Of a stretch of DNA of 64,000 bases, positions 1-64,000 are shown piece by piece. This DNA comes from Acidobacteriota bacterium (GTDB taxonomy: Bacteria > Acidobacteriota > Terriglobia > Bryobacterales > Bryobacteraceae), in assembly GCA_018268835.1 (NCBI GenBank), contig JAFDVU010000011.1, forward strand, positions 1-64,000, in the 5' to 3' direction. The translations under genes and the position numbers were made by a program. The notes beneath the pieces were generated by a model, which was not told the DNA's origin, did not search any database, and saw only the letters and a list, made by a program, of their open reading frames with translations. Positions within the stretch are counted from its first letter, which is position 1. Each line of letters begins with the position of its first letter.

Positions 1-368
1 CCGACGATTTGCAGGAAAAGTTCGCCCCGGTTCACAAGGTCCTGTACAACAAGTGGTACGTGGACGAGATTTACGACTTTCTGTTCGTCAACGGCCTCTG
101 TAAGGGCGGCGGCAACGTCCTCGGGGCCTTCGACCGCAACGTGGTGGACGGCGGCGTCAACGGCGCCGGATGGTTTACCCGCTTCACCGCGACCCTCTCC
201 GCGTGGTGGGACACGTGGGTCATCGACGGCGCGGTGCGGCTCAGCTCCTTTATTGTGAAGATGCTCTCCTACCCGGTCTGCCTGCTGCAAAGCGGGCGGG
301 TGCAGACATACGCCCTGTTCGTAGTGGCGGGGGTGCTCGTCTTCTTCGGCTATTACGTGGTGCGGTAA
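1..368 (+). CDS. nuoL: NADH-quinone oxidoreductase subunit L, C-terminal fragment
   Basis: The frame is open from the window edge to the TAA at 366-368, so only the last ~121 residues are seen. The fragment reads as the end of an antiporter-like complex I subunit: a short cytoplasmic segment (FAPVHKVLYNKWYVDEIYDF), the amphipathic/lateral-helix region and a final membrane helix ending in YYVVR. The motif around KWYVDEIYD is characteristic of NuoL C-termini. Only 4 bases separate it from nuoM, which supports an operon. The TTG at 9 is an internal codon, not a start. NuoL is one of the three proton-pumping membrane subunits of complex I. The call depends on position next to nuoM and on the C-terminal motif, since the antiporter core is outside the window. 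Confidence 0.9.
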   Translation, partial: DDLQEKFAPVHKVLYNKWYVDEIYDFLFVNGLCKGGGNVLGAFDRNVVDGGVNGAGWFTRFTATLSAWWDTWVIDGAVRLSSFIVKMLSYPVCLLQSGRVQTYALFVVAGVLVFFGYYVVR

Positions 369-372
369 CTCT

Positions 373-1932
373 ATGGACCAGCACTTACTCTCGATTGTCT
401 TACTTACGCCGCTCGCGGGGCTTGCGGTTCTGTTGTTCCTGCCGGGCGGGAACAAGAACCTGATCCGCGTGTGGGCGAACCTGGCCGCCCTTGCCGGGTT
501 TCTCGTCAGTATCCCGCTGGTCACGCGGTTTCAGATCGGCCGCCCGGGTTACCAGTTCGAGGAATTCGCCGACTGGATCCCCTCGCTCGGCGCCCACTAC
601 CACATCGGCATCGACGGCATCAGCCTGCTGCTGGTGATGTTGACGACGGTGATGGGCGTGATCGCGATGCTCGTCTCCTGGAGCGCGATTCAGGACCGCG
701 TGAAGGAATACTACGCGATGTTCCTGCTGCTGCAAACCGGGATGATCGGGGTCTTCCTCTCGCTCGACTTCTTCCTCTTCTACATCTTCTGGGAACTGGT
801 GCTGGTTCCGATGTACTTCATCATCGGGGTGTGGGGCGGGCCGCGGAAACTCTACGCCGCCATCAAGTTCTTTCTCTACACGCTGGCCGGGTCGGTGCTG
901 ATGCTGCTCGGCATCCTGACGCTGTACTTCCAGCACTTCAAGCAGTTCGGCAGCTACACGTTCGAGATTTCGGAATTGATGAAGCTCAACCTGCCGCTGG
1001 GCCTGCAGGAGTGGGTGTTCTGGGCGTTCTTCATCGGGTTCGCCATCAAGGTGCCGATGTTCCCGTTCCACACCTGGCTGCCCGACGCGCACGTGGAAGC
1101 GCCCACCGCGGGCAGCGTGATCCTGGCTGCGGTGCTCCTCAAGATGGGGACGTACGGTTTCCTCCGCTTCTCCCTGCCGCTGCTGCCCGGCGCGTCCGCC
1201 GACCGCACCATCGTGCAGATTCTGGCGGCGCTCTCCATCATCGGGATCATTTACGGCGCGCTGGTCTGCCTGATGCAGGCGGACTGGAAGAAACTCATTG
1301 CGTACTCTTCGGTGAGCCACCTGGGCTTCTGCACGCTGGGGATCTTCAGCATGAACCCCAACGGCATCGCCGGCAGCGTGCTCCAGCAACTCAACCACGG
1401 CATCTCGACCGGCATGCTCTTCATGGTGATCGGGGTGATTTACGAGAGGCGCCACACGCGCGAGATCAAGGAGTACGGCGGACTGGCGCACGTGATGCCG
1501 AAGTTCGCCATCATCTTCGCCATCGCCATGCTGAGCTCGGCGGGACTGCCGCTGCTCAACGGGTTCATCGGCGAGTTCACGATTCTGCAGGGCGCCTTCG
1601 AAGCCAACCTCGTCTGGGCGGCGTTCGCCGTCACCGGCGTGATCCTGGGCGCGGCCTACCTGCTGTGGCTGTATCAGCGGACCATGCTCGGGCAGGTCAC
1701 CAACGGCAAGAACCTGACTATCCCCGACATGAACTTCCGCGAGGTGGCCATGTTTGTGCCGCTGATCGCGTGGGCGATCTGGATCGGGGTCTACCCCAAG
1801 CCCTATTTTGACATTCTGAAACAGCCGGTGGACCAGATCGTGCAGCGGGTCCGTCCCGACTACTTTAACGGCAACACCGTGCGCAACGCGGCCGTGATAC
1901 CGGCCGCGCCGCATGCCGGAGGCGCCCAGTGA
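373..1932 (+). CDS. nuoM: NADH-quinone oxidoreductase subunit M
   Basis: 519 residues, full length for NuoM. It is a polytopic membrane protein of about 14 helices and a proton-pumping antiporter-like subunit of complex I. Seen: the N-terminal HYHIGIDGISL stretch, the conserved membrane Glu in FWELVLVPMY (E141), Lys226 in IKVPMFPFHTWLPDAH and Lys257 in LLKMGTYG, all residues of the proton channel in this family. The ATG at 373 lies 4 bases after the nuoL stop. The stop codon overlaps the GTG start of nuoN by 3 bases, so translation is probably coupled. Confidence 0.97.
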   Translation: MDQHLLSIVLLTPLAGLAVLLFLPGGNKNLIRVWANLAALAGFLVSIPLVTRFQIGRPGYQFEEFADWIPSLGAHYHIGIDGISLLLVMLTTVMGVIAMLVSWSAIQDRVKEYYAMFLLLQTGMIGVFLSLDFFLFYIFWELVLVPMYFIIGVWGGPRKLYAAIKFFLYTLAGSVLMLLGILTLYFQHFKQFGSYTFEISELMKLNLPLGLQEWVFWAFFIGFAIKVPMFPFHTWLPDAHVEAPTAGSVILAAVLLKMGTYGFLRFSLPLLPGASADRTIVQILAALSIIGIIYGALVCLMQADWKKLIAYSSVSHLGFCTLGIFSMNPNGIAGSVLQQLNHGISTGMLFMVIGVIYERRHTREIKEYGGLAHVMPKFAIIFAIAMLSSAGLPLLNGFIGEFTILQGAFEANLVWAAFAVTGVILGAAYLLWLYQRTMLGQVTNGKNLTIPDMNFREVAMFVPLIAWAIWIGVYPKPYFDILKQPVDQIVQRVRPDYFNGNTVRNAAVIPAAPHAGGAQ

Positions 1933-3395
1933 ACCTCTCCGCCTTCTACACCTCCACCGACCACTTCACCATCACGCCGGCGATCATGATGGCGCTGTTC
2001 GGATGCGCCATCCTGCTCTTCGACTTCTTCCCCTTCCTGCGCCAGCGCCGCGACCTGCTGGTGCTGCTCTCAGTGGCCGAAGCCTTCGCCGGCTACGGCC
2101 TGATCCAGCAGCAGCGCTGGATCTCCGCCAACGGCGTCGCGCTGCAGGGCTTCGACGGCGCGGTCACCATCGACAACTTCTCCATCTTCTTCAACTGGAT
2201 TTTCCTGATCGCGGCAGTAATCGTCGCAATCGCGTCGTACAAGTACCTGGAGGTAGCCGGCGAACATCACGGCGAGTATTACGGCCTGATCCTGTTCGCG
2301 CAGTGCGGCATGTACTTCCTGGCGACCGGCACGGACCTGGTCACGCTCTTCATCGGACTGGAACTGATGGCGCTGACCTTCTACGTGATGGTCGGGTTCC
2401 TGCGCTCGGACCGGCGCTCCAACGAGGCGGCGATGAAGTACCTGCTGCTGGGAGCGTTTTCGAGCGGCTTTCTGGTGTACGGTTTCTCGATCCTGTACGG
2501 CATGGCCGGTTCCACACGGCTGAGCGACGTCCTGGCCGCGCTGGCGAGCCGCGACCCGTGGAACCCGGTGGTATTCCTGGCGATTGCGACCACGCTGGTC
2601 GGGCTCTTCTTCAAGATCTCCGCCGCGCCCTTCCATATGTGGGCGCCGGACGCCTACGAAGGTGCGCCCACCACGGTGACGGCTTACCTTTCGGTGGCAT
2701 CCAAGGCCGCGAGTTTCGCCTTCCTGTTGCGCATGTTCAAGGACATGCCCGCGCCGCTGTTGGCGGCGTGGACCCCGATGCTGAGCGTGATCGCGGTCAT
2801 TACCCTGACGCTGGGCAACCTGGGCGCCATCAACCAGACCAACATGAAGCGCCTGCTGGCCTACAGCTCGATCTCGCACGCGGGTTACATGCTGCTGGGC
2901 GTGATCGCAGGCAACGATACCGGGCTCAAGGGCATCTACGTGTACATCATGGTGTACACGTTCATGACGCTGGGCGCGTTCATCGTGATCGTGGCGCTGC
3001 GCCGCGCCAACATCATCGGGGAGGATCTGGACGACATCGCCGGGCTGATCCACAAGAGTCCGGGCTACGCCACCCTGATGCTGATCTTCATGCTCTCCAT
3101 GGCGGGCATCCCGCCGACCGCGGGCTTCCTCGGCAAGTACTACATCTTCCTGGCGCTGATTCAGTCCGGGCACTTCACGCTGGCGGCGATCGGGGCGCTC
3201 TACGTTGCGGTGGCCGTGTACTACTACTTCAAGATCGTGCGCTGCATGTTCATTCGCGATGCGGAGGAGAAGACACCACCGCTGGCGGCTTCCCTCGGAC
3301 TGCGCTTCGCGGTCGGACTCACGGGCGTCCTCACGCTGGCGATCGGGATTTATCCCGAACCCTTCCTGAGGCTCGCGCTGGCCACGTTACGGTAA
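1929..3395 (+). CDS. nuoN: NADH-quinone oxidoreductase subunit N
   Basis: 488 residues, normal for NuoN. The GTG start at 1929 overlaps the nuoM stop (GTGA arrangement), giving an N-terminus MNLSAFYTST that fits the family. Third antiporter-like subunit of the complex I membrane arm. Visible hallmarks are E145 in FIGLELMALTFYV, K229 in FFKISAAPFHMWAPDAYEGAPT and the later helix TNMKRLLAYSSISHAGY. It is followed 7 bases downstream by nuoH, which is not the usual gene order: nuoH normally sits between nuoG and nuoI. Confidence 0.97.
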   Translation: MNLSAFYTSTDHFTITPAIMMALFGCAILLFDFFPFLRQRRDLLVLLSVAEAFAGYGLIQQQRWISANGVALQGFDGAVTIDNFSIFFNWIFLIAAVIVAIASYKYLEVAGEHHGEYYGLILFAQCGMYFLATGTDLVTLFIGLELMALTFYVMVGFLRSDRRSNEAAMKYLLLGAFSSGFLVYGFSILYGMAGSTRLSDVLAALASRDPWNPVVFLAIATTLVGLFFKISAAPFHMWAPDAYEGAPTTVTAYLSVASKAASFAFLLRMFKDMPAPLLAAWTPMLSVIAVITLTLGNLGAINQTNMKRLLAYSSISHAGYMLLGVIAGNDTGLKGIYVYIMVYTFMTLGAFIVIVALRRANIIGEDLDDIAGLIHKSPGYATLMLIFMLSMAGIPPTAGFLGKYYIFLALIQSGHFTLAAIGALYVAVAVYYYFKIVRCMFIRDAEEKTPPLAASLGLRFAVGLTGVLTLAIGIYPEPFLRLALATLR

Positions 3396-3402
3396 ACGCA
3401 CT

Positions 3403-4587
3403 ATGCAGACGATCATCTCCAATCCGCTCTTCATGCCGATCCTGGTGACGCTGGTCATCATCGCCGCATTCCCGCTGGTGGCCGGGTACATCGTGCTGGT
3501 GGAGCGCAAGGTGCTCGCCGATTTCCAGGTGCGGCTCGGCCCCATGCGCGTCGGTCCGCACGGACTGCTGCAACCGATCGCGGACGCGCTCAAACTGCTG
3601 CTCAAGGAAGACATCATCCCGACCGATTCGGACCAGGCGCTGTTCTGGTTTGCGCCCTGCATCTCCACCATGACCGCCCTCTCGGCGTTCGCCGTGCTTC
3701 CCTTCGCCAAGTCGATCTACGTGGCGGACGTAAACGTGGGGCTGCTGATCGTCTCGGCGATGAGCTCCGTGGGCATCCTCGGGATCATCCTGGGCGGGTG
3801 GAGTTCGAACTCGCACTATCCGCTGCTGGGCGCGCTGCGCAGCGGCGCGCAACTCGTCAGCTACGAAGTCGCGCTGGCGTTCGCGCTGCTCTCCGGGGTG
3901 ATGGTGGCGGGTACGCTCAGCATGCAGGGCATCGTCGCCGCGCAGCAGAAGGACGGCATCTGGTTCATCTTCTCCAACTACGGCTTCATGATCGTGCCGT
4001 TCGTGGTCTACATCATCGCGGCCACGGCGGAGACGAATCGCGCGCCGTTCGACCTGCCGGAAGCGGAAAGCGAGCTCGTCGCCGGGTTCCATACCGAGTA
4101 CAGCGGCTTCCGCTGGGCGCTCTACTTCCTGGCCGAGTACGGCAACATCTTCGTGGTGAGCAGCGTGGCCGTCACCGTGTTCTGGGGAGGCTGGCTGCGC
4201 CCCTTCCCGAGCGTCACGTGGCTGGAGAAGCCGCTCAACTACGGGGTACCGGTGCTGCTCTTTGCCGGGTCGGGACTGCTCAGCATGAAGCTGGTGAAAC
4301 GCCTGGTGGATTCGATGCAGCAGAAGGTGCTGGTGGCCGCGATCCTGCTGCTGTTCGCCTGCGCGGGCATCTTCGCGATCCCCATGGTAAACGACGCCAT
4401 CATCGGGCTGTTCTGGTTCGTGCTGAAGGTCAGTGTGATCATCTACATGATGATCTGGTTCCGCGGTACGTTCCCGCGCTACCGCTACGATCAGCTCATG
4501 AACATCGGGTGGAAGATCATGATCCCGATCGGCATGGCCGCGGTAATCGTGAACGCGGTCCTGGGGATGATCGGGAGCAAGGGGTAG
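3403..4587 (+). CDS. nuoH: NADH-quinone oxidoreductase subunit H
   Basis: 394 residues, in the upper normal range for NuoH, the membrane subunit that forms much of the quinone chamber and links it to the proton channels. Seen: VERKVLADFQVRLGPMRVG near residues 33-51, GLLQPIADALKLLLKED (54-70), and the acidic quinone-chamber loop NRAPFDLPEAESELVAGFHTEY around residues 212-235. The ATG at 3403 is 7 bases past nuoN. As the last gene of the L-M-N-H run it is displaced from its common position. It ends in a TAG just before two strong hairpins and a convergent gene, so it is probably the operon end. Confidence 0.97.
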   Translation: MQTIISNPLFMPILVTLVIIAAFPLVAGYIVLVERKVLADFQVRLGPMRVGPHGLLQPIADALKLLLKEDIIPTDSDQALFWFAPCISTMTALSAFAVLPFAKSIYVADVNVGLLIVSAMSSVGILGIILGGWSSNSHYPLLGALRSGAQLVSYEVALAFALLSGVMVAGTLSMQGIVAAQQKDGIWFIFSNYGFMIVPFVVYIIAATAETNRAPFDLPEAESELVAGFHTEYSGFRWALYFLAEYGNIFVVSSVAVTVFWGGWLRPFPSVTWLEKPLNYGVPVLLFAGSGLLSMKLVKRLVDSMQQKVLVAAILLLFACAGIFAIPMVNDAIIGLFWFVLKVSVIIYMMIWFRGTFPRYRYDQLMNIGWKIMIPIGMAAVIVNAVLGMIGSKG

Positions 4588-4613
4588 ATACTCGGGCCTG
4601 TTTGACCGGGCCA

Positions 4614-4666
4614 GCGCCGGTAGGGAGTGTACCGGCGCCGCCCAGGCCGGCGAGGGAGTCGCCGGC
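4614..4666. terminator. Two tandem GC-rich hairpins between convergent nuoH and mdh
   Basis: Hairpin 1 has a perfect 9-bp stem (4614-4622 with 4630-4638) and loop GGGAGTG. Hairpin 2 has a perfect 8-bp stem (4646-4653 with 4659-4666) and loop GGGAG. Both loops share the GGGAG core. They lie between the end of nuoH and the end of mdh on the opposite strand. No U-tract follows on either strand, so they may be a bidirectional terminator of a weak type, a 3'-end stabilising structure or a pair of repeat units. The structures are seen directly; the function is inference. Confidence 0.6.
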
Positions 4667-4673
4667 GTAACTT

Positions 4674-5627
<954 letters not shown>

Positions 5628-5645
5628 TTAAGGATCTGAAACGTG

Positions 5646-5651
5646 ATTATA
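5646..5651 (-). promoter_or_regulatory. Promoter -10 box of mdh
   Basis: Read on the minus strand this is a perfect TATAAT, about 40 bases upstream of the mdh GTG start, in an otherwise GC-rich region. No convincing TTGACA is found 16-18 bases further upstream. The AAGGAG ribosome site follows before the start. The sequence match is direct; promoter activity is inferred. Confidence 0.55.
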
Positions 5652-5727
5652 ACTTCCGGCGCAGGCACCGCAGTGAGCGAGTCTGGGTGCGCCGCGTCCC
5701 GCCGCCGCCGCGTCCGGACAACGCGCC

Positions 5728-6141
5728 TTACGCCTTGGCCCGGTGGATGGCGAAGCCTTTCAAATCCGGGTGGTCTTTATCGACGATCCGCAACTCGCCG
5801 GCATCGGCGCCGGTCAGCGTGAGTTCGAACTGCAGGATGACGTCGTCCTCGTCCTGGTAGTTGAACACCAGCTTCTCGCCGTCAACATGCGCGAAGAATA
5901 TCGGGTTCTCCTGGTCTTCGGGCGGGGTCACCTCGAGCAGTTCTCCGTGATCGCCCATGTGAACGTGCCCGGAGCGGATGGTGCCGGAGATCTTCTGGCC
6001 GGCGGTGATCTTGAGAATCAGGAAGAGGGTCCCCTTGGACTTCGCCTCCCAGGTGCCGGCGAACTTGTCGGGTGCCGGGGCCGCGCAGACCAACCCGGCG
6101 ACGAGCAGCCAGGCGGCGGCGAATCGGACACAGTTGCCCAT
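5728..6141 (-). CDS. Small exported beta-rich protein, unknown function
   Basis: About 137 residues. The ATG at 6141 gives MGNCVRFAAAWLLVAGLVCAAP, a plausible Sec signal peptide; an in-frame GTG at 6147 would add two residues. The mature part starts GTWEAKSKG, then LILKITAGQKISGTI, then VDGEKLVFNY and FELTLTG, a pattern of alternating beta strands. The same layout (GxW, then a strand with Q/G and xxGT, then GxxI/LxF) occurs in the 10656-11036 protein and at the C-terminus of the GH2 enzyme at 33600. No catalytic motif is visible. It lies between mdh and purQ on the opposite strand from purQ, so no operon role is suggested. Confidence 0.75.
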   Translation of the reverse strand: MGNCVRFAAAWLLVAGLVCAAPAPDKFAGTWEAKSKGTLFLILKITAGQKISGTIRSGHVHMGDHGELLEVTPPEDQENPIFFAHVDGEKLVFNYQDEDDVILQFELTLTGADAGELRIVDKDHPDLKGFAIHRAKA

Positions 6142-6271
6142 GGGCACATTGTATGCAACTTCGGGGCCGCCGCAAAAGCGCCCCGGCGGCGCCGATTTGA
6201 GGGCTGGTCACCCGGGCTGAACCGTGCGGGACGGGAGACGCAGTGCCGCGGGTTCACGCCCCGGGGTCTGT

Positions 6272-6277
6272 TAAAAT
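6272..6277 (+). promoter_or_regulatory. Candidate -10 box of the purine operon
   Basis: TAAAAT inside GTTAAAAT, 26 bases upstream of the purQ ATG. The same GTTAAAATsequence context is found upstream of hoxE. No clear -35 box and no Shine-Dalgarno precede purQ. Weak evidence, based on position and similarity only. Confidence 0.35.
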
Positions 6278-6303
6278 GAAAAAGCCTCCCCAAAACATCC
6301 ATC

Positions 6304-6968
6304 ATGAAATTTGGCGTCATTGTTTTTCCAGGAAGCAATTGCGATCACGATGCATTTTTCGCGGTCGGCAACAACCTCGGGCAGCAGGCGGAGTTTATCT
6401 GGCACGACTCCACCAGCCTCGGCGATGTGGATGCCGTGATTTTGCCCGGCGGTTTCTCTTACGGCGATTATCTGCGCTGCGGCGCCATCGCCAAATTTTC
6501 CCCCGTGATGCAGGCGGTGAAAAAGTTCGCCACCGATGGCGGGCTCGTGCTCGGAGTCTGCAACGGATTCCAGATCCTGGTGGAAGCCGGCTTGCTCCCC
6601 GGCGCGCTGGTGCGCAATCGCGGCCTCAAGTTCATCTGCAAGGAGCTGCGCCTGACGGCCGGCACCACGAACTCGCCGTTCACCTGTGCCGCCGCGCCCG
6701 GGCAGGAACTGCGGCTGCCCATCGCCCACGGCGAGGGCTGCTACGTGGCCGACGAGCGCACCCTCGACGAGCTCGAAGCCGAGGACCGCGTGGCCTTCCG
6801 CTACATCGATAACGCCAACGGGTCCATGCGCGATATCGCCGGGATCCTGAATCGGGAGCGCAACGTGATGGGGATGATGCCGCATCCCGAACGCGCCACG
6901 GAGCCGTTGATGGGCTCGACCGATGGGCTGGTGGTCTTCCAATCCATGCTGCGCTCGGCGGTGACCGC

Positions 6969-6972
<4 letters not shown>
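6304..6972 (+). CDS. purQ: Phosphoribosylformylglycinamidine synthase subunit PurQ
   Basis: 222 residues, usual length. Class I glutamine amidotransferase that releases ammonia for the FGAM synthase step of de novo purine synthesis, working with PurL and PurS. Visible: N-terminal [12 protein letters not shown], oxyanion stretch [12 protein letters not shown], nucleophile C86 in [10 protein letters not shown], and the His/Glu pair in PHPER (H194, E196). The ATG at 6304 is the family start. The stop overlaps the purL start (ATGA). No purS-sized gene lies upstream, where it commonly sits. Confidence 0.97.
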
Positions 6973-9180
<2,208 letters not shown>

Positions 9181-9191
<11 letters not shown>

Positions 9192-10590
9192 GTTCCACGA
9201 CGAATGCGGAGTGGTCGCGGTCTACGGGCATCCGGAGGCCTCCAAGCTCGCCTATCTCGGGTTGTACGCGCTGCAGCACCGCGGCCAGGAGAGCGCCGGC
9301 ATCTGCGCATCCGACGGGAACCAGGTATTCACCCACAAATCCATGGGGCACGTGGCCGACATCTTCACCAGCGCCGTGCTCCGGGAGTTGCCCGGCTCGC
9401 TGGCCATCGGGCACACCCGCTACTCGACCGCGGGCGACACCGTGCTGCTCAACGCGCAGCCGTTTTCGGTGGCGTGCAACAAGGGCAAGATCGCGATCGC
9501 GCACAACGGCAACATTACCAATGCCGCGGAACTGCGCGCGGACCTCGAGCGGCGCGGCGCCATCTTCCAGGCGTCGAGCGATACCGAAGTGGTGCTGCAC
9601 CTGATGGCGCACTCTTCCGAGCGCACTCTCGCCGGAGCGCTGCGCGACGCCCTGCTGCAACTGGAGGGCGCGTTCTCTCTCGTGTTCCTGGCCGAGGACC
9701 GCATCATCGTGGCGCGCGATCCGCACGGCTTCCGGCCGCTGGCGGTGGGCGAGATGGAGGTCAGCGGTGGGCGCAAGGGCTACGCCTTCGCCAGCGAAAC
9801 CTGCGCCTTCGACCTGCTGGGCGCGGTCTACCTGCACGACGTGGAACCCGGCGAGATGATCATCGTCGGGCCCGAGGGCATGACCCGCGAGCGCTACGCG
9901 CCGGAGCGCAACCGCGCCCACTGCGTGTTCGAGCACGTGTATTTCGCGCGGCCGGATTCGATCGTATTCGGGCGGGCGGTGGAGGAGTCGCGCGAAAACC
10001 TGGGACGCCTGCTGGCGCGCGAGTGCCCGGCGGATGCCGACCTGGTCGTGCCGGTGCCGGACTCCGGCGTGGCCGCGGCCCTTGGTTACTCCGACGAAAG
10101 CGGGCTGCCCTTCCGCCAGGCGCTGATCCGCAACCACTACGTGGGCCGCACCTTCATCGAGCCTTCGCAGGCCATCCGCGATTTCGGTGTCAAGCTCAAG
10201 CTCAACCCGGTGCGCCACCTGCTGCAGGGCCGGCGCGTGGTGCTGGTGGATGATTCCATCGTGCGCGGCACCACCAGCCGCAAGATTGTCCGCATGGTGC
10301 GGCAGGCCGGAGCCCGTGAAGTCCACCTGCGCATCTCCTGCCCCCCGACCATGTCGCCGTGTTTCTACGGGGTGGATACGCCGACCCGCAGCGAGCTGAT
10401 TGCGTCGAACCACAACGTGGACGAGATCCGCAAATTCGTGGAGGCGGATTCGCTCGGGTACCTCTCGATCGGCTCCCTGCGCACGGCCGTGGCGGACGTG
10501 AACCACGAATATTGTTACGCGTGTTACACGGGCGACTATCCCACCGAGCTGGTCAACATCCAGGAATTGATGGCCGCGAAGAAAAAGTAG
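9181..10590 (+). CDS. purF: Amidophosphoribosyltransferase
   Basis: 469 residues from the ATG at 9181, which overlaps the purL stop. The longer open frame from 9085 is a purL shadow. It catalyses the first step of purine synthesis, PRPP plus glutamine to phosphoribosylamine. The N-terminus [10 protein letters not shown] implies removal of an 8-residue propeptide to expose nucleophile C9. LQHRGQES and HNGNITNA are glutaminase motifs; [13 protein letters not shown] is the PRPP site. Cysteines in AHCVFEH, SPCFYG and CYACYTG sit where the Bacillus-type enzyme binds a [4Fe-4S] cluster, so this is probably the Fe-S, propeptide-processed class. It is the last gene of purQLF. Confidence 0.97.
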
Positions 10591-10655
10591 CGGCCGCCGT
10601 TAATTCCCGGAACCTTTCGTCGTCTGGTGCGTAGGTAAGAGCCGAGGAGAGGTTC

Positions 10656-11036
10656 ATGAAGACTCTTTTGTTTTTGGTCGCGCTGGCGATGGTCGCCTTT
10701 GGCGCCGTCGCCGATACGGATGTGTCCGGAAAGTGGTCCGGCGCTTTCAACATGACCGCGCCGGACGGTTCCGTCCGGGAGGGCACCGCGGTGGCGGTGC
10801 TGAAGCAGAGCGGCACCGAGATTACCGGTACCGCCGGGCCGAACGACGACGAGCAGTACCAGATCACCAAGGGCAAGATCGAAGGCGAGAAGATCACCCT
10901 CGAAGTCCAGCCCAACGATGGGCCTGTCATCAAGCTGGCGCTGGTTCTCGCCGGGGACCGCATCAAGGGCGATGCCGTCATGGAGCGCGACGGAGAGAAG
11001 CGCACCGCCAAACTCGACCTCGGCCGGGTCAAGTAG
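10656..11036 (+). CDS. Small exported beta-rich protein, unknown function
   Basis: 126 residues. A GAGGAGAGG ribosome site directly precedes the ATG at 10656. Residues 1-20 (MKTLLFLVALAMVAFGAVAD) form a clear signal peptide. The mature protein begins SGKWSGAFNMT and continues VAVLKQSGTEITGTAG, GKIEGEKITLEV and LAGDRIKGD, a repeated beta-strand pattern that ends in charged residues. The same pattern is the C-terminal domain of the GH2 protein at 33600. No cysteines or catalytic motif are seen. It follows purF by 65 bases but has its own signals, so co-expression is uncertain. Function unknown. Confidence 0.85.
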   Translation: MKTLLFLVALAMVAFGAVADTDVSGKWSGAFNMTAPDGSVREGTAVAVLKQSGTEITGTAGPNDDEQYQITKGKIEGEKITLEVQPNDGPVIKLALVLAGDRIKGDAVMERDGEKRTAKLDLGRVK

Positions 11037-11073
11037 GGCTTGGCGGGGTGGCCTTCCGGCGATTGCGCCGGGG

Positions 11074-12645
11074 CTAGTGCCCGCTGCCGACTTCGAGGCC
11101 CTGTAGCGATTCGGCCTTGCTCAGCTTGGACCAGCCGAGCCCGTAGACTGCCACCAGGGCGAAGCAGACCGCCGGCACGATGAAGCCGGTGGACATGTCG
11201 TACAGGTCGGCCACGTGTCCCATCAACTTGGGCAGGATGGCGCCGCCCATGATGGCCATCACGATGAAGGCCGATGCCTTCTTGGAGCGCGCGCCGAGTC
11301 CGAAGATGCCGAGCGCGAAGATGGTGGGGAACATGATCGACATCAGGAAGTAGGCGGCGAAGACGCAGAACACGCTGAGCCATCCCAGCTTGAGGAAGAC
11401 GATGGTGCAGGCGGCCACGTTGAGCACGGCGTAAAGCCCGAGGATCTTGTGCGCGGAGAATTTGCGCAGCAGCCCGGCGCCGGTGAAGCGGCCGACCAGG
11501 AAGGATGCGGCGCCGAAGGATTGCAGCGTGGCCGCGCCCTGGCTGCTGACCATGAGGTGGCCGCTCTTGGTCGTCTCCAGCAGGCCGTGCAGCCAGCCGG
11601 CGTCCCAACTCGCGGGGATCGGCGGCGTCTCGGTGGTCATATAGTTGATGAAGAAACTGAAGATACCGGCCTGCGCGGCCACGTAGAAAAATTGCGCCAG
11701 TACGGCGGAAGAGAAGTGCGGGTGCGACCAGACGCTGTGGTGCGAGATTTTCTTCGCCACCGGCGCCAACGCGATTGCCGCGATGACCAGGCCGGCGATT
11801 CCGCCGCCCCACATGATCCGGTGCATGACACCCTCGCTGACGCCGACCGTGGAGAGGCCCACCCACAGGATCATGCCGCAGGCGAAGAGCAGCACGGCCG
11901 CGTTGAACCAGAGCAGGAAGTACACCAGGGGGCGGCTAAACTGCCGTTCGGCGGCTTCGGCGGCAGGTGTGCCCTGGTCTTTGGCGTCGAGTTGATAGTC
12001 GTCTTCGGCTTTGACGTCGGGCACGCTGGCAAAGTAAAACGTCACTGCGATGACCAGCACGAGGATGGCGACCGCCACGTAGGGGATATAGAGCGTCTCG
12101 CTGCCGGTAGAGACTCCGGCCGCGTTCTTCGAGTAGAAGAACATGCCCCCGACCACGGGTCCGAGCATCCAGCCGACGCCGTTACAGGACTGCGCCAGGT
12201 TGATGCGTGTCGCCGCGTAGCGCGGGTCGCCGAGCACGGTGGTGTACGGGTTAGCGACGGTTTCGAGGAAGGTGAGGCCGCTGGCGATGACGCACACGCC
12301 CAGCAGGAAGGCCCAGAACGCGGCGATGTGGGTCGCCGGGATGAACCAGAATCCGCCCAGCGCGACGATGAGCAGGCCGGAGATGATGCCGCCCTTGTAT
12401 CCCAGCTTGCTGGCCAGCCAGCCGGCCGGCATGGACATCAGGAAGTAGCCCAGGTAGTGCGCGAACTGCACCCAGGCCGACTGCGACTTGGACAGGCCCA
12501 GGACCTCCTGGAAGTGCTTGTCCATCACGTCGATCATCCCGTTGCAGAAGCCCCACAGCAGGAACAGGGAGCTGACGAGGGCGAACGTAAATGCCAGGTT
12601 CTTCCCGTCGGGGCCGATGAACATGCTCTTCCGGTTGGTGGTCAT
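11074..12645 (-). CDS. FucP-type MFS sugar:proton symporter
   Basis: 523 residues with 12 predicted membrane helices. The first helix SLFLLWGFCNGMIDVMDKHFQ, the TLVSA-like loop ASGLTFLETVANPYTTVLGDP and RINLAQSCNGVGWMLGP are signatures of the L-fucose permease branch of the major facilitator superfamily. FucP relatives carry fucose, glucose/galactose or other aldoses; the substrate here cannot be read. It is about 80 residues longer than E. coli FucP, mostly in the central loop, which contains charged residues (VKAEDDYQLDAKDQG). ATG at 12645, no clear Shine-Dalgarno. Divergent from a glycan-related gene, which fits a sugar uptake role. Confidence 0.9.
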   Translation of the reverse strand: MTTNRKSMFIGPDGKNLAFTFALVSSLFLLWGFCNGMIDVMDKHFQEVLGLSKSQSAWVQFAHYLGYFLMSMPAGWLASKLGYKGGIISGLLIVALGGFWFIPATHIAAFWAFLLGVCVIASGLTFLETVANPYTTVLGDPRYAATRINLAQSCNGVGWMLGPVVGGMFFYSKNAAGVSTGSETLYIPYVAVAILVLVIAVTFYFASVPDVKAEDDYQLDAKDQGTPAAEAAERQFSRPLVYFLLWFNAAVLLFACGMILWVGLSTVGVSEGVMHRIMWGGGIAGLVIAAIALAPVAKKISHHSVWSHPHFSSAVLAQFFYVAAQAGIFSFFINYMTTETPPIPASWDAGWLHGLLETTKSGHLMVSSQGAATLQSFGAASFLVGRFTGAGLLRKFSAHKILGLYAVLNVAACTIVFLKLGWLSVFCVFAAYFLMSIMFPTIFALGIFGLGARSKKASAFIVMAIMGGAILPKLMGHVADLYDMSTGFIVPAVCFALVAVYGLGWSKLSKAESLQGLEVGSGH

Positions 12646-12657
12646 GAGTAGAGATTG

Positions 12658-12663
12658 ATTCTA
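12658..12663 (-). promoter_or_regulatory. Candidate -10 box of the FucP-like permease gene
   Basis: On the minus strand this reads TAGAAT within TGATAGAAT, an extended -10 pattern, 12 bases upstream of the ATG at 12645. The short distance leaves almost no untranslated leader, which agrees with the lack of a Shine-Dalgarno. Function is inferred from sequence only. Confidence 0.4.
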
Positions 12664-12779
12664 TCAGGGTTAAGGGCCGCTGACTTTCCTTTGCGATACC
12701 GTTAAACACGAGTGGCGGGAAGACTGCGGGAAGAGCCTTTTCCTGCGGGTGCCGCCCGCCGTCGTAAAATGTGGAAACA

Positions 12780-15383
12780 ATGCTTCGCACTCCCGCCGGA
12801 CTTCTGGCCGGCCTCCTGATACTGGCTTCGCCGGCTTCCGCGCAGCGGCCGTTCTCCGGCGCGGCGGAGATCGAACAGTCGCTGCACAAGCTGAACGAAC
12901 TGGGTACCGTGTTGCACATCGCGGCGCATCCCGACGACGAGCGGACCGCGGTGCTGGCCTACTTCGCGCGCGGACGGCACATGCGCACTGCGTACCTTTC
13001 GCTGACGCGCGGCGAGGGCGGGCAGAACCTGATCGGCAGCGAGCAGGGCGCGCAACTCGGGCTGATCCGCACGCAGGAGTTGCTCGCGGCGCGGCAGATC
13101 GACGGCGCCGAACAGTTCTTCACGCGCGCCATCGACTTCGGCTTCACGCGCACCGCGCAGGAGACGCTGGAGAAGTGGGGCCACGACCGCATCCTCGGCG
13201 ACATCGTGTGGATCGTCCGCAAGTACCGGCCCGACGTGATCATCCTCGGGTTCAGCGGCACGCCGCGCGATGGTCACGGGCAGCACCAGACCTCGGCCAT
13301 CCTGGGCAAGGAGGCGTTCACCGCGGCGGCGGATCCCGCGAAGTTCCCCGAGCAACTCAAGTACGTGCAGCCGTGGCAGGCCAAACGGCTTGTGCAGGCG
13401 GCGGGCTTCGGTGGTCCGGCGGGCGGACGCGGAGGGCGCGGCGGACGAGGCGCGGGGACAGCGACCGACGGCGCATCGGCACCGGAGCCGTATGCCGACA
13501 CCGGCGCGTTCAACCCGATCCTGGGCTACTCCTACGAAGAACTGGCGGTGATCAGCCGCAGCATGCATCATTCGCAGGGCACGGGCGCGATGCGCCGGCT
13601 GGGCGGCAACCGCAGCACGTTCACGATCATCGGCGGCCCGAACGCAACTCGCGATCTCTTCGACGGCATCGATACCTCGTGGAAGCGGCTGTCGGGCGGC
13701 GCGGCGGTGGACGCCATCCTCGGCGAGGCCGATCGCGAACTCGATCCGGCGCATCCCGAGAAGGTCATCCCGGCGCTCGCCAAAGCGCGTCCGTTGATTG
13801 CGGCCATCGACGATCCGCTGGCGCGCATCAAGCTCAAGGAACTCGATGAGACCATGGCCCTGTGCGCCGGGCTGTGGGTGGAGGCGCAGGGCAGGGAAGC
13901 GGAGGTCGCGCCGGGCCAGATGCTGAACCTGACCACCAGTGTGATGAACCGTTCTTCGGCGAAGATCACGCTCGAAGGAGTGCGCGTCGAAGGCATCTGG
14001 AACCAGGACATCCCGGTGCAGGAGAAGGCGCTGGCGCTGAACCAGATGGTGGACGTGCCGGCGAACCTGAAGGTGCCGGCGGGAGAGGCGTACACGCAGA
14101 AATACTGGCTGGTGAAGCCGCACACGGCGGACGTTTACCAGGTGGACGATCAGCAACTCATCGGGCTGCCGGACAGTCCGCCGGCGGCGCAGGTGCGCGT
14201 GCGCCTCACGGTGGACGGCACTCCGATCGAACTGCTGCGCCCGGTACACCATCGCTACGCCGACCGCGCGCAGGGCGAGCGGGTGCGTCCGGTGGTGGTG
14301 GTGCCGGCTGTGGCGGTGAATCCGCCGGTGCCGGTCGCGATTTTCTCGGATACGGCGCCGCGCAAGGTGGAAATCGCGGTGCAATCCAATATCGCCAATG
14401 CCGAGGGCGACCTGCGGCTGGACATGCCGGCGGGATGGAAGGCGTCGCCCGCGTCCACGCATTTCCAGATCGCGCGCCCGGGCGAAGCGCGCGAACTTGC
14501 GTTCGAAGTGACGCCGCCCGCGGGGGAGACCACCGCGCAACTGCGTGCCGTGGCGACGGTGGTGGGGCGCGAAATCTCCAGCGGAATGCACGTGATCGAT
14601 TACCCGCACATTCCGCCGCAGACGCTGTTTCCGCCTGCGGCGATCAAGCTGGTGCGGTCCAACATCCACGTCACGGCGAAGAAGGTGGGTTACATCATGG
14701 GCGCAGGCGACGAGATGCCGGATGCGCTGCGGCAACTCGGCCTCGAGGTCACGTTGCTCACCGAGAGCGATCTCGCGCAGGGAGATCTGTCGCGCTTCGA
14801 CGCCATTGTGGCCGGGGTGCGGGCGTACAACACGCGCGCCGACATCCGCGCCAACCAGCCGCGCCTGATGCAGTACGTGGAAAACGGCGGCCGCTACATC
14901 GTGCAATACCAGACCGGCGACGCGCCCGACCCGAACGCGCAGAACAATCCGAATCCGGCGATGCGCGCGGCGATCGCGCAACTCACCTTCGGGCAGCCCA
15001 CCGAACCGGTGACGGCGAACATGGGGCCGTACCCGTTCGTGGTGCCGGGAGGCAACCGCTACCGCGTGACGGTGGAAGAGGCGCCGGCGCAGTTTCCTCA
15101 TCCGGACAGCCCGCTACTGCAATATCCGAACCACATCACGGAGAAGGATTTCGAGGGCTGGGTGCAGGAGCGCGGCGTGTACTTCGCGGTGAAGTGGGAC
15201 CCGCGCTACCAGACGGTGATCGAATCGCACGATCCGGGCGACGACCCGCTGCCCGGCGGCGAGCTCTGGACGCACTACGGCAAGGGCGTCTACATCTTCA
15301 CGTCGTACAGTTGGTTCCGGCAGTTGCCGGCGGGCGTGCCGGGAGCCTACCGCCTGTTCGCCAACCTGCTGAGCGCGAAGTGA
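12780..15383 (+). CDS. PIG-L/LmbE-family deacetylase-like exported protein with large C-terminal region
   Basis: 867 residues from the ATG at 12780 (an in-frame GTG at 12771 would add three). Residues 1-22 are a signal peptide ending ASAQ. The N-terminal domain carries the zinc-site motif AAHPDDE (H50-E54), then LTRGEGGQN and GFSGTPRDGHGQHQ, the second metal-binding His motif of the PIG-L (N-acetylglucosaminyl deacetylase) family. About 570 further residues hold beta-sandwich-like and ThuA-like segments near the end (VAGVRAYNTRADI). Residues ~207-230 are a GGRGGRGGRG low-complexity insert. Likely acts on exported glycans or glycoconjugates; substrate unknown. It precedes the GH51-like gene by 4 bases, so the two form an operon. 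TAAAAT at 12765-12770 may be its -10 box, which would make the message leaderless or nearly so. Confidence 0.85.
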   Translation: MLRTPAGLLAGLLILASPASAQRPFSGAAEIEQSLHKLNELGTVLHIAAHPDDERTAVLAYFARGRHMRTAYLSLTRGEGGQNLIGSEQGAQLGLIRTQELLAARQIDGAEQFFTRAIDFGFTRTAQETLEKWGHDRILGDIVWIVRKYRPDVIILGFSGTPRDGHGQHQTSAILGKEAFTAAADPAKFPEQLKYVQPWQAKRLVQAAGFGGPAGGRGGRGGRGAGTATDGASAPEPYADTGAFNPILGYSYEELAVISRSMHHSQGTGAMRRLGGNRSTFTIIGGPNATRDLFDGIDTSWKRLSGGAAVDAILGEADRELDPAHPEKVIPALAKARPLIAAIDDPLARIKLKELDETMALCAGLWVEAQGREAEVAPGQMLNLTTSVMNRSSAKITLEGVRVEGIWNQDIPVQEKALALNQMVDVPANLKVPAGEAYTQKYWLVKPHTADVYQVDDQQLIGLPDSPPAAQVRVRLTVDGTPIELLRPVHHRYADRAQGERVRPVVVVPAVAVNPPVPVAIFSDTAPRKVEIAVQSNIANAEGDLRLDMPAGWKASPASTHFQIARPGEARELAFEVTPPAGETTAQLRAVATVVGREISSGMHVIDYPHIPPQTLFPPAAIKLVRSNIHVTAKKVGYIMGAGDEMPDALRQLGLEVTLLTESDLAQGDLSRFDAIVAGVRAYNTRADIRANQPRLMQYVENGGRYIVQYQTGDAPDPNAQNNPNPAMRAAIAQLTFGQPTEPVTANMGPYPFVVPGGNRYRVTVEEAPAQFPHPDSPLLQYPNHITEKDFEGWVQERGVYFAVKWDPRYQTVIESHDPGDDPLPGGELWTHYGKGVYIFTSYSWFRQLPAGVPGAYRLFANLLSAK

Positions 15384-15387
15384 CGGC

Positions 15388-16920
15388 ATGATCGGGCGGC
15401 GCGATCTTCTGCGAAACGCCGGGTTGGCGGCGATGTCGCAGGTGGCGCTCGAAGCGCAGGATGCGGGCACGATCGCGGTGGATCCCACGCCGCGATTCGA
15501 GCTTTCGCCATGGCTCTACATGCAGTTCATGGAGCCGCTTGGCGCGACCGATTCCTCGGTGGAAGCCTGTTGGGACTACGATGCCGGAGACTGGCGCAAA
15601 GACTTCGTCGATGTGACGCGGAACCTGGCGCCGGGCGCGATGCGGTTCGGTGGATTGTTCAGCCGCTACTACCGGTGGCGCGAGGGTGTGGGTCCGGTGG
15701 AGAAGCGCCCGTGGATGCGCAACTACGCGTGGGGCGGCAAGGAGACGAACCGGGTGGGCACGCACGAGTTCGCGGACTTCTGCCGGCGGGTGGGAGCGGA
15801 GCCGTTCTGCTGCGTCAACTTCCTCAGCGACGGCGAGAAACGGTACGCGTCCACGCGCGAAGGCGTGCGCACGGCGGACGCGCGGGAAGCCGCCGACTGG
15901 GTGTCGTACGCGAACGATCCCGATCACGCGGAACGCAGGGCCAATGGCTCGGCGGCACCGCTGAACCTGAAGCTGTGGCAGATCGGCAACGAGACCAGCT
16001 ACGGCTCGGCCACGTTCACGCGCGACGAAGCCATCGCGCACACCATCGAATTCGCGCGCGCGATGAAGCAGCGCGACCCCTCGCTGCACCTGATCGCATG
16101 GGGCGACCGGGGCAGGGAAGGGCTGTGGGCGCCGGAGATGCTGCGCCGCGCGGGCGAGTACGTCGATTCGGTGGCGATCCACATGATGGGGCAGTCGCCC
16201 AAACGCGCGGGCACGGTGCTCAAGGGGCTGCGCTACGAAAGCGACCCGGAACGGGCGTGGGATGAACTGCTGGAACTCGCCGATGCCGTGGAGCGGCGGC
16301 TCACCGAAGTGGAGCAGGCGGTGGGGGAGGCGTCGCCCCACGCCGGTATCGCGGTGACGGAGGGGCATCTCAGCTTGAGCCCGCACAATGCGAACCCGAT
16401 TCTCTTCGAATGGCTGAGCGCGGCGTATCACGCGCGCAGCCTGAACATCTACCAGCGGCACGGCGCGCGGGTGAAGATCGCGACCGCCGCCGACTTTCAG
16501 GGCACGCGCTGGACCAATACGGCGGTGATGGTGCCGGTGCCGCGCGGGCGCAGCTACCTCATGCCGGCGGGGTCGATCGCACGCCTGTTCCGGCGGCACA
16601 ACGGCACGCAGGGAGTCACCGTACGGCACGCGCCGCCGGGCCTCGATGTCGCGGCGAGCCGCGGGGGCAACCGTGTGTGGCTGCACGTGGCCAACCTGCG
16701 GTATCGCGGCACTGTGGAGGCGGGGTTCGCGGTGGACGGGATGCGAGTGGCGGACGGACGGGTGTTCGAAATCGCGCCGGAAAATCTGCGCAGCTATGTA
16801 AATCAGGACCAGCCGGACGTGTTCCGTCCGCGTGAAGCTCCGCTGCCGGCGGGCGCGAACGTACGCTGGCGCTTCCCCGCCGGAAGCGTGAGCGCGGTGG
16901 AACTCGCACTCGCAGAGTAG
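15388..16920 (+). CDS. GH51-like alpha-L-arabinofuranosidase, Tat-exported
   Basis: 510 residues. The N-terminus MIGRRDLLRNAGLAAMSQ has a twin-arginine-like motif. The TIM-barrel signatures match clan GH-A arabinofuranosidases: MRFGGLFSRYYRWREGVGP, then LWQIGNE with the probable acid/base E202, and VTEGHLS with the probable nucleophile E325, about 120 residues apart. C-terminal beta-sandwich from ~residue 400. It would release arabinose from arabinan or arabinoxylan side chains. The gene starts 4 bases after the PIG-L gene. The family assignment rests on these motifs; arabinose specificity is inference, and other GH-A exo-glycosidases are possible. Confidence 0.8.
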   Translation: MIGRRDLLRNAGLAAMSQVALEAQDAGTIAVDPTPRFELSPWLYMQFMEPLGATDSSVEACWDYDAGDWRKDFVDVTRNLAPGAMRFGGLFSRYYRWREGVGPVEKRPWMRNYAWGGKETNRVGTHEFADFCRRVGAEPFCCVNFLSDGEKRYASTREGVRTADAREAADWVSYANDPDHAERRANGSAAPLNLKLWQIGNETSYGSATFTRDEAIAHTIEFARAMKQRDPSLHLIAWGDRGREGLWAPEMLRRAGEYVDSVAIHMMGQSPKRAGTVLKGLRYESDPERAWDELLELADAVERRLTEVEQAVGEASPHAGIAVTEGHLSLSPHNANPILFEWLSAAYHARSLNIYQRHGARVKIATAADFQGTRWTNTAVMVPVPRGRSYLMPAGSIARLFRRHNGTQGVTVRHAPPGLDVAASRGGNRVWLHVANLRYRGTVEAGFAVDGMRVADGRVFEIAPENLRSYVNQDQPDVFRPREAPLPAGANVRWRFPAGSVSAVELALAE

Positions 16921-17048
16921 TGGTGCGCGCTGAGCGTGATTTCGGATCCTGCGGGACCTCGCGTACCGGTGTTTCGCGTGGTCTTCTGGAACGCCATTTG
17001 CTTCCTCGACTGACATGCCCCTTGAGAGGGCGTCAGAGAGGAGAACCC

Positions 17049-17393
17049 ATGCGAAGAATCATCAGCCTTGGTATTTTCGCCAGCCTGTCTTCGGTCCTGG
17101 CTCTGGCCGCGACCGTCTCTGGAACCCTGTTGGACGAAAGCTGTTACGCGCAGCAGAAAAAGACCGCGGCTTGTCCGGCGAAGATGTCCACCACTTCGTT
17201 CGCGTTGGTGTCGGCCGGTCAAGTGTTCAAGCTGGACCTGGCGGGGAATGAAAAAGCTTCCGCCGCGTTGAAGGCTCGCGCAGACCGGTCCACGGATCCC
17301 ACGCATCCATCGAATTCAGGCGCGGTGACCGCGACGGTATCCGGGACCATCAGCGGCGACACGATTCAGGTAGAGTCGATCAGCGTGCAATAA
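17049..17393 (+). CDS. Small exported protein, unknown function
   Basis: 114 residues from the ATG at 17049, which is preceded by AGAGAGGAGAACCC, a strong ribosome site; the longer frame from 16920 has neither. Residues 1-21 are a signal peptide ending ALAA. The mature part opens VSGTLLDESC and has a second cysteine 10 residues later (TAAC), so one disulfide is possible. It ends TVSGTISGDTIQVESISV. Beta-rich, no catalytic motif. Proteins of this look are common in Solibacter-type genomes; function unknown. Confidence 0.8.
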   Translation: MRRIISLGIFASLSSVLALAATVSGTLLDESCYAQQKKTAACPAKMSTTSFALVSAGQVFKLDLAGNEKASAALKARADRSTDPTHPSNSGAVTATVSGTISGDTIQVESISVQ

Positions 17394-17494
17394 GCTCGCA
17401 GACGCAGCCCCCAGCGTCCCCGGGCAGAACCCGAGGGATCTCCCGCCATAGCCATCAGCAGAGACTGTAGTGTGCCGGGTGGTACCATTCGGTC

Positions 17495-17980
17495 ATGGCA
17501 GGGCGGTTTTGCCCGCGGTCCCTCGGGTTTCTGATCTTCTCCCTATTGGTCTTCCCGGGAGCCCCGGCAGTCGGTGCGGACGGTGGAGTACCGAAGGCGG
17601 TGTCCCCAGTCGAATTGCGGCAGCGTGCGCGGGAGGAGTCCTTCGCGCGGGAGCGGTTGGCGTACTGGCAGGCGCGCCTTGGACTAAATGACTGGAGGAT
17701 CGGCGTGATGGTGTGCCGCGCGGGTGAGTTGCGGCCGCAGACGGTGGGTAATCTGCACTGGGATGCGGCGCGGAAAACGGCGGTGATCCGCGTGCTCGAC
17801 TTGGCGGATTACGGGCTCGCGCCCGCCGCCGCGATGCGAGATGTAGAGAATACCGTGGTGCACGAACTGGTGCACCTGGAGTTGTCATCGCTGCCGCGCA
17901 CCGACGCCAGCCTGGCGCCGGAGGAACTGGCCGTGAGCCGCCTGGCGGATGCGCTGCTCAAGCTGGAACGCAGCGAGTGA
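17495..17980 (+). CDS. Exported HExxH-motif protein, putative metallopeptidase-like
   Basis: 161 residues. Residues 1-28 form a signal peptide (LGFLIFSLLVFPGAPAVGA). A mid-protein stretch reads LGLNDWRIGVMVCRAGEL, followed by beta strands and then VVHELVHLEL with H123-E124 and H127, the gluzincin-type zinc motif. The C-terminal helix EELAVSRLADALLKLE could hold a third ligand (Glu). The size and layout resemble minimal SprT/WSS-like or M48-like folds, but nothing more specific is visible. It stands alone between two intergenic gaps and converges on the RND gene. Peptidase activity is inference from the motif only. Confidence 0.75.
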   Translation: MAGRFCPRSLGFLIFSLLVFPGAPAVGADGGVPKAVSPVELRQRAREESFARERLAYWQARLGLNDWRIGVMVCRAGELRPQTVGNLHWDAARKTAVIRVLDLADYGLAPAAAMRDVENTVVHELVHLELSSLPRTDASLAPEELAVSRLADALLKLERSE

Positions 17981-17988
17981 TCCCGTCT

Positions 17989-20900
17989 TCAGGCCGGTAC
18001 CTTTGAGTCCGCGTCCTCGTGCCGGTGCACGAGGTAGTAGGCCGCCGGCACCAACGCCACGGTAAGGACCACCGATAAGGTGAGACCACCGATGATGGTG
18101 CGCGCCAGCGGAGCGTACGCCTCACTGCCGGTGCCTAGTTTCATTGCCATGGGAAGCAGGCCGATGATGGTGGCCAGCGAAGTCATCAACACGGGCCGGA
18201 GACGGACGCGGCAGGCGAGCGCAATCGCTTCGCGGACGGTCATGCCCGAGTCCGACCGCAGGTGGCGCGCGAACTCCACCATGAGGATGCTGTTGGAGAC
18301 GGCGATGCCGGCCAGCATGATCAGCCCCATCAGCGACATGATGTTGATGGTGGTTCCCGTGGCGAGAAGGATCAGGATCACGCCGGCAATGCCCGGAGGA
18401 ACAGCCAGGAGAATGATCGCGGGATCGACAAACGACCGGAACTGAGCGATCAGAACCAGGTACAGAAGGACCAGCGAGAGAGCGAGCCCAAGCTGGAAGC
18501 TGTGGAACGAGGTGCGCATGTTCTGGACCATCCCATGCATCGCCACCTCGGTGTCGGGCGGCAGCTTCATGGAGCTCGTGAGATGGTCGATCGAGTTGAC
18601 GATTCTTCCAAGATCCTCGTTTTGCGGCCGGACGTAGACATCGATCACGCGCTGAAGCTGGTAATGATCGACCTCGGTCGGCTCCAGAGACCTTGTCACC
18701 GAGGTGATCGCGTCCAACCGGGCCACGTGGCTGGCACCCACGCCGCGCAGCGGGAGGGCCCTCAGATCGGCGATGGTTTCTATCTGGTTCTCGCCGTACT
18801 GGACCGTGAGCATATAATCATTTCCATTTCTTGGGTCGATCCAGTAGCTCGGGGCGATCATCTGATTGCTGTTGAGGGCGGTAATGAGATTTTCGACGAC
18901 TTCCTTCTGCTCGAGTCCGAGTTGTGCGGCACGCGCGCGGTCCACCTTGAGGCGCAGCGCGGGATAGTCGACGTCCTGTGGAATGTAGACGTCCGCGACG
19001 CCCGGCATACTCTGGATTCGCCGGGCAAGTTGCACGGCGGCGCCGTAGACCTCGTCCATGCGGAAGCCCGAAACCTGAATGTCGATCGGTGCGGGCAGAC
19101 CGAGGTTCAGGACCGCGTCCACCATGCCTCCGGGCTGAAAGAACACGGACACTTCCGGGATCTCCTGCTTGAGCCTCGGTTTCAAGCGGGCCATGTGGTC
19201 GAAGCTGCTGATGCGGTGCGCTTCCTTCAGGTTTACCTGCACGAACGCGGTGTGGGTGGCCGAATTGCTGGTGTAAATGGCCGAGAAACCGGGCACCGTG
19301 CCGATGTTCGATACCACCATGTCGAGGTCTTTGCCGATCACCTGGCGAACCGTATTCTCCAGGCGTTCGATGAGCCGTTCGGTGACATCCAGGCGGGTGC
19401 CGCTCGGCGCTTTGACGAGGACCACGAACTGTCCCGCGTCGGTTCGCGGGAAGAAGGACTCACCGATGCCCGGGTAGAGAGTCAACGTGGCGCCGAAGAG
19501 CACGGCAAACCCCGCGAGAGTTACCACAGGATGCTTCAGCACGACTCCCACCAGGGCATCGTAAGTCTCCAGCAGACGATCGAACCGGCGATTGAACCAC
19601 GCGTTAAACCGGCGAGTGAGACCGCCCCGACCCGGCGCGCGGGACGACGGGGACGGCCGATCTTCGCCGTCGGCGAAGGTGGTGTGGGTTGGCGCGGACT
19701 TGAGAAAGAGAGCGCAAAATAACGGGACAACCGTGAGCGCAATCAGGTAGGAGGCAAAGAGCGCGAGCACGACAGCGGCCGCCAGGGCGGAGAACAGGTA
19801 TTTACTTACTCCGTAGAGGAAGGTTACGGGGAAGAAGACGATGGCGGTCGTCACCGTTGCGGCCAGCACCGGCATTGCGACCTCTTTTCCACCGTTCTCG
19901 GCGGCCTTGGCCGGCGATTCCCCCATCTCCAGGTGGCGATAGATGTTCTCCAGCACGACGACAGAGTTATCGATCAGGCGGGAAAACGCCAATGCCAGTC
20001 CGCCGAGCACCATGGTATTGATTGAGCCGCCGCCGAAGTACAGCGCAACGAATGCCGCCAGCGCCGACAGCGGAATCGAGAAGAAAACGGCCACAGTTGC
20101 GCGCACGTTGCCAAGGAACAGCAGAATCAGCAGCGAAGTAAGCAGGAGACCAATCCCGCCTTCGTGCAATAGCGTCTCAATCGCCTTTTTCACGAACTCG
20201 GACTGATCGAAAACAACGTGGCTGATCAACTCGCGCGGTACGTTGAGCAAGTGATCCACTTCCGACTTCACACCATCGACGACGACGATGGTATTCGTGT
20301 CCCCGCCCTGTTTCAGGACCGGCAGGTACACGGAGCGCTGGCCATCGATGCGAACTGCGTTCGTCTGGATCTGTGCCGCGTCTTTCGCGGCTCCGATGTC
20401 CGAGATGCGGACCAGATCCGGGCCGTCGGCTTTGATTGGCAGATCATTGATCTCGGCAATGCGGGAGAGTTGGCTGTTCGGGAACACGTTATAGTCGAGA
20501 TCGCCTATCCTGACATCTCCTCCGGGCAGTATGAGGTTAGCGCTGTTGACCTTCCTGACCACGTCCATGAGGCTGAGGCGGTAGGTCTCGAGCTTGAAGG
20601 GATCGACATACACCATGATCTGGCGGTAGGCGCCGCCGAACGGCACCGGCACCGAAGCTCCCGCCACGCGCGACAACTGGTTGCGCACGGTGAATTGGGC
20701 CACGTCCCGCAATTGCGTTTCGTTCATGCCGTTGCCTCTGAAAGTCACCATGCACACGGGAAGGCTGGAGGCGTCAAACTTCAGCACGACCGGAGGCAGC
20801 GTGCCGGGAGGCAGGCGGCGCAACTGGGCCATCGCCAGGTTGGAAATCGTGGTAACAGCCGAATCGGCGTTGGTGCCCGGCTGGAAGTAGACTTTAATGA

Positions 20901-21162
20901 TACTGACGCCCGGCAGAGAGCGGGACTCGATGTGTTCGATGCCACTTCCGAGTGTGAAGAACCGTTCGAACCTGCTGGTGATGTCCGCTTCGATCTGCGC
21001 CGGCGCCATGCCGTTGTAAAAGGTTGCTACCACGACCACCGGGATATTCATGGCCGGAAACATGTCCACCGGCAGGCGCACGAGTGACGTCACGCCGACC
21101 ACCAGGATCATGAGACAGATGACGAGAATGAAATAGGGATTTCGAATTGCGAATGTGGACAT
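17989..21162 (-). CDS. RND-family efflux permease without adjacent adaptor
   Basis: 1057 residues, normal for a hydrophobe/amphiphile efflux RND permease: helix 1 at the N-terminus, two large periplasmic loops, 12 membrane helices. Porter-domain motifs are present (PVDMFPAMNIPVV, ADITSRFERFF, VPFGGAYRQIMV). The proton-relay region in helix 4 reads FSRLIDNSVVVLENI: D398 matches AcrB D407, but the next residue is N399 in place of D408, and R395 lies one turn earlier. In helix 10 the site equal to AcrB K940 is S956 (IAVSNSILMVEF). No membrane-fusion adaptor or outer-membrane channel gene is nearby, so partners are encoded elsewhere or it works alone. Start ATG at 21162 with AAGG 7 bases upstream. 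Confidence 0.93.
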   Translation of the reverse strand: MSTFAIRNPYFILVICLMILVVGVTSLVRLPVDMFPAMNIPVVVVATFYNGMAPAQIEADITSRFERFFTLGSGIEHIESRSLPGVSIIKVYFQPGTNADSAVTTISNLAMAQLRRLPPGTLPPVVLKFDASSLPVCMVTFRGNGMNETQLRDVAQFTVRNQLSRVAGASVPVPFGGAYRQIMVYVDPFKLETYRLSLMDVVRKVNSANLILPGGDVRIGDLDYNVFPNSQLSRIAEINDLPIKADGPDLVRISDIGAAKDAAQIQTNAVRIDGQRSVYLPVLKQGGDTNTIVVVDGVKSEVDHLLNVPRELISHVVFDQSEFVKKAIETLLHEGGIGLLLTSLLILLFLGNVRATVAVFFSIPLSALAAFVALYFGGGSINTMVLGGLALAFSRLIDNSVVVLENIYRHLEMGESPAKAAENGGKEVAMPVLAATVTTAIVFFPVTFLYGVSKYLFSALAAAVVLALFASYLIALTVVPLFCALFLKSAPTHTTFADGEDRPSPSSRAPGRGGLTRRFNAWFNRRFDRLLETYDALVGVVLKHPVVTLAGFAVLFGATLTLYPGIGESFFPRTDAGQFVVLVKAPSGTRLDVTERLIERLENTVRQVIGKDLDMVVSNIGTVPGFSAIYTSNSATHTAFVQVNLKEAHRISSFDHMARLKPRLKQEIPEVSVFFQPGGMVDAVLNLGLPAPIDIQVSGFRMDEVYGAAVQLARRIQSMPGVADVYIPQDVDYPALRLKVDRARAAQLGLEQKEVVENLITALNSNQMIAPSYWIDPRNGNDYMLTVQYGENQIETIADLRALPLRGVGASHVARLDAITSVTRSLEPTEVDHYQLQRVIDVYVRPQNEDLGRIVNSIDHLTSSMKLPPDTEVAMHGMVQNMRTSFHSFQLGLALSLVLLYLVLIAQFRSFVDPAIILLAVPPGIAGVILILLATGTTINIMSLMGLIMLAGIAVSNSILMVEFARHLRSDSGMTVREAIALACRVRLRPVLMTSLATIIGLLPMAMKLGTGSEAYAPLARTIIGGLTLSVVLTVALVPAAYYLVHRHEDADSKVPA

Positions 21163-21458
21163 GCCTAACCTTTGCGGGGTGGGCTCAGCCGCTCACCCGG
21201 TGAACTCGGAGCCTGGAGAATCCGCGTGCAGACACTGTCAACGGCCGGAGGTGAGGCCGTGAATCCGCTTCATGATACCTTACAGCAGTGAAAAAGCGGC
21301 CACTATCTTATGGGCTCTTGAAGACGAAACAGCGGATCTGCCGCGCTTCCCCAGAAACACTCTCAGAATACGATAAAGTGGGTATTTATATCTGAATTAA
21401 GATCCGGTATCATAAGCCGGGTGTTGCACCGTTAGCCGCCGCGATTTACGCAAACACC
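21163..21458. other. Divergent intergenic region, no gene seen
   Basis: 296 bases between the RND gene (minus) and the exported glycosidase-like gene (plus). It is clearly AT-richer than its surroundings from about 21290 to 21430 (runs such as GTATTTATATCTGAATTAAG), which suits promoters for both genes, but I cannot fix a -35/-10 pair with confidence. No RNA gene or mobile-element remnant is recognisable. Confidence 0.5.
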
Positions 21459-23633
21459 GTGAAACCTCTCCGCGCCCTTCCTCTTGCCTTATTCTTTGCC
21501 GCCGCGGCCTGTCTGCTGCCTCAGGTGGCGGATCGCGCCTCGGAGGAGCGGCTGAGCTTCCAGACCAGCGGCCCGTGGTCGCCGCGCACCAATCTCAACG
21601 CGGATGTCGCAATGGTGTACGGGATCGGACCGCGCATGCCGGCGAACATCGATACGTGGCGGCAGCGCGGGTACACGATCCACGTGATGACTGGCGTGGC
21701 GTGGGGGCAGTATCAGGACTACCTCAACGGGCAGTACGACGGCGCGCGGCACTGGGACCAGGCACAGACGCAGTCCGACGGGAAGCCGATTCTGCACGGG
21801 GGCAATCCGGAGATTCCGTACATCTCGCCGGGTGAGAATTACGGGAAATATCTGACCCTGGGAGTCCGGCGGGCGCTGGATGCGGGCGCGCAGGCGATCC
21901 ACCTGGAAGAGCCGGAATTCTGGGCGCGCGGCGGGTGGGAGGAGAACTTCCGGCGCGAGTGGAAGGCGTATTATCACGAGGACTGGCAACCGCCGGACTC
22001 TTCACCCGACGCCCAGTACCGGGCCTCCAAGTTGAAATACTACTTGTACCGGCGCGCGCTCGCGCAGGTGTTCGACTTCGCGAAGTCATACGGCGAAGAG
22101 CACAAGCGCACGGTCCGCTGTTACGTGCCCACGCATTCGCTGATCAACTACGCGCACTGGCGGATCGTGAGTCCGGAATCGTCGCTGCTGGAGGTGGGGG
22201 CGGACGGTTACATCGCGCAGGTGTGGACCGGCACGGCGCGCACTCCGAACGTGTATGAAGGGCGATCCCGCGAGCGGACATTCGAAACCGCGTACCTGGA
22301 ATACGGCGCCATGCAGAACCTGGTGCGCGCGTCCGGGCGGCGCGTGTGGTACCTGAACGACCCGATCGAAGACAACCCGAACCACGATTGGGAGGACTAT
22401 CGCACCAACTGGGAGAGCACGCTCACCGCGTCGCTGCTGCAACCCGAGGTGTGGCGCTACGAGATCATGCCGTGGCCGGATCGTGTGTTTCGCAGCCTGC
22501 ACCCGCTGCGCGGCGGCGCGGAGGCGCAGCGCGCCGGCATCCCGAAGCCGTACGAGACGGAGTTGCAGACGGTGATCACGGCGCTCGGCGATATGAAGCA
22601 GGCCGCCGTGCGCTGGGAGAGCGCGGGGACCGCCGGCATCGGCGTGCTGGTGTCCGACACGATGATGTTCCAGCGCGCGGCGCCGGACCCCTCGGACACG
22701 AACCTGGGGTCGTTCTACGGACTGGCGATGCCGCTGGTGAAACGCGGCGTGCCGGTGGAGCCGGTGCAGATCGAAAGCGCAACGGCGGCGGGCTTTCTGG
22801 ACCGCTACAAGCTGCTGCTGCTCACCTACGAAGGGCAGAAGCCGCCGGCGCCGGCGTTTCACGATGCGCTGGCGAAGTGGGTGCGGGCGGGCGGCGCGCT
22901 GGTGGTGGTGGACGACGACCGCGACCCGTACAACGCGGTGCGCGAATGGTGGAATACGGCGCCGCGAGCGTATGCGACGCCGCGGCAGCACCTGTTCGAG
23001 ACGCTGGGCATCGCGCGGGATGCGGTGGGGTTGCGCAAAGCCGGGCGCGGCGTGGTACTGCGGCTGGCGGCATCTCCGGCGGCGATGACGTATCGGGCCG
23101 GCGGGGCCGGGGAAGTGCGAAAGGCGGCCCGCGAAGCCGCGGCGGCGGTGAGGCTACCGTGGAAGGAGACCGCCTCCCTGGTGCTGCGGCGCGGACCCTA
23201 CGTGGTTGCGGCGGGACTGGAGGAATCGCTGCCGGACGCGCGGCCGTACGTGCTGCGCGGGCGCTACGTGAACCTGTTCGACCCCGCGTTGAACGTGCAG
23301 ACGGAGGTGACGGTCGCGCCCGGAACGCGGCTGTTCCTGCTGGACCTGAGCGGTGCGCGGCCGCAAGACTTCCGGGTGCTCGCGGCGGCGTGCCGCGTGC
23401 GCGAGGAGCGGGTGGACGGCGCGACGCTGCGGTTCCGCGCGGACGGAATCGGCGATACCGGGGCGGTGGTGCGAATCGCGGCGCCCGCGGCGCCGGCCGA
23501 GGTGCGGATCGGCGGCAAGCCGCTGGGGCCGGCGGATTACGACTACGCCCAGCACACGCTGCGCTTGAGGTTTGCGAATTCGCCGGAGCCGGTCGCGGTC
23601 GAGGTGCGCCTGGCCGCGCGAAGTGCGAAATAA
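21459..23633 (+). CDS. Exported putative glycosidase-like protein, uncharacterised
   Basis: 724 residues; GTG start at 21459, giving a signal peptide MKPLRALPLALFFAAAACLLP. The N-terminal ~400 residues look like a TIM barrel of the glycoside hydrolase type: WRQRGYTIHVMTGVAWGQY, IHLEEPEFWARGGW with adjacent acidic residues, KRTVRCYVPTHSLINYAHW and YLNDPIEDNPNHDW. A Rossmann-like region follows (LLLLTYEGQKPP, ALVVVDDDRDPYN) resembling the glutaminase-like domain of GH42/ThuA-type proteins, then a C-terminal beta domain. I cannot assign a CAZy family. It is 13 bases upstream of the serine hydrolase gene, probably one operon. Confidence 0.8.
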   Translation: MKPLRALPLALFFAAAACLLPQVADRASEERLSFQTSGPWSPRTNLNADVAMVYGIGPRMPANIDTWRQRGYTIHVMTGVAWGQYQDYLNGQYDGARHWDQAQTQSDGKPILHGGNPEIPYISPGENYGKYLTLGVRRALDAGAQAIHLEEPEFWARGGWEENFRREWKAYYHEDWQPPDSSPDAQYRASKLKYYLYRRALAQVFDFAKSYGEEHKRTVRCYVPTHSLINYAHWRIVSPESSLLEVGADGYIAQVWTGTARTPNVYEGRSRERTFETAYLEYGAMQNLVRASGRRVWYLNDPIEDNPNHDWEDYRTNWESTLTASLLQPEVWRYEIMPWPDRVFRSLHPLRGGAEAQRAGIPKPYETELQTVITALGDMKQAAVRWESAGTAGIGVLVSDTMMFQRAAPDPSDTNLGSFYGLAMPLVKRGVPVEPVQIESATAAGFLDRYKLLLLTYEGQKPPAPAFHDALAKWVRAGGALVVVDDDRDPYNAVREWWNTAPRAYATPRQHLFETLGIARDAVGLRKAGRGVVLRLAASPAAMTYRAGGAGEVRKAAREAAAAVRLPWKETASLVLRRGPYVVAAGLEESLPDARPYVLRGRYVNLFDPALNVQTEVTVAPGTRLFLLDLSGARPQDFRVLAAACRVREERVDGATLRFRADGIGDTGAVVRIAAPAAPAEVRIGGKPLGPADYDYAQHTLRLRFANSPEPVAVEVRLAARSAK

Positions 23634-23646
23634 TCAGTGGCAGCAT

Positions 23647-24891
23647 ATGGCACAGACAATTCTCCGGCACGCCCGATGCGCCGCCCTGCTTTGCCTCCCG
23701 CTGACGGCCGCGGGAGCCGCCGATTATTTTCCGCCGCCGGACAGCGCGCAGGGATGGCGCACGCCGCGTAACGCCGCCGACATCCGCGGAGTCGCGGGGA
23801 TGGATGCCGCGCGTCTCGATCAGGCGTTCGAGTTCGAGAAGGAGACCAGCCAGCATGGCGGGCTGGTGGTGGTTCGCCACGGCTACCTGGTCTATGAGCG
23901 CTATTTCGGCAAAGGCAATCGCGAAGCGCATCCCGATATGGCGTCGATCGGGAAAGCCTTCACCAGCATCTCGTGCGGGATCATGCTCAAGGAGAAACGC
24001 GCGCAGATTCCCGACGGGTTGGATACAAAGGCGTTCAACGAGAAGTACCTGCCCGAGGCATTTCCGCTGAGCGATCCGGCGAAAGCGGAGATCAAGCTGG
24101 GACAGTTGCTCACGATGACCTCGGGGATGCACGGCGACGGAGCGAATCCGGGGATCGTGCGCGGCGCGGACCTGAAATTGGATCCGGTGCCGCGTGCGGC
24201 GGCAGCGCTCGATCAGGATGCAGCCGCGCTGCGCACGCCGATGTGGACCCGGCCCGGCGAAGGCTATGCCTACTGCTCGGGTTCGCCGCATGTGGCTTCG
24301 ATCGTGCTGCGCCACCTGGTGGGCATGGAGATGCAGCAGTACATCGAGGAGAAACTGGCGCGGCCGATGGGGTTCGGATCGTGGGGCTACGCGCTGCACC
24401 GCAACGGAGCCACGCTGCCGCACACGCCGGGAGGCGGCGGGATCGCGCTGCGTGCGACCGACGCGGTGCGCTTCGCGTACCTGCTGCTCCACAAAGGCCG
24501 CTGGGCGGAACAGCAACTGGTGCCGGAGGAATACGTGGCGATGTGCGGGCGGCCATCACCTTACAATCCGCACTCACCGATGAGCCTGATGTTTGAAGTG
24601 AACGCCGACGGGCACGTCTTTGGCGCGCCGCGCGATGCGTTCTTCAAGTCCGGCGCGGGCGGCTCGGCGATTTACGTGGTGCCGTCGCTGGACCTGGTGA
24701 TCTACAAGATGTCGTCGAGCGACGCGCAACTCGATCCGGCGCTGACGGGGCTGCCGGTGACCTACCAGGTGGATCATTCGCGCGACGACTGGAAGCCGCG
24801 CCCGCACGACCAGTTCCACGACGGTCCGGTGGGCGGCGACGATGGCGTGCGCCGCCTGCTGGAGATGGTGGTGGCGGCGGTGCTTCCGTAG
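23647..24891 (+). CDS. Exported serine hydrolase, beta-lactamase/PBP-like fold
   Basis: 414 residues from the ATG at 23647; the longer frame from 23572 runs inside the previous gene. Residues 1-25 are a signal peptide. SxxK motif is S100-I-G-K103 in DMASIGKAFTSI; the second motif YxS appears as YCS in AYCSGSPH; the third, KSG, is in FFKSGAGGSAI. LTMTSGMHG is the usual neighbour motif. This is the class C beta-lactamase/esterase/D-aminopeptidase superfamily (Pfam Beta-lactamase); members range from esterases to peptidases and few hydrolyse antibiotics. It follows the glycosidase-like gene by 13 bases, so the role may be deacylation of glycans, but that is inference. Confidence 0.88.
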   Translation: MAQTILRHARCAALLCLPLTAAGAADYFPPPDSAQGWRTPRNAADIRGVAGMDAARLDQAFEFEKETSQHGGLVVVRHGYLVYERYFGKGNREAHPDMASIGKAFTSISCGIMLKEKRAQIPDGLDTKAFNEKYLPEAFPLSDPAKAEIKLGQLLTMTSGMHGDGANPGIVRGADLKLDPVPRAAAALDQDAAALRTPMWTRPGEGYAYCSGSPHVASIVLRHLVGMEMQQYIEEKLARPMGFGSWGYALHRNGATLPHTPGGGGIALRATDAVRFAYLLLHKGRWAEQQLVPEEYVAMCGRPSPYNPHSPMSLMFEVNADGHVFGAPRDAFFKSGAGGSAIYVVPSLDLVIYKMSSSDAQLDPALTGLPVTYQVDHSRDDWKPRPHDQFHDGPVGGDDGVRRLLEMVVAAVLP

Positions 24892-24900
24892 AGAGTCGCG

Positions 24901-24917
24901 CCGGCCGTCAGGGCCGG
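24901..24917. terminator. Hairpin shared by two convergent genes
   Basis: Perfect 6-bp stem CCGGCC/GGCCGG (24901-24906 with 24912-24917) with a 5-base loop. It lies 10 bases after the serine hydrolase stop and overlaps the last codons of the minus-strand cytochrome gene. No U-tract. Bidirectional termination is plausible but not shown. Confidence 0.4.
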
Positions 24918-27178
24918 TTCTTCCCCAGTTGCCGCAGGAGTTCGGCGGCTTGCGCACGAGTCGCGGGATCGGCCGCCGCGGCCGCCTTTTGCAGGTGCGG
25001 CACGGCGCCGCCGACATTGCCGGAAGATGCCAGCGCGGCGCCGAGCCCGAGATGCGCGCGAGACGATTCGGGCTGGATTCTCAGGGCTTCCTGGTAATGG
25101 GGAATCGCATCGCGCGCCAGCCCGCGGGCCATCAGGAGGTTGCCCAGCAGCAGGTGGGCGTCTACGAAAGCGGGGTCGGCGCGCAGGGCGTCTTCCAGTT
25201 CGTGCCGGGCTTCGTCGTATTGGCCGGCGTGGCCGAGCAGCATGGCGTAGTTGTAACGGGCCGGCGCATCGCCGGGGTTCAGCCGCAGGGCGATCTCGAA
25301 CTGCTCGCGCGCCTCGGCGGCGTTGCCTGCCGCGGAGAGCAGGTTGGCGAGGTTGCCGTGCGCGTCGGCGTAGTCGGGGCGAATGCGGATGGCCTCGCGA
25401 AAGGCGGCTTCGGCGCCGGCACGATCGCCGCCGGCGAGGCGGATGATGCCGAGGTTGTTGTGCGCCTCGGGCAGATCGGGATCCAGGGCGATGGCCTTGC
25501 CAATGGCGTCCGCGGCGTCCGTGTTCCGGCCGAGCGCGCGATCGGTCAGTCCGAGTTCGTGCCACGTGAGCGCCACCTCGGGCGCGAGCGCGGCGGCGCG
25601 CTGCAGGGCTTGCGCGGATTCCGCGTATTGATGGGACCGGCGCAGCGCGGTGCCGAGCCTCTGCCGCGCGGCGGCGAAATCCGGATTGCGGCGCACGGCT
25701 TCCCGGTACATGGTTATGGCGCGTGACAACTGTCCGTCGTTTTCGAGCGCTTCGGCGAGTTCCAGGTAAAACTCCGCGCGCCGCGGCGCATACTTTGCGA
25801 TGGCCGCGGCCAGTTGCGGGATTCCTCCAGCGAGATTGCTCCCCTGCTTCACCTGTGCGACCGCGAGGTAGAGATCGTTGTCCGGCGTGCTGGGCAATGT
25901 CGCGGGGTAGTAGAGGACCACCGGGCCGCGATAGGCGCCGGCGCCGGTCTCGTGGCGCTCGGGCCGTTCAGCAAGCAGGTCGCCGGAAGGCTTGCGGCGC
26001 TGGATGTAGTGGTCGGTCGCGGCCGCGTGGACGACGTCCTCGGTGCGCCGTTTCGGCATGTGGCAATCGATGCATCCGACGGCGCGGGTGTGGTTGCCGG
26101 CGGCGACCAGCTTATCGAAAGCCGCCGCGTGGCACTGGCGGCAAACCGCGTTGTAGTGCCGCCGGGCAGCGTCGCCGCGCGGGACATCGTGCGGGTTGTG
26201 GCAGGTGGTGCAGAGCAGTTTGCCGCCGCTCTTCAGGAAGCACGCCGAACGGCGCAACCGGTAGGCCGCGTTGACGATCTCGAACTTGTCTTCGCGGCCC
26301 GCGCCGGGGGCGTGATCGAAGCTGAGGAGGAACGCGCCCATGGGTTCGCCGGGACGATAGGAAAACGGGCCGCGATCGTAGCGCAGGATGGCGTTGGGCA
26401 GCGGATAGCTGGTGGTTTCCAGATGGCACGCCATGCAGACTTCCATCTGGCGTTCGGGGCTCAGCCGCGCCGGATTGACGATGGCGTTGCGGACGTCCTC
26501 GGGCCTTGCGCCGGGAGAGGCCGCCAGTTGCGCGTGGCGGCCGCCGGGACCGTGGCAGCGCTGGCAATCGATGCCTTCGGGGAGCGCGCCGGAATAGACG
26601 GGCTGGGAGAATGGCTGCTCGTGTCCCGGGGGGATCGCGGGATACGCGTTGTGGCAGAACATGCAGTCGTAGGTGATGGGGCGGCGGAACCCGTCGTGAT
26701 CGGGGCGGTCGTAGCCCGGGTTCATCGCCCAGTAGCCGCCCTTCTCGGCGTACCAGGCGAGCGGCAATTCGAGCAGCGTGCCGGCGGCGGTGCGGCTGAG
26801 ATACGCGCGGGCGTGGTTGCCGGATCCCATGATGTAGTCGACCGCCTTCTCCATCACGTTGACCGTGCGGCCGGCGGCGTCGAGCTGGTAGCGCCGCTGA
26901 AAGTATTGGCCGCCGCGTTGGATCATCGTGAAATAGCTATTGGAGGGCTGGTGGTAGTAGGTGTTGCGGTTGGTGAAGTCCTCCACCGCGGTCTCGGGCG
27001 ACGGGCGATAGAAGGAGCGGCCCATGCCGGTGCGGCGATAGGTCTCCCAAACGCCGCGATGACAACCGGCGCAGATCCGGGAGCCGCCGGTCTGTGCGCG
27101 CGCGGTTGCTGCGAGGCACGTCGAGGCCAGCGCGCCGAGAAGGAGTCCCGATAGCCGGCGATGTCGCCACGGTGCCAC
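24908..27178 (-). CDS. Seven-haem cytochrome c fused to TPR array, exported
   Basis: 756 residues from the GTG at 27178, chosen because GAGG lies 5 bases upstream and it starts the signal peptide cleanly (VAPWRHRRLSGLLLGALASTCLAATARAQ in two parts); the frame stays open to 27247. Seven CxxCH haem sites are seen in order: CAGCH, CMFCH, CQRCH, CMACH, CTTCH, CRQCH and CIDCH. The layout with CHGPGG and CHNPHDVP matches the DmsE/NrfB-like cytochrome c554-type family. From ~residue 430 to the end at least eight tetratricopeptide repeats follow (for example ALTWHELGLTDRALGRNTDAAD). Probably a periplasmic electron carrier or c554-like oxidoreductase with a protein-binding tail. Partner unknown. Confidence 0.88.
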   Translation of the reverse strand: MAPWRHRRLSGLLLGALASTCLAATARAQTGGSRICAGCHRGVWETYRRTGMGRSFYRPSPETAVEDFTNRNTYYHQPSNSYFTMIQRGGQYFQRRYQLDAAGRTVNVMEKAVDYIMGSGNHARAYLSRTAAGTLLELPLAWYAEKGGYWAMNPGYDRPDHDGFRRPITYDCMFCHNAYPAIPPGHEQPFSQPVYSGALPEGIDCQRCHGPGGRHAQLAASPGARPEDVRNAIVNPARLSPERQMEVCMACHLETTSYPLPNAILRYDRGPFSYRPGEPMGAFLLSFDHAPGAGREDKFEIVNAAYRLRRSACFLKSGGKLLCTTCHNPHDVPRGDAARRHYNAVCRQCHAAAFDKLVAAGNHTRAVGCIDCHMPKRRTEDVVHAAATDHYIQRRKPSGDLLAERPERHETGAGAYRGPVVLYYPATLPSTPDNDLYLAVAQVKQGSNLAGGIPQLAAAIAKYAPRRAEFYLELAEALENDGQLSRAITMYREAVRRNPDFAAARQRLGTALRRSHQYAESAQALQRAAALAPEVALTWHELGLTDRALGRNTDAADAIGKAIALDPDLPEAHNNLGIIRLAGGDRAGAEAAFREAIRIRPDYADAHGNLANLLSAAGNAAEAREQFEIALRLNPGDAPARYNYAMLLGHAGQYDEARHELEDALRADPAFVDAHLLLGNLLMARGLARDAIPHYQEALRIQPESSRAHLGLGAALASSGNVGGAVPHLQKAAAAADPATRAQAAELLRQLGKNRP

Positions 27179-27209
27179 GCGTGCCTCATCGTAACAAAAG
27201 GGAAGGCTG

Positions 27210-27238
27210 TTGCACGGGAACTGCGGGCTTGATATGAT
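27210..27238 (+). promoter_or_regulatory. Candidate promoter of the first Oar-like receptor gene
   Basis: TTGCAC at 27210-27215 and TATGAT at 27233-27238, separated by exactly 17 bases, with TGA before the -10 box. It would give a leader of roughly 115 bases before the ATG at 27363. It also lies immediately upstream of the minus-strand cytochrome gene, so the region is shared. Sequence match only. Confidence 0.42.
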
Positions 27239-27362
27239 TCTCGGCACTCAAGGGGCCGTAACCATTTTGTTTCGAGGATGAAGGCGTCTGTTTACGGCTG
27301 CCACGCGCAGGCCCGGGAGAGGACCCGGACCAGCCAGCTCATGAGGTGAGGATTTCAGGCAA

Positions 27363-30300
27363 ATGACTCGCAACGTCGCGTTAACGATAAACAAGCTCCG
27401 CCATGTTCTGTTGGTTGCAGTGTTGCTCCCGGCGGGACTGCTCGCGCAGAGCGGAGCCGGTTCGATTCAAGGCACCGTGCAGGATGCGACTTCGGCCGCA
27501 ATCCCTGGGTGCTCGATTCACATTGTGAACCAGGCCACGGGCGTCACCAACGACACCACCACCAACGCGGACGGATTCTTTTCCGTGCCGGGCCTGTTCG
27601 CCGGCAGCTACAGCCTGACCTTCAGCGCACCGGGGATGAAGAAATACCAGACCGTGATTGCGCTGCAGAACGCGCAGGTTGCGGTGCTCAACCAGAAGCT
27701 GAGCGTGGGCGATGTTTCCGAACAGGTGACGGTGAGCGGAGAGACGATCCAGCTTGCGACGTATGACAGCGGCACGGTGAGCACGCAACTCGATTCGAGC
27801 CGCATCGACCAGCTTCCGCAGAACGGACGCAACGTGCTGGGGTTGGCCCAGAACACGGTACCGGGACTGGAAGGGAATGGGACCCGCGCCAACGGGCTGA
27901 TGCAGGAAGGCATGGAATACTCGCAGGACGGCGCGCCCATGACGAACCGTAACTTCGGTGGTGAAGCCAACACTTCGCAGGCGACGCTGCCCGACCCGGA
28001 CTCGGTGCAGGAAGCCAAGTTCGAAACCCTGAATTCGAGTTCGCAGTTCGCCACGCCGGCCACCGTCATCCTGACGACGAAGTCCGGTACCAACTCGGTG
28101 CACGGGTCGTTCTTCGAGACAGCGCGCAACAACTATTTCGGGATCGCGAAGGCGCGGCAGAATCCGGCGAACTTCGCGGCGCCGCACCTGGTGCGCAACG
28201 AATTCGGCGCGAACGTGGGCGGGCCGATCTGGATTCCGAAAGTCTACAACGGCAAGAACAAGTCGTTCTTCTTCTTCGCCTATGAGCGATTCTCGCTGCG
28301 CCAGGCGTCGAACGAACTGGTGAGGGTGCCGACCGTGGCGATGCGCAACGGCGATTTCAGCGGTTTGGTGAACGGCGCCGGCATCCAGCAAGTGCTGTAC
28401 GATCCCAACTCGACGGCGGGGGCCGACAACAAATACGTGCGCACGCCGTTCCCCGGGAACCAGATTCCGATCATGCGGGAGAGTCCCCTGGCTAAGGCGC
28501 TCTACGCCGCGACGCCCTTGCCTCAGACCGCGGACAACCCGCTGGTCAACTCCAATTTCAACGCGGTGAACAACGTGATGCAGACGGTGCCGAATGTGAC
28601 CTTCCGGCTGGATCACGTCTTCGACGACAACAACCGCGCCTACTTCCGCTTCACCGATATCGATCAAACGCAGCAGGCGCTGCGCAACTACCCCTCGAAC
28701 TCGCCGGCCAACATCGCAGGCGGCGGGCTGCCGGCGGGCGCGACAGGCTACCAGGCGATTCCGGTGCAGACGATCAGTGGAGCTCTCGGGTTTTCGCACA
28801 CGTTCTCGCCGACCCTGTTCTCCGAAACGATTCTGAGCCAGCAGTGGCAGCGAATGTATGTGCAGGGAAACCAGGTGTCGCTGGCGAATTACGAGTCGCA
28901 GTTGGGACTGCCGAATAACTTCGGCCAGACCGGGTTTCCCTCCATCGGTTCGAACCTGATCATGCCTTATGGCGGCTCGCAGTGGAACTACGGAATGAGC
29001 CAGATTCTGACTACGCTGGACGAGAATCTGAACAAGGTATGGGGGAAGCACCAGTTCGCGTTCGGCGGCCGCTACCGGCACGAACGGTTCGGCTATCTTT
29101 CGGACCGCTCCCCCGACCAGGTGAACTTCTCCAACCAGGCGACCGCGATCTACGACCCGACTACAGGCGCCAACTACGGCGCCAAACCCAACACCGGCTA
29201 CGCCGACGCGGACTTCTTCCTCGGCGCGGCGAGCAGCTACACACAGAACAAGAACGCCCCGTTCAACCGCGTCCGCGAACAGGAATTCGACTACTACGTT
29301 CAGGACAACTGGCGTGTCAGCAGCAGCCTCACGATCAACGCCGGACTCCGCTGGGAGATGCACCCGGCCCCGCACGCCGACCAGGACTACCTGGTCACCT
29401 TCGACATGAAGAACGATGCGCTGATGCTCCCGCAACCGCTCTCCTACTACATCGAGAGAGGACTGACCACGCAGGCGATCGTCACCAACCTGCAGAACCT
29501 GGGAGTTAAGTTCGAGAGCCCGCAGCAGGCCGGACTGCCGTCCAGTGGAATCGAAGGTAGTTGGTATAACATCCTGCCGCGCCTGGGATTCGCCTACACG
29601 CCGTCGTTCGGTCCGAAGGGAATGGTCATTCGCGGAGGTTATGGCGAGTATGTCTACCCGGTACCGGTCCGCAACTCGGTCCGGTATCTGACCGCGGATT
29701 ACCCGTTCACCGCGGGTTACTCGCAGAACTATACCGCGGCTTCCCAGTCGCCGGACGGTCTGCCAAACTATCTGCTGCGCGCGCCGCAGACAGTGGTCGC
29801 CGGGCTGAACAGCCAGAACGTGGTGAACAGCAACTCGACCAACGCTCTGCTGCCGGGCATCACGATGGGCGAGACGCTGGCCTCGAATTATCCCCCGGCG
29901 CACGTGCGCGAGGCCAATATGACTATCGAACAGCCTTTCCGCGACGGCTCGGTGTTCCGGGTGAGTTATGTGTTCACCCACGGATTCAACCTGGACCAGA
30001 ATTATCAATACAACTACGCGCCGGCCACCTACGTCTGGGAGACGGCCACCGGCACTACGCCACCGACGGGGACTTACGCCTCGGTCGCGACCCGGCCGTA
30101 TGACAACAGGGTATGGGGCGGCAACGTGATCTCGGTGAAGACCGGTTGGTCCAACGATAGCGCGCTGCAACTCAACTATCAGCGGCCTTTCAAGAACGGC
30201 TTCGGCTACCAGATCTTCTACGTGTACTCACGCGCCTTCCGTGTCGGCGGGAACACGTTCCGCGACAATACGCTGTACCCGGCCACGGCATTTGCTCCCG

Positions 30301-31079
30301 GGGTCCTTCCCTCCGGTATGGACACTGGTACGGCGCTCAACCCAAGCAATGCACTGGACCGTTACGAAAACTACATGCCGGACACGGCAATCCCCCTGCA
30401 CCACGTGACGTTCAACGGAATCGTGGACCTGCCTGTGGGCAAGGGCAAGCGCTTCCTGCGCAACTCCAATCGTGTCCTTAACGCCCTGCTCGGCGGTTAC
30501 CAGGCGGCGTTCGTGGGCCAGGTGCTGTCGCAGGCGTTCGCGGTATCCGCCGGAAACTGGGGCGCCACCAATCCGATTCAGACGTACGGAAGTTCGGAGC
30601 CGGTCAACGACTGCCGCAGCGGCGTATGCCACCCGGCTTACCTTTGGTTCAACGGGTACATCTCGCCGACCGTGATCGGCGCGGCCAAGAACGGCATATC
30701 GGGCATCCCGTCCAACTACACGCCGTACCTCACTCCCATCAACAATACGCCCGGCACGGCGAATTTCGGCAACAACAATGTGAGCGTCACGCTCAAGAAC
30801 GGTTCGACGGTTGTAACCGGCTACTCGCCCGGACCGTCGGGCGCGAACCCGTTCTCGCACACGGTTCTGCCGGGGCCGTTCAACTATCTGACGGACATAT
30901 CGCTGTACAAGGAATTCTCACTTGCCGAGCGGGTGAAGCTGCGGTTGAATGTGGACGCGTTCAACGCGTTCAACGTTCAGGGCAGGGTGAACCCGAACGG
31001 CTCGGACGGCATCGAGTCCCTGCAGACGTCTTACTGGACGCCGCGCCAGATCCAGTTCACGGCGCGCGTTTCCTTCTAA
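27363..31079 (+). CDS. Oar-like TonB-dependent outer membrane receptor with carboxypeptidase-regulatory-like domain
   Basis: 1238 residues. Signal peptide 1-29 (LLVAVLLPAGLLAQ). Residues ~31-115 form the CnaB/carboxypeptidase-regulatory-like beta-sandwich (GSIQGTVQDATSAAIPG, then NADGFFSVPGLFAGSYSL). A plug-like region follows (QLDSSRIDQLPQNGRN, ILTTKSGTNSVHGSFFE), then a long beta barrel ending in Phe (FTARVSF). Oar-type proteins are the Acidobacteriota counterpart of SusC-like importers and lie next to carbohydrate enzymes, as here with GH3, GH2 and GH106-like genes downstream. No SusD partner is present. The ligand is probably an oligosaccharide; that is inference from neighbours. Confidence 0.92.
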   Translation: MTRNVALTINKLRHVLLVAVLLPAGLLAQSGAGSIQGTVQDATSAAIPGCSIHIVNQATGVTNDTTTNADGFFSVPGLFAGSYSLTFSAPGMKKYQTVIALQNAQVAVLNQKLSVGDVSEQVTVSGETIQLATYDSGTVSTQLDSSRIDQLPQNGRNVLGLAQNTVPGLEGNGTRANGLMQEGMEYSQDGAPMTNRNFGGEANTSQATLPDPDSVQEAKFETLNSSSQFATPATVILTTKSGTNSVHGSFFETARNNYFGIAKARQNPANFAAPHLVRNEFGANVGGPIWIPKVYNGKNKSFFFFAYERFSLRQASNELVRVPTVAMRNGDFSGLVNGAGIQQVLYDPNSTAGADNKYVRTPFPGNQIPIMRESPLAKALYAATPLPQTADNPLVNSNFNAVNNVMQTVPNVTFRLDHVFDDNNRAYFRFTDIDQTQQALRNYPSNSPANIAGGGLPAGATGYQAIPVQTISGALGFSHTFSPTLFSETILSQQWQRMYVQGNQVSLANYESQLGLPNNFGQTGFPSIGSNLIMPYGGSQWNYGMSQILTTLDENLNKVWGKHQFAFGGRYRHERFGYLSDRSPDQVNFSNQATAIYDPTTGANYGAKPNTGYADADFFLGAASSYTQNKNAPFNRVREQEFDYYVQDNWRVSSSLTINAGLRWEMHPAPHADQDYLVTFDMKNDALMLPQPLSYYIERGLTTQAIVTNLQNLGVKFESPQQAGLPSSGIEGSWYNILPRLGFAYTPSFGPKGMVIRGGYGEYVYPVPVRNSVRYLTADYPFTAGYSQNYTAASQSPDGLPNYLLRAPQTVVAGLNSQNVVNSNSTNALLPGITMGETLASNYPPAHVREANMTIEQPFRDGSVFRVSYVFTHGFNLDQNYQYNYAPATYVWETATGTTPPTGTYASVATRPYDNRVWGGNVISVKTGWSNDSALQLNYQRPFKNGFGYQIFYVYSRAFRVGGNTFRDNTLYPATAFAPGVLPSGMDTGTALNPSNALDRYENYMPDTAIPLHHVTFNGIVDLPVGKGKRFLRNSNRVLNALLGGYQAAFVGQVLSQAFAVSAGNWGATNPIQTYGSSEPVNDCRSGVCHPAYLWFNGYISPTVIGAAKNGISGIPSNYTPYLTPINNTPGTANFGNNNVSVTLKNGSTVVTGYSPGPSGANPFSHTVLPGPFNYLTDISLYKEFSLAERVKLRLNVDAFNAFNVQGRVNPNGSDGIESLQTSYWTPRQIQFTARVSF

Positions 31080-31238
31080 CAGCGAGCGTCACCGTGGACG
31101 CCGGAACCTCCGGGCCGGCGAACAGGGTCCCGGGGATTCGCGGTCGAGTGTTCGATCAAGGGCGGCGGCCCGTTGCGTACCGATACCGGTTTCGGGGTAG
31201 AATTGCCGGTCGGTATTGACGCGAACGGAGTTGCCCCG

Positions 31239-33485
31239 ATGAAGCTGATCGATCTACCCGGCGATGTTCCCCGGCGAGGCGCGCGTGTCATCGCGCTGCT
31301 GGCCGTCCCGTGCTGCCTGGCGCAGTTCACTCCGCGGGAGAAGCCCACGGGTCCGTGGATGGACAAGAGCCTCTCGCCGGACCGGCGAGCCGAACTCGTC
31401 ATGCGCGAGATGACGCGCGATGAAAAGATCCAACTGGTGCACGGCGCCGGCATGGTGGGAATCGGCAAGAGCGATCCCGTGATTGTCCGTTCCAACGGCG
31501 GCGGCGGGTTCGTGCCGGGCATTCCGCGGCTCGGTCTGCCGGACCTGAACATGAACGATTCCTCGGTGGGTTCGGGCGGCGGCGCGCGCAAGGGCCGTTA
31601 TTCGACGGCCATGCCTTCGTCGCTGGCGCTGGCCAGCGGATGGGACGCGAACCTTGCGCGCGACGTAGGCGCGCTGATCGGCCGCGAACTTGCCGATCAA
31701 GGGTACAACGTCTCTCTCGGCGGCGGGGTCAACATCACGCGCGAACCGCGCAACGGGCGCAACTTCGAGTACCTCGGGGAAGACCCGATCCTGGCGGGAA
31801 ACCTGGTGGCGGCGTGGATTCAGGGTGTGCAGTCGGAGGGAGTGATCGGCGACATCAAGCACTACGCGGTGAACGACCAGGAGACCGGACGGTATTTCAC
31901 GAACGCCATCATCGGCAAGCGGGAGTTGCGCGAGACCGATCTTCTGGCCTTCGAAATCGGCGTGAAGCGCGGCAAGCCGGGCATGGTGATGTGCTCCTAC
32001 AACCTGATCAACGGAGCATGGGCCTGCGAGAACGAATACACGCTGAACCAGGTGCTCAAGAAGGAATGGGGCTTCCCGGGCTGGGTGATTTCCGACTGGT
32101 TCGGCACGCACAGCACGGTGAAAGCCGCCAACGCGGGGCTGGATCAGGAGCAGCCCGACGGCCGCTACTTCTCGGACGCGCTGAAGAAAGCCATCGACGG
32201 CGGCGAGGTGTCCGCGGCGCGCCTCGACGACATGGTGCACCGGATTCTGCGCACGGAGTTCGCCGCCGGGATCGTCGACGATCCGCGGCCGTCGCGGGTT
32301 CCGGACATCTTTCGCGGATTTAGCGTAGCTCAAAGGGCGGCTGAGGAAACCATGGTTCTGCTGAAGAATCAGGACGCGCGCTTGCCGCTAAATGCCGCTT
32401 CGCTACGGTCGATCGCGGTCATCGGCGGCCATGCCGATGCGGGCGTCCTCTCGGGCGGCGGTTCGGCTCAGGTGGATGCGGCGGGCGGCAATGCGGTACC
32501 GGATCCGAACCTGAAGAACGACATCCTGTCGATCTTCTCGCAGGTGGTCTTTCACCGCTCCTCGCCGCTGCGCGCGATTCGCGAGGCTGCTCCCTCCGTG
32601 AAGGTCACCTTCGACCCCGGCACGGACCCCGCGGCGGCCGCGGCGGCGGCGAAGGCGGCGGACGTCGCCATCGTCTTCGTGCTGCAACACACCAGCGAGG
32701 GGAAGGACCAGGCATCGCTGGCGCTGCCGGATGGACAGGACGCGCTGGTCGAAAGGGTGGCGGCGGCGAACCCGCGCACCATCGTGGTGATCGAAAGCGG
32801 CGGACCCGTGCTGCTGCCGTGGGCCGGAAAGGTGAGCGCGATCCTGGAAGCGTGGTATCCCGGAATCCGCGGAGGCGAGGCGATTGCGAACGTCTTGTTC
32901 GGGACGGTGAACCCCTCCGGTAAACTCGCGGTGACGTTCCCCACCTCCGATTCCGACCTTCCGCGCGCGACTGTGCCCGCGCCTCCGGGAAAGATGCCCT
33001 CGCCTCTCGATGGCCTGACGGACGCCCGTCCGCCATTTCCGGCGTCCTACGACGAGGGTTTGAAGGTCGGGTACAAATGGTTCGACGCGGAGAAGAAGGC
33101 GCCGGCATATCCATTCGGTTTCGGCCTCTCCTACAGCACGTTCGCCTACTCGGACTTGAAGGTAACCGGCGGGAACTCTCTTGCCGTGAACTTCACGGTC
33201 CGCAACACTTCCCGGCGCGCCGGAGCGGAGGTCGCGCAGGTGTACCTGAGCTTCCCGGACGCCGCGAACGAGCCTCCCAAGCGCCTCATCGGGTGGGAGA
33301 AGATCGCGCTGAAGCCGGGTGAGAGCCGCGTGGTATCGCTGGCGGTGGATCCGCTCTACGTCTCGGTCTTCGACGCCGCGGCGGAGGCATGGAAGATCGT
33401 TCCTGGCGAATACCGCGTGATGGCCGGACCGTCGTCGGCGGCATTGCCGCTTGCGGCGAAGGCATCTCTTGCCGGCGCGCGATGA
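31239..33485 (+). CDS. Exported GH3 beta-glucosidase/xylosidase
   Basis: 748 residues from the ATG at 31239, preceded by GGAG with 7-base spacing; the frame extends to 31173 without a good start. N-terminal signal region (RGARVIALLAVPCCLAQ). GH3 catalytic domain: FEYLGEDPILAG, VIGDIKHYAVNDQE with the Lys-His pair, and GWVISDWFGTH with nucleophile D286. The second (alpha/beta) domain holds HTSEGKDQASLALP and the fibronectin-III-like domain closes the protein (SRRAGAEVAQVYL). It removes terminal beta-linked glucose or xylose from oligosaccharides in the periplasm. It sits ~160 bases after the receptor gene and before GH2, suggesting one utilisation locus. Exact sugar is not readable. Confidence 0.93.
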   Translation: MKLIDLPGDVPRRGARVIALLAVPCCLAQFTPREKPTGPWMDKSLSPDRRAELVMREMTRDEKIQLVHGAGMVGIGKSDPVIVRSNGGGGFVPGIPRLGLPDLNMNDSSVGSGGGARKGRYSTAMPSSLALASGWDANLARDVGALIGRELADQGYNVSLGGGVNITREPRNGRNFEYLGEDPILAGNLVAAWIQGVQSEGVIGDIKHYAVNDQETGRYFTNAIIGKRELRETDLLAFEIGVKRGKPGMVMCSYNLINGAWACENEYTLNQVLKKEWGFPGWVISDWFGTHSTVKAANAGLDQEQPDGRYFSDALKKAIDGGEVSAARLDDMVHRILRTEFAAGIVDDPRPSRVPDIFRGFSVAQRAAEETMVLLKNQDARLPLNAASLRSIAVIGGHADAGVLSGGGSAQVDAAGGNAVPDPNLKNDILSIFSQVVFHRSSPLRAIREAAPSVKVTFDPGTDPAAAAAAAKAADVAIVFVLQHTSEGKDQASLALPDGQDALVERVAAANPRTIVVIESGGPVLLPWAGKVSAILEAWYPGIRGGEAIANVLFGTVNPSGKLAVTFPTSDSDLPRATVPAPPGKMPSPLDGLTDARPPFPASYDEGLKVGYKWFDAEKKAPAYPFGFGLSYSTFAYSDLKVTGGNSLAVNFTVRNTSRRAGAEVAQVYLSFPDAANEPPKRLIGWEKIALKPGESRVVSLAVDPLYVSVFDAAAEAWKIVPGEYRVMAGPSSAALPLAAKASLAGAR

Positions 33486-33513
33486 TGCCACGACGAGCAC
33501 GGCTGAAAAGAGA

Positions 33514-33519
33514 TAGACT
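33514..33519 (+). promoter_or_regulatory. Candidate -10 box of the GH2 gene
   Basis: TAGACT in the string ATAGACTCTAAAGGCG, 80 bases upstream of the GH2 start. A closely similar string, TTAGACTAAAAGCG, lies upstream of the cold-shock gene (39686-39691). The resemblance is the only support; no -35 box is evident. Confidence 0.3.
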
Positions 33520-33599
33520 CTAAAGGCGAAAAGAGGACCTCAAACTTCCTGGGGCGCCGTCCCTGTGCCGTTGCGGTCCCTGACGCCAGGAGTCGAACA

Positions 33600-36587
33600 A
33601 TGAAACGTTTCAGTCGTCGCGACATGTTGAAAGGCAGCGTGGCGCTCCCGGCCGCGGCTGCCGTTGGATTGCCGGAATCCGCCGATCCCGCGCAAACCGC
33701 GCAATCCCAGGGTGCGGCGGCTCCCGCGCCGGAATCGCTCCGCGAGCGCCTGCTCCTGGACTTCGGGTGGCGCTTTCATTTCGGGCACGGCGACGACCCG
33801 GTGAAGGACTTCGGCTTCGGACTCGGCCGCTCGGGCGGATTCCAGAAGACCGGGGGATTCCTCGCGCCCAGCAACCTGGCCTACGACGACAGCGACTGGA
33901 CGCCGGTGAACCTGCCGCACGACTGGGCCATCACGCTGCCGTTCAAGAACGACCCGGCGCTGACCAGCAAGGGATCGTATCCGCTGGGCCGCGAGTATCC
34001 GGAGACGAGCGTGGGCTGGTATCGGCGGGTGATCGACGTTCCGGCGAGCGACGCGGGGCGGCGGCTTTCGGTGGAATTCGACGGCGCGTACCGCGAAACG
34101 ATGGTGGTGTTCAACGGCTACTACGTCGGGCGGCACAGCGGCGGGTACGACCCGTTCAGCTTCGATCTGACCGATTTCGCGCTGCCCGGCGAGCCGAACG
34201 TGCTGCTGGTGCGCGTGGACGCGACCCTGAGCGACGGCTGGTTCTACGAAGGCGCGGGGATCTACCGGCACGTGTGGCTGGTGAAGACCGCACCGGTACA
34301 CGTCAAGAAGTGGGGCACGCTGGCGGCGGCCAAGGTGCAGCCGGGGCAGGCGACGGTTTCCATCCGCACGGAGATCGAAAACCAGGGCAAGGGCGCGGCC
34401 GACGTGCGAGTGATTTCGACCGTGCTGGATCCTTCCGGCAAGGAGGCGGCGAAGGTGACGAGCGCACCGGCGGCGGTGGGCGAGTTCGACGAGCGCACCT
34501 TCGAACAGCAGGCGGTGGTGCGGCAGCCGGAGTTGTGGTCGCAGCAGGTGCGCAATCTGTATCGGCTGGTCACCGAGGTGGAGACGGGCGGAAAGATCAC
34601 GGACCGGTACGAGTCGCGGTTCGGCATCCGCGATCTGAAGTTCGACGCCGACCGGGGCCTCCTGTGGAACGGCAAGCCGGTGAAGGTGAAGGGGACGTGC
34701 AATCACCAGGATCACGCGGGGCTCGGGGTGGCACTGCCGGACGCGGTGCAGCATTACCGGGTGCGCCGGCTGCAGGACATGGGCTGCAACGCGATCCGCA
34801 CGTCGCACAATCCGCCGACGCCGGAACTGCTGGATGCGTGCGATGAACTCGGCATGCTGGTGCTGGCGGAGACGCGGATGCTGAGTTCGAATCCGGAGGG
34901 AATCGCGCAGTTCACCAACCTGGTGCGGCAGGCGCGCAATCATCCGAGCGTGTTCATCTGGTCCATGGGGAACGAGGAGGGCGTGTCGATCACCGAGACC
35001 GGGCGCAAGCTGTTGACCAGCATGAAGCGGGCGGCGCTGAAGCACGACCGGTCGCGGCCGATTTCGATTGCGCCGCCGCCGATGACGAATCAGTTGGGCA
35101 AGGGCGGGCTGGCGTTGTGCGACATCATGGGCTACAACTACGCCGACCCGCAGGCCGAGGCGTACCACAAGGAGAACCCGAAGATGCCGATTGTGGGGAC
35201 GGAGAACGTGAGCGCGGTGAGCACGCGCGGCGCGTATATCACGGACCGCGAGAAGGGCACGGTGAGTTCGTACGATCCGTACACCACCACGGGGCGCGCG
35301 TCGGCGGAAGGCTGGTGGCGATTCGTGAGCGCGCGGCCGTACATCGCGGGCGGATTCGTGTGGACCGGCTTCGATTACCGCGGCGAGCCATCGCCCTACG
35401 GGTGGCCGAACATCAGCTCGCAGTACGGCATCATCGACACGTGCGGATTCCCCAAGGATACGTTCTACTACTACCAGTCGTGGTGGACCGCGAAGCCGGT
35501 GCTGCACGTGTTCCCGCACTGGAACTGGCCGGGCTATGAGGGCAAGGAGATCGCGGTGTGGGTGCATTCCAACCTGGACCGCGTGGAGCTGTTCCATAAC
35601 GGGCAGAGCCTGGGCGCGAAGGACATGCAGAAGGACCAGCACCTGGCATGGCTGGTGAAGTACGCGCCGGGCACGATCGAAGCGCGCGGCTACAAGGGCG
35701 GCAAGCAGGTGATGACGGCGAAGCGGGAGACGACAGGCGCGCCGGCACGGCTCGTGCTGCGGCCGGATCGCGGCGCCATTTCGGCCGATGGAGAGGACGT
35801 CGCCTTCTTCACGGCGGAAGTAAACGATGCGCAGGGGCGCGTGGTGCCGGTCACGGATAACGAGATCACATTCCGGGTGACGGGACCGGGGGTGGTGATC
35901 GGGACGGGCAACGGCGATCCGACGAATCACGAGCCGGATCCGGGATCGGCGCGCAAGGCCTTCGGGGGGCTGTGCATGGCAGTGGTGCAATCGACCAAGG
36001 TGGTGGGACTCGTTCGGGTGGAAGCCACGTCGCCCGGCCTGGCGCCGGCGCAGGCTTCGGTTTCCACGATCGCGGTGAAACTGCGGCCGCAGGTGCCGGT
36101 TTGGGAGCGCGAGGTGCCCGCGGGCGAAGGCATCACAGGACTGTGGCGTCCGGCGGCGGCGGTGGCGTCGACGACGGGTGGGAATCCGATGGCACTGGCG
36201 GGCGGGAACGTGGACATGGTGTTCACGCTGCGGCAGCAGGGCGGCACGGTGACGGGGTCGATGGAATCGGCCGGTGGCGGGGGATTTGGCGGCGGGTCCG
36301 CGGGCGGCGCGATCGAGGACGGCAAGGTCGCGGGGGCGGAGATTTCGTTCCGGGTCGGGAACACGACGTACAGCGGGACGGTGAGCGGGGACCGCATCGA
36401 ACTGCGGCGGAGCGGCGGCTTCGGCGGACGTGGAGGACGCGGCGGCGCGCCGCCCGCGGCCGAGACGGGTCCGCGCCCGGCTATCGGTCCGCCGCCGAAC
36501 GGGAGCGACCCGTCGTTCGGCGGGGGCGGGGGACGGCGCGGGGGTGGGACTCCGGCTCCGCTGGTGCTGCGGCGCGTGAAGAGGTGA
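33600..36587 (+). CDS. Tat-exported GH2 beta-galactosidase-like enzyme with extra C-terminal beta domain
   Basis: 995 residues. AGGAG lies 7 bases before the ATG. N-terminus MKRFSRRDMLKGS is a twin-arginine signal. The GH2 order is complete: sugar-binding jelly roll (DWTPVNLPHDWAI), Ig-like domain, TIM barrel with acid/base E459 in WSMGNEE and nucleophile E535 in IVGTEN, then DUF4982-like and Ig-like domains. Residues ~843-938 form an added domain with the pattern GLW, LRQQGGTVTGS, GKVAGAEISF and SGDRIEL, the same as two small exported proteins in this window. The last ~55 residues are Gly/Arg-rich. It overlaps no neighbour; the GH106-like gene starts 2 bases after its stop, so the pair is an operon. 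Substrate beta-galactoside is inference. Confidence 0.92.
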   Translation: MKRFSRRDMLKGSVALPAAAAVGLPESADPAQTAQSQGAAAPAPESLRERLLLDFGWRFHFGHGDDPVKDFGFGLGRSGGFQKTGGFLAPSNLAYDDSDWTPVNLPHDWAITLPFKNDPALTSKGSYPLGREYPETSVGWYRRVIDVPASDAGRRLSVEFDGAYRETMVVFNGYYVGRHSGGYDPFSFDLTDFALPGEPNVLLVRVDATLSDGWFYEGAGIYRHVWLVKTAPVHVKKWGTLAAAKVQPGQATVSIRTEIENQGKGAADVRVISTVLDPSGKEAAKVTSAPAAVGEFDERTFEQQAVVRQPELWSQQVRNLYRLVTEVETGGKITDRYESRFGIRDLKFDADRGLLWNGKPVKVKGTCNHQDHAGLGVALPDAVQHYRVRRLQDMGCNAIRTSHNPPTPELLDACDELGMLVLAETRMLSSNPEGIAQFTNLVRQARNHPSVFIWSMGNEEGVSITETGRKLLTSMKRAALKHDRSRPISIAPPPMTNQLGKGGLALCDIMGYNYADPQAEAYHKENPKMPIVGTENVSAVSTRGAYITDREKGTVSSYDPYTTTGRASAEGWWRFVSARPYIAGGFVWTGFDYRGEPSPYGWPNISSQYGIIDTCGFPKDTFYYYQSWWTAKPVLHVFPHWNWPGYEGKEIAVWVHSNLDRVELFHNGQSLGAKDMQKDQHLAWLVKYAPGTIEARGYKGGKQVMTAKRETTGAPARLVLRPDRGAISADGEDVAFFTAEVNDAQGRVVPVTDNEITFRVTGPGVVIGTGNGDPTNHEPDPGSARKAFGGLCMAVVQSTKVVGLVRVEATSPGLAPAQASVSTIAVKLRPQVPVWEREVPAGEGITGLWRPAAAVASTTGGNPMALAGGNVDMVFTLRQQGGTVTGSMESAGGGGFGGGSAGGAIEDGKVAGAEISFRVGNTTYSGTVSGDRIELRRSGGFGGRGGRGGAPPAAETGPRPAIGPPPNGSDPSFGGGGGRRGGGTPAPLVLRRVKR

Positions 36588-36589
36588 CC

Positions 36590-39500
36590 GTGCGGAAAGG
36601 AATGCTCGCTGCCGCCGCGGTGTCGGCCGTGGCGGCGGCACAGAGCGGCCACTTCGCCGGCAGGACGCGCGCCGATTGGATCCGGTTCAACCCGGTGACG
36701 CCGCTGACGGTGGCGACGTTCGCCCATCCGCCGGCGGCGGACCAACCCTGGGTACGGCTGAACATGCCGGCGACGGCGGATCCGGCGGAACTTGCGGCGG
36801 AGGTCCGCGCGATGCACGACGCGGGCATCGCCGGCGTCGAAGTGGGACAGGGCGCCTTCCCGGACAACGCGCAACTGGTCGCGCTGCTCACGGCGGCGAA
36901 CGCGTCGGGGATCAAGGTGAGTTTGAGCCACGGGCCCACGCAGAATCCGGCGGGCTACTCGATCGACGGGGACAACGCGCGCAAAACGCTGGTGGCAGGG
37001 AAGGCGGCTTTGGACGCGGGGTCCATGTTCGACGGGCCGGTGCCCGCGCCGGCGATCAACCAGGGAAGCCGCAGCGGGTTCGGCGGCGCCGGCGGCCGCG
37101 GGCCCGCGGCGGGCCGAGGTCCGGCCGGTGGACGTGGCGGAGCGGGAGGGCGCGGCGGCCCCCAGCCCACGCGCGCGACCCTGATCGCGGTGCTCGCCTA
37201 CCGCTGCGCGCAGTCGCCGTGCGCCGCGACCGGACCGGTGGAACTCGACCGGTCTTCGATGATCGATCTTACCGGCGCGGTCGGCAGCGGGAACTCGCTG
37301 CGCTGGATCGCCCCGTCCGCGCCGGCCGGCGCGCAGTGGCTCGTCACAGCGTTCTGGTCCCGAGGCGTGTTCGCGCAGCCGGACCCGTTCAGCGACGCGG
37401 GCTACGCCGACCTGATTCAGAGCATGGAGACCGGTTTGAGCGCGGAAGTGAAGGAGCTGATGAAGAAGAACGGCGGAGACATCTTCTACGACTCCCACTC
37501 CGTCGACCGCGGCAGCCCGGACGAGTTGTGGACCAATCGCATGGCTGAGGAGTTCGCCGCCCGCCGGCATTACGCGTTGATCCCGAACCTGCCGGCGCTG
37601 TTCCGCGAGGCGTTCGATTTCAGCGACGGCAGCGCGCCGCGCGTGCGCGAGGATTTCTACGCGGTACGCGGCGATCTGTGGCTGGCAAAGCAGATCGATC
37701 CGCTGCGGCAGTGGGTGCGCAAGTACAACAACGTCCTGCGGGTGCAGGTGGAGGGCGAGGCCAACCTGACGATTCCCATCACCGACATGGTGCCGGCTGC
37801 GGCGGCGGTGGATCGCCCGGAACACGAGAACCTGTTCGTGGGCGATGAGATCGATAACTACCTGCCGATGGCGTCCGCCAACCACATGACCGGGAATCCG
37901 TGGTATTCGACCGAGTGCTGCGCGGCCTTCGGCAAGAACTACGCGCAGACATTTCAGGACACCGCGATCCGCATGCACCGCAGTTTCGCAGGCGGCATGA
38001 CGAAGCTGGTTTACCACGTGTACCCGTATCGCGACGGCGCCACGTGGAAGTGGCCGGGGTACCACAATTTCGGTCCGGCGGGATTCTCCAACGCCTGGGG
38101 TCCGCGCGAGCCCTACTGGGCCGATGCGCGCCTGTACAACGATTACTTCGCGCGCCACCAGCAAGTGCTTACGCAGGGAGATGCGAAGACCGACGTCGCG
38201 GTCTACATGCAGAACTACCTTTATCCGCCCTCGCAGGTGAGCAAGACCCGCCACTGGGGCGATACCGGGCTGCAGGAAGCGGGCTACACCCGGGACTATC
38301 TGAATCCCGCCATGCTCGACCTGCCGAACGCGACGGTCACGGGAAAGCGCCTGGCAGCGAACGGGCCGGACTACAAGGCGCTGATCATCGATAGCGAACA
38401 GGGGCCGCCTACCGACCCGGTGAAGACCGCGATGCCTGTGGACGTCGCGCGCAAGATCCTTGGGTACGCGCGCGCCGGATTGCCGGTGATCGTGGTCGGC
38501 ACGCCGCCGAATCGCACGCCCGGCAATACACCGGATGCCGATGCTGTGCTGAAGGGTGCGATCGCGGAGTTGCTCGCGGAGCGCTCGGTGGCGCGCGTGG
38601 CCCACGAATCGGACGTGCCGGCGAAGTTGCGCGAACTCGGCATCCGCCCGGCGGCGGATCCCGCGACGCCCTCGCCCCTGCTCAGCATCCGGCGCCATGA
38701 CGCGGCGGCAAAGACCGATTACTACTTCTTCTACAACCAGGGAATCGTCAGCCCGACGGATGAGCCAGGCACACTCTTCGAGCCGGCGACGGGCCAACCG
38801 GTGGAGCGCGAGGTGAGCCTCGAGGGGCGCGGGCGCCCGTACCTTCTGGATGCGTGGTCGGGCAGGATCACGCCCATCGCGCAATATCAGGCGAGCGGCG
38901 GAAGGGTGAACCTGCGCGTCCGGCTTTCGCGCGACAACGGTGTGCTGATCGCCGTCAGCGAAGATCCGAGCCGCTTCGGCGCCGCCGCTCCCGCGGTGTG
39001 GGTGAGCCGCACCAACGCGGACGGCGCCGCCATCGAGCGGGGCCGCGTGGTGATCCGCGCATCCCGGGCGGGGACGTACGAGACAACGCTCGGCAACTGG
39101 CGTACGGTGCGCAGCACCATCGCCGGCGTACCGGCGCCGATCGACCTGACGCGCGCGGCGTGGCACCTGGCGGCGGAGGACTGGCAGCCGGCGAATCCCT
39201 ACGCAACGACGTTCGGACCGGCCGCCGCCAAGACGCGCAAGACGCGGGTCGAAGTGGAACTGACGGCGTTGAAGGCATGGCCGGAGATTCCTCAGTTGCA
39301 GCATGTCTCCGGGCTCGGCACGTACACCACGGCCTTCGATCTGCCCGCCACGTGGAGCGCGGCGAACGGGGCGCGGCTCAGCCTCGGCGAGGTGTTCGAC
39401 AGCTCCACGCTGGCCGTGAACGGCCAACCCGTCCCGGTGGACCAGATCGCGGCGGAGGCGGACATCGGCCCGTATCTCAAGGCGGGGCGCAATACCTTGA

Positions 39501-39652
39501 CGGTGCGGGTGGCAACCACGCTGAACAATCGCCTGACGGATCTCGACGAAGGGGTGCGCGCCCGCGGACTGGTGCAACCCTACGGCCTGGTCGGGCCGGT
39601 GGTGGTGACGCCGTACGCGACGGCGGAGGTGTGGCGCGCGGGGGGAAGGTAG
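36590..39652 (+). CDS. GH106-like alpha-L-rhamnosidase, exported
   Basis: 1020 residues from the GTG at 36590, which has GAGG 5 bases upstream inside the end of the GH2 gene; the frame upstream of it is a GH2 shadow. Short signal-like N-terminus (MLAAAAVSAVAAAQS). The early ADWIRFNPVTPL and AMHDAGIAGVEVGQG, a long barrel (VGDEIDNYLPMASANHMTG, RMHRSFAGGMTKLVYHVYP), and the late galactose-binding-like jelly roll (LGEVFDSSTLAVNGQ) match large rhamnosidases of the GH106 kind. Residues ~157-193 are a Gly/Arg-rich insert. It would remove rhamnose from pectin or gum side chains. Family placement is by overall layout; catalytic residues were not verified. Confidence 0.82.
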   Translation: MRKGMLAAAAVSAVAAAQSGHFAGRTRADWIRFNPVTPLTVATFAHPPAADQPWVRLNMPATADPAELAAEVRAMHDAGIAGVEVGQGAFPDNAQLVALLTAANASGIKVSLSHGPTQNPAGYSIDGDNARKTLVAGKAALDAGSMFDGPVPAPAINQGSRSGFGGAGGRGPAAGRGPAGGRGGAGGRGGPQPTRATLIAVLAYRCAQSPCAATGPVELDRSSMIDLTGAVGSGNSLRWIAPSAPAGAQWLVTAFWSRGVFAQPDPFSDAGYADLIQSMETGLSAEVKELMKKNGGDIFYDSHSVDRGSPDELWTNRMAEEFAARRHYALIPNLPALFREAFDFSDGSAPRVREDFYAVRGDLWLAKQIDPLRQWVRKYNNVLRVQVEGEANLTIPITDMVPAAAAVDRPEHENLFVGDEIDNYLPMASANHMTGNPWYSTECCAAFGKNYAQTFQDTAIRMHRSFAGGMTKLVYHVYPYRDGATWKWPGYHNFGPAGFSNAWGPREPYWADARLYNDYFARHQQVLTQGDAKTDVAVYMQNYLYPPSQVSKTRHWGDTGLQEAGYTRDYLNPAMLDLPNATVTGKRLAANGPDYKALIIDSEQGPPTDPVKTAMPVDVARKILGYARAGLPVIVVGTPPNRTPGNTPDADAVLKGAIAELLAERSVARVAHESDVPAKLRELGIRPAADPATPSPLLSIRRHDAAAKTDYYFFYNQGIVSPTDEPGTLFEPATGQPVEREVSLEGRGRPYLLDAWSGRITPIAQYQASGGRVNLRVRLSRDNGVLIAVSEDPSRFGAAAPAVWVSRTNADGAAIERGRVVIRASRAGTYETTLGNWRTVRSTIAGVPAPIDLTRAAWHLAAEDWQPANPYATTFGPAAAKTRKTRVEVELTALKAWPEIPQLQHVSGLGTYTTAFDLPATWSAANGARLSLGEVFDSSTLAVNGQPVPVDQIAAEADIGPYLKAGRNTLTVRVATTLNNRLTDLDEGVRARGLVQPYGLVGPVVVTPYATAEVWRAGGR

Positions 39653-39685
39653 GCGGCCGGCGAGCGGAGGCGGCAAAAGACATGT

Positions 39686-39691
39686 TAGACT
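39686..39691 (+). promoter_or_regulatory. Candidate -10 box of the cold-shock gene
   Basis: TAGACT within GTTAGACTAAAAGCG, about 127 bases upstream of the ATG at 39818. A long leader of this size is usual for cspA-type genes, where it acts as an RNA thermosensor. The box is weak (four of six matches) and no -35 is clear. Confidence 0.3.
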
Positions 39692-39817
39692 AAAAGCGCC
39701 CCTGGGATTTTCTCATCGTTTGAATCCGCTCAGAAACGCCGGCGAAGTTCAGCGTCACCTTGGCACGATACTCAACCGATCAAGCAGGAATCCAGGTATC
39801 GCAGAAACAGAGAGAAC

Positions 39818-40021
39818 ATGAAAGAAACAGGAATTGTGAAGTGGTTTAACGCGGGAAAAGGTTTTGGGTTCATCCAGCGCGAGAATGGCGAAGACGTCTT
39901 CGTCCATTTCTCCGCCATTTCGGCGAGCGGATATCGTTCGCTCGATGAAGGCGCGCGGGTGTCGTTCGTAGTGAAGAAGGGCCCGAAGGGTCTGCAGGCC
40001 GAAGACGTCAGCCTGGCATAG
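39818..40021 (+). CDS. Cold-shock protein, CspA family
   Basis: 67 residues, the standard length. Single OB-fold nucleic-acid-binding domain with RNP1 KGFGFIQ (residues 14-20) and RNP2 VFVHFS, plus the starting stretch [13 protein letters not shown]. It binds single-stranded RNA/DNA and acts as an RNA chaperone. The ATG is preceded by AGAGAG at 5 bases. It has a ~120-base leader and is followed by the rpsU leader hairpin. Lys-rich C-terminal end ([15 protein letters not shown]) is usual for the family. Confidence 0.95.
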
Positions 40022-40082
40022 GGCATAGGGGCTGCGGGGAATCCACGCGGTTCGCCCTGCTTTTCGTCGTTTTCAAACGCCT

Positions 40083-40132
40083 CGCTGCCGGTTACGAGGC
40101 CGAGTCCGCGGGCTCGACCCGTAACGGCAGCG
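40083..40132 (+). other. Long imperfect stem-loop between the csp gene and rpsU
   Basis: A 14-base arm at 40083-40096 pairs with a 13-base arm at 40120-40132, with a single bulged base, and a short inner CGAG/CTCG stem lies in the loop. It sits ~60 bases after the csp stop and ~55 bases before the rpsU TTG start. It could be the csp terminator (but no U-tract follows) or an rpsU leader element. Confidence 0.5.
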
Positions 40133-40185
40133 GAGGCGGGATTTACCCACGGCGGCGCATTGCCGCTTTTGACTGGAGATAGCCA

Positions 40186-40398
40186 TTGGCCGAAGTTCAC
40201 ATTCAAGACGGTGAAACGCTGGAAAACGCGCTGCGGCGATTCAAGCGTAAAGTTCTGCAAGAGGACATCATCAAGGAAGTCAAGCGGCACGCGTTCTATT
40301 TGAAACCGGGCCAGAAGAAGCGAGTGAAGTCTGCGCTCGCGCGCAAGCGCAACCGCAAGAAGCGCACCCGGGATAGTGCCATGGAGCAATCCCGCTGA
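40186..40398 (+). CDS. rpsU: 30S ribosomal protein S21
   Basis: 70 residues. Starts at TTG with GGAGAT 6 bases upstream; no other start gives the conserved N-terminus. AEVHIQDGETLENALRRFKRKV followed by a strongly basic C-terminal tail (KKRVKSALARKRNRKKRTRD) is diagnostic of S21. It takes part in initiation on the small subunit. Neighbouring csp and rpsU share a theme of translation under stress, but the spacing (164 bases with a hairpin) suggests separate control. Confidence 0.96.
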   Translation: MAEVHIQDGETLENALRRFKRKVLQEDIIKEVKRHAFYLKPGQKKRVKSALARKRNRKKRTRDSAMEQSR

Positions 40399-40412
40399 GG
40401 GTGTAGCGCCCT

Positions 40413-40541
40413 TTAAGAGTCTACGCGCTCCGGCTGCCACTCATCCGGGTCGCCGCGTTCCACGCGGTCCTGCTGATCCTCTCGCTGCTGCTGTTCGCGT
40501 TGCTTTTTTTGTTGCTCGCGTTCCTCGCGACCGTCGCTCAT
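40413..40541 (-). CDS. 42-residue highly charged E/Q/R-rich protein, unknown
   Basis: ATG at 40539-40541 on the minus strand, preceded by AAGAGGAGCTTCA, a near-perfect ribosome site with 5-base spacing, and a TATTCT box further up. The product starts MSDGREERE, then a run of Gln, Glu, Arg and Lys with almost no hydrophobic residue, and ends GDPDEWQPERVDS. It would be a very hydrophilic helix or disordered peptide. It converges on rpsU with 14 bases between stops and is divergent from hoxE. I recognise no family. Could be a nucleic-acid or protein-binding peptide; that is only a guess from composition. Confidence 0.6.
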   Translation of the reverse strand: MSDGREEREQQKKQREQQQREDQQDRVERGDPDEWQPERVDS

Positions 40542-40628
40542 TGAAGCTCCTCTTTTAGTGTAGAATATTCGTCCGCCTGAGGCGGGCGATGGCGTGCGTT
40601 CCGCACCGGCGCAGGGCTGTGCCGGCCA

Positions 40629-40695
40629 TGCGGATCGGCGTGCCCGTGCGGATTCCCTGAGCATCCAAAGGTCGGCCCGAAGGCGGCCGTGCCCG
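40629..40695. repeat. Diverged copy of the repeat found between hoxH and hoxW
   Basis: This ~65-base stretch shares the blocks GCGGATCGGCGTGCC, GCGGATT and ATCCAAAGGTCGGCC in the same order and similar spacing with 45678-45745. The two copies flank hoxEFUYH on both sides, 5 kb apart. The palindrome seen in the downstream copy is decayed here. No gene is seen in the 40542-40818 gap. Confidence 0.55.
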
Positions 40696-40791
40696 TCGCG
40701 TTTTCGAACAGGGGTTTGTAAACCCATGCCGAGCGAAACCACGATTTTTTGTTGCCCCGGGAATTTCAGACTTTTTACTCCGAAAGCACGT

Positions 40792-40818
40792 TAAAATCGC
40801 GCTTACAGGAGGAAAGCA
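40792..40818 (+). promoter_or_regulatory. Candidate -10 box and strong ribosome site of the hox operon
   Basis: TAAAAT at 40792-40797 (in GTTAAAAT, as upstream of purQ), then AGGAGG at 40807-40812 with 6 bases to the hoxE ATG. The ribosome site is as strong as any in the window. The transcript leader would be very short (about 15 bases). No sigma-54 -24/-12 pair was seen. The ribosome site is firm; the promoter is a candidate. Confidence 0.5.
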
Positions 40819-41310
40819 ATGCCCCCGAACGCCCCCGCGGCAGCCCCCAAAGACAACCGGGAAAAGCTGCTCGAGCGCGCGATGTCCCGCCACCAGTATT
40901 CCGGTGACGCCTTAATCGAAGTCCTTCATACCGCCCAGGAATTATACGGCTTTTTATCCCCGCATCTGCTGACGGCCATCGCGCACAAACTGCGACTGCC
41001 CCCGAGCCGTGTCCTCGGAGTTGCCAGCTTTTATCATTTCTTCTCGCTCAAGCCGAAGGGTGAACACACCTTCACCGTATGCCTGGGGACGGCGTGTTAC
41101 GTTGCCGGCGCGCTGGGGCTGGTGGAGCGGCTGGAGAAGCGCTGTTGCAAGGCGGGGACCACCACGCCGGACGGCAAGGTCAGCGTGGAAACGGCCCGCT
41201 GCATCGGCTCCTGCGGACTGGCTCCGGCGGTGATCTACGACGGCGCCGTGCTGGCGCGGGTCACGCCGGAAGGTCTGGACCGGGAACTGGAAAGAATCGG
41301 TGCCAAATGA
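40819..41310 (+). CDS. hoxE: Hox [NiFe] hydrogenase diaphorase subunit HoxE (NuoE-like)
   Basis: 163 residues, thioredoxin-like [2Fe-2S] protein. Ligand cysteines C88, C93, C128 and C132 in CLGTAC and [18 protein letters not shown] is the typical NuoE/HoxE motif before the cluster. HoxE shuttles electrons between HoxFU and its partners. The first gene of a five-gene run whose frames overlap; called HoxE rather than NuoE because the genes that follow encode a [NiFe] hydrogenase. Stop overlaps the hoxF start (ATGA). Confidence 0.93.
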
Positions 41311-42956
41311 CAGTTGAAGATCTGCTCGAAAAGCAAACCGAGGAAACCGAGCGTCAGGCGGCGCTCGAAAACCGGATCCTGTGCTGCACGGCGGCGGGCT
41401 GCGTATCCTGCGGCGCCGACGGCATTCGCGGCGCGATCGCCGGGGAGATCAAGGCGCAGGGCCGGGAAGGCAAGGTGGAGGTCTGCGGCACGGGCTGCAT
41501 GGGACTGTGCAGCCAGGGACCGCTGGTGCTGAGCGCGGCCGACCGCAAGCTGTACGGCAACGTCACGGCGGCGGACGCGGCGGCGCTGGTCAGCCCGAAC
41601 CCGATCGACCGCCAGGCGCTGGCGCCGCGCGAGATCGACCTGGGTGCGCCCTTCTTCATCAAGCAGACGAAGATCGTGCTGGCCAACAGCGGAAGGGTGG
41701 ATCCGGAGCGGCTCGACGATTACATCGCGGCCGGCGGATACCAGGCGCTGGCCAAGGCGTTGAACGAGATGACGCCGAAGGAGACGGTGGAGGCGGTCCG
41801 CAAGAGCGGACTGCGCGGGCGCGGCGGCGCCGGATATCCGACCGGCCTCAAGTGGGAACTGGTGGCCAAGCAGGCGGCTCCCGTGAAGTACGTGGTGTGC
41901 AACGCCGACGAAGGCGATCCGGGCGCGTTCATGGATCGTAGCGTGCTCGAGGGCGATCCGCATCGAGTGCTGGAGGGCATGGCCATCGCCGGTTACGCGG
42001 TGGGCGCGCAGCAGGGCTACATCTATGTGCGCGGCGAATACGGGCTGGCCATTCAGCGGCTGCAGACGGCGATCAAGCAGGCCGAGCGCGAGCACCTGTT
42101 GGGGAGCCGCATCCTGGAGCAGGGCTTCCAGTTCCGCATCGATCTACGGATCGGCGCCGGGGCGTTCGTCTGCGGCGAGGAGACGGCGCTGATCGCGTCC
42201 ATCGAAGGCAAGCGTGGGCAGCCGCGGCAGCGTCCGCCGTATCCGCCGGAATCGGGGTTGTGGGGCGCGCCGACCCTGATCAACAACGTGGAGACGTTCG
42301 CCAACATCCCCGCGATCGTCGAAAAAGGCGCGGAGTGGTTCAGCGCGATCGGGACGGCGAACAGCAAGGGGACCAAGGTGTTCGCGCTGGCCGGGAAGAT
42401 CGTCAACACGGGGCTGATCGAAGTGCCGATGGGGGCGACGCTGCGCGAGATTCTGTTCGAGATCGGCGGCGGCATCCCTTCGGGGAAATTCAAGGCGGCG
42501 CAGACCGGCGGACCGAGCGGCGGCTGCATTCCCGAACAGTTCCTGGATGTCCCGGTGGATTACGAATCGCTGGCGCGGATCGGCTCCATCATGGGGTCCG
42601 GCGGGCTGATCGTGATGGACGAGACGTCCTGCATGGTGGACGTGGCGCGCTTCTTCATGGAGTTCTGCATGGAGGAATCGTGCGGCAAGTGCATTCCGTG
42701 CCGGACGGGCACGGTGCAGATGTACGACATTCTGCGGCGCATGACGACGGGCGAAGCCGATGAAGACGATCTGGCCATGCTGAAGGGCCTTTCGGAGTTG
42801 CTGCGCGAGACCAGCCTGTGCGGCCTCGGGCAGACGGCGCCGAACCCGGTGGTGAGCACGCTGAAATATTTCGCCGGGGAATACGAGGCCCACATACGCG
42901 ACCACCGCTGTCCCGCGGGGCACTGCGGGCTGGAGGCCAAGGAGGCGACCCGATGA
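41307..42956 (+). CDS. hoxF: Hox hydrogenase diaphorase subunit HoxF (NuoF-like)
   Basis: 549 residues from the ATG at 41307, overlapping the hoxE stop; the frame is open much further up but that is shadow. N-terminal thioredoxin-like [2Fe-2S] domain (residues ~28-110, with CCTAAGC, CGTGC and CSQG). FMN/NADH-binding flavin domain: [17 protein letters not shown] and [17 protein letters not shown]-terminal [4Fe-4S] site C459GKC462IPC465 and C505. It oxidises or reduces NAD(H) for the hydrogenase. Full length for the HoxF class. Stop overlaps hoxU. Confidence 0.95.
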
Positions 42957-43669
42957 GCGTCAAAACTCTGGAAATCGACGGCAAGATGGTGACCGGCATG
43001 GCCGGGGAAACCATTTTCTCCGTGGCCTGGGAGCACGGGATCCACATCCCGCGGCTGTGCCACATCGGCGGAATCAGCGATGTGGGGGCGTGCCGGCTGT
43101 GCATGGTGGAGGTGGAAGGGCAGCGCAAGCTGCAGGCGGCGTGCCTGACCCAGATCGAGGAAGGCATGGTGGTGCGGACCGATACGCCGCGGCTGAAGGC
43201 GCACCGCAAGCTGATCGTAGAACTGCTGATGGCGGAGCGCAACCACATCTGCGCGGTGTGCGTGGCCAACGGCGCGTGCGAGTTGCAGGAACTGGCGCGG
43301 TCCATGGGGATCGACCACGTGCGGCTGCGCTACCGCTTCCCGGTGTTCCCGGTGGACACCAGCAACGAGCGTTTCGGCATGGACCACAACCGTTGCGTGC
43401 TCTGCACGCGCTGTGTGCGCGTGTGCGACGAAGTGGAAGGCGCGCATACGTGGGACGTGTTCGGACGCGGCGCCGGGTCGCGCATCATCAGCGACCTGGG
43501 CGAGCCGTGGGGCGCGTCGGAGAGTTGCACGGGGTGCGGCAAGTGCGTGCAGGTGTGCCCGACCGGGGCGCTCTTCGACAAGGGCAAGACCGTGGCCGAG
43601 ATGCGCAAGGACCGCGGCTTCCTCAAATACATCGTCACCGCGCGGGAGAAGAAACAATGGATCGGGTAA
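42953..43669 (+). CDS. hoxU: Hox hydrogenase diaphorase subunit HoxU (NuoG N-terminal-like)
   Basis: 238 residues, standard length. ATG at 42953 overlaps the hoxF stop by 4 bases. Plant-type [2Fe-2S] domain ([16 protein letters not shown], then C at LQAAC), a [4Fe-4S] site of the His-Cys type (HNHICAVC region and [10 protein letters not shown]), then two ferredoxin-like [4Fe-4S] motifs, [13 protein letters not shown] and [15 protein letters not shown]. It wires electrons from HoxY to HoxF. The stop lies 10 bases past the hoxY start (overlap). Confidence 0.95.
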
Positions 43670-44196
43670 GCAGAAGGCCCCGCCTGTCCACGGTCTGGCT
43701 GGGCGGCTGTTCGGGTTGCCACATGTCGTTCCTCGACCTCGACGAGCGGCTGATCGATCTCGCCGGGCGCGTGGAGCTGTGCGCCTCGCCGATCACGGAC
43801 TATAAGGAATTTCCGGAGACGGACATCACGCTGGTGGAAGGCGCCGTGGCGAACCTGGAGCACCTGGAGCACATACGGGTGGTGCGCAAGCGCACGAAGA
43901 TCCTGGTGTCGCTGGGAGATTGCGCGGTCACGGGCAACGTCACCGCGATGCGCAACATGTACGGACTGGAGGATGTACTGACGCGCGCGTACCGCGACAC
44001 CGCCGCGGTGGTGATCGGCATCCCCAACGGCAACGGCGCCGTGCCGCGGCTGCTGGAGCGGGTGCGCCCGGTGCACGAGGTGGTGAAGGTGGATCACTTC
44101 CTGCCCGGTTGTCCGCCCTCGGCGGACGCGATCCACGCCTTCCTGATCGAGTTGTTGGAGGGACGCACCACCGCGCTTCAGGGGAGGTTTGGATAA
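43657..44196 (+). CDS. hoxY: Hox [NiFe] hydrogenase small subunit HoxY
   Basis: 179 residues from the ATG at 43657, inside the last codons of hoxU. Conserved proximal [4Fe-4S] cluster ligands: C18 and C21 in [10 protein letters not shown], a third in LGDCAVTGN and a fourth in LPGCPPSAD. The short length, without the medial and distal clusters of uptake hydrogenases, is typical of group 3d cytoplasmic enzymes. No Tat signal. Stop abuts the hoxH ATG. Confidence 0.95.
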
Positions 44197-45621
44197 ATGC
44201 CGGAACGTATCGTCATTCAGCCGGTGACCCGCATCGAAGGGCACGCGAAGATTTCGATTTATCTGGACGACGACGGGGCGGTCAGCTCCGCGCAGTTCCA
44301 CGTCACCGAGTTTCGCGGCTTCGAGAAGCTCTGCGAAGGGCGGCCTTTTCACGAGATGCCGGGGCTGATGTCGCGGGTGTGCGGCATCTGCCCGGTGAGT
44401 CACATTCTGGCCAGCAGCAAAGCTTGCGACAATCTGCTGGGCGTGGAAGTGCCGCGCACGGCGGTGCAGCAGCGCAGGATGGTGAACCTGGCGCAACTTG
44501 TGCAATCGCACGCGCTGAGTTTCTTCCATCTATCGGCTCCGGACCTGCTGCTGGGGATGGACGCTCCGCCGGAGAAGCGCAACGTGTTCGGGCTGGTGGA
44601 GCGCGACGCGGAATTCGCGCGCCGCGGCATCCGGCTGCGGCAGTTCGGGCAGCGGATTATCGAACTGGTGGGCGGCAAGCGCATCCACCCCTCGTGGGGC
44701 GCGCCGGGTGGCGTGCTGCGCGCCATCGGGGAAGCCGAGCGCGACGAGATTCGCGGGTGGATTCCGGAAGCGCTCGAATCGGCCGAGATCGCGATCGGGC
44801 GTCTGAAGGGCGTGCTCGATTCGATGGCGATCGAGATCGAGCACCTGGGCAACTTCCCGACGCTGTTCCTGGGGCTGGTCTCGCCCGAGGGCGGACTGGA
44901 ATACTACGACGGCGTGATCCGCATCGTGGACGGCGAAGGAAACGCGGTGGCCGAAGGGTTGGACCCGCAGCGCTACCTCACGTACCTGGGGGAGGCCAGC
45001 GAGGAATGGTCGTTCATGAAGTTCCCCTACTACAAGCCGCTGGGGTATCCGGGCGGCAAGTACCGGGTGGGGCCGCTGGCGCGGATGAACGTGGCGCGCT
45101 TCGCGGGCACGCCGCGGGCGGACCGCGAGATGCACGAGTTTAAGCAGCGGTCGCAGGGTGCGGTGTGCGAGTCCTTCCACTATCACCTGGCGCGGCTGAT
45201 CGAGATTCTGCACGCGATCGAGCGCATCGAAGAGATCACGCAGGATCCGGACCTGCTCGGGAGTAACATCCGGGCGCGCGCGGGACAGAATCGCAACGAG
45301 GGCATCGGATGCAGCGAAGCCCCGCGCGGCACGCTGTTCCATCACTACCAGGTGGACGATAACGGGCTGGTGCGCAGCGCCAACCTGCTGATCGCCACGT
45401 CGCAGAACAACCTGGCGATGAACCTCGCGGTGGAGCAGGCGGCGCGCTATTTCGTCTCCGGGCGCAGCTTGCAGGAAGGCATGCTGAACCGCGTGGAGGC
45501 GGCGATCCGCTGCTTCGACCCGTGCCTTTCGTGCTCGACCCACGCGCTGGGCCAGATGCCGCTAGTGGTGGAATTGCGCGACGCCGGGGGCGCGCTGCTC
45601 GATCGCGCGCGGCGAGGGTAG
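44197..45621 (+). CDS. hoxH: Hox [NiFe] hydrogenase large subunit HoxH
   Basis: 474 residues; ATG directly follows the hoxY stop, with GGGGAGG upstream. NiFe ligands: RVCGICPVSH (C62, C65) and DPCLSCSTH (C443, C446). After His449 there are 25 more residues (ALGQMPLVVELRDAGGAL...), the C-terminal extension removed by a maturation protease after nickel insertion. It catalyses H2 oxidation or evolution coupled to NAD(H). The stop codon TAG lies inside GTAGCG, the head of the first of four REP-like palindromes. Confidence 0.96.
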   Translation: MPERIVIQPVTRIEGHAKISIYLDDDGAVSSAQFHVTEFRGFEKLCEGRPFHEMPGLMSRVCGICPVSHILASSKACDNLLGVEVPRTAVQQRRMVNLAQLVQSHALSFFHLSAPDLLLGMDAPPEKRNVFGLVERDAEFARRGIRLRQFGQRIIELVGGKRIHPSWGAPGGVLRAIGEAERDEIRGWIPEALESAEIAIGRLKGVLDSMAIEIEHLGNFPTLFLGLVSPEGGLEYYDGVIRIVDGEGNAVAEGLDPQRYLTYLGEASEEWSFMKFPYYKPLGYPGGKYRVGPLARMNVARFAGTPRADREMHEFKQRSQGAVCESFHYHLARLIEILHAIERIEEITQDPDLLGSNIRARAGQNRNEGIGCSEAPRGTLFHHYQVDDNGLVRSANLLIATSQNNLAMNLAVEQAARYFVSGRSLQEGMLNRVEAAIRCFDPCLSCSTHALGQMPLVVELRDAGGALLDRARRG

Positions 45622-45640
45622 CGAAGGCCTCCTGGCCTGC
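45618..45640 (+). repeat. REP-like palindrome 1, GTAG head, overlapping the hoxH stop
   Basis: Starts GTAGCG, followed by the inverted repeat AAGGCCTCCTGGCCT and GC. The TAG of its head is the hoxH stop codon. It is nearly identical to unit 3 at 45811, and the adjoining ACGGAAGATGTG matches ATGGAAGATGTG after unit 3, so the repeat is longer than the palindrome. Head-plus-hairpin layout resembles REP sequences used by RAYT transposases. Confidence 0.65.
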
Positions 45641-45716
45641 ACGGAAGATGTGCGGTGTGGGTTTTGAACCAAGCTCGCGGATCGGCGTGCCATGGCGGAT
45701 TGCGGTTCGATCCAAA

Positions 45717-45739
45717 GGTCGGCCGGAGGCCGACGCTAC
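45717..45739 (-). repeat. REP-like palindrome 2, GTAG head on the minus strand
   Basis: On the minus strand: GTAGCG, then TCGGCCTCCGGCCGA, a perfect 7-bp stem with a 3-base loop (45718-45724 with 45728-45734). With unit 1 it forms an outward-facing inverted pair. The upstream context (GCGGATCGGCGTGCC, ATCCAAAGGTCGGCC) is shared with 40629-40695. Confidence 0.65.
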
Positions 45740-45810
45740 CCATGCTGCGACGCGGCGCGGGCGCGGTGGATCGTCCCTCCTGCGCGATGCGAAGACCGCT
45801 CACGGGGGAG

Positions 45811-45833
45811 GTAGCGCAGGCCTCCTGGCCTGC
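45811..45833 (+). repeat. REP-like palindrome 3, GTAG head
   Basis: GTAGCG followed by CAGGCCTCCTGGCCTG, stem of 7 bp with loop TCCT. Together with unit 4 (45862-45884, minus) it makes a 23-base inverted repeat with one mismatch around a 28-base spacer. Pairing of a plus and a minus unit repeats the arrangement of units 1 and 2. Confidence 0.65.
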
Positions 45834-45861
45834 ATGGAAGATGTGAGCTTTGGATTTTGAG

Positions 45862-45884
45862 GCAGGCCGGGAGGCCTGCGCTAC
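45862..45884 (-). repeat. REP-like palindrome 4, GTAG head on the minus strand
   Basis: Minus strand: GTAGCG then CAGGCCTCCCGGCCTG. Mirror of unit 3. Its head ends 3 bases before the hoxW ATG, leaving no room for a Shine-Dalgarno other than the palindrome itself (GGGAGG at 45868-45873 is within the hairpin), so hairpin formation could block hoxW translation. Confidence 0.65.
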
Positions 45885-45887
45885 TGG

Positions 45888-46307
45888 ATGACGGTGCTAC
45901 TTATTGCGATCGGGAACGCGATGCGCGGCGACGATGGGGCCGCGCATCGCGTGATCGAGCGGCTGGAACCGGCGCCCGGGGTGGTGGTGCGCGGCGAGTT
46001 GCAACTCCTGCCGGAGCTTGCCCCCGAGGTGGCGCGGGCCGACAGGGTAGTCTTTATCGATGCCGACGTGGAGGCGGACGAACCTTCCATCGAACCGCTG
46101 GAAGCCGGCGCGGGGGCGGGCACTCCGCTGGTGCACACGATCACGCCGCGGGAGATCGTGCTGCTGGCCGGGAAGCTCTACGGCTTCACGGGACGCGCGT
46201 ACCTGTGCCGGCTGCCGGTAGCGGATTTCGACCGCGACGGGCTCTCGCCGGCGGCCGAAGCGGGCGTCGAGAAGGCGGTCGGGCTGCTGCGCGAGTTTAT
46301 TCGATGA
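45888..46307 (+). CDS. hoxW: Hydrogenase maturation protease HoxW
   Basis: 139 residues. GNAMRGDDGAA at 10-20 is the signature of the HybD/HycI/HoxW endopeptidase family; D15, D58 in VFIDAD and H83 in VHTITP are placed as the nickel-sensing ligands. It trims the C-terminal peptide of HoxH. The 266-base gap from hoxH is filled by REP-like repeats, but orientation and function place it in the same locus. The last 11 bases overlap the end of the convergent pyruvate carboxylase gene. No hyp genes for NiFe cofactor assembly are in the window. Confidence 0.9.
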   Translation: MTVLLIAIGNAMRGDDGAAHRVIERLEPAPGVVVRGELQLLPELAPEVARADRVVFIDADVEADEPSIEPLEAGAGAGTPLVHTITPREIVLLAGKLYGFTGRAYLCRLPVADFDRDGLSPAAEAGVEKAVGLLREFIR

Positions 46308-49300
46308 TGAGCAGCAGGTCCTTGGATTCCACCTGCTGGCCGGGATGCACGTAGACCACCTTCACGGTGCCGCCCACGGGCGCGTAGACGGTGCTCTGCA
46401 TCTTCATGGCTTCCATCACGAGCAGTTTGTCGCCCTTGCGCACCTGCTGGTTCAGTTCCACCGCCACGGTTGAGACCACGCCCGGAATCGGCGCGCCGAT
46501 CTGGCCGGGCAGCGCGGGATCAGCCTTCGGTTTGGGGGCCTCGGTGACTTCGAGCGAGCGGTCGCGCACGCTGACTTCGCGCGGCTGTCCGTTGAGTTCG
46601 AAGAACACGGTGCGGGTGCCGTCGGGATGCGGCTCGCCCACCGTGAGGAACTTGATGGCCAGCGCCTTGCCTGGCTCCAGTTCCACGGTGATGTCCGAAC
46701 CCTTCTCCATCGGGTAGTAGAACTGCGGCGTGGGGAGCACGCCGATTTCGCCGTAATTCTGCTGGGCGCGTGCGAACTTCACGAACACGTCGGGATACAT
46801 CAGGTAGCTCATGACTTCGTCGTGCGCGGGCTTGCGGCCGATTTTCTTTTCCAGGGTGAGCGCGGTCTCGGCGAGGTCCACGGGCGCCAGTTTCGCGCCC
46901 GGACGGCCCTTGGCGGGCTTGGCGCCGCGCAGGATGATCTTCTGCAACTTCTTGGGCCAGCCCCCGTCGGGTTCGCCGAGCGAGCCCATGAACATGTCGA
47001 TCACGCTCGCCGGGAGCGTCAGGCTGTGATCCGGGGTGAGGCGCTCGAACTGCGCCATGGTCATGCCGTGGCTCACCAGGAAGATGGCCATGTCGCCGAC
47101 GACCTTGCTGGAAGGCGTGACCTTCACGATGTCGCCGAACGCCATGTTGACGTCGCGGTAGGCCTGGGCGATCTCGCGCCAGCGGGTGCCGAGACCCATG
47201 GCCTCCGCCTGCTCCTTGAGGTTGGTGTACTGGCCGCCGGGCATCTCGTGCAGGTAGACTTCGGCGGTACCGGATTTCGGACCCGTGTCGAAGGGCGCGT
47301 AGTATTCGCGCACCACTTCCCAGTAGTCGGCGCAGGTATTGAGCGCGTCGAGGTCGAGCCCGGTATCGCGCCTGGTGTTGGCCAGCGCGGCGACGATGGA
47401 GTTGAGGTTCGGCTGGCTGGTCTGCCCGCTCATCGAGGAGATGGCCGCGTCGGCGATGTGTACGCCCGCGTCGGCCGCTTTGAGGATGGATGCCGCGTTG
47501 AGCCCGCTGGTATCGTGCGTGTGGAAGTGGACCGGGATGCCGACTTCCTGGCGCAGCGCCTTCACCAGCTTTTCGGCGGCGTAGGGTTTGCACAGCCCGG
47601 CCATGTCCTTGATGGCGAGCACGTGCGCTCCCATGCGCTCCAGTTCCCTGGCCATGCGGACGTAATACTCGAGCGAATACTTGTCGCGCCGGGGATCGAG
47701 GATGTCGCCGGTGTAGCAGATGGCCGCCTCGCAGACCGCGTGGGTCTTGCGTACGGCCTGCATGGAGGCCTTCATGTTGGGCAGCCAGTTGAGGGAGTCG
47801 AAGATGCGGAAGATATCGATTCCCTGGCCGGCGGCTTCGTAGATGAACTCGGCCACCACGTTGTCCGGATACGCCGTGTAGCCTACCGCGTTGGACGCGC
47901 GCAGCAGCATCTGGAAGCAGATGTTGGGCACGGCCTCGCGCAGTTTGCGCAGGCGGGTGAACGGGTCCTCGTGCAGGAACCGCATGGTGACGTCGAAGGT
48001 CGCGCCGCCCCACATTTCCAGGCTGTAGAGGTTGTGCAGGCGGTGGGCGACGTAATTGGCGATCGCCAGCATGTCGTAGGTGCGGACGCGGGTGGCCAGC
48101 AGCGATTGGTGCGCGTCGCGGAAGGTGGTGTCGGTGAGCAGCAGGGCCTTCTGCCGCGCGGTCCACTCGGCGAAGCCCTGGGCGCCGAGCTTCATGAGCA
48201 TCTGGCGGGTGCCGTCGGGAGGCGCGCCGGGCGTGTGCGCCGGAACGGGCGCGGGGCGGAGGCGGGCGGGCTTGGGTTTGCCGGCGACGGCGGCGTTGCC
48301 GTTGACGATCACGTCGGCGAGGTAGCCGAGCAGGCGGGTCGCGCGGTCGCGGCGGGGGGCGAACTTGAACAGCGCGGGCGTTTCTTCGAGCCAGCGGGTG
48401 CTGACGGTGCCGGCCTGGAAATCCGCGTGGTTGACCACATTTTCCAGGAACGGGATGTTGGTCTTGACGCCGCGCACGCGGAACTCGCGCAGCGCGCGGT
48501 CCATGCGCTGGCAGGCGCCGCTGAAGTCGCGGCCCCAGGCGGTCGTCTTTACCAGCAGGGAATCGTAGAAGGGCGTGATTACGGCGCCGCCGTAGGCGCT
48601 GCCGCCGTCCAGACGGATGCCGAAGCCGGCGGGTGAACGGTAGGTGTGGATGCGGCCGTAGTCGGGCACGAAGCCGTTGCCTGCGTCCTCGGTGGTGATG
48701 CGGCACTGTAGCGCGTAGCCGTAAAGCGGCACGCGGTCCTGCGTGGGCAGGTTCATTTCGTCGCCGTGCAGGCTCAGTCCCTGGGCCACCTGAATCTGGG
48801 CGCGAACCAGGTCGATGCCGGTGACCATTTCGGTGACGGTGTGCTCCACCTGGATGCGGGGGTTGACCTCGATGAAGAACCACTCTCCGGAATCGGCGTC
48901 CACCAGGAACTCGACGGTGCCGGCGTTGTAGTAGCCGGCGGCGCGCGCGAGTCGCACCGCGGCGTCGGCGAGCGCGGCGCGGATCTTCGGATCGAGGGAG
49001 ACGGCGGGCGCCACTTCGACGACTTTCTGGTGACGGCGCTGCACGGAACAATCGCGTTCGTAGAGGTGCAGAATGTTGCCGTGGCGGTCGCCCAGAATCT
49101 GGACCTCGATGTGTTTGGCGCGGCGGATGAAGCGCTCCAGGAAGACGGCTCCGTTGCCGAACGCGGCAGCCGATTCGCGCTGCGCCTCTTCGAGTTTGCC
49201 GGCGAAATCTTCGGGGCGGTCGACCACGCGCATACCGCGTCCGCCGCCGCCGAACGCGGCCTTGATGATCAGCGGGTAGCCGATTTCGGCGGCGAGTTTG

Positions 49301-49734
49301 GCGGCCTTCTTCGGGTCCGCGACCGGGTGCTCCGTGCCGGGGACGCGCGGGATACCGGCCTTCTGCGCCAGCCGGCGGGCGGCGGTCTTGTCACCGAGCA
49401 GTTCGAGCAGGTCCGCGGACGGGCCGACGAAGGTGATCCCGGCGCGCTCGCAGGCGCGCGGCAGTTCGGGATTCTCGGAGAGGAAGCCGTAGCCGGGATG
49501 GATGGCATCGACCTCTTTTTCCTTGGCCAGGGCGACGATGCCTTCGAAGTCGAGGTAGGCTTCCACCGGTCCCTTGCGTTCGCCGACCAGGTAGGCTTCG
49601 TCGGCCTTGAAGCGGTGCAGGGCGAGACGGTCTTCTTTCGAATAGATCGCCACCGTGCGCAGGCCGAGTTCGTTGGCGGCGCGCAGAATGCGGATAGCGA
49701 TTTCGCTGCGATTCAGTGCCAGGAGCTTTTTCAT
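46297..49734 (-). CDS. pyc: Pyruvate carboxylase
   Basis: 1145 residues, the full single-chain form. Order: biotin carboxylase with ATP-grasp (KAAFGGGGRGMRVV, EVNPRIQVEHTVTEM), carboxyltransferase of the HMG-lyase type starting DTTFRDAHQSLLATR, the PYC OADA region, and a biotinyl domain with K1111 in MEAMKMQ. It carboxylates pyruvate to oxaloacetate, refilling the TCA cycle with ATP and bicarbonate. ATG at 49734 with no strong Shine-Dalgarno visible. Its stop overlaps hoxW. Monocistronic as far as can be seen. Confidence 0.97.
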   Translation of the reverse strand: MKKLLALNRSEIAIRILRAANELGLRTVAIYSKEDRLALHRFKADEAYLVGERKGPVEAYLDFEGIVALAKEKEVDAIHPGYGFLSENPELPRACERAGITFVGPSADLLELLGDKTAARRLAQKAGIPRVPGTEHPVADPKKAAKLAAEIGYPLIIKAAFGGGGRGMRVVDRPEDFAGKLEEAQRESAAAFGNGAVFLERFIRRAKHIEVQILGDRHGNILHLYERDCSVQRRHQKVVEVAPAVSLDPKIRAALADAAVRLARAAGYYNAGTVEFLVDADSGEWFFIEVNPRIQVEHTVTEMVTGIDLVRAQIQVAQGLSLHGDEMNLPTQDRVPLYGYALQCRITTEDAGNGFVPDYGRIHTYRSPAGFGIRLDGGSAYGGAVITPFYDSLLVKTTAWGRDFSGACQRMDRALREFRVRGVKTNIPFLENVVNHADFQAGTVSTRWLEETPALFKFAPRRDRATRLLGYLADVIVNGNAAVAGKPKPARLRPAPVPAHTPGAPPDGTRQMLMKLGAQGFAEWTARQKALLLTDTTFRDAHQSLLATRVRTYDMLAIANYVAHRLHNLYSLEMWGGATFDVTMRFLHEDPFTRLRKLREAVPNICFQMLLRASNAVGYTAYPDNVVAEFIYEAAGQGIDIFRIFDSLNWLPNMKASMQAVRKTHAVCEAAICYTGDILDPRRDKYSLEYYVRMARELERMGAHVLAIKDMAGLCKPYAAEKLVKALRQEVGIPVHFHTHDTSGLNAASILKAADAGVHIADAAISSMSGQTSQPNLNSIVAALANTRRDTGLDLDALNTCADYWEVVREYYAPFDTGPKSGTAEVYLHEMPGGQYTNLKEQAEAMGLGTRWREIAQAYRDVNMAFGDIVKVTPSSKVVGDMAIFLVSHGMTMAQFERLTPDHSLTLPASVIDMFMGSLGEPDGGWPKKLQKIILRGAKPAKGRPGAKLAPVDLAETALTLEKKIGRKPAHDEVMSYLMYPDVFVKFARAQQNYGEIGVLPTPQFYYPMEKGSDITVELEPGKALAIKFLTVGEPHPDGTRTVFFELNGQPREVSVRDRSLEVTEAPKPKADPALPGQIGAPIPGVVSTVAVELNQQVRKGDKLLVMEAMKMQSTVYAPVGGTVKVVYVHPGQQVESKDLLLIIE

Positions 49735-49854
49735 TCGGAAAGAGTGCGCGGGAGAATCCCGGGCTTCTTTCGAGGATAGCAGGGAGGGGAGGCACCTGTT
49801 GCAACCACCACGGCTGGGGAGGGAATGCGGTGGTCCGGAGAAAGGGGATTACGA

Positions 49855-49878
49855 CCGGGCGCGTCCGGACACGCCCGG
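49855..49878 (-). terminator. Hairpin downstream of the ferredoxin gene
   Basis: Perfect 7-bp stem CCGGGCG/CGCCCGG (49855-49861 with 49872-49878), 10-base loop, 23 bases after the ferredoxin stop on the minus strand. No U-tract. It lies in the 167-base gap before pyc, which otherwise holds no gene. Confidence 0.4.
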
Positions 49879-49901
49879 CCGTGAATTCCTGGGGACTGGG
49901 G

Positions 49902-50153
49902 CTAGTTGAAGTACTTCGCGTTGATCTCGGCGAAGTGGGCGAATTCCGCCGGCAACTCTTCCAACACGAAAATCGAGTTGGTCGGGCAGACCGGGACGCA
50001 AGCGCCGCAATCGATGCAATCGTCCGGCTTCACATAGAGCTGCGGAACATCCGCGAACCCCGCCTCATCCTGCTTAGGATGAATGCAATCAACCGGGCAG
50101 GCTTGCACGCACAATTCGTCTTTGGTACAGGTGTCCGTAATTACGTATGCCAT
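49902..50153 (-). CDS. Ferredoxin with two Fe-S motifs
   Basis: 83 residues from the ATG at 50153, giving MAYVITDTC, the usual family start; the frame stays open upstream to 50219. The first motif is C-x5-C-x3-CP-x2-C (CTKDELCVQACPVDC), unlike the C-x7-C or C-x2-C spacing of common 7Fe and 8Fe ferredoxins. The second is a standard CIDCGACVPVCP [4Fe-4S] motif. Small cytoplasmic electron carrier; partner unknown, although the hox and complex I genes are in the neighbourhood. No strong Shine-Dalgarno. Confidence 0.88.
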   Translation of the reverse strand: MAYVITDTCTKDELCVQACPVDCIHPKQDEAGFADVPQLYVKPDDCIDCGACVPVCPTNSIFVLEELPAEFAHFAEINAKYFN

Positions 50154-50291
50154 GCCCGGATGAGTGCAATTTCGCTGCCAGCGTGTAAAGTCAAGAAAAT
50201 CAGACGCGAAAATCGACAATTGGGGTCCGTTAGGTGGGTGATAGCCCCCAAGCTGCGGTTTTGGTGCGCCAGAACGCTACACTGTACGGTG

Positions 50292-51419
50292 ATGAAGATT
50301 GAAACCTGCGCGGTGCACGCCGGGCGCCGGATCGACCCCGCCACGGGCGCCGTGACTCCGCCTATCCACCTCTCCACCACCTTCGAGCGCAGTCCCGAGG
50401 GGGATTATCCGCGTGGATTCAGCTACTCCCGCGAAGACAACCCGAACCGCCGCGCGCTGGAAGAGTGCCTGGCGGCGCTGGAGGGCGGCAAGCAGGCGCT
50501 GTGCTTTTCGAGCGGACTCGCGGTAGTCACCGCCATCGTTCAGGGGTTGGAGCCGGGCGACCACATCATCGCGCCGGACGACGTGTACTGGGGGCTGCGC
50601 AAGGTGATCGGCGACGTCTTCGGCAAGTGGGGCCTGGCGACCTCGTACGTGGATATGACCGATATCGACGCGTTTCATGCCGCCCTGCGTCCGAACACCC
50701 GGGTGGTGTGGGTGGAGACGCCATCGAACCCGCTGATGAAGGTTACGGACCTGACCGCGATTGCCGCGCTGAGCCGCGGGGCGGGGCCGAACATCGTGAC
50801 CATCTGCGACGGGACGTTCGCGACGCCGGTATTGCAGCGTCCGCTCGATTGCGGCATCGACATGGTGGCGCACTCGACCACGAAGTACCTGGGCGGGCAC
50901 AGCGACGTGATCGGCGGGGCGCTGATCACGCGCCACGAGAACTACCTGTTCGAGCGGGCGCGGAAATCGCAGAAATACGGGGGGAGCGTCCCCTCGCCGT
51001 TCGACTGCTGGCTGATCCGGCGCGGCATCGATACGCTGCCGTGGCGCATGCGGGCGCACTCGGAGAACGCGCTGCGGATTGCTCAGTACCTGGCGGGGCA
51101 CGCGGCGGTCGAAACAGTACATTACCCGGGACTGGCGACGCATCCGGGGCACAAGGTGGCGGCGCGGCAGATGTCTGGGTTCGGCGGGATGCTCAGCTTC
51201 GAGGTGCGTGGCGGGCGCGAGACGGCCATGGGGGTGGCGGCGCGGTGCAAGCTGTTTTTGCGCGCGACGAGCCTGGGCGGGGCGCACAGTCTGATCGAAC
51301 ACCGGGCCAGCATCGAAGGGCCGGATACGAAGACGCCGCAGACGCTGCTGCGATGCTCAATCGGGCTGGAGCATCCGGACGATTTGATCGCGGATCTGGA
51401 GCAGGCGCTGGCGGGGTAG
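50292..51419 (+). CDS. Cystathionine gamma-synthase/lyase family PLP enzyme
   Basis: 375 residues from the ATG at 50292; the frame is open to 49716 but that part overlaps the ferredoxin region and is not protein-like. Cys/Met metabolism PLP family: TPPIHLSTTFER, FSSGLAVVTAIV, WVETPSNPLMKVTDL, and the PLP lysine K198 in HSTTKYLGGHSDVIGG. It acts in trans-sulfuration (cystathionine synthesis or cleavage) or O-acylhomoserine sulfhydrylation; the motifs do not separate these. Divergent from the ferredoxin gene. The stop TAG is in GGTAGGCG. Confidence 0.93.
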   Translation: MKIETCAVHAGRRIDPATGAVTPPIHLSTTFERSPEGDYPRGFSYSREDNPNRRALEECLAALEGGKQALCFSSGLAVVTAIVQGLEPGDHIIAPDDVYWGLRKVIGDVFGKWGLATSYVDMTDIDAFHAALRPNTRVVWVETPSNPLMKVTDLTAIAALSRGAGPNIVTICDGTFATPVLQRPLDCGIDMVAHSTTKYLGGHSDVIGGALITRHENYLFERARKSQKYGGSVPSPFDCWLIRRGIDTLPWRMRAHSENALRIAQYLAGHAAVETVHYPGLATHPGHKVAARQMSGFGGMLSFEVRGGRETAMGVAARCKLFLRATSLGGAHSLIEHRASIEGPDTKTPQTLLRCSIGLEHPDDLIADLEQALAG

Positions 51420-51570
51420 GCGGGCGCCGGCGGCGTGGGGCAGGAGGATGCCGTCGCGGCCCATTGTCCGGAGGCCCTGCCTTACACTTGCATTGGAGTC
51501 ACGACCGCCAATCAAGGAGTCTAGCGTTACTGGGCCAAGTGGCTTCGTGATCCCTTCGAAAATAGTAGGC

Positions 51571-51590
51571 GACGGATCGACCCTTCCGTC
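51571..51590. terminator. Hairpin downstream of the patatin-like gene
   Basis: 6-bp stem GACGGA/TCCGTC (51571-51576 with 51585-51590), extended by GGC/GCC with one bulge and preceded by GTAG at 51565. It sits about 50 bases after the minus-strand patatin stop, in a gap that also contains the first copy of a diverged direct repeat (51481-51545). A terminator role is inferred. Confidence 0.35.
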
Positions 51591-51638
51591 CGCCTTTCCG
51601 GAAGTTTCTGGAGCGGTCACGGAACAGTCTGGCGCTCT

Positions 51639-52508
51639 CTACCTCCAAAACGACAAGATGCGTTCGCTTACGATACGTCCGCCTTGTAAGCGCCCTGCCC
51701 TTGCCGCTGGCGCGGAAATCGCCGGACTCAGAACGCCGCCAGCCGCCGCCAAGGCCGCCAACGTGGTTTCATCGGGTTGTATGACTTCGACCAAAGCGCC
51801 ATTGTCTTGCAGTGTTTTCACCGTCTCATCCAGTGAGACGACACTCATGGACGGAATTTCCGGGGGGCGTTTGAGCGCGAGGATCATCACCCGATCGAAG
51901 CCGGTCGCCAGATCCGCGTTGTCCGTGGAATAGAACCCGCCGTCGATATAGTGCTCGCCCTGAAACAGGATGGGCGGCACACCAAAGGAAGCAGTGGTCG
52001 CAATTACCGCGTCTACCAGATCGATGCCGCTGTCGCGATCGAAGGCGCGTCGCTCTCCCGTGTCCGCATTGACGGTGGCGATAAGCACCCGTTTTTCAGG
52101 CCAGGTCTCCATCGGCAACTGGGCCGCGACGACCTCCCGTCGGCTTGAGCCACTCGTGCCCGAAGCTGCCGCTAACGCCAACAATCCGATTCTCCGCAGA
52201 ATTTCAGTCGCGCTGCCGCCGGCTTCCTTCGCGCGAGCGACGCCGTCGCGAAGTCCTACCCAGTCGACGGCATGAGGCCGCCCGGACGACGGCGGGCCGG
52301 GTTGAACGCGTCGCTGAAATGCGTCTCCGTGCGCGTCTCCGCTCGCAAGATGGAGCGCGACCCTGGAGCCGGAAGAGGTTCCCACGAAAAGGTCGGCGTT
52401 TCTGACGTCGAGACCCGCGTCAGCCATCCCTGTAATGAGGCCAAGCTCCCACGCGCTCGCAGCGTAGCCACCACCGGCCAGAACCAAGGCGCGTCGTGTA
52501 TTACTCAG
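51639..52508 (-). CDS. Patatin-like phospholipase, probable CTG start
   Basis: 289 residues if it begins at the CTG at 52508, the only point with an AAGGAG ribosome site (8-base spacing) and the one that puts the patatin motif ALVLAGGGYAASAWELG at residue 7, as in relatives. The frame is open to 52799 and conventional starts exist at 52649 and 52799, but the extra ~97 residues look non-coding. Patatin features: oxyanion GGGY (12-15), nucleophile S45 in GTSSG, and D189 in DGG. It would cleave acyl chains from phospholipids or related lipids. The gene lies in a lower-GC stretch, bordered by diverged direct repeats, and is probably acquired. Confidence 0.82.
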   Translation of the reverse strand: MSNTRRALVLAGGGYAASAWELGLITGMADAGLDVRNADLFVGTSSGSRVALHLASGDAHGDAFQRRVQPGPPSSGRPHAVDWVGLRDGVARAKEAGGSATEILRRIGLLALAAASGTSGSSRREVVAAQLPMETWPEKRVLIATVNADTGERRAFDRDSGIDLVDAVIATTASFGVPPILFQGEHYIDGGFYSTDNADLATGFDRVMILALKRPPEIPSMSVVSLDETVKTLQDNGALVEVIQPDETTLAALAAAGGVLSPAISAPAARAGRLQGGRIVSERILSFWR

Positions 52509-52871
52509 TCGATCATCTCCTTGTAAGTAGAATACTTGAGTGAAGGCGTTCGCGAATCGACCTGTCGCTGGATTGCGAGACGCAGGTGCGTCAGATGGTT
52601 GGGACAATTCCCACGCTAGAACCCGCAAGACGGCGCGGCGTTTACACATCCATGTTGACGGTTTGTCGCCGACTCGCTGATCAAGAGCTACGGTTGCCTC
52701 CGGCACCGCGGAGGGAATCGTCGGGCGTTCGAGTGAAGCGGGCGAAGGCCACTTTTCGGAAGCCCTTACATACTGTTCCCCTGGAGTCCTGGCCGCCAAT
52801 CCACGAGTCGTGATACGCCAAGTGGGGCATAAGTCAGTTTTCTGGATCGACTCGAAGAATCGTTACCGGGT
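52509..52871. other. Gap with decayed repeat copies, no supported gene
   Basis: About 360 bases between the patatin and DUF4238 starts. It holds an 18-base string (52654-52671) repeated after the DUF4238 gene, and a stretch (52764-52830) resembling 51481-51545. A plus-strand frame of 75 codons (52586-52813) has no ribosome site or recognisable protein signature and I do not call it. A TATTCT box on the minus strand lies about 20 bases upstream of the CTG start. Confidence 0.45.
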
Positions 52872-53924
52872 ATGGGCGATAATTGGTTTAAGGCGGCGTC
52901 GATGAGCGAGGCGAGAGCGCAGCATTACATCCCGCAGTTTCTCCTGCAGAACTTCACTTTGAACGGACGCGAAGACGAACGTCTTTGGGTCACGGCCCCA
53001 CTTCAACGGAAGCGCTGGAAGAGCTTGCCGAAAGAAACCGGTCATCAGCGCGACTTCTATCGTGTCGAGGCCGAGGGCATCGACCCCAATATCGCTGAGG
53101 AGTTCCTCTCGGGGCTGGAAAGCGATGTGGCCCCGATTTTCCGATCATTAGTTGAGGAGCAGCGACTTCCCAGCAGCGATGCCGATCGGGAAATTCTGAT
53201 GCATTTCCTGGCCTTTTGGCTCGCGCGGGTTCCTAGTCCACGCAAAGCCCTTGACCGCTCCGTGGATGCGCTGAATCGGCAGGCTCTGAAATTGATCCTG
53301 GAAACACCCGGGCGGTGGAACGAATTTGTGGAACGCTGGCGGCGCGAAGGCGTTCTGGCTCCAGATGACGTTGTCGATTACGCCTCAATAAAAGAGTTCG
53401 TTGAAAGCGGCAAATATACGACTCGTCTGGAACCGAACGGGTTCCACGTCAAGATGATGTTCTATTCCGCTGAATTCATCAGACCCCTTCTTGATCAACG
53501 GCGGTGGGGGTTTCTCTTCAGCGAGTCTGGCGAGTTTGTTTGCGCGGACCGCCCTGCTCTCTTTGTGGACTCGGCCACTCCGGAGCATGTGCCCGGCCTC
53601 GCTTACAGAGATACCGGCCTGCTGTTTCCCGTCAGTCGTCATCTGATGCTCATCGGCTCAGAATTCGAATTGGGTGTGGCCACTCCCCTGAACAAGAAGG
53701 ATGTGGCTCAGACCAATCGGATCACGCTCGTGAATACGGACCAACACTTGTACTCTGCGAAAGAAGAATTCCCATGGCTCGATCGTTCGGGAAAGGTCCG
53801 CTATGAGATGCCACCGATGGCCAAAGACGAGACCCCAGCGGTGATGAATGCCTACGTAAAGGGTTCCCCGGTTCCGGAGCCTGTCATTGAACTACGAGAA
53901 CGTCCCTTGAAGCTACTCGCCTGA
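52872..53924 (+). CDS. DUF4238 family protein
   Basis: 350 residues from the ATG at 52872; a start at 52902 (MSEARAQHYIPQ) is equally possible. QHYIPQFLLQNF near the N-terminus is the hallmark of the DUF4238 family, followed by a helical middle and a conserved FLFSESGEFVCADRPALF segment and DTGLLFPVSRHLMLI. No known activity for the family. GC content and codon choice are lower and more mixed than in flanking genes, so it is probably horizontally acquired. Flanked by an 18-base direct repeat. Confidence 0.85.
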   Translation: MGDNWFKAASMSEARAQHYIPQFLLQNFTLNGREDERLWVTAPLQRKRWKSLPKETGHQRDFYRVEAEGIDPNIAEEFLSGLESDVAPIFRSLVEEQRLPSSDADREILMHFLAFWLARVPSPRKALDRSVDALNRQALKLILETPGRWNEFVERWRREGVLAPDDVVDYASIKEFVESGKYTTRLEPNGFHVKMMFYSAEFIRPLLDQRRWGFLFSESGEFVCADRPALFVDSATPEHVPGLAYRDTGLLFPVSRHLMLIGSEFELGVATPLNKKDVAQTNRITLVNTDQHLYSAKEEFPWLDRSGKVRYEMPPMAKDETPAVMNAYVKGSPVPEPVIELRERPLKLLA

Positions 53925-54193
53925 GCAGAACGAGTGAGGGCTTTATGACGATCTCCAGAGCTAACTAACGCCAGCCCCACGAGTTCCTCTCACTTTTTTG
54001 AGCCGTGCGGAACCACGCGCCTACAGTTCCGCCGCCCTAAATGATCGTCCAGAAACTTCGGCCGATCTCGCCGATAACGGCTGTGAACGCGGCGCCAACC
54101 GATACTGCCACCCAGGCCAGTTGACGGTTTGTCGCCGTTGACGAAAAGTGCCTGCGCAATTCCGGTAGTGTGGCATCCGGATATACTCGTTTC

Positions 54194-55990
54194 ATGGTTC
54201 GGTTCGTGGGCGTGATCATGCTCTCTCTGGGCATGCTGAGCGCGGCCCCCAAGACGTTTCTGAATCTCGATTTCGAGACTGCAACCCGAGGTATGGCGTG
54301 GGGCTGGGTGCCGGCGAATTCCTCCGGGTTCCTCTTCGCGGCGGACGGCGAGGTGGCCTTCTCCGGCGCGCGGAGCCTGCGTATCGCCAACACCGGAGCC
54401 GCACCTGGTACCACCGCTGCCACGTACCAGCATTTCCCGATCGAGATCATTCGCGGCCGGCACGTTCACCTGTCCGGCTACATCCAGACATCCGGCATCA
54501 CCGGATATGCCGGTTACTGGATGCGCGTGGTGGGGCCGAGCGGAGAGCGGCTCGGCTTCAACGATATGTCCGGCATCGGACCAGGCGGTTCCACGGGTTG
54601 GCAGCAGTATTCATTCGAGGTCGATGTCAGTCCGGATGCGGTCGATGTCCTTTTCGGCACGGTGCAGAAGGGAGATGGCACAGCCTGGTTCGACCAGGTT
54701 GCGATCACTTTGGACGGCTTGCCCTACGAAGATGCGGCGGCTCCTAATACAGGCGAGCCGGCGGCGTCGCAACTGCAATGGCTGGCGCGAACGGCCGTCC
54801 CCTTCATTTCGCCCAATCCCTCCAGCGATCTCGCCGACCTGTCCGGGGTTTCCGGAATCGTCGGCGACGCGCACCTCGTCGGCCTCGGCGAAGGCACCCA
54901 TGGGACCAGCGAGTTCTTCCAGATGAAGCACCGCATCCTGGAGTACCTCGCGGGGAAGCAGGGATTCACGGTCTTCGCCATGGAAGCCAACATGCCCGAA
55001 TGCGAACAGATGAACCAGTATGTTCTCACGGGGCAGGGAGATCCCAAAAACCTGCTGCAGGCTCTGCATTACTGGACTTGGAACACGCAGGAAGTGCTGG
55101 ACATGATCGGGTGGATCCGCCAGTACAATGCCGCGGGCAAAGGCCCGATTCTCTTCACCGGCTTCGACATGCAGTACGCGGCGGTGGCCGCCGGGAACGT
55201 GCGGGACTTCGTGGCGAGGGCCGAGCCGTCGTATCTGCCGACCGTGCAGAGCGTTTACGGGCAGGCGGTGCCGATCAGCGAGAGCTATATGGGCGGCACG
55301 GCGCAATCGACGGCCGCGGTACAGCCGGTGGTGGGCGCGGTGCACGCCGTCTGGAGCCATCTGTGGGAAAAGCGGGCTCAATATCTGGCGAGCTTTCCGG
55401 CGCGCGAGGTGGACTGGGCGATCCAGAGTTCCGTGGTCGTTGAGCAGGCGACCTACAACACGATTGCGCCCGCGACGTATCGCGACCAGGCAATGGCCGC
55501 GAACATGGAGTGGATTCTACAACGGAACCCGGGAGCGCGCGCCGTTCTGTGGGCGCACGATCAGCACGTCTGGAAGGAGCCGCAGGCCATGGGATCCTTC
55601 CTGGCCGCGAATCACGGAGCGGACTATGTGGCGTTCGGCCAGATTTTTCATGCGGGCAGTTACAACGCCATCGGCCAGCCGGGAGGCTTGCAGGCGTGGC
55701 CGGCTGAGGCGTCATTTCCCGGCACCGTGGAGTACGCATTTCACTCACTCGGAAAGCCGTGGTGCATGCTGGATCTGAGAAGGGCTTCCGGAGCGAGTCC
55801 GAGCCGCCGTGTGATCCGTCACGCCCTTGGCGGACCGGGCGGCGCGTGGCTGCTCGGCCCCGTTCAGTACCGCATGGTCGGGAGCATGGCGATCGACGGC
55901 TTCCTTTACAGCGACCGGCTGGCGCAGGATTTCGACGCGTTGATTTTCTTCGATCAGAGCACGCCCTCCAGGCTGCTGCCGTTCAACTGA
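54194..55990 (+). CDS. Erythromycin esterase family hydrolase with N-terminal beta domain, exported
   Basis: 598 residues from the ATG at 54194, which starts a signal peptide (MVRFVGVIMLSLGMLSAAP); the frame extends to a GTG at 54170. Residues ~20-185 look like a carbohydrate-binding-type jelly roll (LNLDFETATRG, then FDQVAITLDG). The second part carries the family motifs GLGEGTHGTSEFF (H236) and FAMEANMPECEQ, and later AVLWAHDQHVWKE. Named members hydrolyse macrolide lactones, but most relatives have unknown substrates, and the added domain and export suggest a different target. I do not claim antibiotic resistance. Confidence 0.85.
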   Translation: MVRFVGVIMLSLGMLSAAPKTFLNLDFETATRGMAWGWVPANSSGFLFAADGEVAFSGARSLRIANTGAAPGTTAATYQHFPIEIIRGRHVHLSGYIQTSGITGYAGYWMRVVGPSGERLGFNDMSGIGPGGSTGWQQYSFEVDVSPDAVDVLFGTVQKGDGTAWFDQVAITLDGLPYEDAAAPNTGEPAASQLQWLARTAVPFISPNPSSDLADLSGVSGIVGDAHLVGLGEGTHGTSEFFQMKHRILEYLAGKQGFTVFAMEANMPECEQMNQYVLTGQGDPKNLLQALHYWTWNTQEVLDMIGWIRQYNAAGKGPILFTGFDMQYAAVAAGNVRDFVARAEPSYLPTVQSVYGQAVPISESYMGGTAQSTAAVQPVVGAVHAVWSHLWEKRAQYLASFPAREVDWAIQSSVVVEQATYNTIAPATYRDQAMAANMEWILQRNPGARAVLWAHDQHVWKEPQAMGSFLAANHGADYVAFGQIFHAGSYNAIGQPGGLQAWPAEASFPGTVEYAFHSLGKPWCMLDLRRASGASPSRRVIRHALGGPGGAWLLGPVQYRMVGSMAIDGFLYSDRLAQDFDALIFFDQSTPSRLLPFN

Positions 55991-56016
55991 GGATTGCGGC
56001 CTGTCCCGGTACGGCG

Positions 56017-56940
56017 CTACCTGGGCGGTGGCAGGGTGGATGAAGGGGCGGGCTTGCCCCCGACGGGCTCGATTTCCATCATTTCGACGCGGGTGCCGTC
56101 TGGGTCGAAGAGGCCGACCTGTCGCTTGTTGTCGACGCCGAGGTTGACTTTTAGTTCGCGCGGGTAGTTCTTGCGGGCGGGGCGGGCTTCGAGGGTGGCG
56201 ACCGCCTTGTAGATATCGGGCACGACCAGGCAGATGTGATGCGGGCTGCCGCGGCGGTCGGGCGGGGGCAGTTCCTTGTAGAGCATGAACTCGACGTGGT
56301 TGTCGCCGTCGGGGACGCGCATGTTGACCCAGTTGAGAGTGGTCGAGGTGAGGCTGTTGCCGCGCCAGGTCTCGTGGCAGCCGAGGATGCCGCCGTAGAA
56401 GGCGGCCGCGGCGCTGAGGTTGCCGACCAGGATGCCGGCGTGCATCATGCGGTCGGAGATACGGGTCGGGGGCATGTGTTTGCCGGTGTCCTTGCCGGTC
56501 CAGCTATCGGGCAGGTACTGGACGATTTCGACGGTGTGGTTGTCGGGGTCGGTGACCGAGATTTTGCGGTTGCCGATGCGATTGGTGACGGCTTCCGCGG
56601 GGACTTTGACGCCGCGGGAGGCGAGGTAGAGGCGCATGCGTTCGACGTCGTCGGTGTAGAGGCCGAGGTGGTTGAGTTGCCCTTCGCCCTTGTTGGGCTG
56701 GTTGACCAGTTCGACGTACTGGTGGTCGTTGATCTTGATGAAGACCATTTGCACGGAGCCGTCGGGCTTGGGGAGGGTGAAGGCTTCCTGGTAGCCGAGG
56801 AAGTCCTCGTAGAAGGCGCGGGCTTTGGCCAGGTCGCTGACGAAGATGGAGTAGTGGGCAACGCCCAGGAGTCTGGGGCGCGCGGGGGGCGTCTGGGCGG
56901 AGAGGGGCAGGGCCAGGAGGAGCGCGAAAAGGAGCCGCAT
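56017..56940 (-). CDS. Exported protein with two VOC (glyoxalase/dioxygenase-like) domains
   Basis: 307 residues from the ATG at 56940, which starts a signal peptide (MRLLFALLLALPLSAQ); the frame extends to 57093 without protein-like sequence. Two vicinal-oxygen-chelate modules: first LLGVAHYSIFVSDLAKARAFYEDFLG to VTDPDNHTVEIVQY, second MHAGILVGNLSAAAAFYGGILG to LFDPDGTRVEMME. The His and Glu positions typical of the metal site are present (HY, VE; MHAG, VEMME). Reaction unknown. The stop codon TAG lies in GGTAGCGCC. Confidence 0.85.
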   Translation of the reverse strand: MRLLFALLLALPLSAQTPPARPRLLGVAHYSIFVSDLAKARAFYEDFLGYQEAFTLPKPDGSVQMVFIKINDHQYVELVNQPNKGEGQLNHLGLYTDDVERMRLYLASRGVKVPAEAVTNRIGNRKISVTDPDNHTVEIVQYLPDSWTGKDTGKHMPPTRISDRMMHAGILVGNLSAAAAFYGGILGCHETWRGNSLTSTTLNWVNMRVPDGDNHVEFMLYKELPPPDRRGSPHHICLVVPDIYKAVATLEARPARKNYPRELKVNLGVDNKRQVGLFDPDGTRVEMMEIEPVGGKPAPSSTLPPPR

Positions 56941-56979
56941 GGGATTTAGGGTATGCTCTGGCGGCGGGGCGGGCAAGTT

Positions 56980-57003
56980 CGGCGGCATTTCCGCCGGCGC
57001 TAC
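56980..57003 (-). repeat. GTAG-headed hairpin overlapping the stop of the 57000-57605 gene
   Basis: Minus strand: GTAGCGC, then a perfect 6-bp stem CGGCGG/CCGCCG with a 5-base loop. The TAG of the head is the stop codon of the gene ending at 57000. The layout equals that of the units between hoxH and hoxW, although the stem sequence differs. Confidence 0.5.
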
Positions 57004-57605
57004 CAGTTGCGGAAGCCGGGGCCCGCGTCGGTCTCCACTTCGCGCCAGCCCATGGAACCGATGGCTGCGACGTCGGGGTAGCGGTCCGCCCATTCGTTGT
57101 AGAGGGTGCCGATGGCGGGCCCGGCGAGGGATGCGGTGTCGCGGAGGAGGGCGGGGACATCGGCGGCGGCGCGGGCCGCACAGTGAACCAGGAGAGTGAA
57201 GCCGATCAGGAAGTCGCGGATATCGTGGCCGGTGAGGTCGACGATGGCGAAGGCGATGAGGCCGGCGCGGGCGAGTGCGGGGTCGTGTTCGCGCGCGGCG
57301 AGGATGGCGGCGCGGAGTCCGAAGAGACCGAGTTTGCCGGCGATCCGGTGGTCCACGCTGGAGCGAAGCCAGGTGCGCTGCGCGTCCGTGGCGTCGCGGT
57401 AGAGGGCGCAGAGGCGGAGACAGCCTTCGAACCAGGGCTCACGGGAGAAGCGGACGAACTGCTCGCGCGACCAGGGTTCATCATGGTCTGGGAGAAGCGG
57501 TCCGGCGGCGGAGACGAAATCGCGTCCGGCATCTTCGCGGAGACGGACGCGATCCCACGAACGTTCCTCTTCGTGGCGGAGGCGGTGATAGTCGAGCAGC
57601 TTCAG
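57000..57605 (-). CDS. Helical protein of unknown function, CTG start coupled to the receptor stop
   Basis: The frame reads as protein for 201 codons from the CTG at 57603-57605, whose last two bases are the first two of the receptor TGA stop (CTGA overlap). It begins MKLLDYHRLRHEEERSWDRVR if CTG is read as Met and ends GWREVETDAGPGFRNW. No ATG, GTG or TTG exists before the GTG at 57356, and the sequence upstream of that GTG has the same amphipathic, charged character, so a 118-residue product from 57356 would be truncated. Mostly alpha-helical, with hydrophobic stretch RAGLIAFAIVDLTGHDIRDFLIGFTLLV. No family recognised. Coupling to the receptor suggests joint expression. Confidence 0.65.
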   Translation of the reverse strand: MKLLDYHRLRHEEERSWDRVRLREDAGRDFVSAAGPLLPDHDEPWSREQFVRFSREPWFEGCLRLCALYRDATDAQRTWLRSSVDHRIAGKLGLFGLRAAILAAREHDPALARAGLIAFAIVDLTGHDIRDFLIGFTLLVHCAARAAADVPALLRDTASLAGPAIGTLYNEWADRYPDVAAIGSMGWREVETDAGPGFRNW

Positions 57606-60600
57606 AAGAACAGTTTAAGCCCGAATTGCAGGTAGCGGGAGCCGCCTCGCTGGTAGAGCGTGCCGAAGGTGGTGCTGTAGGCGTTGCGCAGCCGGTAATA
57701 CTTGTAGCCCTGCAGCGTGGTGATGTCGTAGGACGTGGCCGCGTTGCCGTAGAAGTTGGCGGGCAGCGGCGTGTTGAAGAAACTGGTCGGCAGCACGTTG
57801 TTGGTCTTCTGGGCGTTGATCATGCCGACGATGCCGTTGTAGGCTGCGGCGCCGGCGGTGGTGTTGTAGAGCGGCTGATTGTTGGCCTTGGCCCAGGTGT
57901 CGTACTCGGCGGTGGTGAGGTTGGCGGTGCTCGGGGCGCCCATGAAATCGGCGCCGCCGCCATTGTTGGGATAGACGCGGAAGATGGGGTGGTTGAGCAG
58001 GTTGAGGGCGTCGGCGCGGAACTGGAGGCGCCGCCTGCCGCTTTCGCCGAGTTTGAAGCTCTTCTGCACGGAGACGTCGAGGTACTGCGCCCAGGGTCCG
58101 CGGACGCCATCGAGGGTGCGCGGGGCGCTGCCCGGGCGGCCGAGCGGCGGACGCATGAAGGCCGCGGGGTTCACGTAGGGCTGGCAGCCGTTGCCGACCG
58201 GGCAGGTGGAACTCCACAGGGGATTGACGAGCGGAACGCCGGCGAGCATATCGGGGCGCGCGGTGTGGGTGAGGTCGCCGATCTGGTTCGAGTCGGAGAG
58301 GTACGGCAGGTAGGGGAAGCCGCTGTTGAGACGCTCGATGCCGCTAACGGTCCAGCCGCCGACCAGGGCGTCGAGGGGTTTCCACGCGTTGTTGAGGAGC
58401 AGGCGGCCGCGTCCGACCGGCAGGTCGTAGATGACGGTGCCGTTGATGGTATGGCGCTGGTCGAAGGTGGAGACGCTGCGGTCCAGGTAGCGAGGATAGC
58501 CGAAAGCCACCTGGCCATCGGTCTGTCCGCCGACCGCGGTGAGGATGTTCTTGTCGCCGCCGGAGTTGGACGCGTCGTCGATGGATTTGGCCCAGGTGTA
58601 GTTGGCGGTGAAGGTGAGGCCGCGGGCGACCCGATGCTGCACGCTGACGTAGCCGCCGTGGCGGATGGAGTTGGCGCTGGCGTCATACAGCAGGTAGAGC
58701 GAGGAGAAGCCGAGGTAGGGGCTGCCGAGGCTGCCGTTTTGCACGGTGAGTTTCGCGCCGGTGGCGGGATTGATGCGGCCCAGCGGGTCCGCGATGGTGG
58801 CGGTGGGATTCACGGCGGCGGCATTCTGCGCGTCGAGCAACGGGGAGTTCTTGGGGTTGATGTTCTCGTTGGGCATGAACAGGCGGGTGCCCTTGAGCCC
58901 GGTGTAGCCGATTTCCATGGTGGTGGTGGGGTTTGCCTGCCAGGAGATGGTGAGGTTCCAGTTCTGGATGTAGGGGGTGTGGTAGTTGGGGCTGACCGCG
59001 AAGCCGCCGATGCCCTGGTAGTAGAGGCTGTTGTTGGTGACGAGCCCGCTGGCCGGGGCATTGATCACCTGCGCCGGGGTCTGGGGGACGACCAGCGGCG
59101 GATTTTCGCCGAGGCGCATCACATAGTTGGGATTGGCGGTCTGGGATGGGATGGTGGTAGTGAAGCCGACGGTGGAGCCGAAGTCGGGACCGGGCAAACG
59201 GCGGGCGCCGCTGATGGGCGCGTGGGAGAGTCCGTAACCGCCGCGCAGGGTGACGCGGTGATCGGCGAGGAAGCGGGGGCTCCATGCGAAACCGAAGCGG
59301 GGCTCGAAGTTCTTGTAATCGGTGGGGGTCATGTAGCGCGAGTTGCCACCGCGGCCGCTGAAGGCGAAGGCGGGCGCCTGCACGCTGTTGACGACGGTGC
59401 CGTCCTGAAGCTTAAGCGGCGTGGCCAGGGGGAAGGTGTTGATCATGTCGAGGTTGAAGACGCCCTGGTTATCGTACTTTTCGGTGCGCGGCATCTGCAC
59501 GCCGTAGCGGAGGCCGATGTTGAGGGTGAGGTTGGGGCGGACTTTCCAATCATTCTGCACGAAGCCGGAGTAGGAGTTCCAGCGGTAGTAGTAGGGGATC
59601 TGTGCGTTGCGCAGAGTGACGGTGCTGTTGACGACGCCGAGCAGGAAACTAGCGAAGGGGCTGCCGGCGGTACCGGTCGAGGTTCCGTTGGAGTTGGTCT
59701 GGATGGTGGAGAAGTTGTACTGTCCACCCATCGAGGCGTAGAGCGGGAGGACGTTCTGCAACGCGTGCGAGAAATCGAAGCCGAACTTGAGGCTCATCGT
59801 GCCGTGGCTCTTGTAGAAGATGTCGGTGAGGGCGTAACGCTCCTCGCGGTCTTCCACGGAGGTGGAACCGCCGCCGCCGAGTCCGGTGGCGTTGGAGCCG
59901 CCGCCACCGAGGGCGGAGCCGGGGAAGAGCCCGTTCAGTCCGGGGACGCCGCCTCTGGTGAGGGAGGGCAGGCCGAGTATGGTGTTGAGGTTGTTGCCGG
60001 TGTTGATGTCCCACTCGGGAGCAAGGGTGTTACTGAAGCGGCCACGCGTGTAGTTGAGGCGCAGATCGTTCAACACGGTCGGTGAGATCATGCGGGTGTA
60101 AGCCAGCATGGCCTGCTTGGCCCAGCTGTATTCGCCGCTGGCCTGGGTGGTGGAGACGGGGGTGTCCTGGATCTTGACGATGGGGGTAGCGGTGTAGCGT
60201 ACGTTGAGGCGGTCTTTGTCGCTGACGATCTGATCCACGCGAATGGTGTAACGCTTCTCGTCCTGCTGGAGTCGGCGGGGGGAACTGATGTTTGAGATGA
60301 GCCCGTTGCTGTTGAGGTAGTAGGCGCCGGCGGGGGCGATGTACTGCATGGCTTTCTGCGCGGAGGCGTCGAGGTACTGGGCGGGGATCTTGTTGCCGGG
60401 GAATGGCAGGTAGGCGGGCTGGCAGTTGGTGGTGATGGTGGCGGTGCAGAGCGTGATGGGGACGAACTGATTGTTGCCGGTGAGGTTGTACTGCTGGTAG
60501 ATGACGCTGCCGCCGGTGGCGGGTGCGACGGCGGTGGGAGCGGTGCCCTGGAACCGGTCGACGACGCTCTGCGGGAGCCAGCCGCTGTTGGTGTTGACCA

Positions 60601-61609
60601 GGCCGCTGAAATCGCCGGTACGCATGCCGTCGGTCGGCATCAGGCCGTATTGGTCGAGGTGGTCGCGGCGGTAGTTGGGTTCGAAACCGGCGAACCAGAA
60701 CGTTTTGTTCTTCCCGTTATAGACCTTGGGGATATAGACCGGGCCTCCGGCGGTGAGGGAGAACTGGTTGTACTTGAGGGTGGGGTAGGGCCGGTTGGTG
60801 GCGGCGTTGGTCCAGGGAGCGGCCGCGACATCGGGATTGCGGTTGTACCACAGCACCGCGCCGTTGAAGTTATTGGTGCCGCTCTTGGTGGTGGCGCTGA
60901 TGACGCCGCCGCCCGTGGTGGAGTATTCGGCCGAGAAGGCGGTGGTCTGGACGGTGAATTCCTGGACGGTTTCGGGCGAGAAACTGACCATCGTCCGGGC
61001 CAGGCTGACGCCGGTGTTATTGGTGCCGTCGGCCATCATCAGGGTGTTGAGGGGGCGGCCGCCGTTGACGCTGATGTTGCATCCAGGGCAGGTGGTCTCG
61101 CTGACCATGAGGGGGTTTTCGCTGCCCGGGTCGCCGCTGACGTTAGGCTGGACCATGGCCAGGTCGAGGACGCTGCGGTTGACCAGCGGGACGTCCTGCA
61201 ACTCGCGCGAGGTGACCGTGCTGCTAGTGGTGCCGCTCTCCACGTTGAGCATGGCGACTTCGGCGGAGACGGTGACCTGGGTATCGACCGAGCCGGTTTG
61301 CAGGGTGACGTTGACGGCGGTGGTGGAGGCGGTATCGACCTTGACGTTTTCCACGGCGGCTTTCTTGAAGCCCTGCATTTCGACTTCGACCTTGTAAGTG
61401 ACCGGGTCGAGGTCGAGCGCCGAGTAAGTGCCGGCGGCGCCGGTGGTGATCTTACGGCTTTCGTTGGTGCCGGTGTTGGTGATGGTGACGGAGGCACCGG
61501 GGACGACGGAGCCGCTCTGGTCGGTAACCGTTCCGCTGATGGCGCCGCGGTTGGTCTGAGCGAGCAGGGAAACCGCGGCGAGACACGCGGTCGCAACTAG
61601 GCGTTTCAT
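57602..61609 (-). CDS. Second Oar-like TonB-dependent receptor with carboxypeptidase-regulatory-like domain
   Basis: 1335 residues. Signal peptide MKRLVATACLAAVSLLAQ. Residues ~20-105 are the CnaB-like domain (GAISGTVTDQSGSVVPGASV). A plug-like region follows (SSTVTSRELQDVPLVNRSVLDL, AEYSTTGGGVISATTKSGTN), then a large barrel ending LKLFF. Same architecture as the 27363 receptor but clearly different in sequence. ATG at 61609 without a good Shine-Dalgarno. A promoter-like pair and a repeated TTGGACT lie upstream. The GH27 gene is divergent in function but on the same strand upstream, separated by 255 bases, so a separate transcript is likely. Ligand unknown. Confidence 0.92.
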   Translation of the reverse strand: MKRLVATACLAAVSLLAQTNRGAISGTVTDQSGSVVPGASVTITNTGTNESRKITTGAAGTYSALDLDPVTYKVEVEMQGFKKAAVENVKVDTASTTAVNVTLQTGSVDTQVTVSAEVAMLNVESGTTSSTVTSRELQDVPLVNRSVLDLAMVQPNVSGDPGSENPLMVSETTCPGCNISVNGGRPLNTLMMADGTNNTGVSLARTMVSFSPETVQEFTVQTTAFSAEYSTTGGGVISATTKSGTNNFNGAVLWYNRNPDVAAAPWTNAATNRPYPTLKYNQFSLTAGGPVYIPKVYNGKNKTFWFAGFEPNYRRDHLDQYGLMPTDGMRTGDFSGLVNTNSGWLPQSVVDRFQGTAPTAVAPATGGSVIYQQYNLTGNNQFVPITLCTATITTNCQPAYLPFPGNKIPAQYLDASAQKAMQYIAPAGAYYLNSNGLISNISSPRRLQQDEKRYTIRVDQIVSDKDRLNVRYTATPIVKIQDTPVSTTQASGEYSWAKQAMLAYTRMISPTVLNDLRLNYTRGRFSNTLAPEWDINTGNNLNTILGLPSLTRGGVPGLNGLFPGSALGGGGSNATGLGGGGSTSVEDREERYALTDIFYKSHGTMSLKFGFDFSHALQNVLPLYASMGGQYNFSTIQTNSNGTSTGTAGSPFASFLLGVVNSTVTLRNAQIPYYYRWNSYSGFVQNDWKVRPNLTLNIGLRYGVQMPRTEKYDNQGVFNLDMINTFPLATPLKLQDGTVVNSVQAPAFAFSGRGGNSRYMTPTDYKNFEPRFGFAWSPRFLADHRVTLRGGYGLSHAPISGARRLPGPDFGSTVGFTTTIPSQTANPNYVMRLGENPPLVVPQTPAQVINAPASGLVTNNSLYYQGIGGFAVSPNYHTPYIQNWNLTISWQANPTTTMEIGYTGLKGTRLFMPNENINPKNSPLLDAQNAAAVNPTATIADPLGRINPATGAKLTVQNGSLGSPYLGFSSLYLLYDASANSIRHGGYVSVQHRVARGLTFTANYTWAKSIDDASNSGGDKNILTAVGGQTDGQVAFGYPRYLDRSVSTFDQRHTINGTVIYDLPVGRGRLLLNNAWKPLDALVGGWTVSGIERLNSGFPYLPYLSDSNQIGDLTHTARPDMLAGVPLVNPLWSSTCPVGNGCQPYVNPAAFMRPPLGRPGSAPRTLDGVRGPWAQYLDVSVQKSFKLGESGRRRLQFRADALNLLNHPIFRVYPNNGGGADFMGAPSTANLTTAEYDTWAKANNQPLYNTTAGAAAYNGIVGMINAQKTNNVLPTSFFNTPLPANFYGNAATSYDITTLQGYKYYRLRNAYSTTFGTLYQRGGSRYLQFGLKLFF

Positions 61610-61649
61610 ATCTTAAACCCCCAACTACTGAAGCTTGCAGGCTTCCGGA

Positions 61650-61698
61650 ATAGTACCCGATTGTCCGGGATAGTCCAAGAGAAAGCCGGAGAGTCCAA
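61650..61698 (-). promoter_or_regulatory. Candidate promoter and direct-repeat operator of the second receptor gene
   Basis: On the minus strand TTGGAC (61673-61678) and TACTAT (61650-61655) are 17 bases apart, 40 bases upstream of the ATG. TTGGACT occurs at 61672-61678 and again at 61692-61698, exactly 20 bases apart, two helical turns, with the proximal copy covering the -35 box. This is the geometry of a dimeric activator site, but no regulator gene is adjacent. Confidence 0.42.
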
Positions 61699-61857
61699 GT
61701 TGTTTTTTTATGCAGAACGGAAGACGACCCTAGGCGGACGGCATCATTACCAGTTGGGTCAATAGCTTACGACATCTGTGTCGAAGAACGCATCAGTGGT
61801 TTTCTGTATGAAAACGCGTATCAAGATTTCTCTCTGCTAAACGTTTGGCGGCTACCG

Positions 61858-61874
61858 ATTCCGCTCAGCGGAAT
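61858..61874 (-). terminator. Hairpin spanning the GH27 stop codon
   Basis: Perfect 7-bp stem ATTCCGC/GCGGAAT (61858-61864 with 61868-61874) whose 3-base loop is the TGA stop codon of the GH27 gene on the minus strand. No U-tract. Possible terminator or 3'-end stabiliser. The rest of the 61610-61857 gap holds only the promoter region of the receptor. Confidence 0.4.
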
Positions 61875-63151
61875 GCGAGCATGGCTGAGGCATGAGGTGC
61901 GAGTCTGACCGGGTAGCTGCCGGAGAATTTACCGAGGTCGCGGCGCGCCCAGAGGTCGCGCACGGCGTGGGCACCGCGAAGACCGAGGTCCTGGAAATCC
62001 ACGCGGACTTCCAGGGCGGGCTGTTCACCGATATTGAAGAGGGCGACGTAAGGTTTGCCTGCGACGGTGCTGACCCAGGCGACGGCATCGCCGTTCCGGA
62101 AGAGCTGATGCTGGCCGGAGCCTTTCAGGAGGGGGGCGAGGACTTCGTCGTTGTTGAGCAGGGAGAGGGTCCAGTCGTCGTTGCTGGGGAGGTCCCCTCC
62201 GAACATGAGGGGGCTGCGGGCGATGCACCACAGGGTCAGCAGGGTGCGTTGCTCGTCGCGCGTGAAGCGGGTGGGACGGTCGTCGCCGCGTTCGGCGCGG
62301 ATGCCGATGCGGCCGAGCGGGAGCATGTCGGCGTCGGGCCAGCCGCCTGGTTTGGCGTGAGGGCTCCACTTATCGAGGAGGTCGAAGCTGTGGCGGAGGT
62401 CGCGCCAGAGATCCCAGAAGTCGCCGGAGATGCGCCAGAGGTTGGCGTTGGCGGCGTAGAAATCCGCTTTGGCGAGGTCGGCGGGACCGGGGGAGAGGCT
62501 GAGGACGATGGGGCGTCCGGTCTTGAGGATGGCTTTGTGGAGGGCTTCGATTTCGGCGGCGTGGAGCGGAGTGGCGATGTCGTCGGCCTTGATGTAGTCG
62601 ACGCCCCAGGAGGCGTAGAGCTGGAGGATGGAATCGTAATAATCCTGGGCGCCGGGTTTGGTCATATCGACGCCGTACATGTCGGTATTCCAGCGGCAGA
62701 TGGATTTGGTGTCGGCGATATCGGCGGCGTGGACGGTGCTGGAGAAGATGGGCAGGTTGGCGGCGACGGCGCGGCGGGGGATGCCGCGCATGATGTGGAT
62801 GCCGAACTTGAGGCCCTTGCCGTGAACGTAGGCGGCGAGCGAGGGGAAGCCGGAGGGGAAGCGGTTGGGGGCGGGAATGAGGCGGCCGTAGGGGTCCATG
62901 GCAAGCTCGGCGTTGGGCCGGTAGCCGTGGGGTTTGGCGAGGGGGTCGGACCACTGGATATCGACGACGATGAATTGCCAGCCGTGCGGCTTGAGTTTGG
63001 CGGCCATGTAATCGGCGTTGGCCTTGACTTCTGCCTCGGTCACGCTGGTGCCGTAGGAATCCCAGCTATTCCAGCCCATGGGAGGGGTGAGGGCGACAGG
63101 TGAGGCGGCGAATGCGGCGCACGCGGCCGCGAGGAATGGCCAAAGTCTCAT
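61865..63151 (-). CDS. Exported GH27 alpha-galactosidase
   Basis: 428 residues from the ATG at 63151; the frame is open to 63469 but that part is a shadow of the upstream gene. Signal peptide MRLWPFLAAACAAFAAS. GH27 hallmarks: LTPPMGWNSWDSYG (21-34), GWQFIVVDIQW, nucleophile D190 in DYIKADD, probable acid/base D244 in WRISGDFWD with R240, and GGWPDADMLPLG. C-terminal beta-sandwich domain follows. It removes alpha-linked galactose, for example from galactomannan or raffinose-type sugars. It begins 10 bases after the end of the upstream metallo-beta-lactamase gene, so they form an operon. Confidence 0.93.
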   Translation of the reverse strand: MRLWPFLAAACAAFAASPVALTPPMGWNSWDSYGTSVTEAEVKANADYMAAKLKPHGWQFIVVDIQWSDPLAKPHGYRPNAELAMDPYGRLIPAPNRFPSGFPSLAAYVHGKGLKFGIHIMRGIPRRAVAANLPIFSSTVHAADIADTKSICRWNTDMYGVDMTKPGAQDYYDSILQLYASWGVDYIKADDIATPLHAAEIEALHKAILKTGRPIVLSLSPGPADLAKADFYAANANLWRISGDFWDLWRDLRHSFDLLDKWSPHAKPGGWPDADMLPLGRIGIRAERGDDRPTRFTRDEQRTLLTLWCIARSPLMFGGDLPSNDDWTLSLLNNDEVLAPLLKGSGQHQLFRNGDAVAWVSTVAGKPYVALFNIGEQPALEVRVDFQDLGLRGAHAVRDLWARRDLGKFSGSYPVRLAPHASAMLAFR

Positions 63152-63161
63152 GCGCTCTACC

Positions 63162-64000
63162 TTACCACCCGGGCGACCACTGCCAACCTTCGCCGGCGCG
63201 GGCGACGGTGCCGATGCTGGGGAAGGGGAAGTGGAAGGCCATGACGTGCATGTTGGAGGCGGCGGCGAGTTGGAGGAGCCGGCGGCGGGTCTGCACGGCG
63301 CCGGCGGGAGCGAGGTCGAAGCCGTTTTCCCACGAGGGTTGGGCGAGGTGCAGCGGGTGGACGGCGGCATCGCCGAGATTGAGCAGGGCATCGCCGCCGG
63401 ACTGGATGAGGACGGCGAGGTGGCCGGGGGTATGGCCGGGGGCGGGGAGGGCGGCAACGCCGGGGACAATTTCGGTTTCGCGTTCGACGGCTTCGACCTG
63501 GTGGCGGAGCGGGCCGAGGCAGCGGCGGGCCATGGAGTGGATGTCGATTTTGGCGGAATCGGGGACGCGGAGGGGAGAGAGGTCGGCGCGGGCGGCGGTC
63601 CAGAACTCCCATTCGATTTCGCTGAGGACGTAGCGCGCGTGGGGGAAGGTGGGGCGTCCGCAGAGGTCGATGGCGCCGCCGATGTGGTCGGGGTGGGCGT
63701 GGGTGAGAATCACGGTATCGACATCGCCGGGGCGAATGCCGGTGGCGGCGAGGCGGCTAAGGATGGCGCCGCTGGTGGCGGAGGATTCGCCGGCTCCGGT
63801 ATCGACGAGGACGACGTAGCGGCCGGTTTCGACGAGGAGGCAGGTGTAGGGGCTGAGGAGACCGTCGGGGGGCTGATGGCAGGCGGCAAGGGCGCCGGTG
63901 AGCTCGCGCGGGTCGGCGTTGGGAAAGACCCACGAGGCGGGGTAGGAGTAGTAGCCGTCGCTCAGGACGGTGCACTGGATGGACCCCACCTGGAAGCGGT
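63162..64000 (-). CDS. Metallo-beta-lactamase fold hydrolase, 5' end outside the window
   Basis: The frame continues through the window edge (RFQ precedes the GTG at 63989), so the true start is probably a few codons outside; at least 279 residues are seen. Zinc motif THAHPDHIGG, later GHTPGHLAV and the LGDAAVHPL Asp/His ligands. It opens VGSIQCTVLSDGYYSYP, a common start for the AttM-like lactonase and quorum-quenching branch as well as for other MBL hydrolases. It ends 10 bases before the GH27 start. Substrate not readable. Confidence 0.88.
   Translation of the reverse strand, partial: RFQVGSIQCTVLSDGYYSYPASWVFPNADPRELTGALAACHQPPDGLLSPYTCLLVETGRYVVLVDTGAGESSATSGAILSRLAATGIRPGDVDTVILTHAHPDHIGGAIDLCGRPTFPHARYVLSEIEWEFWTAARADLSPLRVPDSAKIDIHSMARRCLGPLRHQVEAVERETEIVPGVAALPAPGHTPGHLAVLIQSGGDALLNLGDAAVHPLHLAQPSWENGFDLAPAGAVQTRRRLLQLAAASNMHVMAFHFPFPSIGTVARAGEGWQWSPGW

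Follow-up and report, generated by a model that had tools for sequence, protein, structure and literature searches.

This locus poses a simple question. Can an open frame, with no conventional start codon in its first 83 codons, be a genuine gene that begins with CTG? The frame lies in a 64,000-nucleotide stretch from the genome of a soil-type bacterium of the Acidobacteriota (hereafter, the window) and directly follows a gene for an Oar-like receptor (Table 1). On the minus strand, it reads from 57605 to 57003 as 201 codons, uninterrupted by stops or frameshifts, and ends with TAG (57002-57000). A first-pass annotation, made from the letters alone, gave correct coordinates and facts for 57000-57605, and left the strand unstated. 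As noted there, ATG, GTG and TTG are absent before codon 84 (GTG 57356), from which a 118-residue fragment would result, and the proposed CTG overlaps the receptor TGA as CTGA. Upstream of the CTG are only three codons (ACT GTT CTT), and then an in-frame TAA. Hence, the gene can have no earlier start. Note that a further CTG, at codon 3, could be an alternative start. No Shine-Dalgarno sequence is visible ahead of the first CTG. We consider that the frame is probably a genuine protein-coding gene, joined behind the receptor, and we infer that its translation starts at CTG.

Table 1. Positions of the CTG-started gene, its proposed signals and neighbouring genes in the window
Feature	Position	Strand	Remarks
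VOC/glyoxalase-family gene, downstream	56017..56940	-	true start ATG about 56940; open frame to ATG 57093
CTG-started gene (probable), 201 codons + TAG	57000..57605	-	translation, homologues, AF2 model; helical protein, unnamed Bryobacterales-type family
GTG, codon 84, first canonical start codon in frame	57354..57356	-	118-aa fragment without five helices
Receptor stop TGA	57602..57604	-	two bases common with CTG, giving a 4-base CTGA overlap
Proposed start codon CTG	57603..57605	-	ATG (G007, G248) or GTG (G228) in aligned homologues
In-frame stop TAA, upstream bound of open frame	57615..57617	-	sequence; four codons upstream of CTG
Oar-like outer-membrane barrel receptor, 1335 aa, ends KLFF	57602..61609	-	last codon TTC supplies C of CTG
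Alpha-galactosidase (Melibiase) gene, upstream	61865..63469	-	same-strand neighbourhood

The 83-codon gap is unusual. Given the codon frequencies of the window, the chance of such a stretch without ATG, GTG or TTG is ~0.0015. Inside the predicted genes of the window, the same is true of 198 from 16,216 stretches of this length (1.2%). By itself, the gap is not decisive. The GC3 value is 0.76 for the first 83 codons, compared with 0.87 for the remainder, and this lower value counts against a CTG start.

We searched 237 genomes of the same bacterial family for relatives of the 201-residue translation. Close homologues were found in G014 (E 2e-34), G248 (6e-30), G228 (2e-16) and the same-genus genome G007 (2e-6). 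The G014 homologue is at a contig end and its N-terminus is missing. The other three align from exactly the CTG codon of the window, where G248 and G007 have ATG and G228 has GTG. Note that G228 has an additional in-frame ATG nine codons upstream of its GTG. The start regions, in DNA, are CTGAAGCTGCTCGACTATCACCGC for the window, ATGAAGCTGCTGGACTACCATCGT for G007, ATGAACCTGCTCGATTACCACCGG for G248 and GTGAAGCTTCTCGACTATCATCGC for G228. Following the start codon, the motif LLDYHRL is the same in the window and these three homologues. Weak matches at L007 and L009 were left out of the argument on the start, and the family profile did not recover L009. The alignments establish the frame as a member of a protein family and its CTG codon as homologous to the ATG or GTG start codon of relatives. 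The first 83 residues, by themselves, match L023 (4e-8), L003 (1e-8) and L025 (2e-5). Base changes at the three codon positions number 10/6/23 against G007 (codons 2-35) and 38/37/58 against G248 (first 83 codons). This third-position excess is as would be expected under protein-level constraint; dN/dS is unusable for these comparisons because synonymous sites are saturated.

No homologue begins at GTG 57356. A start at this codon, with only the C-terminal part made, is thus a very unlikely alternative, although no canonical start comes before it in the frame and a gene caller at default settings might choose it. The first 83 residues are present in all homologues with a visible N-terminus, and a frame in G080, the shortest relative at 141 codons, still extends upstream of codon 84. 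The predicted structure bears on the same point. AlphaFold2, using a four-sequence alignment, models the 201-residue product as helical throughout, apart from a beta hairpin at the C-terminus (pLDDT 86.8, pTM 0.87). The N-terminal helices are within one confident fold, and five of them precede GTG 57356 (residues 3-15, 19-26, 28-37, 57-70 and 74-82). The codon also falls inside the family core (residues 47-199), common to the Rhs-linked relatives described below, which a start there would cut. PDB sequence and fold searches, and a viral fold library, gave nothing resembling the protein. Similarly, profile searches of Pfam, NCBIfam, PADLOC and PHROGs produced no credible match, and no relative was found in viral contigs.

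An explanation for the odd start is offered by the neighbouring gene. The receptor matches the OMP_b-brl_4 barrel (PF25183, E 1e-162) and has an N-terminal carboxypeptidase-regulatory-like domain, which bears out its initial naming as Oar-like; no plug domain was matched in the profile search. There are 66 PF25183 matches in the genome. The 3' end could be read in 29 paralogues. The terminal residue is Phe in 27 of these, with Trp and Tyr in one each, and 15 finish with TTC-TGA. Of the three same-genus receptor orthologues, those in G007 (79% identity) and G006 (68%) finish with TTC-TAG, and the one in G002 (71%, across the 3' part) with TTC-TGA. The terminal aromatic residue of outer-membrane proteins serves barrel assembly. 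The C of the CTG is part of the receptor's Phe codon, and ATGA would force a terminal Leu; this explains the unusual start. The last residue of outer-membrane barrels here is aromatic and, with few exceptions, Phe (TTY), so that a 4-base overlap behind them can provide CTG or TTG, not ATG.

The same reasoning argues against a base-call or assembly error, whereby the true sequence would be ATGA (or GTGA or TTGA) and the start ordinary. Such an error might be suspected since the genome is a 367-contig draft, with one copy of the region. However, with ATGA or GTGA the receptor would end in Leu (TTA or TTG), against TTC in orthologues and an aromatic residue in paralogues. The single alternative left is TTTTGA, which would retain Phe and give a TTG start. 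We regard an error as highly improbable. Equally, because the two frames overlap, and the open frame starts a few codons upstream of the CTG, it might be translated by frameshifting out of the receptor, as an extension with no start of its own. This we find hardly credible, and rejected, because there is no classical slippery heptamer at CTGTTCTTCTGA. Furthermore, relatives are free-standing genes behind unrelated genes, and the extension would bury the terminal Phe of the barrel.

While the CTG start proposed at first pass is supported by homologues, the accompanying suggestion, that the gene is a conserved partner of TonB receptors, does not stand. No related gene is found behind any of the three receptor orthologues, and none of the homologues whose upstream neighbour is visible comes after a receptor. 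Instead, the G007 homologue is behind a fucosidase-like gene, with a TGATG overlap, and the G248 homologue is between a response-regulator-like gene and an LptF/G-like permease (neighbours named from their translations). Hence, the gene appears to have been joined to the receptor. DNA similarity to the receptor orthologues ends with the receptor itself (57602-57604) and, for orthologues of the VOC gene (G008 and G005), similarity likewise stops near the VOC start. These two breaks indicate that the CTG gene was inserted, or joined, between both neighbours. The VOC open frame (56017-57093, minus strand) runs 94 bases into the CTG gene, and its orthologues align from 56940. A gene caller that took the long VOC form, from ATG 57093, would hide the CTG gene further. 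Antisense to the receptor is a 936-codon open frame (window 57275-60085, plus strand). We did not count this as a gene, since such frames are a typical by-product of high GC3.

How might the present arrangement have arisen? We propose that a rearrangement joined the gene to the 3' end of the receptor, keeping TGAAGCTG of its start region. In the joining, the A of ATG would have been replaced by the final base of the receptor's Phe codon. Since the terminal Phe must stay in the receptor, the usual ATG could not be kept. Ribosomes finishing the receptor at TGA may then step back by one base and start again at CTG, with formyl-Met. Termination-reinitiation is suggested by the lack of a visible Shine-Dalgarno sequence and by the overlap geometry, since the CTG falls within the arrangement of a same-strand start that overlaps the upstream stop by 1-4 bases. 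The product would be a helical protein of 201 residues, made in small amounts coupled to the receptor.

The main rival to this reading is that joining destroyed the ATG and left a remnant, now untranslated or nearly so, with decay yet to come. CUG is a poor start. In addition, the same-genus copy in G007 (L003:1-311, minus strand, at a contig end) is a pseudogene, with internal segments lost and a broken frame, even though its ATG is kept. The other seven same-genus genomes show no copy. Hence, the gene is dispensable or losable. Conversely, neither stops nor frameshifts interrupt the 201 codons. The family motif and a strong codon bias (GC3 0.87) persist in the C-terminal part, and AlphaFold2 still folds the protein with a pLDDT of 87. 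We consider a remnant possible, if somewhat unlikely, and favour a gene translated from CTG.

We also counted NTGA junctions between predicted genes, in the window and 20 further stretches of the genome (460 kb in all, about 6% of the total). There are 56 such junctions (A 29, G 12, C 11, T 4). Only the CTG gene has no canonical start either upstream in frame or within 60 codons downstream. At each of the ten remaining C-TGA junctions, a canonical start is present within 32 codons. Hence, CTG coupling is no habit of this genome, and the case here is a single one. A receptor paralogue at L026, which ends TTC-TGA and has 381 codons open from the CTG in the overlap, was considered as a second case and rejected; the product is GTPase-like and has an ATG nine codons in.

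The CTG gene appears to be hidden from default gene finders; callers that allow only ATG, GTG and TTG cannot see CTG starts. In the present case, homology speaks for CTG with unusual clarity, and the changed start is accounted for by the neighbour. A broader idea follows, which we put forward as unlikely: outer-membrane proteins might impose a start rule on genes captured behind them, with the terminal TTY permitting CTG or TTG. There would then be a small, overlooked class of CTG-started, receptor-coupled genes missed by standard annotation. The rule is testable by seeking non-canonical starts behind outer-membrane protein genes that end TTC-TGA.

A further outcome is a family of helical proteins, hitherto undescribed, that has relatives linked to Rhs genes. 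Distant members were detected by profile and reciprocal searches (profile-profile 98.7%, E 2e-16, residues 47-199). In G200, two follow the end of an Rhs-like protein (contig C420), and one comes after an RHS_repeat gene (PF05593) with a small frame between (C685). In G134 (C432), one comes after a frame with a C-terminus similar to that of the Rhs-like protein in G200 C420. These Rhs-adjacent relatives (L104:1428-2740, plus strand; L105:6235-6828, minus; L110:2526-3123, minus; two being in tandem in G200) are placed as in toxin-immunity pairs, and the family is absent from Pfam. A G235 protein (L106:5089-6099, minus strand) apparently contains two tandem copies of the helical domain. Position directly behind Rhs genes suggests an immunity-type family. 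The window genome has few RHS_repeat matches, none beside the CTG gene, and the placement directly downstream of an Rhs gene is that of the G200 and G134 relatives and not of the window gene. As a lead only, the superfamily may be immunity-type and partner-binding, with the window gene an orphan member. The most likely role of its protein would be the binding of a partner protein.

Three known systems are useful comparisons. The Rhs-linked candidate immunity genes (G200 C420 and C685; G134 C432) belong to the same protein superfamily, and the same bacterial family, as the window gene. However, identity is only 21%, and the window gene and its close homologues have no adjoining Rhs gene. The second comparison is with RepFIB rep of F-like plasmids. 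Among model bacteria, 20 of about 85,000 annotated genes, about 0.024%, have CTG starts (PMC11983097). That of RepFIB rep was proven by N-terminal analysis and mutation, and annotations commonly place it, wrongly, at a GTG 14 codons further on (PMC11983097). The CTG gene thus resembles rep in having a probable CTG start and a downstream GTG open to routine misannotation, although the start of rep is established by experiment. Expression of rep is low, and low output would be expected of the CTG gene. Unlike rep, described with its own ribosome-binding site, the CTG gene has no visible Shine-Dalgarno sequence and its CTG is inside the stop of the upstream gene. In a reporter, CUG supports about 0.86% of AUG expression (PMC11497404), and switches from AUG to CUG are very rare (2/61,358; PMC5622118). 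Hence, the literature makes the present case plausible, rare, and probably low in output. The third comparison is with termination-reinitiation pairs that have a 4-base overlap (PMC10666635). These have the same geometry, in that the first base of the start codon immediately precedes the TGA of the upstream gene. However, the -4 overlap was described in that survey as ATGA or GTGA (PMC10666635), whereas the overlap in the window is CTGA, and its first base is set by the terminal Phe codon of an outer-membrane protein. CTG starts are known, if rare; what would be new is a CTGA overlap imposed by this terminal Phe.
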